In this document: positions 1-38,331 of the stretch, piece after piece | Layout of the letters: each line of letters begins with the position of its first letter | Numbering within the stretch: position 1 is the first letter of the stretch | Origin: Cytophagales bacterium | Lineage (GTDB): Bacteria; Bacteroidota; Bacteroidia; Cytophagales; Thermoflexibacteraceae | Length of the DNA: 38,331 bases | Reading direction: 5' to 3' | NCBI GenBank assembly: GCA_013298985.1 | Contig: JAAFJS010000026.1 | Span: 1 to 38,331 of the forward strand | The notes under the pieces: generated by a model | What the model was told of the DNA's origin: nothing | The model's input: the letters and a program-made list of their open reading frames with translations, nothing else | Database searches by the model: none | Made by a program: the position numbers and the translations under genes

Positions 1-1662
1 GATGCCCATGCTGAGTCCTACGGTCGCAAAGGCGGATATTTGCTCAAAAACTACTTTCAAAATGTCTTTTTCTGCCTCAGTGATAGAGAGCAAAAAAACG
101 GCTAAACTATTGTAGCTCACCGCAAACATGAGGATAGCAAAGGCGCGATTAACTATATCGGTGGGAACGTTTCGCTTGGAAATATTGATGTCTTTTTGCC
201 CTCGGATATTGGCAATGGAGGAGTACAAGATGACGGCAAAAGTGGTGATTTTGATGCCGCCTGCCGTAGAGCCTGAGCCTGCGCCAATAAACATCAAAAA
301 TATGCACAAAACGATAGTTGCGTTTTGCAATGTACCAAAATCCATAGAATTAAAACCTGCGGTGCGCGTGATGACAGATTGGAAAAAAGCAGTAACGAAT
401 GCCTCTATGATGGTTCGGTCGCGAAGTTGGTAAAACTCAAAAACCATAAATGCCACCGTACCAATGGTGATGAGGAGAAAGCTGAATTTGAGGGTGATGC
501 TGGTATTGTGAGTTACTCTTTTCCAAGGCATCTGAAATCGTTTTTTGATGTTTTTTGGGTGGAAAATATCTTCTATCACAGTGAAGCCCAGCCCACCAAA
601 AATGACTAACCATGCCAAGATAAAATGCACTAAATAAAGACGTTGCGTTTGCATTTCCATATTATACATTCCATCAGTAAAGGTGCTAAAACCTGCATTG
701 CAAAAGGCTGAAATAGCATGAAAGGCGGAATGAAAAATCTTATCACCCAGCCCTTTGAACTGATGTTCTGCGCCCCAGAGTTCTTCGTCCCACGAAAAAA
801 AGATAAGTAAAAACCCAATAAATTCTACTAATACAGTGATAAACACTACTTTACGTAATAGTTCTTTGGCAGAGGCAAGGCTTTCGCTACTCAAAAAATC
901 TTGCATAATGGATTGCTGTTTCAAACTTACGCCACTGGACAAAAAGCTGGAAAAAAAGGTAGCAAAAAGCACAATCCCCAAGCCGCCCAACTGTATAAGG
1001 AACATAATGACTATCTTGCCTTTGAAGGTAAAATAAGTAGCTGTATCCACCACTATCAGCCCTGTAACGCAGGAGGCACTCGCCGAGGTAAAAAGCGCAT
1101 CAATGAAAGGCATAGAGCCGCCTGTGGTCATGGCGGGCAACATCAGCAAGCCTGCCCCCCCTAAAATCAGAATGACAAAACTCATCACAAAGGTAAACGC
1201 AGGCTTAAATTTGAGTTCGGATACGCGATTGGCACTTTTGGAAACCACCAAAATAATGATGATAAGAAAGAAAATACTCAGAAAGTGCTGGTAGGCAATG
1301 TCTGGATTGGGGATAGAAAATAACTGAAAATAATATAGCACCACCCTAAAATCAAACACATAATTTATCAAGCCGTACAGCGTAATTAAAGAAGCTAAGG
1401 TTAGCTCGAAACGTTCGTTTTTGAGGAAATCTATACGGTCATAGGAAAGAAACCAGCGCAAGGTAAAGGTAATGACATAGACCAAAAACTGCCAATCCAA
1501 GACCCGAAAAATATCGCGGTACTCCTGCTCGGAAAGCAAAAAACCATAGCGATAAATAAGCATAATGACAGCAATGGTAATATTAACTTGGGCTATTCGC
1601 CTGATAATCAAGTTTATATTTTCATTTTTTTTGACTATAAATGTGCCTATCGCTTTCCACAT
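1..1662 (-). CDS. TrkH/KtrB-family potassium uptake protein (C-terminus cut by window edge)
   Basis: Reading the minus strand from the ATG at 1662 gives 554 codons without a stop, running off the left edge. The product is an integral membrane K+ translocating subunit of the Trk/Ktr type, which works with a cytoplasmic TrkA/KtrA regulator (not in the window). Visible family signatures are the successive pore-loop segments: TSASASCVTGL after a conserved TTGGSMPF stretch, HAISAFCNAGF, a segment ending TRTAGFNSMDFG, and EQISAFATVGLSMG at the edge. Each has the conserved pore Gly that lines the selectivity filter. The first 170 or so residues form additional hydrophobic helices before the first pore, longer than in Escherichia coli TrkH, as is often seen in Bacteroidota. 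ATG start follows an AT-rich leader; a TACTTTTG box lies at 1725-1732 on the same strand. Family assignment is firm; TrkH versus KtrB naming is not. Confidence 0.9.
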   Translation of the reverse strand, partial: MWKAIGTFIVKKNENINLIIRRIAQVNITIAVIMLIYRYGFLLSEQEYRDIFRVLDWQFLVYVITFTLRWFLSYDRIDFLKNERFELTLASLITLYGLINYVFDFRVVLYYFQLFSIPNPDIAYQHFLSIFFLIIIILVVSKSANRVSELKFKPAFTFVMSFVILILGGAGLLMLPAMTTGGSMPFIDALFTSASASCVTGLIVVDTATYFTFKGKIVIMFLIQLGGLGIVLFATFFSSFLSSGVSLKQQSIMQDFLSSESLASAKELLRKVVFITVLVEFIGFLLIFFSWDEELWGAEHQFKGLGDKIFHSAFHAISAFCNAGFSTFTDGMYNMEMQTQRLYLVHFILAWLVIFGGLGFTVIEDIFHPKNIKKRFQMPWKRVTHNTSITLKFSFLLITIGTVAFMVFEFYQLRDRTIIEAFVTAFFQSVITRTAGFNSMDFGTLQNATIVLCIFLMFIGAGSGSTAGGIKITTFAVILYSSIANIRGQKDINISKRNVPTDIVNRAFAILMFAVSYNSLAVFLLSITEAEKDILKVVFEQISAFATVGLSMGI

Positions 1663-1828
1663 GGGCTTTGTTGTTGTTTGTTTGATGTTTGCGGTTTGGG
1701 GTTAAAAAGTATTGATACAAGGTTCAAAAGTAAATAATTTCAATTATCAATTTCATTAATTGACAAGATTTTTTAAGGTTGAGGGCTTGTTTGGTGAGTT
1801 TTTCTCTTGGCACGAGCCTGATAAGTAC

Positions 1829-1864
1829 AGAACGCAGGCAAGTTTTAAATTCTGCCTGCGTTCT
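1829..1864 (-). terminator. hairpin just after the permease/M1 gene
   Basis: A perfect 12-bp inverted repeat (AGAACGCAGGCA at 1829-1840 and its complement at 1853-1864, 12-nt loop) begins 7 bases past the stop codon of the gene ending at 1872. It is GC-rich in AT-rich surroundings. There is no good U-run after it on the minus strand, so termination is inferred mainly from position. Confidence 0.5.
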
Positions 1865-1871
1865 ATAAAAA

Positions 1872-4800
1872 TTATTCTTCACTTACGCTTATCACATTGT
1901 CGTTGGGTACGCGGTCTATCAGCTTGTTGTAAGGGTCAATGCCCGCTTTGGAGGGCTTGCCCTTGACTGTAAACTCTAAGATTTGTTCGTTACCTTCACC
2001 AATCCAGTGTTTTTTGATGTAGAGAGGTGTTTTTACAGTCATTTTGCGTGTATTTTTGCCATCTTCGGCAAAAATACCAATCTCGATGTAGTCCTTCCCT
2101 TTTCCTTTGCTTGTTTCCTCTCCTGCGCCGTTGTAATAGATTTTTTTGCTATTAAAAGTGAGTTTGACCTTGTATTGGTCATCTTTCAGCTTGGTATAGC
2201 TGGCTTTGGTAATTCTGTTTTCGTACAAGGCTATTTTTTCCCAGCCGTCTTCTAAGAAATATTGGAGGGAATCAGGCGTGGCGGCTTTGAGGTACGGCAG
2301 GAACTCGCTGGTGGTCGCAAAGGGTGCTTTTTGGCGGAAAGCGGCACTGTCCAAAAAGGATTTGAGGGCGCGGTTTAGGTTGTCCTCGCCAATATAATCT
2401 GCCAAGGCATACATGACCAGAGAACCTTTTTGATACCAGACATAAGCTCTGCTGTCGTTTTGCATCAGGGTTTCTTCAAATTTGCTTTCGCCTGCGCGCC
2501 CACCCAAATAGCGGTCTAAGGAATATTTTAAGAATTTTTGCATGGACTCTTTACCGTATTCCTTTTGCAACACCATCAATGCCGAATATTCTGCCAATGA
2601 CTCCGAAAGTTGGTTTGCGCCGCAGGTGTTCGAGGGCGTAACCTGATGCCCCCACCACTGATGCGCTACCTCGTGTGCGGTTACGTAAAAGCAATAATCG
2701 GTATCGTCGGGGTCGCCAAAATCGCCAATCCAGCCAAAAGATTCGGAATAAGGGACTGTATTGGGGAAGGACTGGGCAAAAGAGGCGTATCGCGGAAATT
2801 CCAAAATACGCATTTGCTTGTACTGGTAAGGGGTGAAATTTTTATTAAAATAATCCATGCTTGCCTTTACGGATTTGACGAACCTGTCCGTATTGTAGGT
2901 GTGTTTGGGGTGGTGGAAAATCTCAATATTTACTTCCTGCCCCTTGTCGCCTTTCCAAACATCTTTGGTGATGGCATAGCGCGCCGAAACGATATTGAAA
3001 AACATATCCATTTCGCTGTCCATTTTGTAGGCAAAATATTTTCTGCCGTTTTCTTCCCATGTGCGTAGCAAATAGCCAGGCGAAATTGCCGTTTGGTCAG
3101 GCGAGGTGCTGACAATCGCCTCATAAGTGATGTAATCGGCATCATCATTGAAAAGCAAATTGCCCAAGCCCCACTTGTCATTTTGCTGAGGTTGAGCATA
3201 TTTTTTTTCTGCTAACCCTCTCTTTTTGCGTTCCTTATCACTGCCCACTTCATTTGCAGGATAGCCAAAGCTGACGCTGGGGCTGGTAAAAGTACCATTG
3301 TGAAGTATCTCTCTGCCAAAACCTGAATTAGCAAAACCTTGGGGCGCAATTTCTTCCTTGACCTCAAAGCTCACTGTATCCTGTGGTTGGAGTGTTTTGG
3401 GCAGTTTGTACCACCAAAAACCACCTTTTTCGCCTTTTTGGTTTTGATACAGAATATTGTCTTTGTAAATGGGCTGTAATTCCTGTCCGTCTATTTTCAA
3501 ATATTCCAGTTTATTGCCAAAACTCATATAAAGCGTGTCGATAGGTTTGTCCCATTTATTGGTGATACGCGCTACCGTTTTCATTACCAAGCGGCGTTCT
3601 TGGGGAAAAGCATCAGCAAAGAACTTTACATCGACGATTTTGGGCTGGAGGGTGCGCGCCAGTTTGCTGTATTTTTTCTCAAATTCTGCCTGCGCGTCCA
3701 GCACCGTATCTACATGATAATGAGGATTTAGTACGTCAGTATTGTAATAAATCCAACTGCCCAAACCTGCAAAAGCAAGCACTAAAACGCCCAAACTGAC
3801 TTTGACAGAAGTGTTTAGTCGCTGACCCGCTATTTTCAATCTTTCCTTGAAACCTTCCTCAATGCCTCTGTTCCAAAATAAATTGCCCACCAATAGCAGA
3901 ATACTGCCCGCCAACAACCAATATAAATTAAAAGACAAAAGTGGGGCAACAAAATGCCCATATCCATTCATGTCAGAGTAGCGATACGAAGGCGTACTGC
4001 CATAAAAAAACATATTAAAATCGTAGCCTGCCAAGCCAAAACCTGCCTGCGTTACCCAAAAAGCAGCAATCGCGATGTAACCTGCAAATTTGTTGTTTAC
4101 TAAAATTTGGATAAAAAACGACAAAGCCGCTAACTGAACATAAAAAGGAAAGGTGAGCAAATACAGTTCTTTGAAATAAACATCAAATTCGTAGTTAAAA
4201 TAGCCCTTGAGAGTTTGTATCGTAATCCCCGCAAACATAATAATGGTGGTAATCAAAAAACAAACATAGACAATCGCTACAAACTTAGATGCGTACAACA
4301 GCCAATTAGGAACAGGAAAAGCATCTGAAATATTGGAAAAGCGCAAAATTCTTTCCCTAAAAACCATTTCTCCTGTATAAAAAATAATGATGATGAATGA
4401 CAAAAGAAAAAAACTACCATTTTTGATTTCTGTCATCAGGTAAGTAACAGGCAGAGAGGCTGTTCCATAGATTTCATCGGCATACCACGCATCTAAAAAT
4501 AGGAAAATAAGTCCCGCGGAAATCATGGCAATAAAATAAACATCTTTGATGGCATTGCTAAACTCCAAAAAAGCCAATTTGAAGGTTTGGCGGATATTTA
4601 ACCCCAAAGAAAATACGCGATTTACTTGTGGGAAACTTGCTAAATCCCTTGCAATGACGTTGGTTTCACCTTTTACTTTCTTGGTTTTGGACTGACTTAC
4701 AGCCAAAAATTTCTGAAAATCAAAACGAAATACCGTAAAAGCAAGCAAAGCCAAGCTCAACCCTATCCAAAGTAGGCGATTGTATAAAAACATTCCCGTT

Positions 4801-5516
4801 AGCGGTACAGTCAGCGTATTTTGCTCAGGGATAGACCAATAGCGCGTAACATTGCCAATGGCACGAATCCCAAAGGCATCAAGCAAACTTGCCAAATCTC
4901 TGTTGTCCAAGTTGGAAAGGAGTGTTCCTGTGAGGATATAGCCCACCAGCAAAACGACATTGCCCACATAAGCCGCAAAAATATTGCGCGTGAGTGCTAC
5001 TAATGAAAAGAATATCGCGCCACTCAGTAGCAGATTGGGCAGCAAGACTGTAAAATAAGGTGCTAAGTAGTGCATCAGATTAAATCCACCAAACTGCTCA
5101 GGCTTGACCGTTCCAAAAAGCGGTGCGAGCCACGAGCCAACCATCACCGCAAAACCTACACTGGTAAAGGTGAAAGCCAAAACCAAAAATGAGCCTAAAA
5201 ACCTGCCCAGCAAGTAGCCTTTCTCCGTAATCGGGAAGGAGAAAAAGAAGGTATTGGTCTTGTACTCTATGTCGCGGAACACAGGCACACCCATGATTGC
5301 CGAGCTAACCAGTATGCCAAAAGCACTTAAAATGCTCATGTACGTATAAATGACCACAGGTGCATTTTTGAACACCTTTTCGGAAGTGGCTCCAATCCGC
5401 ACGTTTTCTGTCATAACTGCCAAGAGTGGCAGCAAAAAGAAAATCAGAAAGTACAGATACGTTGCGGGGCGTTTGAGCCTATATTTGAGTTCGAATAAAA
5501 ATATTTCTTTAAACAT
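1872..5516 (-). CDS. ABC-2 type permease fused to an M1-family zinc aminopeptidase domain
   Basis: A 1214-residue protein. The N-terminal half (about residues 1-590) is two ABC-2-like permease blocks with many hydrophobic helices, starting FKEIFLFELKYRLKRPATY, a typical ABC-2 beginning, and a second block starting with another amphipathic stretch near residue 310. After the last helix (about 575-590, VSLGVLVLAFAGLGSWIYY) the C-terminal half is an extracytoplasmic M1 metallopeptidase domain with the zinc motif HEVAH (H948, E949, H952) and the third ligand in LSESLAEY (E972). I count 19 residues between HEVAH and that Glu, one more than the classical 18. A Tyr-containing segment (RAYVWYQKGSLVMYAL) follows. 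It sits downstream of an ABC ATPase in the same direction, 264 bp apart, so the two probably form one transporter. Substrate is unknown; the fusion suggests peptide processing coupled to membrane transport or envelope quality control. ATG start at 5516. Confidence 0.88.
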   Translation of the reverse strand: MFKEIFLFELKYRLKRPATYLYFLIFFLLPLLAVMTENVRIGATSEKVFKNAPVVIYTYMSILSAFGILVSSAIMGVPVFRDIEYKTNTFFFSFPITEKGYLLGRFLGSFLVLAFTFTSVGFAVMVGSWLAPLFGTVKPEQFGGFNLMHYLAPYFTVLLPNLLLSGAIFFSLVALTRNIFAAYVGNVVLLVGYILTGTLLSNLDNRDLASLLDAFGIRAIGNVTRYWSIPEQNTLTVPLTGMFLYNRLLWIGLSLALLAFTVFRFDFQKFLAVSQSKTKKVKGETNVIARDLASFPQVNRVFSLGLNIRQTFKLAFLEFSNAIKDVYFIAMISAGLIFLFLDAWYADEIYGTASLPVTYLMTEIKNGSFFLLSFIIIIFYTGEMVFRERILRFSNISDAFPVPNWLLYASKFVAIVYVCFLITTIIMFAGITIQTLKGYFNYEFDVYFKELYLLTFPFYVQLAALSFFIQILVNNKFAGYIAIAAFWVTQAGFGLAGYDFNMFFYGSTPSYRYSDMNGYGHFVAPLLSFNLYWLLAGSILLLVGNLFWNRGIEEGFKERLKIAGQRLNTSVKVSLGVLVLAFAGLGSWIYYNTDVLNPHYHVDTVLDAQAEFEKKYSKLARTLQPKIVDVKFFADAFPQERRLVMKTVARITNKWDKPIDTLYMSFGNKLEYLKIDGQELQPIYKDNILYQNQKGEKGGFWWYKLPKTLQPQDTVSFEVKEEIAPQGFANSGFGREILHNGTFTSPSVSFGYPANEVGSDKERKKRGLAEKKYAQPQQNDKWGLGNLLFNDDADYITYEAIVSTSPDQTAISPGYLLRTWEENGRKYFAYKMDSEMDMFFNIVSARYAITKDVWKGDKGQEVNIEIFHHPKHTYNTDRFVKSVKASMDYFNKNFTPYQYKQMRILEFPRYASFAQSFPNTVPYSESFGWIGDFGDPDDTDYCFYVTAHEVAHQWWGHQVTPSNTCGANQLSESLAEYSALMVLQKEYGKESMQKFLKYSLDRYLGGRAGESKFEETLMQNDSRAYVWYQKGSLVMYALADYIGEDNLNRALKSFLDSAAFRQKAPFATTSEFLPYLKAATPDSLQYFLEDGWEKIALYENRITKASYTKLKDDQYKVKLTFNSKKIYYNGAGEETSKGKGKDYIEIGIFAEDGKNTRKMTVKTPLYIKKHWIGEGNEQILEFTVKGKPSKAGIDPYNKLIDRVPNDNVISVSEE

Positions 5517-5533
5517 AGTTTTTTTCAGAATTG

Positions 5534-5605
5534 AGTAGTTAGAATATAGGAGTTAGAAGTTAGAATACAGGAGATAGAATACAGAATTTAGAATACAGAA
5601 GTTAG
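5534..5605. repeat. short AT-rich tandem repeat
   Basis: Imperfect tandem copies of units like GTTAGAA and AGAATACAG (for example TTAGAATATAGGAGTTAGAA then TTAGAATACAGGAGATAGAA) fill the leader region directly upstream of the permease/M1 gene. No function is evident; it could arise by slippage. Confidence 0.6.
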
Positions 5606-5686
5606 CAGCTCTATCCTTTATTTTTATCTTTTCTTCTTGTTCTCATTTATTTTCCTCCATTTTTTTAATGCTTTGTTTTATTATCT

Positions 5687-5768
5687 CTCCCTTTGGAGGG
5701 GGCAGGGGGGAGGTTTTTATATACTGGTACATAAACAGCTTCCTCCCCCTCACCCCCTCCAAAGGGGG
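5687..5768. repeat. GC-rich imperfect palindrome between ABC ATPase and permease genes
   Basis: Two 27-bp arms (5687-5713 and 5742-5768) are inverted copies, matching at 23 of 27 positions by my count, around a 28-bp AT-rich spacer. Core motif CTTTGGAGGGGG pairs with CCCCCTCCAAAG. The element lies in the 264-bp gap inside a presumed operon. It could be a mobile palindromic repeat, or act as an mRNA stability or attenuation element that lowers expression of the downstream permease. Similar GGAGGGGG palindromes are common between genes in Bacteroidota, from general knowledge. Confidence 0.7.
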
Positions 5769-5780
5769 AAACAGCCCCTC

Positions 5781-6668
5781 CTAAATCGTAATTGTATCCA
5801 CTTTTTGAGAAATAGTAGAAAAATAGACATCTTCTAAATCTGTTTCCGCAGACTCAAAAGAAGTATCAGGCTGCTGGTCACTGAATACGTGAATTTGCGT
5901 TTTTCCTGCAAAAAGGTGGGTAGAAATCACCTTACAATTTTGGCGATAAGTATCAATCTCTTTTTTGTCTATGATTTTTTTCCAAACTTTCCCCTTCATT
6001 TCCTCTACAATCTGGACAGGATTGCCCTGCGCCAATACCTCTCCCAAGCAAATAATCGCCATATCTTTGCACAAATTGCTCACGTCATCTACAATGTGGG
6101 TGGAAAGAATCACAATCGTATTTTCGCCAATCTCACTGAGCAGGTTATGAAATCGGTTTCTCTCGGCGGGGTCAAGCCCTGCGGTAGGTTCATCTACGAT
6201 AATCAGTTTAGGATTACCCAGTAGTGCCTGAGCAATGCCAAAACGCTGTTTCATACCCCCAGAGTACGTTCCCAAGTTTTTCTTGCGGACGCTAAATAGG
6301 TTTACCCTTTGGAGTAGCCCTTCCACTATTTCCTTTCTTTCTTTGGGGTGAGTGATGCCTTTCAGTGTCGCGATGTGGTCAAGCATGGTTTCTGCGGTGA
6401 TTTTAGGATAAACCCCAAACTCCTGCGGTAGGTAGCCCAGCACCTTCCGCACGTCTTGTTTTTGCTTTAATACATCTATATCGCCAAGCCTAATGTCCCC
6501 ATTATCAGCCTCTTGGAGGGTAGCTATGGTACGCATAAGCGAGGACTTGCCCGCGCCGTTTGGACCCAAAAGCCCAAACATTCCCTGCTGAATAGTCAGG
6601 TTTACATCTTTGAGTGCCTGCACGCCGTTCGCGTAGGTTTTTGACAGGTTGCGAATGATTAGTTCCAT
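5781..6668 (-). CDS. ABC transporter ATP-binding protein
   Basis: 295 residues. All nucleotide-binding motifs are present: Walker A GPNGAGKS at 35-42, Q-loop in YLPQEFG (about 80-86), signature YSGGMKQR at 136-143, Walker B LIIVDEP at 156-162, D-loop AGLDP and H-loop His192 in LSTHIV. The fold resembles the CcmA/NodI-type ATPases that pair with ABC-2 permeases. A C-terminal extension of about 70 residues after the core domain ends in an acidic region (ETDLEDVYF) as in many such exporters. The next gene downstream on the same strand is the permease/M1 fusion, the obvious membrane partner. ATG start at 6668; no strong ribosome-binding site. The gene is divergent from the lipoprotein gene at 7115. 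Confidence 0.92.
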   Translation of the reverse strand: MELIIRNLSKTYANGVQALKDVNLTIQQGMFGLLGPNGAGKSSLMRTIATLQEADNGDIRLGDIDVLKQKQDVRKVLGYLPQEFGVYPKITAETMLDHIATLKGITHPKERKEIVEGLLQRVNLFSVRKKNLGTYSGGMKQRFGIAQALLGNPKLIIVDEPTAGLDPAERNRFHNLLSEIGENTIVILSTHIVDDVSNLCKDMAIICLGEVLAQGNPVQIVEEMKGKVWKKIIDKKEIDTYRQNCKVISTHLFAGKTQIHVFSDQQPDTSFESAETDLEDVYFSTISQKVDTITI

Positions 6669-7114
6669 TTTGATAAAAAGATTGGATTAATTAATTGTTA
6701 CTTAATTACAAATGATACGCCTTAAATTATAAAACTCTGAAAATCATTGGTTTACATATCATTTTTTGTATAAAAACAATAAAAGTGTTCGGTTTTGATG
6801 TCTGAAATGTACGATTTTGTATGATTTTGGCAAACAAATATGATTATTTTTAATGAGAGTGATAATAAAAGAAAAATGAATAAAACCTTAACGAAAACTT
6901 AAAATCATAAATCGTATGGACATGAAGTTCATGTAGCAAAAAAATTAGTGCATTAAAATTGTGGTTATCAATCAATTATTCGATAACATTCTCTGCCCAA
7001 GTTGATTCAATGGGTTGGTTTTTTGGTAATATTTCTCAAATTAGGAAAATAGAATTTTGCATAGTTAAAAACTTTTAATACATTAGCATACTTTTTTGAT
7101 TTAAGGCTCACAAT
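6669..7114. other. divergent intergenic region, 446 bp
   Basis: AT-rich region between the divergent ABC ATPase and lipoprotein genes. It holds promoters for both by position, but no clear TTG-N18-TAnnTTTG pair could be fixed. One perfect 15-base palindrome (6920-6934) is listed separately. No ORF, tRNA or long repeat was seen. Confidence 0.6.
6920..6934. promoter_or_regulatory. operator-like palindrome ACATGAAGTTCATGT
   Basis: A perfect inverted repeat, ACATGAA-G-TTCATGT, lies in the divergent intergenic region 250 bp upstream of the ABC ATPase start and 180 bp upstream of the lipoprotein start. Its form fits a dimeric regulator site, but chance occurrence in AT-rich DNA is possible. Confidence 0.25.
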
Positions 7115-8626
7115 ATGAAACGTACTTATTTTTTGCTTCTATGCTTTGTGCTAATTTGGTCTTGTATCCCGATTGTAGATAAAATAGCACCTACGATTCA
7201 GGATTTCAGTAACTTTCGCCTCACTTACCACGTGCAGGATACGATTTTGCTTTTTATGACCTATCGCGACAATGACAGATTGGACTCTGTCAGCATCAAT
7301 ATCAATAGACAAGTGCCACCTGCGGCAAATCCTTGGCGTTATTTTAGCAAACGTTCCATCAGAGGGCGACGTTTCGAGGATACCATTCGGATTCCCATTC
7401 CCAGAAATGCGGCAACAGGTATCTATGATTTAGACGTGCGTTTATTAGATTTTTCCAAACTCCAATCTCGTCCCCAAGATACTATTTTTGAGCTACTTGG
7501 CGACAATCGCGCGCCCATCATTAGCCGCCTCCTTGTTACCAATACAGGCGTGGGCAATATCCCGCAGACAGACGCGCAGGGTAGGTTTATCACTTGTCGT
7601 TCCTCTGTTATTAGGTTTTCTGGCTTTGTTACGGACAATATTCGCGTGCGTGAGGTAAGGGCTTCCTTGACTGACATCACAGTTGCGCCTGCGGTAAACT
7701 TGCTCAATACAGCAAGAGTGGTTACTGGCGATACGATTCGCCTCGCCAATCTATTTGACAATGACATTCGGATTCCGAGCAATATAGCCAATGGGCGCAC
7801 TTTGCAGCTAACGCTTACCGCCATAGACGGAGAAGGCAACCTCAGTACCGCACAACGCCTCAACTTTGTGGTGAATTGTGATGACCAAGCACCTACTTTT
7901 GCGGTGGTGCGTACCACTCCACAAATTGCGCCCAGCCGAGAAGTTGGGGTAATAGAAGGAAGCAGATTTCAGATTTTGGACGCAACTGCGGCTGATGATA
8001 CTGGGCTGGGGCTATTGACGGTAACGTTTAATCAAGTGAACCAAGCGCGAAATACAGTTTTACAACGCAATCTTGGTGGTGCGAAAAGGGTACGCATAGA
8101 TTCCTTGTTGGCTCTCACGCCCAATCTATTCCAACTCCCAGCTAATGCTATTCCTGGCGCAATTTACGAGTTAGTAGTTACCATCACTGACCTATCGGGC
8201 AACTCAATTCAGCCTTTCCAAATTCTCATTACCGTTATTCGCGACGAGCCTCCTGTGGTTTTTGTTGCCAACACTTACATAGATAATAAGGAAGTCAGGC
8301 TCATAAGGAGTAGCGGATTAGCAGGAGGTACAGCCGCCCTCAATCAGATAGGTAGAGGGCAGGTATTACAGGTAGAGGGCAAGGTAGAAGAAGACCGCGC
8401 CTTAGAATATATCAGGATTTTTTGGGGACCTACTGGACAAGAAACGCAGGTAGTCGACCTCAAAGGTGCAGATATTACCCTGCCTTTTGACTTCGCAGAC
8501 GCACGTAGCATTAACCGCTTCCGCGTGCCTGATACCCGCAACATAGATACTTATACACTGATTATCAGGGTAAAAGACCTAAAAAATGCAGAGGAAATTA
8601 CTCGATATGTCTTCAAGGTAAACTAA
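7115..8626 (+). CDS. putative lipoprotein with Ig/cadherin-like domains
   Basis: 503 residues. The N-terminus (MKRTYFLLLCFVLIWSC) is a lipoprotein-type signal with a lipobox-like LIWSC, so Cys17 is the likely lipidated residue and the protein is probably anchored in the outer or inner membrane. The rest is beta-rich with repeated boundaries of the type D-x-APxI/F: near residues 129 (DNRAPIISRLLV), 254 (CDDQAPTFAVV) and 375 (RDEPPVVFVANTY), followed by Thr/Asp-rich strands and phrases such as TDLSGNS and DGEGNLS. This indicates about three or four immunoglobulin- or cadherin-like domains. No catalytic motif was recognised. It stands alone: the upstream gene is divergent, and 400 bp of repeat-bearing DNA follows. 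A role in adhesion or ligand binding is only an inference. Confidence 0.75.
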   Translation: MKRTYFLLLCFVLIWSCIPIVDKIAPTIQDFSNFRLTYHVQDTILLFMTYRDNDRLDSVSININRQVPPAANPWRYFSKRSIRGRRFEDTIRIPIPRNAATGIYDLDVRLLDFSKLQSRPQDTIFELLGDNRAPIISRLLVTNTGVGNIPQTDAQGRFITCRSSVIRFSGFVTDNIRVREVRASLTDITVAPAVNLLNTARVVTGDTIRLANLFDNDIRIPSNIANGRTLQLTLTAIDGEGNLSTAQRLNFVVNCDDQAPTFAVVRTTPQIAPSREVGVIEGSRFQILDATAADDTGLGLLTVTFNQVNQARNTVLQRNLGGAKRVRIDSLLALTPNLFQLPANAIPGAIYELVVTITDLSGNSIQPFQILITVIRDEPPVVFVANTYIDNKEVRLIRSSGLAGGTAALNQIGRGQVLQVEGKVEEDRALEYIRIFWGPTGQETQVVDLKGADITLPFDFADARSINRFRVPDTRNIDTYTLIIRVKDLKNAEEITRYVFKVN

Positions 8627-8689
8627 AAAAGTAATGATAAGTTAAGTAGCTCAACAAATATAATCACCTTGTTACTCAGTGCCATTAGC

Positions 8690-8866
8690 AGTTCCACTGT
8701 GGGCGCAACAGCTTTGTAGAAAATTAAGATAAATTATATCAACAAGTTCCCTTATTGATATTCAAGAATAAATCGTTCCTTACTCGATGAGTAGTTCCAC
8801 GCCAATTCCATTGCGGCTTAAAAGGCGTAGTTAAAGATAACCCCTCGCTTGCGCCGCAGTGGAACT
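8690..8866. repeat. inverted repeat pair enclosing about 140 bp
   Basis: The left arm 8690-8708 pairs with 8849-8866 with a single-base gap and one further difference by eye. A second left arm, GTAGTTCCAC plus CCATTGCGGC (8791-8817), also pairs with GCCGCAGTGG and the following GAACT...AGCTAC (8853-8878). The overlapping arms suggest a decayed mobile repeat with several nested insertions. Confidence 0.55.
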
Positions 8867-8880
8867 GGGGGGAGCTACTA
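8838..8880 (+). repeat. diverged copy of the TAACCCCTCGCTT hairpin repeat
   Basis: TAACCCCTCGCTT (8838-8850) is identical to 22497-22509, and the continuation toward GGGGGGAGCTACTA resembles the rest of that repeat. An insertion separates the two halves here. Confidence 0.5.
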
Positions 8881-8956
8881 ATCCCAAAGAACAGTTAATT
8901 AATGAAAATCAATACAAGAGTGCATTATAAACTAATAATCAGATACTTAATTTCAT

Positions 8957-8986
8957 AACCCCACCGCTTTAACGGTGGGAACTACT
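8957..8986 (+). repeat. hairpin copy of the same repeat family
   Basis: CCCACCG (8960-8966) pairs perfectly with CGGTGGG (8973-8979) around a CTTTAA loop, preceded by TAA and followed by AACTACTA. The layout TAACCCC-hairpin-GGGAACT matches the copy at 22497-22523 with compensating changes in the stem. Confidence 0.55.
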
Positions 8987-9028
8987 ACATACAATAAAAA
9001 AAAGTAATTAAGACAAACAAACTCCGCT

Positions 9029-10132
9029 ATGTCCTATATCCATCAACTGGCACTTACCTACATTGCTGGCATTGGTCCTATGCTTTCCAAACAGCTTGTC
9101 AGCTATTGCGGTTCTGCCGAAAAGGTGTTTGAGGCAAATAAAAGCAAGCTGCTTCGAATCCCCAATATTGGCGAGGTGCTTGCCGAGCAAATCGTTCTCC
9201 AAGGCAGGCAGGCACTCAGTAGGGCTGAAATAGAAATACAAAAAGCTGAAAATCAAGGCATTAAAATTTTTTCTTACCTGGACAATAATTATCCGCAACG
9301 ACTCAAACAACTGGAAGATGCGCCGTCTATTTTGTTTTACAAAGGAAACGCAGATTTGAACCAATCCAGAATCATCAGTATCGTAGGTACGCGACAGGCA
9401 ACCGACTACGGGAGAGGCATCACAGAGGACATCATTAGTGAAATTAAGAAATATAATCCACTAATTGTCAGTGGATTAGCCTATGGAATAGATATTACTG
9501 CTCACCGCGCCGCACTGAAAAATGGCTTGCAAACACTGGGTGTAATTTCCACAGGCTTGGATATTATTTACCCTGACGTACACAAGAATACCGCCCAACA
9601 AATGCTCATTCAGGGCGGATTGCTCTCTGAGCATACGCTGGGAACGGAAATAGACCAACGGCTTTTTCCACGACGCAACCGAATCATCGCAGGGCTGTGT
9701 GATGCGGTGATAGTGGTAGAAGCAGGCGAAAAAGGGGGCGCGCTCATCACCGCCGAAAATGCCAATGACTACCACCGCGAAGTTTTTGCGGTGGCAGGTA
9801 ATATCAATAACAAATATTCATTAGGCTGTAACCAACTCATTCAGAAGCACAAAGCAAGTATTTTTGTTTCCGTTCAAGACTTTGCGGAGTCTCTAAACTG
9901 GAAATTGGGGCAGTATGAATCGCCTCTTTTGAAGAAAAAAATCACTTTTGATTTGCTACCTGAAGAACAAATTGTGTATGATTTGCTTTCTCAAAACAAG
10001 GAAATGCACTTGGACGACTTGGGCTGGCAATCGCAGTTAGGCGTGAGCAGGGTTGCCGCCGTTCTTTTAAACATGGAGTTCAAAAATTTGTTAAAAGCAC
10101 TGCCTGGAAAAAAATTTACGTTGCTGACCTAA
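9029..10132 (+). CDS. dprA: DNA-processing protein DprA (Smf)
   Basis: 367 residues, a normal DprA length. DprA protects incoming single-stranded DNA and loads RecA during natural transformation. The N-terminal SAM/HhH-like region (IAGIGPMLSKQL, LRIPNIGEVLAEQI) is followed by the Rossmann-like core: IVGTRQATDYG (about 115-125), VSGLAYGIDITAHRAAL (about 149-165), GLDIIYP, a LSEHTLG segment, FPRRNRIIAGLCDAVIVVEAGEKGGALITAENA (written here as its consecutive motifs FPRRNRII, VVEAGEKGGALIT), and the C-terminal winged-helix domain (LLSQNKEMHLDDLGWQSQL). ATG start at 9029 after an A-rich leader, with no clear Shine-Dalgarno. No other competence genes are adjacent, which is usual for dprA. Confidence 0.95.
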   Translation: MSYIHQLALTYIAGIGPMLSKQLVSYCGSAEKVFEANKSKLLRIPNIGEVLAEQIVLQGRQALSRAEIEIQKAENQGIKIFSYLDNNYPQRLKQLEDAPSILFYKGNADLNQSRIISIVGTRQATDYGRGITEDIISEIKKYNPLIVSGLAYGIDITAHRAALKNGLQTLGVISTGLDIIYPDVHKNTAQQMLIQGGLLSEHTLGTEIDQRLFPRRNRIIAGLCDAVIVVEAGEKGGALITAENANDYHREVFAVAGNINNKYSLGCNQLIQKHKASIFVSVQDFAESLNWKLGQYESPLLKKKITFDLLPEEQIVYDLLSQNKEMHLDDLGWQSQLGVSRVAAVLLNMEFKNLLKALPGKKFTLLT

Positions 10133-10142
10133 TTTTTTTCCA
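10105..10142 (+). terminator. AT-rich hairpin over the dprA stop codon
   Basis: TGGAAAAAAATT (10105-10116) and its exact complement (10131-10142) form a 12-bp stem with a 14-nt loop, covering the stop codon at 10130-10132. The U-rich arm could act in termination, but the stem is almost all A/T, so confidence is low. Confidence 0.3.
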
Positions 10143-10340
10143 CACATCAAAAAACTATTAACATAGATTTTTTCATCTAAAATCGCCATACAAAATTAGT
10201 TTATATTGTAAACACTAATTAAAGTATTGATTATTAGCATTTTGCACAGTTTGCCGTTTCAATTAATTTATAACTAAGTAGTTGAGTAGCAGTCTTAATT
10301 GTATAAGTTTGAAAATAAAATAGTTACAAAAAGCATCAAA

Positions 10341-10397
10341 GATAAAAGGGAAAGCTAAATTTGATTAATCACAACAAAATCAAGCTCCCTTTTATCC
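10341..10397. repeat. imperfect inverted repeat
   Basis: GATAAAAGGGA followed by AAGCT and TTGATT pairs with AAATCAAGCTCCCTTTTATC on the right, with small bulges. It could be the terminus of a decayed mobile element or a structured transcript end. Confidence 0.5.
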
Positions 10398-10684
10398 ATT
10401 ATGATGTCATCGCAACGGCGAACCGTCAAATTTAACAATTCTTCTCCAATTTTTGGAGGAGGCAAAGACAAAAATTGTGTTGAAAAAATCAAGAGGAAGA
10501 AAACCTGTTTACTCTGCTTGTTCCACGATATTATTTTTCATGTTGATGATGCTGAAAAAAATAGACACTTTTAAAACAGTGGAAACTTAAATCAGCTTTC
10601 AGTCCACGATTAGATATTAGATTTTCTAACTTTGGGCGGTGAATAAAGGAGAAAGTATTTTATAATTTAAGCCGTATAATCAGT

Positions 10685-10722
10685 AAAAAGAAAAAAGCAC
10701 CATAAAAATTATGATGCCTTTA
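10685..10722 (-). terminator. Rho-independent terminator of the HtrA gene
   Basis: On the minus strand, AAGGCATCATAA pairs with TTATGGTGCTTT (two G-U pairs) around a short T loop, followed at once by a TTTCTTTTT tract. It lies 30 bp after the HtrA stop codon. Confidence 0.75.
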
Positions 10723-10751
10723 AAACTCAAAACAAACAACTAATCAACCAA

Positions 10752-12191
10752 TCAAAAACCTATTCCATAAAAAGCCTTATCGCCATTTGGCTCAATGCCT
10801 TCTACAATAATCTTATCTTTTTTCATTCTCAAAGCAGATTTTAACTCCGCCAGATTCTGAATTTTTAGCTTGTCAATGTGTGTGATGATAAAACCTTCCA
10901 TCACTTTACTTTTCTTTAACTTGCCTTCACCAAGTTTGACTATTTTTACACCGCCTTCCAAATCATGCTTTTTCTTCTCTGACTGTGTAATTTCGCCAAT
11001 TTCTGCTCCAAACTCCTCAAAATTTTCTGTTACCTTGATAACGCTTGCCTCATTATTTTTGTTCTTCAAAGTTAAAAAAACTTTTTTCTCTACGCCGTTT
11101 CGTTCAAAAATAACACTCACTCTTTCCCCTGGTCTATGTCGGGCAACAATTTCTTGCAAAGCTGAAACTGTATTTACCTCTACTTCTTCTACCCTGATAA
11201 TTACATCTCCAATTTCCATGCCAGCTTCTTCAGCCGCACTTTTTGTAATCACTTTATCTATAAAAACGCCTTTTATCTCCTTGATTCCATATTGATTAGC
11301 TAAATTTGCATCTACGTCTTTAATATTCACGCCGAGCAATCCGCGCTGTACGTCCCCATATTTGAGTAGGTCTTCGGCAACCTTTCGCGCCAAGGTTACT
11401 GGTACGGCAAAAGAATAGCCTGAATAGCCGCCCGTACGCGTAGCAATCGCCGTATTAATGCCAATGAGTTCACCTTTGAGATTGACCAGCGCGCCTCCAC
11501 TGTTGCCAGGGTTTACTGCGGCATCAGTTTGGATAAAAGATTCGATTTGTAGCCCATCGCGACTTCTTAATATATTGATATTGCGGGCTTTGGCACTTAC
11601 TATTCCTGCCGTTACAGTAGAAGTGAGTTCGAAAGGATTGCCCACAGCCAATACCCATTCGCCAATTTTTACGCCGTCGGAGTTGCCAAACTCTATCATG
11701 GGCAGGTTTTTTTCTTGGATTTTGATGAGAGCCAAATCAGTAGTGGGGTCAGTGCCAATGACCGTTCCTTCATAGCTACGTTTGTCATTCAAAATCACCT
11801 CTAATCTATCCGTTTCGTCGACTACGTGGTGATTGGTGATGATGTAGCCATCTTCGGAGATGATGACTCCTGAGCCAGAAGCAAATCGGGAAAACTCTCC
11901 ATCATTTCGTTCTCTAAACCATTCATAATCCGCATTTTTGTAATATGTTTTGATATGCACTACGGCTGGCGTAACTTTTTCTGCTGCTAATACGAAGTTC
12001 AGCCCTTCGGGAACAGTAAAATTATCGAGTAGTTTTTTGTCAAAATTAGCAAGCTGCACGCTCGGTTTTTTTTCGAGAAGTGCCACTTGAGGTGTTTCCA
12101 AAAAGGTTTTATAGCCAAAAAGAGTAAGTACGCCACCAAGTATGGAAGCAAGTATCAAGGATACAAAGTATGAAAATTTGGTCATTGGCAT
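10752..12191 (-). CDS. HtrA/DegP-family periplasmic serine protease with PDZ domains
   Basis: 479 residues. It degrades or refolds damaged envelope proteins. Residues 7-27 form a membrane anchor or uncleaved signal (FSYFVSLILASILGGVLTLFGY). The trypsin-like domain carries the catalytic triad: His122 in TNHHVV, Asp152 in TTDLALIKI and Ser231 in NPGNSGGAL. A first PDZ domain starts about residue 285 (GLLGVNIKDV...GMEIGDVIIRV), and a second, shorter PDZ-like region lies at the C-terminus (about 410-479, MEGFIITHIDKLKI...). Start: ATG at 12191, or the third codon Met at 12185; the choice changes two residues. It ends with a strong terminator. No neighbouring envelope-stress regulator was found. 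Confidence 0.93.
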   Translation of the reverse strand: MPMTKFSYFVSLILASILGGVLTLFGYKTFLETPQVALLEKKPSVQLANFDKKLLDNFTVPEGLNFVLAAEKVTPAVVHIKTYYKNADYEWFRERNDGEFSRFASGSGVIISEDGYIITNHHVVDETDRLEVILNDKRSYEGTVIGTDPTTDLALIKIQEKNLPMIEFGNSDGVKIGEWVLAVGNPFELTSTVTAGIVSAKARNINILRSRDGLQIESFIQTDAAVNPGNSGGALVNLKGELIGINTAIATRTGGYSGYSFAVPVTLARKVAEDLLKYGDVQRGLLGVNIKDVDANLANQYGIKEIKGVFIDKVITKSAAEEAGMEIGDVIIRVEEVEVNTVSALQEIVARHRPGERVSVIFERNGVEKKVFLTLKNKNNEASVIKVTENFEEFGAEIGEITQSEKKKHDLEGGVKIVKLGEGKLKKSKVMEGFIITHIDKLKIQNLAELKSALRMKKDKIIVEGIEPNGDKAFYGIGF

Positions 12192-12680
12192 AGAGATTAA
12201 AGAAATGTGGAAAGATGATTTTTAATTTCTGATTCCTTGGTTTGCATATTGACAATTAAATTATAAATAAAATTTTAATATAGCAAATAAAATGACAAAT
12301 TCATTTGTTTTTAGCAAATAAGTCTATTTTTCTGACAACATTTGCGGTGTTGGATATTTCAAATGAAGTATAGTATTTTTCCAAGTTGCATTTTGTTTGA
12401 TTGAACCTCTAAAACAAATAATTGCGTAAAATTGACTTTTTTTCCAATTTTATATTTTTTTCCAATTTTTCATTGATATTTAATATTGTGTTCATACAAG
12501 CAAAAATTACCTCATATTGGATTTAAGTAGTAAAAAATCCTTTTATTTGTAAATTTTAATGTATTTATGCTATAAAAATTACACATGAAATGTAAGTAAA
12601 TACAAAGACGAGCATGGTATTGTTTTTTTACTTAATTTTGTAACATCAATTTATAATCAATACTTTAACCATTTAAAACT
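12192..12680. other. AT-rich leader region, 489 bp
   Basis: Very AT-rich DNA between the divergent HtrA gene and the small ORF at 12681. Apart from a TAATTTTG box near its right end, I see no ORF, repeat or RNA gene. Confidence 0.6.
12633..12640 (+). promoter_or_regulatory. possible -7 box of a Bacteroidota promoter
   Basis: TAATTTTG matches TAnnTTTG and lies 41 bp before the small ORF at 12681. No TTG box at the expected distance (about 17-23 bp upstream) was found. Confidence 0.3.
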
Positions 12681-12833
12681 ATGTTATCTTTCATCATTTT
12701 ATTAATCATTGGTTTTGTAGCTTCTTCTCTCATGTACGGTCAGTTTGCAAAAAATGCAATGCCTGAGCCTATGATGGAAAGTGAAGCAAGTGTGGCGATT
12801 ATTGGCAAAAAGTCAAATGCGAAGGCGGCTTAG
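12681..12833 (+). CDS. small membrane or secreted protein, 50 residues
   Basis: ATG to TAG gives 50 residues beginning MLSFIILLIIGFVASSLMYG, a clear single hydrophobic helix, then a hydrophilic tail with PEPMMESEASVAIIG and a Lys/Ala end (KKSNAKAA). The family was not recognised. Support for a real gene: a typical AT-rich leader with a TAnnTTTG box, sensible amino-acid composition, and a strong intrinsic terminator 98 bp downstream in the same direction. The tail is predicted to lie on one side of the inner membrane. An sRNA with a chance ORF would give the same picture. Confidence 0.6.
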   Translation: MLSFIILLIIGFVASSLMYGQFAKNAMPEPMMESEASVAIIGKKSNAKAA

Positions 12834-12931
12834 GTGTCTTTATTTGTAGGTTTGTGCGTTAGTGAATTATATTTTTATCACTCCTTTTAAATTTATTTAT
12901 GAATATAAAGAATTTTTTTCTTTTAACTTGA

Positions 12932-12971
12932 AAGTCCTTCTAATTTTTAATAGTTAGAAGGACTTATTTTT
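12932..12971 (+). terminator. strong Rho-independent terminator
   Basis: Perfect 12-bp stem (AAGTCCTTCTAA 12932-12943 with 12954-12965), 10-nt loop, then ATTTTTTTAT. It is best assigned to the small gene at 12681-12833. The A-rich left flank means it could work on the minus strand too. Confidence 0.8.
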
Positions 12972-12990
12972 TTATAAAAGCTCACTCTGA

Positions 12991-13152
12991 CTATTTCAGC
13001 ATTTCTATCCAAGCATTATCTTTGAGCAAGTTCTTGAACTTTCTGTTAAATTCATTGAAGGCTGAGTCATTAGCAGCAAATAGAGTTTGACAGGTGATTA
13101 AAAAATCAAATAAAATATTTTGGACATTATCAAACCTCCATTTCCAAGGCAA
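12991..13152 (-). CDS. doubtful small ORF after lipB, start unclear or frameshifted
   Basis: A stop-free frame ends at TAG 12991-12993 and encodes the protein-like tail TLFAANDSAFNEFNRKFKN and then LLKDNAWIEMLK. It has no ATG; the only start in frame is TTG at 13152, overlapping lipB (53 residues). Alternatively an ATG at 13127, two bases after the lipB stop (TGA-TA-ATG), reads MSKIFYLIF and then hits TAA. One extra T in the T6 run there would join it to the long frame and make a 45-residue protein starting MSKIFYLIFLITCQTLFA, a good signal peptide. Three readings remain: TTG-started gene, frameshifted gene, or remnant. Confidence 0.3.
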   Translation of the reverse strand: MPWKWRFDNVQNILFDFLITCQTLFAANDSAFNEFNRKFKNLLKDNAWIEMLK

Positions 13153-13840
13153 ATAAAGTCTTTAATTTCTCTAACAAAGTTTGTTCTACCTTTTTCATAT
13201 CTACCTCTTGTCCCAGCTCTTGGGCGATAGAGGTTACAGCTTTATCTGAGATGCCACAGGGAATAATAGCCTCAAAATATTTCAAATCAGTATTGACATT
13301 GAGGGCAAAACCATGCATTGTAACCCAGCGGCTTGCTCGTACACCTATCGCACAAATTTTTCTGGGATTGACTTGTGCTTCGTGGTCTATCCAAACACCT
13401 GTGAGTGTGGCAATGCGCCCAGCTTTGATGCCATATACTGCCAATGTAAGGATAATGGCTTCCTCTATCATTCTGAGGTACTTGCCAATATCAGTAAAAA
13501 AATTGTCTAAGTCAAAAATAGGATAGCCCACTAACTGCCCCTGACCATGGTAGGTAATATCTCCGCCACGATTGATATGGAAATAATCTATATTTTGTGC
13601 GCTTAGTTCAGATTGATTTAGCAATAGGTTTTTTTCATCACCACTTTTCCCCAGCGTATAGGCGTGAGGGTGTTCGCAGAAAATGAGATAATTATCAGTG
13701 CTTACTTGCTCATTTTCAGGCATATCTCTATTGGCTACTTTTTGGGCAATCACTGCCTGAAAAAGTTTTTCTTGTTTTTCCCACGCCTCTTTGTAGGGAA
13801 TCAAGCCCCAATGTTGGAAAGTTGTTTTCTTGCTTTTCAC
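13130..13840 (-). CDS. lipB: lipoyl(octanoyl) transferase LipB
   Basis: 236 residues. LipB moves the octanoyl group from octanoyl-ACP to the lipoyl domains of 2-oxoacid dehydrogenases and GcvH in the cytoplasm; LipA then inserts sulfur (lipA is not in the window). Signatures: RGGDITYHGQGQLVGYP (91-107), catalytic Lys161 in RKICAIGVRAS, a TMHGFALNVN segment and catalytic Cys195 in IPCGISDK. The start codon is GTG at 13840; no ATG fits, and the following KTTFQHWGLIPYKEAW aligns with the normal LipB beginning. It lies 34 bp after sdaAB, with a TATCTTTG box in the gap at 13861-13868 that may give it its own promoter. Confidence 0.95.
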   Translation of the reverse strand: MKSKKTTFQHWGLIPYKEAWEKQEKLFQAVIAQKVANRDMPENEQVSTDNYLIFCEHPHAYTLGKSGDEKNLLLNQSELSAQNIDYFHINRGGDITYHGQGQLVGYPIFDLDNFFTDIGKYLRMIEEAIILTLAVYGIKAGRIATLTGVWIDHEAQVNPRKICAIGVRASRWVTMHGFALNVNTDLKYFEAIIPCGISDKAVTSIAQELGQEVDMKKVEQTLLEKLKTLFALEMEV

Positions 13841-13860
13841 CTCAAAAAATTATTGTGTTG

Positions 13861-13868
13861 CAAAGATA
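13861..13868 (-). promoter_or_regulatory. possible -7 box upstream of lipB
   Basis: TATCTTTG on the minus strand matches the Bacteroidota TAnnTTTG box and lies about 20 bp before the lipB GTG. No TTG box at the usual distance was found. Confidence 0.3.
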
Positions 13869-13874
13869 ATCAAT

Positions 13875-14549
13875 TTATCTGATGGGAGGCACATAGCTCA
13901 CTTCTTTGACCCAGTTTAGGCTTTTGATGTATTCCAGGGACGAAGTGCGAATGATGGAATCTAACTCAATGAACTGGCAAGCAAAATCATTTTTTCCCTT
14001 GCGCGAAACTGACATGGTAGCAATATTTGCGTCGTCTTGTGCCAAAATTCCTGCTATGAAGGCTATCGCGCCTTTGACATCTAAGGTCAGGATTATCAAG
14101 GTGTGCAAAGCGGCTGAAAAATTGGCAGTAAATCCATTGACTTCTTCGATGTAAATCACGCCACCGCCCTTGCTTACGCCAAGCAATTCTACTTCTTTGT
14201 CATCTTTTTTCAAATTTATTTTAATCGTGTTGGGGTGCATGATGGAGGCACTACCAACTGCTTTAAAGGTATATTTAAGACCTGCCTGAGCTGCAAAATC
14301 AAAGGAATTTTTGATGCGTACATCATCTGTGGGGTAGTCGAGCAAGCCCGCAATAATCGCCCTATCGCTTCCATGCCCTTCGTAGGTTCGGGCAAATGAG
14401 TTGTAAAAAGTAATGTCCGCCTGCGTAGGAATGTCGCCCAAAATCGCTACTGCACTGCGCGCAATCCTCACCACGCCTGCCGTATGCGAACTGGAAGGGC
14501 CTATCATCACAGGACCTATCATATCAAAAATACTGCTTCTTTCTGCCAT
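13875..14549 (-). CDS. sdaAB: L-serine dehydratase, beta subunit (with ACT domain)
   Basis: 224 residues from the chosen start. With the alpha subunit (sdaAA, not in the window) it forms the 4Fe-4S enzyme that converts L-serine to pyruvate and ammonia. The beta-subunit signature is at the start: SSIFDMIGPVMIGPSSSHTAG, with the SSSHT motif. A central region has GHGSDRAIIAG and VGSASIMHPNT, and the last 75 residues form an ACT domain (HTLIILTLDVKGAIAFIAGILAQ, written as HTLIILTLDVKG then AIAFIAGILAQ). I chose the ATG at 14549 (MAERSSIF) because the family begins there; an earlier in-frame ATG at 14588 would add 13 unusual residues. It lies 46 bp downstream of the response regulator gene and is probably cotranscribed with lipB. 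Confidence 0.9.
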   Translation of the reverse strand: MAERSSIFDMIGPVMIGPSSSHTAGVVRIARSAVAILGDIPTQADITFYNSFARTYEGHGSDRAIIAGLLDYPTDDVRIKNSFDFAAQAGLKYTFKAVGSASIMHPNTIKINLKKDDKEVELLGVSKGGGVIYIEEVNGFTANFSAALHTLIILTLDVKGAIAFIAGILAQDDANIATMSVSRKGKNDFACQFIELDSIIRTSSLEYIKSLNWVKEVSYVPPIR

Positions 14550-14595
14550 TTGTGGGGTGTGGGATTTCGAGAAACAATGTTTGTCCAATTAAAAA

Positions 14596-15903
14596 TTAAG
14601 CAAGCGCAAATCCAATAATCAAAATATCATCAACTTGGTGTTCTTCGCCTACCAAGCCTATTTTCATCCACGTTTTTAGTGTTTCTTCCAAGACTTTCTT
14701 CTGCTCACCCATGTCCAGTTGATGGTTTTGAAACAACAATTCTTTAAGCGTATGTCTATGGAATTTTCTATTTTCTGCGCCCCCAAACTGGTCTTGGTAG
14801 CCGTCAGAGAGAATATAACAAGAAACGGGTGCATCAGTGTAGGAGATGACTTGCTTGGTAAAAATGCGTTCTGCGCCATGCTGTAAGCCTCCGATGGGAA
14901 ATTTGTCGCCTTTGATTGCATTAATTACGCCATTCTGCACATAAATCAGTGAATTTTTTGCTCCTGCAAACTCTATTGTTTTGCTTTCCTTGTCTATCAC
15001 GCACAGCGACATATCCATTCCGTCGCGATTGTCGCTTTGGTCTTGCTTCAATACTTTTCTGACACTTTTATGGAGTTCGTTCAAGATTTTATCTGCTTCC
15101 AAAATACCTTTTTCATTGACAATTTCATTGAGTATCTCATTGGCAATGAGGCTCATAAATGCGCCAGGAACACCATGCCCAGTACAGTCCACTGCTGTAA
15201 TGATGATTTTTTCCTTTCCATCTGTGGTTAGTTTTTCTTGAAACCAATAAAAATCGCCACTGACAATATCGCGTGGCTTGAAAAGGATAAAAGATTGCTG
15301 GAAAGCCTGTGCTATTCGCCCCTCTTCGGGCAAAACTACGCGCTGTATATGCTTGGCGTAGTTTATACTTGCTGTAATATCATCATTTTTTTTCTCAATA
15401 ATTTCTTTTTGACGCTTGATTTCCGTAGTTCGTTCTTCCACTTTGCGCTCCAAATCCATCGCATAGCCTTCCAATCGCTGATTTGCTTCTTTTAGGTCGC
15501 TGATAAGTTTTTTATTTTCATTTTTCAGGCGATAGGATTCCAGCGCATTGTCTATCGTGATTTTGAGTTCGTCCGTATCCCAAGGCTTGGTAATGTACTG
15601 ATAAACACGCCCTTTGTTAATCGCTTGGATAATAGCTTCTACATCACTGAAACCAGTCAGAATCATACGGATAGTTTCAGGGTAGTCAGGAATTACATTT
15701 TCCAAAAACTCCACCCCTGTAATTTCGGGCATTCTTTGGTCAGTAATAAGCACTTGAATATCTTGGCTTTTCAAGATGTCCATGCCTTCGCGAGCCGAAG
15801 TAGAAGTAAAAACTTCATAATATCGGCGGAAAGCAGCTTTAAAAATGATAAGGTTGTCTATTTCGTCATCTACGTAGAGAATACGGTATTTTTCTTGGCT
15901 CAC
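14596..15903 (-). CDS. response regulator with PP2C-type (SpoIIE-like) phosphatase output
   Basis: 435 residues. An N-terminal receiver domain (1-125) has the acidic pocket VDDE at 11-14, phospho-acceptor Asp55 in ITDQRMPE, Thr83 in ILTGFSD and Lys106 in ITKPWD. A coiled coil follows (about 125-180). The C-terminal domain is a PP2C/SpoIIE serine phosphatase with metal-binding segments SGDFYWF, VDCTGHGVPGAFMS, SDGYQDQFGG and HQVDDILIIG. Phosphorylation of the receiver probably controls dephosphorylation of an unknown target such as an anti-sigma-factor antagonist. The start is GTG at 15903, overlapping the TGA stop of the kinase gene (GTGA), which implies translational coupling and a cognate pair. 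Confidence 0.93.
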   Translation of the reverse strand: MSQEKYRILYVDDEIDNLIIFKAAFRRYYEVFTSTSAREGMDILKSQDIQVLITDQRMPEITGVEFLENVIPDYPETIRMILTGFSDVEAIIQAINKGRVYQYITKPWDTDELKITIDNALESYRLKNENKKLISDLKEANQRLEGYAMDLERKVEERTTEIKRQKEIIEKKNDDITASINYAKHIQRVVLPEEGRIAQAFQQSFILFKPRDIVSGDFYWFQEKLTTDGKEKIIITAVDCTGHGVPGAFMSLIANEILNEIVNEKGILEADKILNELHKSVRKVLKQDQSDNRDGMDMSLCVIDKESKTIEFAGAKNSLIYVQNGVINAIKGDKFPIGGLQHGAERIFTKQVISYTDAPVSCYILSDGYQDQFGGAENRKFHRHTLKELLFQNHQLDMGEQKKVLEETLKTWMKIGLVGEEHQVDDILIIGFALA

Positions 15904-18254
15904 GATAATATTTTATTTGAGGTCTTTTGTGTAGCTAAATATTGTTGATTTGATGTATTTGCTTGTATAGTATTTAGGGGTAGAATGATGGCAAACTCAG
16001 CACCCTTGCCCACCTCACTAAACACTTTTATCTCGCCTTTGTGTTTTTCGATAATGCCAAAAGATACTGAAAGCCCTAAACCTGACCCCATTCCCACATC
16101 TTTGGTAGTAAAGAAAGGTTCAAAAATATTTTGGATTACCTCTGCTGACATACCTGTACCTGTGTCGCGAATACTAATTTCGACAGCATCTTTATACTTG
16201 CCGTTGGCGTGGGCGGCAGGGTAAGAAGTAGAAATATAGATTTTGCCGTTGCCTTCAATCGCTTGAATCGCGTTGAGCAAAATATTCATAAATACTTGAT
16301 TTAACTGACCTGGGAAACACTCTATTGGAGGAATTTTTCCATATTTCTTCACGATTTCTATGCGTTCCTTGTACTGGCTATTGAGCATGACCAGCGTAGC
16401 GTCTAAATTTTCCTCCACATCTGCCTTTTTCAGCGTATCTTCATCTAAGCGTGAGAAAGTTCTCAAACTTTTCACAATTTCTGCGGTTCGTTCTGCGCCA
16501 CGTTTCACACTGACCAATAACTCATCTATCTCGTATCTAATTTCAGGGTAGGCAACTTTTTTCTCCATTTCTTTGGCAAGCGGCAAGGCTGTCGTTACAT
16601 TGTCTAAGGAAATGAGGCGATATTGTTCCAATAATTGGATTAATTCATTAAAATCTGTTTTCAAGGACAGCGCGCCTGCGTAGGTAAAATTGACAGGATT
16701 ATTGATTTCGTGGGCAATCCCTGCGGTAAGCTGACCCAAAGAAGCCATTTTTTCCGAAGAAACTAATTGTGCTTGTGCCTTTTTGAGTTCCTCTAAGGTT
16801 TGGTTAAGCTGTCTATTTTTCAGTTCTATTTCTTGGACTTTTTCTACGAGCTGATTTCTGGTTTTTTCTACTTCTTTTTTCTGCTTATTAATTCGCTTAG
16901 AAAAAATATAAAATACCAATGACAAGACCAATAGCATCGCAGTAACAGAAGAAATAGCAATAAGCCTGATACGGAACCCTTCAGCTTCTTTTTTCTGCTC
17001 TTCCTTGATTTTTTCATTCTGTAACTTCAGTGAATCCTGCTCGGCTTGTATGACGGTAATACTTTTGTTGAGTGAATCTTTTTGATAAATGGCTTCTTTG
17101 AGTCTGGAAAGCAGGTTTTCGGTTTGTTCCTTACTTCTTTTGTAGGCATTGTCATTTTCCACAAAAGTACGTTCTAAGGTTGCGATGTCTTTCTTTATCA
17201 AATTCATTTGCTCAGGACTCATGCTCGTATCATTGCTTACCTTCGAAGATAGTTTTTCTAAATTGTCAGAAATTTTCCTGTTTTTCTCCTCCAACAACTT
17301 CCCACTACTTTCCATATCTGCGGCAATCGCCGAAATTTCTTCTGTATATTTTTTTGCCGAGATAGAATCTTTTGTGTTTTTTGGGGTTTGCTGGGAAGCA
17401 GTGCTATCTTTGCTATTTTTAGTAGCAGGTGGAGGTAAAGTATTGGCGACTTTTTCCACAAAAATCTCCATAAACTTGTCTTTTTCTGAAAACTGCCTCT
17501 CAACTATCTTAAAACCTTCTAATTCGAGTACACTGTTTTTCAAATCAGGTATATTTATTTTCAAAAACCCTTGATTATCAATCGTATAAACAGTTCCGTC
17601 AATGCTTAATTTTGCACCATTGAGTAATTTGTTCTTACTCTTATTTTTGTCATAGACAGCTATCGTAAACAGGGTAAGAGGTTGGTCTTCTTCTAAACGA
17701 ATATGCACAAAATTATTAGGAGAGAGTAGCCGAATATCCTCCTTTTTTACTTCCTTTCCATTGACAATAATTGTAGTGTTATTCACCAAATTATTGATAG
17801 TCAGACCAATAGGCAAGGTCATATTAAAGTAGCCATTTGTGTCTGTGTAAGTAGAATCCTTGACGGGTACATTTTTGAGGGCAATACTACCATGAAGCAC
17901 TCCTTTAATCTTATTTCTATAAACTACTTGCCCAGTAATCTTGATTTGGATATCCACCATGATTTCCAAAGGTATATTTTCGGCGCGATAGTTGTGCGTG
18001 CGATAGACCAGTCCATCTTTATTTCCTGTGCGAATATTTTTGGGCTTGGTATTTTCTTTGGAAATTGAGATGGTAAATTCCCCCTTTTCATTAGTTTCTA
18101 CAGCTTCATAATTCTCTATAAATACCTTTATCTTCTCGACAGGTGTATAGTCTGGTCTGACAACCTTTCCTCTCAAAATGAAGTTTTGCGCTTGTGTGTG
18201 TTGGCAGAAAAATATTGACACAATAAAGATAAATATCGTAAAAAATCTATTCAT
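15900..18254 (-). CDS. sensor histidine kinase with periplasmic beta-sandwich and coiled-coil region
   Basis: 784 residues. A cleavable-looking signal (MNRFFTIFIFIVSIFFCQHTQAQ) leads into an N-terminal extracytoplasmic region with CarboxypepD_reg/CnaB-like units (LRGKVVRPDYTPVEKIKVFI; ITGQVVYRNKIKGVLHGSIA), then a long Lys/Glu-rich coiled coil (about 290-425), one membrane helix (about 432-452) and a second coiled coil. The kinase core has the H-box GIAHEINNPVNF with His515, an N-box NILLNAIQAIEG, DTGTGM (G1), PFFTTK and GSGLGLS (G2). The cytosolic N-terminal signal and single helix put the sensing part in the periplasm. The stop overlaps the GTG of the PP2C response regulator, so the two are coupled. 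The input signal is unknown. Confidence 0.93.
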   Translation of the reverse strand: MNRFFTIFIFIVSIFFCQHTQAQNFILRGKVVRPDYTPVEKIKVFIENYEAVETNEKGEFTISISKENTKPKNIRTGNKDGLVYRTHNYRAENIPLEIMVDIQIKITGQVVYRNKIKGVLHGSIALKNVPVKDSTYTDTNGYFNMTLPIGLTINNLVNNTTIIVNGKEVKKEDIRLLSPNNFVHIRLEEDQPLTLFTIAVYDKNKSKNKLLNGAKLSIDGTVYTIDNQGFLKINIPDLKNSVLELEGFKIVERQFSEKDKFMEIFVEKVANTLPPPATKNSKDSTASQQTPKNTKDSISAKKYTEEISAIAADMESSGKLLEEKNRKISDNLEKLSSKVSNDTSMSPEQMNLIKKDIATLERTFVENDNAYKRSKEQTENLLSRLKEAIYQKDSLNKSITVIQAEQDSLKLQNEKIKEEQKKEAEGFRIRLIAISSVTAMLLVLSLVFYIFSKRINKQKKEVEKTRNQLVEKVQEIELKNRQLNQTLEELKKAQAQLVSSEKMASLGQLTAGIAHEINNPVNFTYAGALSLKTDFNELIQLLEQYRLISLDNVTTALPLAKEMEKKVAYPEIRYEIDELLVSVKRGAERTAEIVKSLRTFSRLDEDTLKKADVEENLDATLVMLNSQYKERIEIVKKYGKIPPIECFPGQLNQVFMNILLNAIQAIEGNGKIYISTSYPAAHANGKYKDAVEISIRDTGTGMSAEVIQNIFEPFFTTKDVGMGSGLGLSVSFGIIEKHKGEIKVFSEVGKGAEFAIILPLNTIQANTSNQQYLATQKTSNKILS

Positions 18255-18504
18255 TCAAGTAATCCCAACGTGAATTTGTATAAAGAAACAAAATTAGTAA
18301 TATTTTTTTGAATTAGCTATATGAAAGAGAATTTGCCCAAGGACAATCTGTTTTTATTTAATGCAAATTTACTCTAATTTAATGCCATATCTATTTATAA
18401 TAAAAAAAAATGTAATCTTTTTTACAATATCCTGCCAAAACTTGATAAATGTCCCTGAAATGACAAATCCATTTCGCTGTCGAAATGGATTTGTTGGAGA
18501 GCCA
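18255..18504. other. intergenic region with a hairpin, about 250 bp
   Basis: AT-rich leader of the histidine kinase gene (a TAATTTTG box on the minus strand at 18289-18296) followed by the 14-bp-stem hairpin at 18463-18494. Nothing else was recognised. Confidence 0.5.
18463..18494 (-). terminator. perfect 14-bp hairpin after the small Lys-rich gene
   Basis: ACAAATCCATTTCG (18463-18476) and its exact complement (18481-18494) flank a 4-nt loop. It lies 10 bp past the stop of the 35-residue ORF on the minus strand. A strong U-run is absent on both sides, so termination is inferred from position and stem strength. Confidence 0.55.
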
Positions 18505-18612
18505 CTAATCATAACTTTTCTTTTCCTTCTTTTCTTTTTTAGCCGCCGCTTTCTCTTGTGGCGTTTTTGCAGGCTCTTTTTTTACCTCTTTTTTTTGCTT
18601 ATCTTTTGCCAT
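18505..18612 (-). CDS. small Lys/Glu-rich protein, 35 residues
   Basis: ATG at 18612 to TAG at 18505 gives MAKDKQKKEVKKEPAKTPQE followed by KAAAKKEKKEKKSYD: almost half Lys, with Glu and Ala, no hydrophobic core, and probably disordered or a short charged helix. It is too short for most gene finders. Support: low-complexity composition that is not expected by chance in such AT-rich DNA, a clean start and stop, and a perfect hairpin right after it. It lies 86 bp downstream of the PAS kinase gene in the same direction. The function is unknown; highly basic small proteins often bind nucleic acid or ribosomes, which is only a guess. Confidence 0.5.
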   Translation of the reverse strand: MAKDKQKKEVKKEPAKTPQEKAAAKKEKKEKKSYD

Positions 18613-18698
18613 GATAATTTTAATTTGGTTAAAGTGAATAATTTATTTAAACAAAATTATAAAAATACCTGAAAAAACAACAATAATTTAACAAGATT

Positions 18699-19871
18699 TT
18701 AATTTGTCGAAGGGATAATGACCGTAAACTCTGAGCCGCTTCGTTCGCGACTCTCCACTTGAATCGTGCCATTGAGCTTTTCAAGGGCATTTTTGACGAT
18801 ATAAAGCCCCAAGCCACTTCCTCTGTTGAGTTCGCTTCCTTTGAAAAACATATCAAATATTTTCTCCTGTACCTCATCTATCATGCCCTGTCCGTTGTCC
18901 TTTACTTTCAGCTTTACCTGCTGAGTATCACCAACAATAGAAACACTAATATAAGGTGTGATATTGGTGCGGCGGTAAGCAAAAGCATTTTCGACAAGGC
19001 GATATAAGATATTGAATATCAAATTTTTGTCGCTATAAAAGGGCGGCTTTGCATTGATTTGTACATCAAACTCAACCTGAGCAAAGTCTTGCTGTTGGCT
19101 CAGTAGCGTTACCACTTCGTGCATAATAGCATGGAAATCTATCTGGGCTATTTGTGGTCTGCCTTGCTTTATCTTGCTAACTTCCAGTAGATTTTCCAGC
19201 GTTACCATCAGTTGGTTAGCACTTTTGGTAATCATTCTGAGGTAGTCTGCGGTTTCAGGGTGATTATCTTGTTCTTTTGCCAATACAAGCAAGCCATGAA
19301 TAGAAGCAAGCGGTCCGAGCAGGTCATGTGAGGATTTATACATAAAAGTTTCCAACTCCAAGTTGAGCCTTTGTGCCTCTTTGTCAGACTTTTGTAGTGC
19401 ATCATGTGCTTCTTGCAGTTGTTCTTCTTCTTTTTTCCGCAAGGTAATATCACGCATCGTACCTACTGTCCCTGTCAGATTACTGTACTCGTCAAAAAGG
19501 GGTTTGAGGAATAATTCTACAAAAATCTCCTCTCCGCCTTTGTGCAGGAGGCGCACCTCAGTTTCGAGTGCTTTCCTTTGTGCTATTTGATTTTCTAAGC
19601 TATGTTGAAATGAGGTAATGTACTCTTCGTGAACAAAATAGGTAAGTTGCTCGACGCTTTCCTCGTAAGAAAATCCTGTCAATAGCTCCCAAGATTCATT
19701 GAGGTAGGTAAAATTAAAGTGCGCGTCGGTCTGGAAAACAACATCTTTGATGTGTTCTAAAATATCACTCACTTCAGCCTTGATAGCTGAAAGCCCACCC
19801 GCGCCCTGTGGCGTAGGTTGGGTACTTCTATGTGCTTGTGAAGTATTTTTTGGTTTCAAAGTAACAGACAT
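18699..19871 (-). CDS. PAS-domain sensor histidine kinase (soluble)
   Basis: 390 residues from the chosen start. A PAS domain with PAC motif occupies about 30-145 (ILEHIKDVVFQTDAHFNFTY; ...GTVGTMRDITLRKK), then a coiled coil and the kinase core: H-box FMYKSSHDLLGPLASIHGL with His182, N-box NILYRLVENAFAYRR, DNGQGM (G1), and GSGLGLYIVKNALEKLNG (G2). No membrane helix was found in the chosen form, so it should sense an internal or diffusible signal. I chose ATG at 19871 (MSVTLKPKNTS); the longer frame from 19961 adds a Phe-rich 30 residues that look like translated AT-rich leader, although they could be read as a membrane segment. There is no response regulator next to it. Confidence 0.9.
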   Translation of the reverse strand: MSVTLKPKNTSQAHRSTQPTPQGAGGLSAIKAEVSDILEHIKDVVFQTDAHFNFTYLNESWELLTGFSYEESVEQLTYFVHEEYITSFQHSLENQIAQRKALETEVRLLHKGGEEIFVELFLKPLFDEYSNLTGTVGTMRDITLRKKEEEQLQEAHDALQKSDKEAQRLNLELETFMYKSSHDLLGPLASIHGLLVLAKEQDNHPETADYLRMITKSANQLMVTLENLLEVSKIKQGRPQIAQIDFHAIMHEVVTLLSQQQDFAQVEFDVQINAKPPFYSDKNLIFNILYRLVENAFAYRRTNITPYISVSIVGDTQQVKLKVKDNGQGMIDEVQEKIFDMFFKGSELNRGSGLGLYIVKNALEKLNGTIQVESRERSGSEFTVIIPSTN

Positions 19872-20215
19872 TAATAATATTGAAAGTTTAACTAAAAAAA
19901 TATGAAAGAATGTAAAAAAGTTGCTTTTTTTAAATGAAGAACGCAAAAAAATAAAAAACAATATAAATAATTCGCATATTTTACCTTATCTTGTGTTCCT
20001 CATTGGGTGGTATCTCAATACTTATACCAAATAGGTTATTCGCAAACAAAAAAATAATTGATGTAACGTTTGGTGCGCCTATGAACAAAATAGTATATGA
20101 ATTAACTTTCAATGTTAGATTTTAATTTTGTTATTCACAAAAAAATAAGTCATTAATTGCAAAAAAACTAAGAAAAGTACAATTTTATATTTTTTGAATC
20201 CAATAATATACATTT
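19872..20215. other. divergent intergenic region, 344 bp
   Basis: AT-rich gap between the PAS kinase (minus) and the Fe-S protein (plus). A TAATTTTG box at 20123-20130 on the plus strand could serve the Fe-S gene. Nothing else was seen. Confidence 0.5.
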
Positions 20216-21580
20216 ATGGAAATATTTATCACCCTATTTCAGCAAGTTCTTTTTGGCTCGGTATTAGTCATTTTTATCGCGCTTCTGACCAATCGTATTG
20301 GTTTTATTACAAGCAATATAAAGATGGGCAAGCCGCTTGACCGCAGTGATAAGCCAACGGAAAGACTCAAAACGATGCTCCTGTTTGCTTTTGGACAAAA
20401 AAAGATGTTTGAACGCCCATTTGTGGGGGTGATGCACTTTATTATTTATGGCGGTTTCCTCATTATCAATATTGAGGTCTTGGAAATCATGTTAGATGGG
20501 CTTTTTGGCACGCATCGGCTTTTCTCGCCTTTGTTGGGTGGTCTTTATCCGTTGCTTATCAACTTCTTTGAATTGCTGGCATTGGGCGTGGTTTTGACCT
20601 GTGTGGTGTTTTTGATTCGCCGTAATTCACACCTAATTCCCAGATTTTGGACAAAGGAGATGAAAGGTTTTCCTGTAATGGACGCTAATTTGATTTTGTT
20701 TTTTGAGATTATTTTGATGTTTTTTCTTTTTACCATGAACGCCGCAGACAGCATTTTGCAGACACGTAGTGCAGAAAATACGTATGTAGCGGCGCATTAT
20801 CCTGCGGTGGGTAGTTTTTTGGTGAGTCAGCTTTTCATTCCATTGTATAGAGATTTTAGTACGAGCCAACTCTTTTATTTAGAACGCTTTGCGTGGTGGT
20901 TTCATATTTTGGGCATCATGGGTTTTGGCATTTATGTTACTTATTCTAAACATTTGCACATTGCGCTTGCCTTTCCTAATACTTATTTTTCGAACTTAGC
21001 TCCAAAAGGCAAGCTGGAAAATATGCCAGTAGTTACGGCTGAGGTCAAATCCATGCTTGGGATTGCGGACGCTACGCCTGTGGTGGAAAATACAGGCGCG
21101 ATTGGCAGATTTGGCGCAAAAGATGTGGAAGACCTGACTTGGAAAAACTTGATGGAGGCGTATAGCTGTACCGAATGTGGAAGATGTACTGCTGCCTGCC
21201 CCGCCAATATTACAGGTAAGTTGCTCTCTCCCCGCAAGATAATGATGGATACGCGTGACCGCATGGAAGAAAAAGGGAATAATTTGCAGGAGCATGGCAA
21301 AGAATACAACGACGGCAAATCGCTGTATGGCGACTATGTGAGCAAGGAGGAATTGCTCGCGTGTACGACGTGCAATGCCTGCGCCGAAGCCTGCCCTGTG
21401 AATATCAATCCTTTGGATATTATTATTCAGTTGCGCCAATATGTGGCAATGGAGGAATCTGGCACGCCCGCGCAGTGGAACTCGATGTTTGCCAATATAG
21501 AAAATAATGCTGCACCTTGGGCTTTTTCGCCTTCGGATAGGTTTAACTGGGCAAAAGAATTGAAAGACAAAGAAGAGTAA
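20216..21580 (+). CDS. membrane-bound (Fe-S) oxidoreductase, HdrC/GlpC-like with NarI-like helices
   Basis: 454 residues. The N-terminal 260 or so residues contain about five hydrophobic helices (starting LFQQVLFGSVLVIFIALL) like the gamma subunit of nitrate reductase. The C-terminal part has two 4Fe-4S ferredoxin motifs: Cys318, 321, 324, 328 in CTECGRCTAACPA, and Cys383, 386, 389, 393 in CTTCNACAEACPV. Such proteins pass electrons between the membrane quinone pool and a heterodisulfide-reductase-like partner with CCG domains, which in many related genomes is the next gene. Here the next gene is an unrelated lectin on the opposite strand, only 3 bp past the stop, so the partner must be elsewhere or absent. 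ATG start at 20216. Confidence 0.88.
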   Translation: MEIFITLFQQVLFGSVLVIFIALLTNRIGFITSNIKMGKPLDRSDKPTERLKTMLLFAFGQKKMFERPFVGVMHFIIYGGFLIINIEVLEIMLDGLFGTHRLFSPLLGGLYPLLINFFELLALGVVLTCVVFLIRRNSHLIPRFWTKEMKGFPVMDANLILFFEIILMFFLFTMNAADSILQTRSAENTYVAAHYPAVGSFLVSQLFIPLYRDFSTSQLFYLERFAWWFHILGIMGFGIYVTYSKHLHIALAFPNTYFSNLAPKGKLENMPVVTAEVKSMLGIADATPVVENTGAIGRFGAKDVEDLTWKNLMEAYSCTECGRCTAACPANITGKLLSPRKIMMDTRDRMEEKGNNLQEHGKEYNDGKSLYGDYVSKEELLACTTCNACAEACPVNINPLDIIIQLRQYVAMEESGTPAQWNSMFANIENNAAPWAFSPSDRFNWAKELKDKEE

Positions 21581-21583
21581 ATA

Positions 21584-22294
21584 TTACTTTTTATTTAGCG
21601 TTAAAGTTCGCAAGCAAAAGTATTGTAAATTATGCTTTCTGCCAGTGGAAGCGGTAAATCCCCAAATCAGCTTGGTTTGCCCATTAAAAACATCTTTGAC
21701 GATGTCGCGCACACCTCTGTAAACTACTTTGTCGTCCAGAGAAACGGTAATTTGCTTGATGTCTGGCTCCCATTGAAAGCGAAAGTTGTGGAGATAGTCA
21801 TCTTCTAAGTTAAAATTTTCGTCTTTATTGTTCCAGTATTTGGTATCAAAGTGAAAATTTGTGCCATTTTCCAAATAGGCGATGTGGTCGCTGGCGGGGT
21901 CGTTTTGTCGCCAATTCCAGTAAGTATCAAACTCTACGGCAATAGAAGGGTAGATATACGTTCCGTAAAGCACATCAGGACTCCACCGCCCGTAGCCCAT
22001 GCACTCGCCCCAAGTGCCATACGCCTCAAACTGCCTTTCGTCGTCATGGATAACGAAGGTAATGCCGTCTGCACCTTCGTCCTTGTCGCCCAAATAAATA
22101 TCAAACTCCACCTGAAAATAATTTTCCAGATTGAGCTTGGTTTTATAGTAGGCGATTCCTTCGCTATACTGCACATCTGGTGTGAGTTGGATACAATCAG
22201 GGTTCATATTTGCCGCATCACCAATGAGATGATACTGAGCATAAAGAGGTAAGCTCAATGTCCATAAAAGAAGAAAAAACAAGCAATTTTTCAT
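21584..22294 (-). CDS. secreted L-type (legume-like) lectin domain protein
   Basis: 236 residues from the chosen ATG at 22294 (MKNCLFFLLLWTLSLPLYAQ), which gives a clean signal peptide with cleavage near LYA-Q; an upstream in-frame ATG at 22321 would add nine residues. The mature part has the bacterial legume-lectin pattern: YYKTKLNLENYFQVEFDIYLG, GADGITFVIHDD, then SIAVEFDTYWNW and DHIAYLENG with Asp/Asn residues that would bind calcium, and KLIWGFTASTGRKHNLQ. No type IX sorting domain or catalytic motif was seen at the C-terminus, so it is a single-domain carbohydrate-binding protein in the periplasm or outside the cell. It is convergent with the Fe-S gene (3-bp gap). Confidence 0.85.
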   Translation of the reverse strand: MKNCLFFLLLWTLSLPLYAQYHLIGDAANMNPDCIQLTPDVQYSEGIAYYKTKLNLENYFQVEFDIYLGDKDEGADGITFVIHDDERQFEAYGTWGECMGYGRWSPDVLYGTYIYPSIAVEFDTYWNWRQNDPASDHIAYLENGTNFHFDTKYWNNKDENFNLEDDYLHNFRFQWEPDIKQITVSLDDKVVYRGVRDIVKDVFNGQTKLIWGFTASTGRKHNLQYFCLRTLTLNKK

Positions 22295-22447
22295 GGTTTT
22301 TGTGGTTTGATTTCCTAACAAATATAGTAAAGAAAAATGTCATTACTTTCGCAGTTTTTTGAAAAAGATTTGATGAAAAAGCGGTCGCCCCTCTGGGACT
22401 TTAATACATTTTATTTTAATGTTTTGTTAGGCATGAATGTTTGATAC

Positions 22448-22557
22448 TCTGACAATTTTTGTGGAAAGTTCCCCCCGCTAAAGCGAGGGGTTAATCTAAC
22501 CCCTCGCTTTAGCGGGGGGAACTCGTAGAAACTCAGTCTGCCACAAAAATTGTCAGA
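22448..22557. repeat. nested palindrome, REPIN- or MITE-like, 110 bp
   Basis: Outer arms of 17 bp (22448-22464 and 22541-22557, TCTGACAATTTTTGTGG and complement) and inner arms of 27 bp (22467-22493 and 22497-22523) are each perfect inverted repeats; the centre is a 3-base ATC. Each inner arm is itself a hairpin (CCCCTCGC-TTTA-GCGGGGGG type). The whole can form a cruciform. Related single units lie at 8838-8880 and 8957-8986. Confidence 0.9.
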
Positions 22558-22601
22558 CAACCGAATGTTTTTGTAGCAAAAAGGAATGTTTTTTTATCAA
22601 A

Positions 22602-22619
22602 GTTTCGTAGGAACGAAAC
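22602..22619 (+). repeat. small hairpin GTTTCGT-AGGA-ACGAAAC
   Basis: Perfect 7-bp stem with a 4-nt loop, followed on the plus strand by GTTTTTAG and preceded by repeated ATGTTTTT-type units. It may be part of a dispersed repeat. Confidence 0.5.
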
Positions 22620-22714
22620 GTTTTTAGTAAATTATCCCAACTGTAGCTGTTAGCCCAGCGCACCAACAACTCTTTTGAAAAATTTATTACCAAGATTCCT
22701 TTACTAATTTCCCC

Positions 22715-24217
22715 CTAATAAGTCCCCTTAAATTGATGGTCAATACGCTTCCTCACAGGTCTTTTGAGTGGAATTTGCAAGCCATTGGTTTGTTCTAACC
22801 AGTCAAAAACTTCTTTTTGTAGCTCTTTGGCGATTTGCTCGTGTTGCGGACTGCGAATGAGATTATTGAGTTCCTGCGGGTCGTTTTGCAGGTCGTATAG
22901 CTCGTTGATGTCCCAAAGTCCATGATAAAAAATGTACTTGTATCTGTCCGTTCTCACCCCAAACATGGTCGGCGTTTGTGGAAAATCATGTTCCCAATAA
23001 TATTCGTAGAAGATTTTATCCTTCCATTTGGTTTCTTTTTGGGTGAGGATAGGCAGGAAAGACTTGCCACGCATCTGTGGTGGTGGCTGCAAACCCGCCG
23101 CATCGAGAAAGGTACTTGGGAAATCTATATTTTGAACCACTTGGGGCATTTTTGTTCCAGCTTTGATGATTTCTGGGCAACGCACCAAAAGCGGAATCCG
23201 CATCGATTCCTCGTACATACTGCGCTTGTCTATGAAGCCATGCTCCCCAAAATAAAAACCATTGTCGCTGGCATACACGACCAAGGTAGATTCTGCTAAT
23301 CCACTCTCGTCCAAATAGTTAAGCACACGACCAATCGCAGCATCTACACTGTAAAGCGTTTCGCAATATCTCCAAAAAATCGTATCCATGCTCACCCTTC
23401 CATGATAAGCATAATCTACTCCATGATGACTAAATCTCTGATTACGAACCCATTGAGGAATATCTTGCTGGTTTACGCCTTGTTGCAGGGGGGCTTGGGA
23501 GTGCGATAAAAATCGAGTAGAAGGGTAAGGAATAGATTTTCCATGATATTTGTACAAATCCTTTTTGGCAGGGCTAAAATCAGAATGTACTGATTTATGA
23601 GAAATATACGCAAAAAAAGGCTTGCTTTTATCCCTATTTTTTAAAAAGTCCAAGGCAAAGTCAGTCAAAACTTCGGGCGTATAAGCCTCATTTTCAAACT
23701 TTTGACTTTTTCCATTAATGTTCAGGGTAGGATTGTAATAAGTGCCTTGTCCTCGGAAACTCACCCAAGTATCAAAACCTTTGCGTGGGTTGTCGTCCTC
23801 ATCGCCCATGTGCCACTTGCCAAAAAGTGCGGTCTGGTAGCCTGCTTTTTGGAGGTATTGAGGAAAATAGGTCAGATTTTGTGGCTCAGGTGAAAAATTA
23901 TCTACGACTGTATGCTCATGTGCGTACATACCCGTCAGGATAGTTGCCCGACTTGGCGAACAGAGCGAAGTAGTTACAAAAGCATTTTGGCAATGTGCGC
24001 CTTCACGTGCCAAGCGGTCGAGATTGGGCGTTTCTAACCAAGGCACTTTGCCTGTAAAACCCATAAAATCATAGCGGTGGTCGTCCGAAAAAATGAAAAT
24101 GATATTTCGAGGCTTTGCATTTGTAATCTTGGGCAAGCTGAAATCTTGTTTGGGTATGGCTTTTTGGGCGAAAGCTATTTGTGAAAAAAAGAGAAAGCAA
24201 TAAAGTAAGTTTTTCAT
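22715..24217 (-). CDS. secreted sulfatase (arylsulfatase family, Cys-type)
   Basis: 500 residues from the chosen ATG at 24217 (MKNLLYCFLFFSQIAFAQ), a good signal peptide with cleavage near AFA-Q; the frame is open 69 codons further up but that part looks like translated leader. The sulfatase core starts with NIIFIFSDDHRYDFMG (metal ligands Asp45, Asp46), the active-site motif is SLCSPSRATILTG with Cys86 to become formylglycine, and GKWHMG and YASDNGFYFGEHG follow, with HKSVHSDFSP in between. It hydrolyses sulfate esters in the periplasm, probably on sulfated polysaccharides; the preceding context offers a lectin but no SusC/D pair. It needs a formylglycine-generating enzyme or anSME elsewhere in the genome. 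Confidence 0.92.
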   Translation of the reverse strand: MKNLLYCFLFFSQIAFAQKAIPKQDFSLPKITNAKPRNIIFIFSDDHRYDFMGFTGKVPWLETPNLDRLAREGAHCQNAFVTTSLCSPSRATILTGMYAHEHTVVDNFSPEPQNLTYFPQYLQKAGYQTALFGKWHMGDEDDNPRKGFDTWVSFRGQGTYYNPTLNINGKSQKFENEAYTPEVLTDFALDFLKNRDKSKPFFAYISHKSVHSDFSPAKKDLYKYHGKSIPYPSTRFLSHSQAPLQQGVNQQDIPQWVRNQRFSHHGVDYAYHGRVSMDTIFWRYCETLYSVDAAIGRVLNYLDESGLAESTLVVYASDNGFYFGEHGFIDKRSMYEESMRIPLLVRCPEIIKAGTKMPQVVQNIDFPSTFLDAAGLQPPPQMRGKSFLPILTQKETKWKDKIFYEYYWEHDFPQTPTMFGVRTDRYKYIFYHGLWDINELYDLQNDPQELNNLIRSPQHEQIAKELQKEVFDWLEQTNGLQIPLKRPVRKRIDHQFKGTY

Positions 24218-24454
24218 TTTCTTATTTGTTATTGTTTTTTGGTATTTATCATTTGCAATGAATTGATAATGAATTAAATGTATTAAAGCGAACTTCCCGC
24301 AGGGCGTTTGTTTTCTGCGCTGTTGCTTGTTTCTCCACAAACAATATTTGCTATAAAAATTCCCTTTGCAAATTAGCGAATATGCTTGTATTTTGCTCAA
24401 AAATAAAGTAGGTAGAAAAGACAAGCATCTGCAAGGGCATAATGAGTATTTTTC

Positions 24455-25831
24455 TTACTTCATAATGCTCCTAATCAACTGTTTATCATTAAAAGTTTTG
24501 GAAAACTCTTTTACCCTTTCGTCGAGCTTGGCATCAGAAAGGCGAATTTTTTGTTTTAGCTTAATGCCTTCCAGCGTGCGGCAACGGCTCAGGGCAACAT
24601 ATAGCTGACCACTGGCAAAAGCCCCACTCCCCATGTCAATCATTACTCGGTCGAAGGTGAGTCCCTGCGCCTTATGAATCGTAACCGCCCAAGCCAGCTT
24701 GAGGGGAAATTGCGTATAAGTACCTATGATTGCCTGCTCCACCCTGTTCTTTTCCTCATGGTAAGAATAGCGCACATTTTCCCAAGTAACCGTTTCTACT
24801 TCCACTATTTTTCCGTCATTCATCTCTACTTTGATGGATTCTTGGGTCAGAGAGAAGATTTTGGCAATCGTCCCATTTGCCCATCGCCCCATAAAATCAT
24901 TTTTGACAAACATAATCTGCGCGTCCTTTTTGAGTCGCAAATGAAAATCAGTAGGCAAAGCCTTTTCGTCAAACTCACCTTCTATCGTCCCCTCAAAAAT
25001 ATATTCTTTTCCTTTCAACACACTGATTTGGTGCGTATTAATCGTATCTACTATGGCGTTTTTCGTAGTCAGTGTAATCGTAAAATCAGTATTTTTTAGC
25101 TGATTTTCAGGGATATATCGCTGGTTGATTTGATTGATGTCAGCCTGAACTACCTCATTTTTCCTTACTTTTTCCAGCAAGCCAATAAACACCTCATGCT
25201 TTTGCCGATAAATTTTTTTCATTTCTATGCTAATCAGTGGCGTTCCCGTTTGCGCCAACAGCTTGAGGCAGTAAGCTGAAAAGAAAAAAGGGCTGCCATA
25301 CACTTTTTCCAAAAACTCCTGCTCGCCCGTTTGTTTTTGGGCAACAGGCTCTAACTGAAACACATCACCAATAAAAATGACTTGTTTGCCACCAAAAGGA
25401 AGTTGAGGGTCGCCGCCATTTTTCCGCAAGGCTGTATCAATGCCATCAAGCACGTCAGCACGCACCATCGAGATTTCGTCAATGATGAGCGCGTCCATTT
25501 TTTGAATAATTTTGCGCTTGTCCGAATTTTTGTGAAAAGGCTTAATATCCTCATCATCAGGCAGTAAAGGACGACGCGGCAAGTTAAAAAAAGAGTGAAT
25601 CGTAACCCCTTCTACGTTCACCGCCGCAATGCCTGTGGGCGCAAGCGTTACAAAAGTTTTCTTGATATTGTCCCTGATATAGCGCAAAAACGTAGATTTT
25701 CCCGTTCCCGCACTACCCGTCAGGAACAGACAATGGTTTGTTTTTTCAATCAACTGGAAGGCAAATTGAAAAATCGGATTGTCTAAATCGAGGTCTTGGG
25801 GGGCGGCACTTGTATTTGGTAGTTTATTCAT
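24455..25831 (-). CDS. Pif1-like SF1B DNA helicase
   Basis: 458 residues from ATG at 25831 (MNKLPNTSAAP); an upstream in-frame ATG at 25879 would add 16 residues. Motifs: Walker A FLTGSAGTGKSTFLRY (about 38-53), motif Ia LAPTGIAAVNVEGVTIHSFF, Walker B LIIDEISMV, QVIFIGDVFQLEPV (motif III), and a C-terminal UvrD_C_2 segment with TIHKAQGLTFDRVMIDMG, and QLYVALSRCR. It resembles bacterial Pif1-type helicases used in DNA replication, repair or G4 unwinding. There is no SLH or integrase domain. It stands between an S41-like gene (divergent) and the sulfatase; nothing suggests a shared role. Confidence 0.9.
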   Translation of the reverse strand: MNKLPNTSAAPQDLDLDNPIFQFAFQLIEKTNHCLFLTGSAGTGKSTFLRYIRDNIKKTFVTLAPTGIAAVNVEGVTIHSFFNLPRRPLLPDDEDIKPFHKNSDKRKIIQKMDALIIDEISMVRADVLDGIDTALRKNGGDPQLPFGGKQVIFIGDVFQLEPVAQKQTGEQEFLEKVYGSPFFFSAYCLKLLAQTGTPLISIEMKKIYRQKHEVFIGLLEKVRKNEVVQADINQINQRYIPENQLKNTDFTITLTTKNAIVDTINTHQISVLKGKEYIFEGTIEGEFDEKALPTDFHLRLKKDAQIMFVKNDFMGRWANGTIAKIFSLTQESIKVEMNDGKIVEVETVTWENVRYSYHEEKNRVEQAIIGTYTQFPLKLAWAVTIHKAQGLTFDRVMIDMGSGAFASGQLYVALSRCRTLEGIKLKQKIRLSDAKLDERVKEFSKTFNDKQLIRSIMK

Positions 25832-26139
25832 CAAGGTTTTCAAATTAGTGATTTTCAATACAAAATTATAAAAAATCATTAAAAATTATCGTTAATTTCA
25901 AAAATTATACTGTTTTTAATAAAAAATTGAATATTAATGGGGTTTACTAAAACTAAGTAGTTAAACCTAATTATCCGACACCTCAAAATAAGTCTGATAA
26001 TCAGATATATAGGATTTAAAATATTGTCGATTATTTAAGTCTAACTACTTATATAGAAAAAAACTGCTTGAGATATTGAAAATTAATGTTTAAATTATTA
26101 AAATTATTTATATTTCGTAAATTTTATAAACTATAATAT
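25832..26139. other. divergent intergenic region, 308 bp
   Basis: AT-rich gap with a possible small structured element: AAGTAGTTA (25955-25963) is complementary to 26042-26050 and encloses a TCTGA-TAA-TCAGA palindrome (25993-26005). No ORF was seen. The same 12-mer AACTAAGTAGTT occurs at 10272-10283. Confidence 0.45.
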
Positions 26140-27219
26140 ATGTTAGCAACCCTCAAAATATTTCTAATTACTGCTTTTTTAATTATTTGCACTTCTCAAA
26201 ATATTTTTTCTCAGACTTTAAACCAGTCTTGTAGCTGTAAAAAAGCGTTTGAGGAGGTCAAGGACAAAGTAACCAGAATTTATGCAGGTTTTGATGACAA
26301 AGTAAATGGCAGCACCAAAGGAGAATATGAAAAATTAGTTGCTAAAATTACGAAGAAGGCAGAAAAAAGCAAAGATGCCAAATCTTGTCATTTGCTCTTG
26401 AAAAGTTATACAGACTTTTTTAGAGATAGTCATGTTTTTATACTATGGATGAAACAGCCTGTAAAAAATATGACAACACAAATCAAGGAAAAGGTTGAAA
26501 ATGTGGTCTTTAAACAAATAGATGATAAAAATATTTACCTCAAGTTTAGCGTTTTTAATCAATTAGAAGTCAATCAATTTGATAGTATTGTCTATGCCAA
26601 TAGAGGTTTAATTTTTACAACTCCCAATCTGATTATAGACATGAGAGGTAACGGTGGTGGTAATTCGAGTTCGTCAGATTTGATGATTCAGCTTATTTAC
26701 ACCAATCCAATTATTTATCCTGCCTGGGACTATCGCTCTTCACCAGAAATTATTGCTGCCTACGAAAGTCATATCACCTCATTAAAAAAGAATCCTGCGG
26801 AAAATGCTTTTTTTATAGACAAAGCTGAAAAACTGCTTAGAAACTTAAAAGCAAACCCTGCAAAACTCGTTTCTGATGGCGTAGATTTGGAACGAAAAAT
26901 GGACTCCATAGCAAACTTTCCTAAGCAAGTGGCTTTATTGATAGACAAAAAGTGTGGAAGCAGTACAGAATTTTTTATTTATGAATCTAAGCAAAGCACG
27001 AAAGTTCGCACCTTTGGCACAAATACACATGGTGTAATGGATTATGGAGAAGACCAAAATTTTGACATTTGTGATGGGACATTTAACTTGGCGGTGCCTT
27101 GGGGTAGAAATGGGTGGGTAAGACAGTTTAGAATTGATAATATTGGTTTTAAGCCTGATGTACCTATCCCAAGTTTAGAAAAAGATTGGGTGAATTTTGT
27201 GGTGAATTATTGGAAATAG
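26140..27219 (+). CDS. secreted S41-peptidase-like protein
   Basis: 359 residues. The N-terminus (MLATLKIFLITAFLIICTSQ) is a signal peptide, with the mature start near NIFSQ-TLNQ. The core resembles the tail-specific/CtpA S41 fold: LIIDMRGNGGGNSSSSDLM (about 165-183), VALLIDKKCGSSTEFF with Ser274 in the nucleophile position, and GTNTHGVMDYGE. The Lys that completes the Ser-Lys dyad of CtpA would be expected after G-T-x-T-x-G, where this protein has Val, so catalysis may use other residues or be lost. There is no PDZ domain. The CHAT gene starts 127 bp downstream in the same direction. ATG start at 26140. Confidence 0.72.
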   Translation: MLATLKIFLITAFLIICTSQNIFSQTLNQSCSCKKAFEEVKDKVTRIYAGFDDKVNGSTKGEYEKLVAKITKKAEKSKDAKSCHLLLKSYTDFFRDSHVFILWMKQPVKNMTTQIKEKVENVVFKQIDDKNIYLKFSVFNQLEVNQFDSIVYANRGLIFTTPNLIIDMRGNGGGNSSSSDLMIQLIYTNPIIYPAWDYRSSPEIIAAYESHITSLKKNPAENAFFIDKAEKLLRNLKANPAKLVSDGVDLERKMDSIANFPKQVALLIDKKCGSSTEFFIYESKQSTKVRTFGTNTHGVMDYGEDQNFDICDGTFNLAVPWGRNGWVRQFRIDNIGFKPDVPIPSLEKDWVNFVVNYWK

Positions 27220-27281
27220 TTTTTTTGAATGTTTTGCGTTTTGGATAATTTGACTGATACAAGATTTTTCATCATATTCTT

Positions 27282-27289
27282 TATCTTTG
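27282..27289 (+). promoter_or_regulatory. possible -7 box before the CHAT gene
   Basis: TATCTTTG matches TAnnTTTG and lies 57 bp before the ATG at 27347. The nearest TTG upstream is 29 bp away, longer than usual. Confidence 0.3.
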
Positions 27290-27346
27290 GAAAAATAACG
27301 ATGCTTATTTCGTAATTTTCCTAACATCAAAGACAAAGAAATCACT

Positions 27347-30300
27347 ATGAGAACTATACAAAAAACAATAAAAATCTTCTTTTTCTTACTTTCTATCCTT
27401 TTCCCCTCCCTCGCTTTCACCCAAGATGACCCAAGCAAAAACTGGGAATCTTTTACTCAGCAAGGCACAACTGCCTATCAAAGAGGTGATTACACCAATG
27501 CAATGCAGGCTTATGAGCAGGCACTTATCCAATCCGAAAAAGCATTTGGTATCACCAACGAGTACCATATTCTTTCTATGACCAATCTGCTGACAGTTTA
27601 TAAAACACTACAAAAATTTGACAAAGCCGAGCTACTGGTCAGCAAGGTATTGCAAGCGATTAAAGAAAAATTTGGGGAAAGAAAATCACTTTATCCTCTC
27701 ATTTTGAGTCAATTAGCAATGGTATATGATGCCCAAGCAAAGTATGACAAGGCGCAAACACTACACATCTCAGCACTCAATACGCTAAAAGAAACGATAG
27801 GAGAGCAAAGCCTTGTTTACCAAATTGTATTGAATAATTTGGCAAAATCTTACTACGAACAGGGTAAGTACAAATACGCGGAGCCGCTTTGGAATGACAT
27901 CGTTACAGCTATGAAAAGTGAGTACAAAGGGTTCCCTACACCCTTTGCAGAGGCTTATTTTACAGCCCTGCACAATCTGGCGAGCCTGCACCACAGAATA
28001 GGGCTATATCAAAAATCTGAACTTTTGTTTCTCGATATCAAAACGGAATATGAGAAAATATATGGCAAAGAAAATTTAGATTATGCCTTGTTAATCAATG
28101 ATTTAGGGGCTTTGTACCAAGACATGGGAAGCTATGCCCAAGCGGTAAAATATTACTTGGAAAGTAAAAATAGCAGAGAGAAAATAGCAGGTAAGCAGAG
28201 TTTGGCATACATCACTTCCCTCCAAAATTTGGCAACGCTTGACTATCAGTTTGGGAATTATGCCAAAGCCGAGCCTCTATTTTTAGAATCTATCCTGCTG
28301 ATTGACAATACGTTAGGAAAAGAAAACCATCAGTATGCCGTCTGCCTGAACAACTTAGCAGAACTCTATCGCACCACAGGCAACTACCCCAAAGCAGAAA
28401 AATACTATTTGGAAACAAGCGCAATTTACAAAAAAATCCGTCATTTTGATTCCTTGGCGGTGATGATGAATTTGGCAGAACTCTACCGCACAACGGAAAA
28501 TTACGCCAAATCGGAAACGCTTTATTTGGAAGTAAAAGGAATCACTGAGCAAAATTGGGGAAAGGAACACCCATATTATGCCTACGCGGTAAATAACTTG
28601 GTTTTACTTTATGAAACCACAGGAAAAACTACATTAGCTGCGTCTTTGTATTTGGAAATCAAAGAGTTAGGCTCTAAATTGTTAGAAAATAAAAACAGGA
28701 ATGAGGTAGCTTCTTTGAATAATTTGGGTGTTTTTTATGCAAACCAAGGAGCTTATGATAAGGCAAGTCCGCTACTCATTCAATCAGCCCAAACCATCAC
28801 GAAGGCTATTCAAACCAATTTTGTGAATTTGAGTGAAAACGAAAAAAGGCTTTATATTTCAAAAAATCAGCCATATTTCTATAATTTTTATGACTTTTTG
28901 AATGAAATTTTACAAAAATTACCGCAACATCAAGCCCTAAATGCACTGTTGCAAGCCGCTTTTGACCTGCGCCTCCAAACCAAAGGCGTACTATTGTCAG
29001 AAAGTCAGAAAGTCAAAAAACGTATATGGGAAACCAATAACGCGGTACTTATCAATCAGTTTAGTGATTGGCAGAAACTGAAAAACGCCATTGCAAAGGC
29101 ATACAATATGCCCTCTGAGGTACGTCAGGCGCAAGGATTGGTACTCGAAAAGCTATTTGCGGAGGCTGAAGAGATGGAAAAACAGCTTACACTGCGTTCT
29201 GCGGATTTCAAACAAACTTTCGCCTCAAATCTTGTTTCCTACCAAGCGATTCAGCAAAAACTCCAAGCCAATCAAGCCGCCATAGAGATTATCAGAACAA
29301 CACATTACAACAAAGAAACCCAAAAAGTAGAGCCAGCCTATACTGCCTTGATACTCACCAGCAAGGATTTAAAAGCAGTTTTGCTCAAAAACAGCAAAGA
29401 CATGGAAGACAGGTTTCTCAAAAATTATAGAAGTAATGTGAGGCGAGAGGCAAAAGATACAGGCAGTTATGCTGTTTTTTGGGAGGAGGTAGCGGCGCAA
29501 CTTACGCCCCTGCCCAGTGGACTATGGCACATTTATTTTTCTCCTGATGGTGTTTATAACTACATCAATATCAATGCTTTATATAATAGTCAAACCCAAA
29601 AATTTCTTTTAGAAGAATATGATGTTCAGGTAGTGAGTAACCTCAAAGAAATTTTGCAGATACGCAAGGAAAATCCAAACAAAACAGCTATCCTTTTGGG
29701 CAAACCTGACTATGCCCTCAGCAAAAAAGAGCATCAAAAAAGCCTAAAAAATGCCAACAGAAATGATGAAAAAGAAGTAGGAGAAACTAAAACTGCCACA
29801 CAAGCGATTTGGAAGACTTTGTACGAAACAGAAGTCGAAATCAAAAAGATTGAAGAAATTTTAAATCAAAAAGGCTGGCGTAACAGTGTTTTTTTAGACA
29901 AAGATGCCTTAGAGGAACAAGTGAAAAAAGCAAAAAATCCCACTGTTTTGCACCTTGCTTCACATGGCTATTTCGAAAATAATAAAAAAAGTCCCGATGA
30001 TGAAATGCTACGGTCAGGCATTGTCTTGGCGGGCGTGAATAGCCCTGAAAAAGCCAAAAATAGTGAAGACGGCGTACTTACTGCGCTCGAAGCCAGTGAT
30101 TTGTGGTTAGATGAAACGGAATTGGTGGTGCTTTCTGCCTGCGAAACGGGCTTGGGCGAGGTCTATGCGGGTGAGGGTGTTTATGGACTCCAGCGCGGAT
30201 TCATGGTCGCTGGCGCGCAATCCATCATCATGTCTTTGTGGGCAGTCAATGACGAAATCACGCAAAAATTGATGACTACTTTTTATGTTTTGTGGCTTGC

Positions 30301-30403
30301 TGGTAGCACCAAACGAGATGCTTTCAAGCAGGCGCAGTTAGAAATCAAAAAAAAATATACAAAACCGTTTAATTGGGGGGCTTTTGTAATGATTGGAGAG
30401 TGA
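27347..30403 (+). CDS. secreted TPR-repeat protein with C-terminal CHAT peptidase domain
   Basis: 1018 residues. A signal peptide (MRTIQKTIKIFFFLLSILFP, cleavage near AFTQ-DDP) is followed by about ten tetratricopeptide repeats of the Kinesin-light-chain type (about 35-480: for example AYFTALHNLASLHHRIGLY, LNNLAELYRTTGNYPKAE). A linker leads to a CHAT (caspase-like) domain near the C-terminus with catalytic His873 in LHLASHGYF and Cys932 in LSACETGLGEVYAGEG. CHAT proteins are clan CD cysteine peptidases; the TPR part would bind the substrate or partner. The signal peptide puts it outside the cytoplasm, unlike CRISPR-linked TPR-CHAT. It follows the S41-like gene by 127 bp, so they may be cotranscribed. 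No gasdermin-like target was seen nearby. Confidence 0.9.
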   Translation: MRTIQKTIKIFFFLLSILFPSLAFTQDDPSKNWESFTQQGTTAYQRGDYTNAMQAYEQALIQSEKAFGITNEYHILSMTNLLTVYKTLQKFDKAELLVSKVLQAIKEKFGERKSLYPLILSQLAMVYDAQAKYDKAQTLHISALNTLKETIGEQSLVYQIVLNNLAKSYYEQGKYKYAEPLWNDIVTAMKSEYKGFPTPFAEAYFTALHNLASLHHRIGLYQKSELLFLDIKTEYEKIYGKENLDYALLINDLGALYQDMGSYAQAVKYYLESKNSREKIAGKQSLAYITSLQNLATLDYQFGNYAKAEPLFLESILLIDNTLGKENHQYAVCLNNLAELYRTTGNYPKAEKYYLETSAIYKKIRHFDSLAVMMNLAELYRTTENYAKSETLYLEVKGITEQNWGKEHPYYAYAVNNLVLLYETTGKTTLAASLYLEIKELGSKLLENKNRNEVASLNNLGVFYANQGAYDKASPLLIQSAQTITKAIQTNFVNLSENEKRLYISKNQPYFYNFYDFLNEILQKLPQHQALNALLQAAFDLRLQTKGVLLSESQKVKKRIWETNNAVLINQFSDWQKLKNAIAKAYNMPSEVRQAQGLVLEKLFAEAEEMEKQLTLRSADFKQTFASNLVSYQAIQQKLQANQAAIEIIRTTHYNKETQKVEPAYTALILTSKDLKAVLLKNSKDMEDRFLKNYRSNVRREAKDTGSYAVFWEEVAAQLTPLPSGLWHIYFSPDGVYNYININALYNSQTQKFLLEEYDVQVVSNLKEILQIRKENPNKTAILLGKPDYALSKKEHQKSLKNANRNDEKEVGETKTATQAIWKTLYETEVEIKKIEEILNQKGWRNSVFLDKDALEEQVKKAKNPTVLHLASHGYFENNKKSPDDEMLRSGIVLAGVNSPEKAKNSEDGVLTALEASDLWLDETELVVLSACETGLGEVYAGEGVYGLQRGFMVAGAQSIIMSLWAVNDEITQKLMTTFYVLWLAGSTKRDAFKQAQLEIKKKYTKPFNWGAFVMIGE

Positions 30404-30545
30404 TTTTGAGTAATTAAAATAATGATTTGCAAAGGATTTTACACAAATTGCTTTTCATTTGTTTCCCAAAATAAAATTTCCTTTCTACTTTTACACATAC
30501 GCACGATTTTACTATTTTCACATATTATTTACTTTTGAAAATACC

Positions 30546-32951
30546 ATGAAAAATAAACTCAATCAATCTCTTGGGAATTTAATTTCTTATTCGCTGATAG
30601 ACAATGGCTTGCAGTTCGAGACTACTTATGGCAAACTCCAGCTTTTGATTTACAGCGATTCCATCATTCGCCTCCGCATTGTCAGAGATGATTTTGACGA
30701 AAAAGATTTTTCTTATTCCGTCATTGTAGAGCCGCAAAGTATTGGTTTTGAGATGGTTGAGCATGAGGAGTTTTTGATTTTGCATACGCGATTGATGAGC
30801 CTCAAAATCACCAGAAATCCTGTGCGTTTTTCTTTTTCTACCAAAGAAGGCAAGCTAATTAACGAAGATGACGCGGCTTTTGGCACGTCTTGGATTGGTG
30901 AACAGGTTACGACCTACAAAAAACTCCAAGAAGGCGAACATTTCATTGGTTTGGGCGAGAAAACGGGCAATCTTGACCGCAAAGGGCGTGCTTTTACGCA
31001 CTGGAATACTGACCGCTTTGGCTACAACGAAGATTCCGATATGATTTATTCTTCTTTTCCTTTTTATATGGGTGTAAATCAGGGACTTGCGTATGGGATT
31101 TTTATGGACAATTCCTATAAATCACACTTTAATTTTGGTGCGTCAAACGACAGATTTGTTTCTTTTTGTGCCGAAGATGGTGATATGGATTACTATTTTA
31201 TTCATAACGAATCTGTTAGTAAAATTTTAGAAGACTACACCTATTTGACGGGCAGAATGGAAATGCCACCGCTTTGGAGCTTAGGTTATCAGCAGTGTCG
31301 TTACAGTTATTACCCTGAAAATGAGGTGCTTAGTGTGGCAAAAACTTTCAGAGAAAAAAATATTCCCGCAGATGTGATGTACTTGGATATTCACTATATG
31401 CAGGACTACAAGCTATTTTCTTGGGACGAAAAACGTTTTCCTGAACCTGAAAAACTCATAAAAAAGTTAGAAGACATGGGCTTTAAGGTGGTCGTGATGT
31501 GCGACCCAGGCATAAAAGTAGAAAAAGGCTACAAACCCTACGAAAAAGGGCTTAAAAAAGACTTTTTTGTCAAATATCCTGACGGCACAAACTATACGGC
31601 GCAAGTCTGGCCTGGCTGGTGTCATTTCCCCGATTTCACCAAAGAAGAAACCAGAGAGTGGTGGGGCGAAAGTTTCAAAGACTACGTAAGTATCGGATTA
31701 GAAGGCTTTTGGAATGATATGAATGAGCCAGCTTCTTGGGGACAGCGCAGCCCCGACCTCATGGAGTTTGAGATGGACGGCAACAAAGCAAGTTTCAAAA
31801 AGGCACACAATATTTATGGTATGCAGATGACAAGGGCAACTTTTGAGGGGACAAAAAAACTCCTCAAAGGCAAGCGACCTTTTATTCTCACGCGTGCTGC
31901 TTTTTGCGGAAGTCAAAGATTTACAGCGATTTGGACAGGCGACAATACTTCGTCTGACGAACATTTGATGACGGGAATCCGCATGGTAAATGCCTTGGGC
32001 TTGACGGGAATGCCCGTAGCGGGTTATGACGTGGGCGGCTTCATAGGCGAGCCTTCGATTGCGCTTTTTGCGCGATGGCTGTCTATTGGCGCATTTTCTG
32101 CCTTTTTTCGCGGGCATAGCATGATTAACTCCAAAGACCAAGAGCCTTGGAGCTATGGCGAGGAAGTAGAAGACATGGCTCGCAACTATATTTCACTCAG
32201 ATACAGGCTATTACCCTATATTTACGCGTATTTTTATGAGGCTACACAAAACGGACTACCCGTCGTCCGCAGCTTGGCGATTGACTATACTTTTGATGAA
32301 AATATTTATTCGGGCAAGTTCCAAAATCAATATCTTTTTGGGGCAAATCTGCTCGTCTGCCCTGTGGAAAGTATCAAGGAAATTATGAAAGTTTATCTGC
32401 CCCAAGGCGCATGGTATCACCTCTATTCCAATACGTTATACCAAGGTGGGCAGGAAATTTATGCTGATTGCCCTGTCGAGCTTTTGCCTGTGTACGTACG
32501 CGCAGGCGGGATTTTGCTCATGCAATCTCTGGTGCAAAACACCTCCGAAAAGCATGATGGTACACTGGAAGTTCACGTTTATTTTGGAATAGCAGGCTCT
32601 ACTTTTGTGCATTACGAAGACGACGGCGAAACTTATAAATACGAAAAAGGCAAATATTACAAGCGAAATATTACCTATTCTCCTGAAAATGAGTGCATTG
32701 TTTTCTCAGCCGCAGAAGGCGAATACAAGAGTAGTTTTGACAAAATCAAACTGGTTTTGCATGAATTTGACAGTGTAAAGAAAAATATAGAAGTCAATGA
32801 AGAAAAAACTAAAATCCACAAAGAAGAACTCGAACTGCTACCGCCTGTATCGAGCTTTGACCCACTTGGCAAGGTGAACGGCAGCGTAAAACAAGAAAAT
32901 AAGGTAGCTGTATTTGAGAATGATGCGAAGCAAATGGTGGTGAGGTGGTAG
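30546..32951 (+). CDS. GH31 family alpha-glucosidase
   Basis: 801 residues from ATG at 30546 (MKNKLNQSLGNL); the frame continues 29 codons upstream but that part is aromatic-rich leader. No signal peptide was seen in this form, so it is likely cytoplasmic. GH31 features: the N-terminal beta-sandwich with GLGEKTGNLDRKG, substrate-binding PLWSLGYQQCRYSY, LDIHYMQDYKLFSWD, the nucleophile Asp391 in GFWNDMNEPA, the acid/base Asp466 in WTGDNTSSDEHL and FFRGHSM. It hydrolyses alpha-linked glucosides from the non-reducing end; GH31 also contains alpha-xylosidases and transferases, so the substrate is not certain. A TACTTTTG box lies just before the ATG. Confidence 0.93.
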   Translation: MKNKLNQSLGNLISYSLIDNGLQFETTYGKLQLLIYSDSIIRLRIVRDDFDEKDFSYSVIVEPQSIGFEMVEHEEFLILHTRLMSLKITRNPVRFSFSTKEGKLINEDDAAFGTSWIGEQVTTYKKLQEGEHFIGLGEKTGNLDRKGRAFTHWNTDRFGYNEDSDMIYSSFPFYMGVNQGLAYGIFMDNSYKSHFNFGASNDRFVSFCAEDGDMDYYFIHNESVSKILEDYTYLTGRMEMPPLWSLGYQQCRYSYYPENEVLSVAKTFREKNIPADVMYLDIHYMQDYKLFSWDEKRFPEPEKLIKKLEDMGFKVVVMCDPGIKVEKGYKPYEKGLKKDFFVKYPDGTNYTAQVWPGWCHFPDFTKEETREWWGESFKDYVSIGLEGFWNDMNEPASWGQRSPDLMEFEMDGNKASFKKAHNIYGMQMTRATFEGTKKLLKGKRPFILTRAAFCGSQRFTAIWTGDNTSSDEHLMTGIRMVNALGLTGMPVAGYDVGGFIGEPSIALFARWLSIGAFSAFFRGHSMINSKDQEPWSYGEEVEDMARNYISLRYRLLPYIYAYFYEATQNGLPVVRSLAIDYTFDENIYSGKFQNQYLFGANLLVCPVESIKEIMKVYLPQGAWYHLYSNTLYQGGQEIYADCPVELLPVYVRAGGILLMQSLVQNTSEKHDGTLEVHVYFGIAGSTFVHYEDDGETYKYEKGKYYKRNITYSPENECIVFSAAEGEYKSSFDKIKLVLHEFDSVKKNIEVNEEKTKIHKEELELLPPVSSFDPLGKVNGSVKQENKVAVFENDAKQMVVRW

Positions 32952-33222
32952 GTTTTTGGAATAGGGAACTACAAATTTCAGTGGGGTAAGAAAATCTTTT
33001 GCATTGATAAAATGATTATAGAATACGTCAAAAATACTCTCTTTTTTATTTTTGACGTAACAAAAACCTTATTGGCAGTAGGAGGTTTACTGATAATCTG
33101 TTATTTCTCCTGCATTATTATCAACAGCAAAGAAGCGCAGTTGCTCTAAAAAACGGTGCCTTAAAGTTTCTATCAAAGATTTTCTCTCTGCTAATAAAAG
33201 GGAAAAGATTTTGCTTTTTTGC
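32952..33222. other. intergenic region with a hairpin and a small ORF, 271 bp
   Basis: Convergent gap between the GH31 gene and vanW. A 13-bp perfect hairpin (33024-33036 with 33047-33059, TACGTCAAAAATA and complement) lies 70-110 bp past the GH31 stop and may end that transcript. The small ORF described at 33012-33149 overlaps the same hairpin. Confidence 0.5.
33012..33149 (+). CDS. possible small membrane protein, 45 residues
   Basis: ATG to TAA gives MIIEYVKNTLFFIFDVTKTL and then LAVGGLLIICYFSCIIINSK and EAQLL. The middle is a strong transmembrane helix with charges at both ends, a sensible single-pass protein. However, a perfect 13-bp inverted repeat lies inside its first third, which fits a terminator hairpin as well as a gene. 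It is 60 bp downstream of the GH31 gene. The family was not recognised. Confidence 0.35.
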   Translation: MIIEYVKNTLFFIFDVTKTLLAVGGLLIICYFSCIIINSKEAQLL

Positions 33223-34062
33223 CTACTGTTTTGTTGTTTCGTCAAGTTGTTCCACATACTTTTCTGGCGTATAAGTTACTCGTGCAAAATTTTTTGTAAG
33301 CATTTCATTTTCAATTACTTTACCACTTTCAAATTTAAGAATTTTGTTACGCCAAATTTCGTTTTTTCTGTAAAATTGTCCGTCTATTTTCAAAAATTGG
33401 TGTTCCTTTTCAAAAACGTGATACGCATAATCAAGTGCTGCGTCAATGCGAAGTTCTCCTTCCAAACACTTTTCTGAAAACCAAAGATTAATTTGAAAAG
33501 TGTGTTCTGTGTTGTTTGTAAATTGATAATCTCTATAATTGTAAAAGACTGTTGCACCACTTCCAAAGGGCAAAACTCGTCCATCATCAGGGAAAGGGTC
33601 AAAAGAATGGTGGTATCTTTCCGTAACTGTCAATGGACTGTGAATGACTAACCAATGAATAAAGTTTGAAATTTGGCAAATTCCGCCACCAATACCTGCT
33701 TTTGCTTCTCCAAAAGAAAGTTCCATGCCAAGCAAATAGCCTTTTTGTTTGGTTGGCAATCCTACTAATTTACAAAATGAAAATGTTTCTTTTGGTTTTA
33801 TCAATATTCCGTTCAGTTCTTTTACTGCAATTTTCAAATTTGTTACCTTGTTAATTTGAAGTTGCTCGTTGTTGTCGCCAAGTTTTTTCAGTAAAACAGA
33901 TTGATGCTTTTTTATTCGGTACGAAAGATTGTCTGAACTTTTAGTTTTTGCATATTTTTTATCATCAAAGCACCATTCAACCATTCGTTTTAGTCGTCTA
34001 ACCCAAACAGCTACAAAATATAAAATTGGGTGTCGTTGGCTTAATAATTTTCGCTTTTTCAT
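33223..34062 (-). CDS. VanW family protein
   Basis: 279 residues. The VanW domain is clear: FSFCKLVGLPTKQKGYLLGM, then GIGGGICQISNFIHWL and RYHHSFDPFPDDGRVLPFGS with the family's conserved His/Pro/Gly pattern, and ATVFYNYRDYQF. The biochemical function of VanW is not established; the name comes from a glycopeptide-resistance cluster, but no vanR/S/H/A/X genes are present here, so resistance cannot be inferred. A hydrophobic segment near the N-terminus (ILYFVAVWV) could be a weak membrane anchor. The gene looks more AT-rich than its neighbours, which would fit acquisition by transfer. ATG start at 34062, divergent from the methyltransferase. Confidence 0.85.
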   Translation of the reverse strand: MKKRKLLSQRHPILYFVAVWVRRLKRMVEWCFDDKKYAKTKSSDNLSYRIKKHQSVLLKKLGDNNEQLQINKVTNLKIAVKELNGILIKPKETFSFCKLVGLPTKQKGYLLGMELSFGEAKAGIGGGICQISNFIHWLVIHSPLTVTERYHHSFDPFPDDGRVLPFGSGATVFYNYRDYQFTNNTEHTFQINLWFSEKCLEGELRIDAALDYAYHVFEKEHQFLKIDGQFYRKNEIWRNKILKFESGKVIENEMLTKNFARVTYTPEKYVEQLDETTKQ

Positions 34063-34174
34063 TGTGCTGTTTGTAAAATAATGAATGAAATCTACTGATA
34101 AAATATCGAATTCTTAGGTAGTAAGCATTAAAATTTGTTAATTTTATACTTTATTAGCTCAATTATACAATTCT

Positions 34175-35452
34175 TTGAATATAAACGATTTTTTGCAATC
34201 CTCAGTGCAGGATTTTATACTGAAAAATGAAAATGCAGACCCACATCAGCTGGCGTTGAAGGCACATCTGTATCCTGAACTTCCTATTTCATTGATTATC
34301 AATCAGATTGGCGCAAGGCAGAAGGCAAAAACCAAACTTCCTTCATTCTATCTCCAAAAAGATATTATTTATCCTGTGGCACTTTCTTTGGAACAATGCT
34401 CGTCAGAACAAACAGCTTCTTACAAGGCTAACTTATTGAAAGGCAATTTGTTAATAGATTTGACAGGCGGCTTTGGTGTAGATGCTTATTTTTTGAGTAA
34501 AAACTTTGAGAAAGTGATTTATGTAGAAAAAAATGCGGAATTAGCAGCAATAGCCAAACACAACTTTCAAGTTTTAAAGGCTGATAATGTGGAAGTTATC
34601 AATGCTGATGCGATAGATTTCCTCACCAAATTTGAGGGAATGGCAGACTACATCTATTTAGACCCTGCGCGTCGCGATACTGCCAACAGAAAAATGGTGC
34701 GATTAGAAGATTGCGAGCCTAATATATTGGAAATCATGCCTTTGTTAAAAGAAAAAGCATATAAAATTGTGTTAAAAACCTCTCCAATGCTCGACATCGA
34801 CTTAGCAATAAAGGAATTAAAAACAGTACGAACTTTACCAACACTTACAACTTTGCCAACAGTGGAACGAAGTGAAAACTTTGTCAACAGTTTAGTTCAA
34901 AACTTTGCCAACAGTTCCATCAAAATCATCGTCTTATCCGTAGAAAACGAATGTAAAGAAGTCATTTATTGGATAGAAAAGGGTAGGGGAGAGGCTAACC
35001 CAGTGCAGACCATTAATTTTTCTAAAAATAAAATCCAACAGTTTGATTTTGAAATACTTACAGAGCAAAATGCAGTGATAGATTATTCATTACCACAAGC
35101 ATATCTTTACGAACCCAATGCTTCCGTTTTGAAGGCAGGCGCATTCAAAAGTGTAGCCTTGCATTACAAGCTGGCTAAACTCCACGTAAACAGTCATTTA
35201 TATACCTCAAACGGATTAGTAGCAGATTTTGCTGGGCGTATTTTTAAGATACACACCATCAGCAAATTAGATAAAAAAGAATTGCAAAAATATCTCCCTG
35301 AAAATAAGGCAAATATTGCCGTCCGCAACTTCCCACTTTCTGTCGCCGAAATTCGCAAAAAAACAGGCATCAATGAGGGCGGAGAAACGTATCTCTTTGC
35401 CACCATTGATGCCGAAAACAAAAAAGTAGTGCTGATTTGTACGCGTATTTGA
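34175..35452 (+). CDS. class I SAM-dependent methyltransferase with C-terminal THUMP-like domain (interrupted by an in-frame repeat)
   Basis: 425 residues, start codon TTG at 34175; no ATG fits. The methyltransferase core has motif I LLIDLTGGFGVDAYFLS (92-108), an acidic loop (YVEKNAELAAIAKHN), and a catalytic-loop region YLDPARRDTANRK (161-173), which is DPxR rather than the RNA-type NPPY. The C-terminus has the THUMP-like region of the family (DKKELQKYLPENKANI, VRNFPLSVAEIRKKTG). Members of this family are predicted nucleic-acid methyltransferases of unknown target. Residues 219-247 (RTLPTLTTLPTVERSENFVN and SLVQNFANS) are not expected between the predicted core strands and are encoded by a repeat with four copies of a 15-mer (34829-34915). 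The protein is thus about 29 residues longer than expected. The gene ends 3 bp from the GH16 stop on the other strand. Confidence 0.85.
   Translation: MNINDFLQSSVQDFILKNENADPHQLALKAHLYPELPISLIINQIGARQKAKTKLPSFYLQKDIIYPVALSLEQCSSEQTASYKANLLKGNLLIDLTGGFGVDAYFLSKNFEKVIYVEKNAELAAIAKHNFQVLKADNVEVINADAIDFLTKFEGMADYIYLDPARRDTANRKMVRLEDCEPNILEIMPLLKEKAYKIVLKTSPMLDIDLAIKELKTVRTLPTLTTLPTVERSENFVNSLVQNFANSSIKIIVLSVENECKEVIYWIEKGRGEANPVQTINFSKNKIQQFDFEILTEQNAVIDYSLPQAYLYEPNASVLKAGAFKSVALHYKLAKLHVNSHLYTSNGLVADFAGRIFKIHTISKLDKKELQKYLPENKANIAVRNFPLSVAEIRKKTGINEGGETYLFATIDAENKKVVLICTRI
34829..34915 (+). repeat. in-frame coding repeat: four copies of AACTTTGCCAACAGT
   Basis: The 15-mer AACTTTGCCAACAGT occurs at 34849-34863 (exact) and 34901-34915 (exact), with one-to-few-base variants at 34831-34845 and 34877-34891. 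Starts are 18, 28 and 24 bp apart. The two exact copies are read in different frames (TLPTV and NFANS), yet the whole stays open. A related insert lies in pdxH at about 37966-38030. Confidence 0.88.
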
Positions 35453-35455
35453 GAT

Positions 35456-36292
35456 TTATTGATAAATCCTGACATAGTCTATTTCCATGCGCTGTGGAAA
35501 AATGGTATCATCAATACCCTTCTGACCGCCCCATGAGCCGCCAACGGCTATATTGAGCAAGAGATAAAAATTAGAGGTAAACGGATAAGTATCCCTGCCA
35601 ATCCCATTATTAACAAAGGAAAAATATTTCTGGTCATCTACATACCAGTCTATTTTGCCGCTTGTCCACTCTATAGTATAAGTGCGAAAGGCGGTTTGCG
35701 AATCTTCAATTCGGATTTGCGCGCCTTTTTGCGTGCCAATACTATGGTTATAGGCTTTGGTATGAATCGTTCCATGAATAACGTTAGGGTCAAAGCCTAC
35801 GTGTTCCATAATGTCTATTTCGCCATCATCAGGCCACTTCAAGGGGTTGGTAGAGGCGAGCATCCATATCGCGGGCCACGTACCTCTGCCTTGGGGGAGT
35901 TTGGCGCGTATCTCGAATTTGCCATAAGTCCAGTCGCCTTTGCCCTTGGTAACGAGGCGGGCTGAGGTATAGCTATTGCCTCCAAAATTTTCTTTGTGCG
36001 CCTCAATGATGAGCTTTCCATCTTCGACTCTGGCATTTTGGAGGCGGTCTTTGGCGTAATATTGCCTTTCTTGGTTGCCCCAACCTGCGCCGCCCACATC
36101 ATATCCCCATTTCTTGGAATCAGGCAGTCCTGTATAATCGAACTCATCTGACCAGACCAATTTCCTCTCCGCGGGGGGATTAGTAACGAAATTATCAACC
36201 ACAGGTGGCAGTGTAGGTGGAACTGTTTGATTTTGCTTACAAGAAAAAAGATATAATACTGAAAAACAGGCAATTAAGATGAGATTTTTCAT
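35456..36292 (-). CDS. GH16 family beta-glucanase lipoprotein (laminarinase-like)
   Basis: 278 residues. The N-terminus (MKNLILIACFSVLYLFSC) is a lipoprotein signal with Cys18 in LFSCK, followed by a Pro/Thr-rich linker. The GH16 domain shows WSDEFDYTG, a WGNQERQYY segment, YGKFEIRAKLPQGRGTWPA, the active-site GEIDIMEHVG with nucleophile Glu158 and acid/base Glu163, and GGSWGG near the end. The order GEIDIMEH (ExDxxE with one extra residue) is the laminarinase/lichenase type. It likely cleaves beta-1,3 or mixed-linkage glucans at the cell surface. A well-formed TTG-N18-TATCTTTG promoter lies upstream on the same strand. It is convergent with the THUMP-like methyltransferase gene (3-bp gap). 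Confidence 0.92.
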   Translation of the reverse strand: MKNLILIACFSVLYLFSCKQNQTVPPTLPPVVDNFVTNPPAERKLVWSDEFDYTGLPDSKKWGYDVGGAGWGNQERQYYAKDRLQNARVEDGKLIIEAHKENFGGNSYTSARLVTKGKGDWTYGKFEIRAKLPQGRGTWPAIWMLASTNPLKWPDDGEIDIMEHVGFDPNVIHGTIHTKAYNHSIGTQKGAQIRIEDSQTAFRTYTIEWTSGKIDWYVDDQKYFSFVNNGIGRDTYPFTSNFYLLLNIAVGGSWGGQKGIDDTIFPQRMEIDYVRIYQ

Positions 36293-36400
36293 TTTCTTTT
36301 GATATAATTAAGTGAATAAGTATAATTTTTTCATAAAGTTACAGATAATTCATTCAATTATTTAACAAGGTTTACCAAAAATTTATTATTGAAATTTATA

Positions 36401-36429
36401 CAAAGATAAAAGACAAAATAAATTCCCAA
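36401..36429 (-). promoter_or_regulatory. Bacteroidota-type promoter of the GH16 gene
   Basis: On the minus strand, TTG (36427-36429), 18 bases, then TATCTTTG (36401-36408) matches the TTG-N17-23-TAnnTTTG consensus of the phylum. Transcription would start near 36394, giving a leader of about 100 nt before the ATG at 36292. Confidence 0.6.
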
Positions 36430-36437
36430 TAATTGTG

Positions 36438-36445
36438 TAGCTTTG
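36438..36445 (+). promoter_or_regulatory. possible -7 box for the methyltransferase at 36486
   Basis: TAGCTTTG on the plus strand matches TAnnTTTG, 40 bp before the ATG at 36486. No TTG box was seen at the usual distance. Confidence 0.35.
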
Positions 36446-36485
36446 CTCACAAACAATTTTCATTTTTTTCTTACAAATCGCTAAA

Positions 36486-37403
36486 ATGCCTCATCATCAA
36501 ACAGAACAATCAGACAACAAAATTATTGACCTTATCACTCTTCCTATTGCCCATGAGGACATCAAAAAATATTATGAAATTGCAGGCATGGACTATCAGG
36601 CATGGAGTGAGGCACTCAATATGCACTTTGGGTATCTTGAACGATGGACAGATATTTTTTCCTTAGAAAAAATGCTCAATCAGATGAGCCAAATGGTCAT
36701 CAAAAAGCTACAATTAGCTGATTTCTCTCAGCCAACCGCCTTAGACATGGGCTGTGGCATGGGTGCAGTGGCGCGTGAACTGGTGCGTATTTACCCACAG
36801 GCACGCGTAACGGGCATCACGATTGTAGATAGTCAAATCAATTATGGAAATCACCTTTCTCAAAATGAAAACCTGCATGAAAAAGTCAAAATCATCAAAA
36901 ATGATTATGAAAACATGAGTTTTGAGGACAACTCTTTTGATGTAGCCTATGCGGTAGAGAGCAGTTGTTACGCGCAAGGGGCTGGTAAAGAAGCACTTAT
37001 CTCAGAAATGAGGCGAGTTTTGAAGGAAGGTGGGCGTTTTGTGATTATAGATGGTTTTTTGAAAAAGCCTGCAAAAATGCCTTATTTGCTCCAAAAAGCC
37101 TATTTGCGCCTTTGTCGCTGCTGGGCATTGCCTTGCTTGGCTACGATGACCGTTTTTGAGGAAACCCTGAAAAAAAATAACTTTAAAAACATCAAAATTG
37201 AGGAAATTTCGTGGAAAGTAGCTCCTTCGGTCGCGCACGTGCCTCGCGTTACCCTCAAATTTTTGTTCCAAGAACTTTGGCGCAATAAATCCCTGAAACT
37301 TGCCCCCGAACGTTGGGACAATATCGTTTCTCCACTCTTGACCATGTTTCTGGGGCTTTGGCGCAATTATTTTGGGTATTATGTCGTGAGTGGAGAAAAG
37401 TAA
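36486..37403 (+). CDS. class I SAM-dependent methyltransferase (UbiE/tocopherol-type)
   Basis: 305 residues, single domain. SAM-binding motif I is ALDMGCGMGAVAREL (85-99), followed by an acidic ITIVDSQINYG region, and motif II/III DVAYAVESSCYAQG and LKEGGRFVIIDGFL. The pattern is that of small-molecule or lipid methyltransferases related to UbiE and gamma-tocopherol methyltransferase, not of DNA or rRNA enzymes. No signal or membrane helix was seen, although the Trp/Leu-rich C-terminus (FLGLWRNYFGYYVV) may touch membranes. The substrate is unknown. ATG start at 36486 with a TAGCTTTG box upstream; divergent from the GH16 gene and convergent with the acetyltransferase. Confidence 0.85.
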   Translation: MPHHQTEQSDNKIIDLITLPIAHEDIKKYYEIAGMDYQAWSEALNMHFGYLERWTDIFSLEKMLNQMSQMVIKKLQLADFSQPTALDMGCGMGAVARELVRIYPQARVTGITIVDSQINYGNHLSQNENLHEKVKIIKNDYENMSFEDNSFDVAYAVESSCYAQGAGKEALISEMRRVLKEGGRFVIIDGFLKKPAKMPYLLQKAYLRLCRCWALPCLATMTVFEETLKKNNFKNIKIEEISWKVAPSVAHVPRVTLKFLFQELWRNKSLKLAPERWDNIVSPLLTMFLGLWRNYFGYYVVSGEK

Positions 37404-37424
37404 AAGTGGTTTAACCTCACATTT

Positions 37425-37916
37425 TCAAAACTTCCCATACTGCCACGAGGCAAGTTTTTCGGGAAGCACAGTGCAGTTTATCCACTCAGGGGCGAGTTCT
37501 GCGCCACATTTCTTGTAAAAATTAATCGCTGGCGTGTTCCAGTCCAGCACCTGCCACATCACGATTGCCATATTTGTTTCCACTGCTCTTTTGACCACTG
37601 TATCCAGCAGCATTTTCCCCAAGCCAAATTGACGGTATTTTTCGGTAACAATCAAATCTTCCAAATACAAGCACTGCCCGCGCCAAGTCGAATAACGAAT
37701 ATAAGTGAGTGCCATGCCCACAATTTCAGGTTTTTCGTCCGTAGTTTCTGCCACAAAAAACTCAAAAACAGGATTGTTGCCAAACCCATCTTCGAGCATT
37801 CTTGCGGGCGAGTTGCTCACCAGATGCTCTCCTTTTTCAAAAACTGCCAATTCCATGATGAGGCGAAATGCGTCCTCAATGTCTTGGGGAGTGCCTTTGC
37901 GAATAGTATAATTCAT
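37425..37916 (-). CDS. GNAT-family N-acetyltransferase (diamine acetyltransferase-like)
   Basis: 163 residues from the chosen ATG at 37916 (MNYTIRKGTPQDIEDAFRLI); an ATG at 37943 would overlap pdxH and add nine residues. The acetyl-CoA loop is YRQFGLGKMLL (Q/R-x-x-G-x-G), preceded by LYLEDLIVTEKY, and ended by INFYKKCGAELAPEW; the pattern is closest to spermidine/spermine or thialysine N-acetyltransferases. It would transfer acetyl from acetyl-CoA to a primary amine. It starts 16 bp after the pdxH stop on the same strand and is probably in its operon. The substrate is inferred only at family level. Confidence 0.88.
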   Translation of the reverse strand: MNYTIRKGTPQDIEDAFRLIMELAVFEKGEHLVSNSPARMLEDGFGNNPVFEFFVAETTDEKPEIVGMALTYIRYSTWRGQCLYLEDLIVTEKYRQFGLGKMLLDTVVKRAVETNMAIVMWQVLDWNTPAINFYKKCGAELAPEWINCTVLPEKLASWQYGKF

Positions 37917-37932
37917 TTTTTTGCTTAAAATT

Positions 37933-38331
37933 TTAGGGTGCAAGCCTTTCTATTTTCCAGTTATTTTCTGTACTGTTTTCAACTGAACTGATGCTAAAGT
38001 TTTCACTTTGTTCAACTGTTGGCAAAGTTTGTTTGGTGTATCGAATCCTGTCGTGCAAGCGGCTTCTTCTGCCTTGCCAAAACTCAATGGTCTGAGGGAC
38101 AAGACGATAGCCTCCCCAATGCGCGGGGCGAGCAAGCAATTCATCTTCATATTGCTGTTCCAAGATTTGCATTTGCTCTTCCAAGAAATTGCGATTTTCA
38201 ATCACCTGACTTTGAGGGGAAACTACAGCACCAATTTGGCTTTTCTTGGGTCTGCTTTGGAAGTAAGTATCTGAAATACTGGTAGTTACCTTTTCTACTT
38301 TGCCTTCAATGCGTACCTGTCTTTCCAGCTC
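37933..38331 (-). CDS. pdxH: pyridoxamine 5'-phosphate oxidase PdxH (5' end cut; contains an in-frame repeat)
   Basis: The last 132 codons and the stop are present. PdxH oxidises pyridoxamine or pyridoxine 5'-phosphate to pyridoxal 5'-phosphate with FMN. Family landmarks: [61 protein letters not shown] and the C-terminal WKIERLAP. In other PdxH proteins only a few residues join RLHDR..Y to W-x-I-x-RL-P; here about 24 residues ([20 protein letters not shown] and then TEN) are inserted. They are encoded by a copy of the 15-mer repeat also present in the THUMP-like methyltransferase. The insertion is close to the C-terminus, near where residues contribute to FMN/substrate binding, so it may be tolerated in a surface loop. 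The acetyltransferase gene follows by 16 bp. Confidence 0.93.
37966..38030 (-). repeat. in-frame coding repeat inside pdxH
   Basis: On the minus strand AACTTTGCCAACAGT is present exactly (38015-38029), and a variant AACTTTAGCATCAGT lies 28 bp on (37987-38001), the same spacing as copies two and three in the methyltransferase gene. Over 33 bases, 31 are identical to 34850-34882. Both are read as TLPTVE(R/Q)SENF. Confidence 0.85.

Follow-up and report, generated by a model that had tools for sequence, protein, structure and literature searches.

An untagged REP-like hairpin repeat, in frame within genes of a Cytophagales bacterium, adjoins RAYT-like transposase genes in other genomes

Rickettsia genes have been known to carry in-frame palindromic inserts since 2000, and coding palindromes also occur in Wolbachia and Methanocaldococcus; we know of no enzyme established as spreading the RPE-1 type. 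Rickettsia palindromic elements (RPEs) are reported to be 105-146 bp long and to lie in frame in unrelated conserved genes as well as between genes (PMC2229807). A second system is that of REPs and REPINs with their RAYT (TnpAREP) transposases (PMC2817692, PMC8266576, PMC6006769, PMC3116915). According to Di Nocera et al. (2013), intragenic REPs of the GTAG and CGTC superfamilies lie in frame in many known genes, often as dimers coding for 20-30 amino acids, and are thought to be tolerated where they fall in loops or linkers; such intragenic copies are most abundant in Opitutus terrae and Rickettsia conorii, and CGTC repeats occur in Bacteroidetes too (PMC3733652).

Here, we compare with these systems a hairpin repeat found in a window of 38,331 nucleotides (the whole stretch of DNA analysed) and in the rest of the same Cytophagales genome (G000). 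Like REPs and REPINs as these sources describe them, it is a bulged hairpin within the 20-50 nt range, present in many copies that are mostly intergenic, close to 3' ends and in part arranged as head-to-head pairs, and in another Bacteroidia MAG (JAUHXA01, hereafter G039) a RAYT-like gene is bracketed by this same hairpin; unlike them, it lacks the GT[AG]G tag, and the window's genome yielded no cognate RAYT. RAYT subclasses 2.6 and 3 are likewise described as having no tag (PMC6006769). Around the 36 non-coding copies counted below, the flanks show no conservation that would amount to a GT[AG]G or CGTC tag; therefore, we do not file the repeat under the GTAG or CGTC superfamilies. Nor do these flanks contain the T run expected of an intrinsic terminator. 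The intragenic REPs of these superfamilies resemble it in their in-frame copies in known genes but are tagged, whereas the present repeat has neither tag. With RPEs, beside which we set it by behavior and size, it shares in-frame insertion into conserved genes whose orthologues lack the insert, as the first-pass annotation of this DNA had suggested; its hairpins of 34-47 nt are, however, shorter than the RPE lengths reported there. The same annotation knew of no named counterpart, a statement that gives way to the fit with REP/REPIN and RAYT-type transposases and to the intragenic in-frame copies reported in PMC3733652 and PMC6006769.

The repeat first drew attention as an exact 15-mer that occurs three times in the window (34849-34863 and 34901-34915 on the forward strand, 38015-38029 on the reverse strand), with variants 28 bases off in both host genes, at 34877 (one mismatch) and 37987 (three mismatches). 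We found that the block common to both genes is identical at 31 of 33 positions, or at 32 of 34 with one base more, and that the 15-mer with up to three mismatches occurs at eight places in the window against a shuffle mean of 2.43 (0/100 shuffles reach eight). Pfam confirmed the proposed hosts, a PG_1098/THUMP-like methyltransferase, which has one match in its own genome, and PdxH, whose gene has a 255-base overlap (96% identical) at the end of contig C323 (Table 1). The 15-mer itself is one arm of a hairpin rather than the repeat unit it had been taken for; as an element in its own right it was rejected, having only six exact copies in the genome compared with at least 47 by the hairpin model. 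In the methyltransferase, four arms (34831, 34849, 34877 and 34901) make up two tandem hairpins, the two exact 15-mers are read in different frames, and the residues ERSE of the peptide are encoded where the two hairpins join. This junction is similar to the ARYG flanks beside hairpins of G039. In the AlphaFold2 model of the protein (mean pLDDT of 91.5), residues 220-229, within the insert, form the sole segment below 50.

Table 1. Features of the two insert-carrying genes in the window
Feature	Position	Strand	Basis
PG_1098-like/THUMP-like SAM methyltransferase gene, insert carrier, 425 aa	34175..35452	+	ORF; Pfam PF22013, PF18096
Inserted segment of methyltransferase, 31 codons, residues 219-249	34829..34921	+	missing in 29/29 aligned orthologues
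Hairpin 1 of methyltransferase insert, degenerate	34831..34864	+	model R1 20.8 bits, E 0.086, under counting threshold
Junction GGAACGAAGTGAA joining the two head-to-tail hairpins of methyltransferase	34864..34876	+	sequence
Hairpin 2 of methyltransferase insert	34877..34916	+	model R1 45 bits, E 8e-10
pdxH (pyridoxamine 5'-phosphate oxidase), C-terminal part, cut by contig end	37933..38331	-	Pfam PF10590; PF01243 marginally below cut-off
Inserted segment of pdxH, 20 codons net, separating RIRYTKQ from NWKIERLAP	37969..38028	-	missing in 11/11 orthologues
Long-loop hairpin within pdxH insert	37986..38029	-	model R1 49.6 bits, E 2.4e-11

In this hairpin, the arms AACTTTGSCAACAGTT and AACTTTGSCRACAGTT enclose the loop and pair imperfectly, with a conserved bulge. 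Two short-loop copies fold more stably than their shuffles (z of -3.6 and -3.5), whereas among the long-loop coding copies two show no gain in stability over shuffles (z of -0.3 and +0.4) and another gains little (z of -1.0). Across 23 copies, 93% of the cells are paired, a share that is partly built in because the arms of the motif used to pick the copies are complementary; this does not hold for changes on both sides of a pair, which affect 7 of the 15 pairs and number 18 cells compared with 5.0 in shuffles (0/500 shuffles attain 18). A further covariation measure, the number of further pair types, was attained by 32 of 500 shuffles. Thus, the short-loop copies and the covariation agree with a REP hairpin, while by energy the long-loop coding copies do not.

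From the same 23 copies of the window's genome we built a covariance model (R1), which these copies match by construction because they were picked by motif. At E < 1e-3, R1 detected 47 copies genome-wide, which is a minimum since scoring covered 150 of the 5179 first-look candidates; four weak matches were left out of the coding count, namely, those in C331 (E 1.2), C334 (E 2.2) and C124 (E 0.24) and hairpin 1 of the methyltransferase. Each of the 47 copies has a sequence of its own. With genes taken as open frames without a gene finder, 11 copies are coding and 36 are non-coding, the latter including one in C322 inside an open frame of 181 aa that matches no Pfam family significantly. The non-coding copies lie between unidirectional (17), convergent (13) or divergent (4) genes or at a contig end (2), and 21 of the 36 lie within 30 nt of the 3' end of a gene. 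Approximately 87% of the sampled sequence is open frame, and yet 36 of the 47 copies lie between genes; therefore, the in-frame copies are survivors of selection, and the element is not made for coding DNA. The earlier idea of a mobile, frame-preserving coding element thus stands in that the repeat is dispersed and in frame in many unrelated genes, but not in that it would be specific to coding DNA or inherently frame preserving.

The genome-wide search placed the 11 coding copies in frame in 10 genes, which, based on Pfam, include those for the methyltransferase, PdxH, FolC, CysN, NuoL, an ABC ATPase and a histidine kinase. Orthologue alignments cover four of the 10 hosts, and in none of them is the insert shared (methyltransferase, 0/29; PdxH, 0/11; CysN, 0/8; FolC, 0/10), which supports the proposal that the inserts are foreign to the methyltransferase and PdxH families; the FolC case is weaker because FolC loops differ in length anyway. 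Compared with PDB structures, FolC has ∼10 extra residues, the ABC ATPase alignment diverges right at the insert position, and in NuoL the insert region is outside the alignment in both matches listed. Neither a target-site duplication nor an exact empty site was found, the same-genus relatives being too diverged for junctions to be read at base level.

The evidence for a transposase comes from other genomes. G039 has at least 79 hairpin matches (150 candidates scored per genome), and 16 matches lie in one 4000-codon NRPS/PKS frame of this genome. Bracketing of a RAYT gene by the same hairpin, as in REP systems, was seen in G039 and not in the window's genome: in G039, hairpins flank one Y1/HUH RAYT-like gene on both sides, and another lies behind a second RAYT-like gene, the other flank of which is a contig end. 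In a further genome (G003), a GC-rich version of the hairpin, diverged in sequence but with the same layout, lies directly behind a RAYT-like gene. ARYG occurs on both sides of 35 of 62 hairpins in G039 compared with 0 of 36 non-coding copies in the window's genome. The motif NHFH and a tyrosine are invariant in 15 sequences, and the best PDB match by Foldseek is 4er8, TnpAREP with a REP hairpin bound (E 7.5e-8); the HUH motif, the catalytic tyrosine and the TnpAREP fold of a RAYT are therefore all present. The NCBIfam profile REP_Tyr_transpos matches with E 2.7e-14, Pfam Y1_Tnp with only E 0.046. Because the two G039 proteins score 53.3 and 50.8 bits with NCBIfam NF047646, under its curated cut-off of 80 bits, we call these proteins RAYT-like; by motif, the protein flanked by hairpins looks closer to a subclass that reportedly lacks REPs.

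Altogether, we consider it likely that the hairpin is a REP-type, non-autonomous element spread by a RAYT-type Y1 (HUH) transposase that recognizes the single-stranded hairpin. According to this model, the tyrosine transposase would bind the hairpin as single-stranded DNA and move such non-autonomous hairpins through the genome, and intragenic copies would persist only if the frame is kept and the peptide lies in a surface loop; we infer the movement by RAYT from the arrangements in G039 and G003.

It is unlikely, although the strongest of the competing explanations, that the repeat is an RPE-like coding palindrome spread by another route (gene conversion, template switching or an IS200-type TnpA acting in trans), with the RAYT-like genes of G039 as bystanders or themselves hit. 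Such a route would accommodate the observation that a search for a G039-type RAYT in the window's genome found none despite the copies there, and that this genome carries five full-length matches to IS200-type TnpA, one of which contains a stop, and three RAYT-like matches that are partial; moreover, because the repeat is frequent in G039, its adjacency to two RAYT-like genes there is weak evidence alone. However, one G039 gene is bracketed, the second and the G003 gene are trailed by the hairpin, and the G003 version keeps the layout while its sequence has diverged. In addition, when 11 of 17 RAYT-like genes were inspected, seven had the same palindrome on either flank, a raw count without shuffle control. 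The genome's own IS200-type and RAYT-like genes were rejected as mobilizers: the best R1 match at the eight Y1_Tnp loci scores 13.2 bits (beside C5), the repeats flanking the RAYT-like genes are different ones, and palindromes of other kinds surround the C24 and C95 genes, with an R1 match of 15.7 bits ∼6 kb from the C24 gene. Since no matching RAYT was found and all 47 copies differ, the inserts in the window's genome are probably old, left over from activity in the past.

That selection favors the inserted peptide for a role of its own, as a tag or interaction motif, appears very improbable. All 11 coding matches in the window's genome are read off one strand, and seven of them in the TLPTV... 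frame (three in the NFANS frame and one, in NuoL, in the third). However, the non-coding copies, too, have this frame open more often than any other (34/36), and the methyltransferase segment is modeled at low confidence, as disordered loops would be. The G039 coding copies occur in both orientations, and the idea that insertion itself is strand-biased was accordingly discarded. Least credible of all is that variable host loops or local duplication account for the segment, copied between neighbors within ∼4 kb: the closest genome match of the methyltransferase segment (34829-34920) is indeed the pdxH segment (BLAST, E = 1e-12), but the census contradicts this with at least 47 copies over many contigs, eight more host genes and copies in other genomes.

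The REP-type reading thus places the repeat in a known kind, in-frame palindromes such as Rickettsia RPEs and intragenic REPs; what is new is an untagged Bacteroidota form with a linked transposase. We tentatively speculate, at somewhat less than even confidence, that a Bacteroidota Y1 branch, which by motif resembles one described in 2018 as lacking REPs, carries untagged palindromes, one family per gene, that spread freely into coding DNA, including core enzymes and, 16-fold, a megasynthase frame. If so, this branch would provide a candidate enzyme for coding palindromes of the RPE kind, and insertion could be tested in vitro. For annotation, TLPTVERSENF-type segments in core enzymes should be read as repeated DNA and not as domains, and the inserts mark loops that may tolerate 20-30 extra residues. 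The behavior of in-frame palindromes is now tied to a hairpin family that brackets a RAYT-fold transposase in another genome, and the step by which they spread thereby becomes testable.

The three 15-mers and the 33-base block common to the THUMP-like methyltransferase gene and pdxH are present as the first-pass annotation described them, and so are the two host genes. The block is far from chance: when the methyltransferase segment served as a BLAST query against the window's own genome (G000), the pdxH segment was hit with E = 1e-12 and, on another contig, a CysN gene with E = 9.7e-10. Comparison with the genome's other copies identifies the 15-mer as one arm of a hairpin, AACTTTGSCAACAGTT-loop-AACTTTGSCRACAGTT. 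Two short-loop copies gave folding z scores of −3.6 and −3.5; the longer copies in coding DNA fold poorly when taken singly. For 23 copies taken together, pairing holds in 93% of cells, and two-sided changes occur at 7 of the 15 pairs (e.g., G-C to C-G in six sequences). On four of five covariation measures, none of 500 shuffles equaled the observed value; on the fifth, 32 of 500 did.

The first-pass annotation had also suggested searching the full genome for the 33-base block. A covariance model of the hairpin placed it at 55 sites with E ≤ 5, of which 47 have E < 1e-3; these 47 are a lower bound on the copy number. Eleven of these matches lie in frame in 10 genes, encoding the methyltransferase, PdxH, FolC, CysN, NuoL, an ABC ATPase (two matches), a histidine kinase, an APH-like kinase, an exosortase and a DUF2339 membrane protein; one more copy, below threshold, was found by eye in a 5-oxoprolinase/hydantoinase gene. 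The names FolC, CysN and NuoL derive from Pfam, and those of FolC and NuoL also from PDB matches. The adjoining histidine kinase and ABC ATPase genes carry three matches on one short contig (G000:C281, 3922 bases). The other 36 copies are outside genes, 17 between genes of the same direction, 13 between convergent and 4 between divergent genes and 2 at contig ends, and 21 of them are no more than 30 nt from the 3' end of a gene. Because open frames occupy ∼87% of a 389-kb sample, 11 coding copies among 47 is far below random expectation (binomial P ∼3e-23), and genic copies are therefore purged unless tolerable. The earlier reading of a frame-preserving element of coding DNA is thus not borne out; the in-frame copies are those that selection left. 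All 11 coding matches are read from the same strand, seven in the TLPTV frame, three in the NFANS frame and one in the third; TLPTV is also the commonest open frame in the non-coding copies (34/36).

Orthologues of four of the 10 host genes were compared, and the segments are extra to their families, as had been claimed for the first two. The methyltransferase segment is absent from 29/29 aligned orthologues, including two of the same genus (39 genomes searched, G000 included; 31 with a match; 29 of the 30 matching relatives with the locus). In PdxH, a net 20 codons between RIRYTKQ and WKIERLAP, presumably at an inter-strand turn of the fold, are absent in 11/11 relatives searched. The CysN segment is missing in all eight orthologues compared, among them that of the same genus, which is 93% identical over residues 1-168; in three of the 11 relatives, no CysN was found. 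Likewise, none of 10 FolC orthologues has the FolC segment (one further relative had no match), although the FolC loop itself varies in length. In an AlphaFold2 model of the methyltransferase (mean pLDDT, 91.5), the sole segment of at least three residues below 50 is 220-229, which suggests that the inserted residues probably form a flexible loop on the protein surface. Within the peptide-coding segment, GTT-GAACGA-AGTGA-AAC, translated VERSEN, looks like the junction between two head-to-tail hairpins. The junction resembles the ARYG flanks seen beside hairpins in a related genome, G039, and such flanks would explain the peptide. The last 255 bases of the window overlap the end of another G000 contig with 96% identity. 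Both ends lie in pdxH, and the assembly was probably broken here by strain variation.

A second palindrome, GTCAGTG AGGA CACTGAC, is in frame (as VSEDTDNG or VSKDTDNG) in CysN and the 5-oxoprolinase gene; in CysN it directly adjoins the first hairpin, and related copies occur elsewhere in the stretches examined. Near CysN residue 200, a third repeat-like segment, PSPMERGAGGEA, occupies a position at which the orthologue from the same genus carries another, different insert.

Locations of the features discussed
Feature	Location	Strand	Remark
Methyltransferase gene	window 34175-35452	+	
Methyltransferase insert	window 34829-34921		residues 219-249, 31 codons
pdxH	window 37933-38331	-	
pdxH overlap, window side	window 38077-38331		
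pdxH overlap, other contig	G000:C323:30262-30516		
Second palindrome, CysN	G000:C54 (L196) 1237 and 1720		
Second palindrome, 5-oxoprolinase	G000:C124 (L189) about 5205		
RAYT-like gene	G039 L291:2627-3415		hairpins on both sides
RAYT-like gene	G039 L301:1-606		two head-to-head hairpin pairs behind gene; contig end on other side
NRPS/PKS frame	L299 (G039:C174:1-12000)		single 4000-codon open frame

At ≤1 mismatch, the motif occurs 71 times in G000 versus 8 for the reversed pattern, a ninefold excess. Most of 38 relatives are near this control, and some exceed it two- to fourfold (e.g., G002, 18 to 4; G012, 23 to 7; G005, 32 to 11). Among the matches scored, the hairpin model found at least 79 in G039 (MAG JAUHXA01 'Bacteroidia bacterium 2_bin.42') and at least 29 in G005; G001 had four weak ones (two on one place), G009 three, G012 one, and G002 and G040 none. 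The G039 hairpins are frequently head-to-head, and ARYG lies within 8 nt on both sides in 35 of 62 copies viewed, versus 0 of 36 non-coding G000 copies. An identical twin exists for 25 of 58 G039 35-mers (for 10 the twin is at another locus, for the others close by), whereas no two of the 47 G000 copies are identical; by this comparison, the hairpins look more recently active in G039. Its 12-kb NRPS/PKS frame holds 16 matches at E ≤ 0.01 (13 at ≥25.9 bits) in both orientations, one within an AMP-binding match, one within an acyltransferase match and one where a condensation domain match starts at profile position 117. The frame also has further repeats read as TSPNPLQRGN.

G039 also encodes RAYT-like (TnpAREP-like) transposases beside the hairpins. 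NHFH and a tyrosine are invariant in this family (15 sequences), which matches the NCBIfam model 'REP-associated tyrosine transposase' at E 2.7e-14, yet below that model's cut-off; its predicted fold resembles that of TnpAREP in complex with a REP hairpin (4er8, E 7.5e-8). Judged by the motif table, the transposase looks nearer subclass 2.1 than 2.6 of PMC6006769, and that study reports finding no REP-like sequences beside subclass 2.1. The related gene in G003 has behind it a GC-rich hairpin with an identical layout. One palindrome stands on both sides of 7 of 11 RAYT-like genes viewed (17 found), each with its own sequence; in the other four it is one-sided, the flank is absent from the data or none matches. 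The genes at L312, L313, L318, L321 and L326 each have a palindrome of their own on both sides, and several of these palindromes are perfect (e.g., ACACCTGTCAGGTTTTTAAAACCTGACAGGTGT at L313). The G039 protein has no match in G000 or in six others of 14 genomes searched, and this hairpin is not beside the RAYT-like genes of G000 (C24, C95 and a broken one at C108). The C95 gene has GGTCAAGATTTGCAATCTTGACC on both sides and the C24 gene GGTTTAAGGCTCTGCCTTGAACC-type repeats around it.

In the open-licence literature searched, we recognized no earlier report of this hairpin repeat. In-frame REPs are known in many tagged families, including RPE-4 and RPE-6 of R. conorii, and the same study reports that Bacteroidetes have CGTC repeats (PMC3733652); PMC2229807 summarizes RPEs found in 19 Rickettsia frames, REPs also occur in frame within TnpAREP genes themselves (PMC6006769), and REP cleavage and recombination in vitro are reported for E. 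coli TnpAREP (PMC8266576). No excision or insertion event of the hairpin was seen; from its distribution, we infer that it is mobile. Most likely, a RAYT recognizes the hairpin in single-stranded DNA and then moves or copies it. Insertions would be scattered, and those in genes would survive if they leave the frame open and fall in a surface loop.
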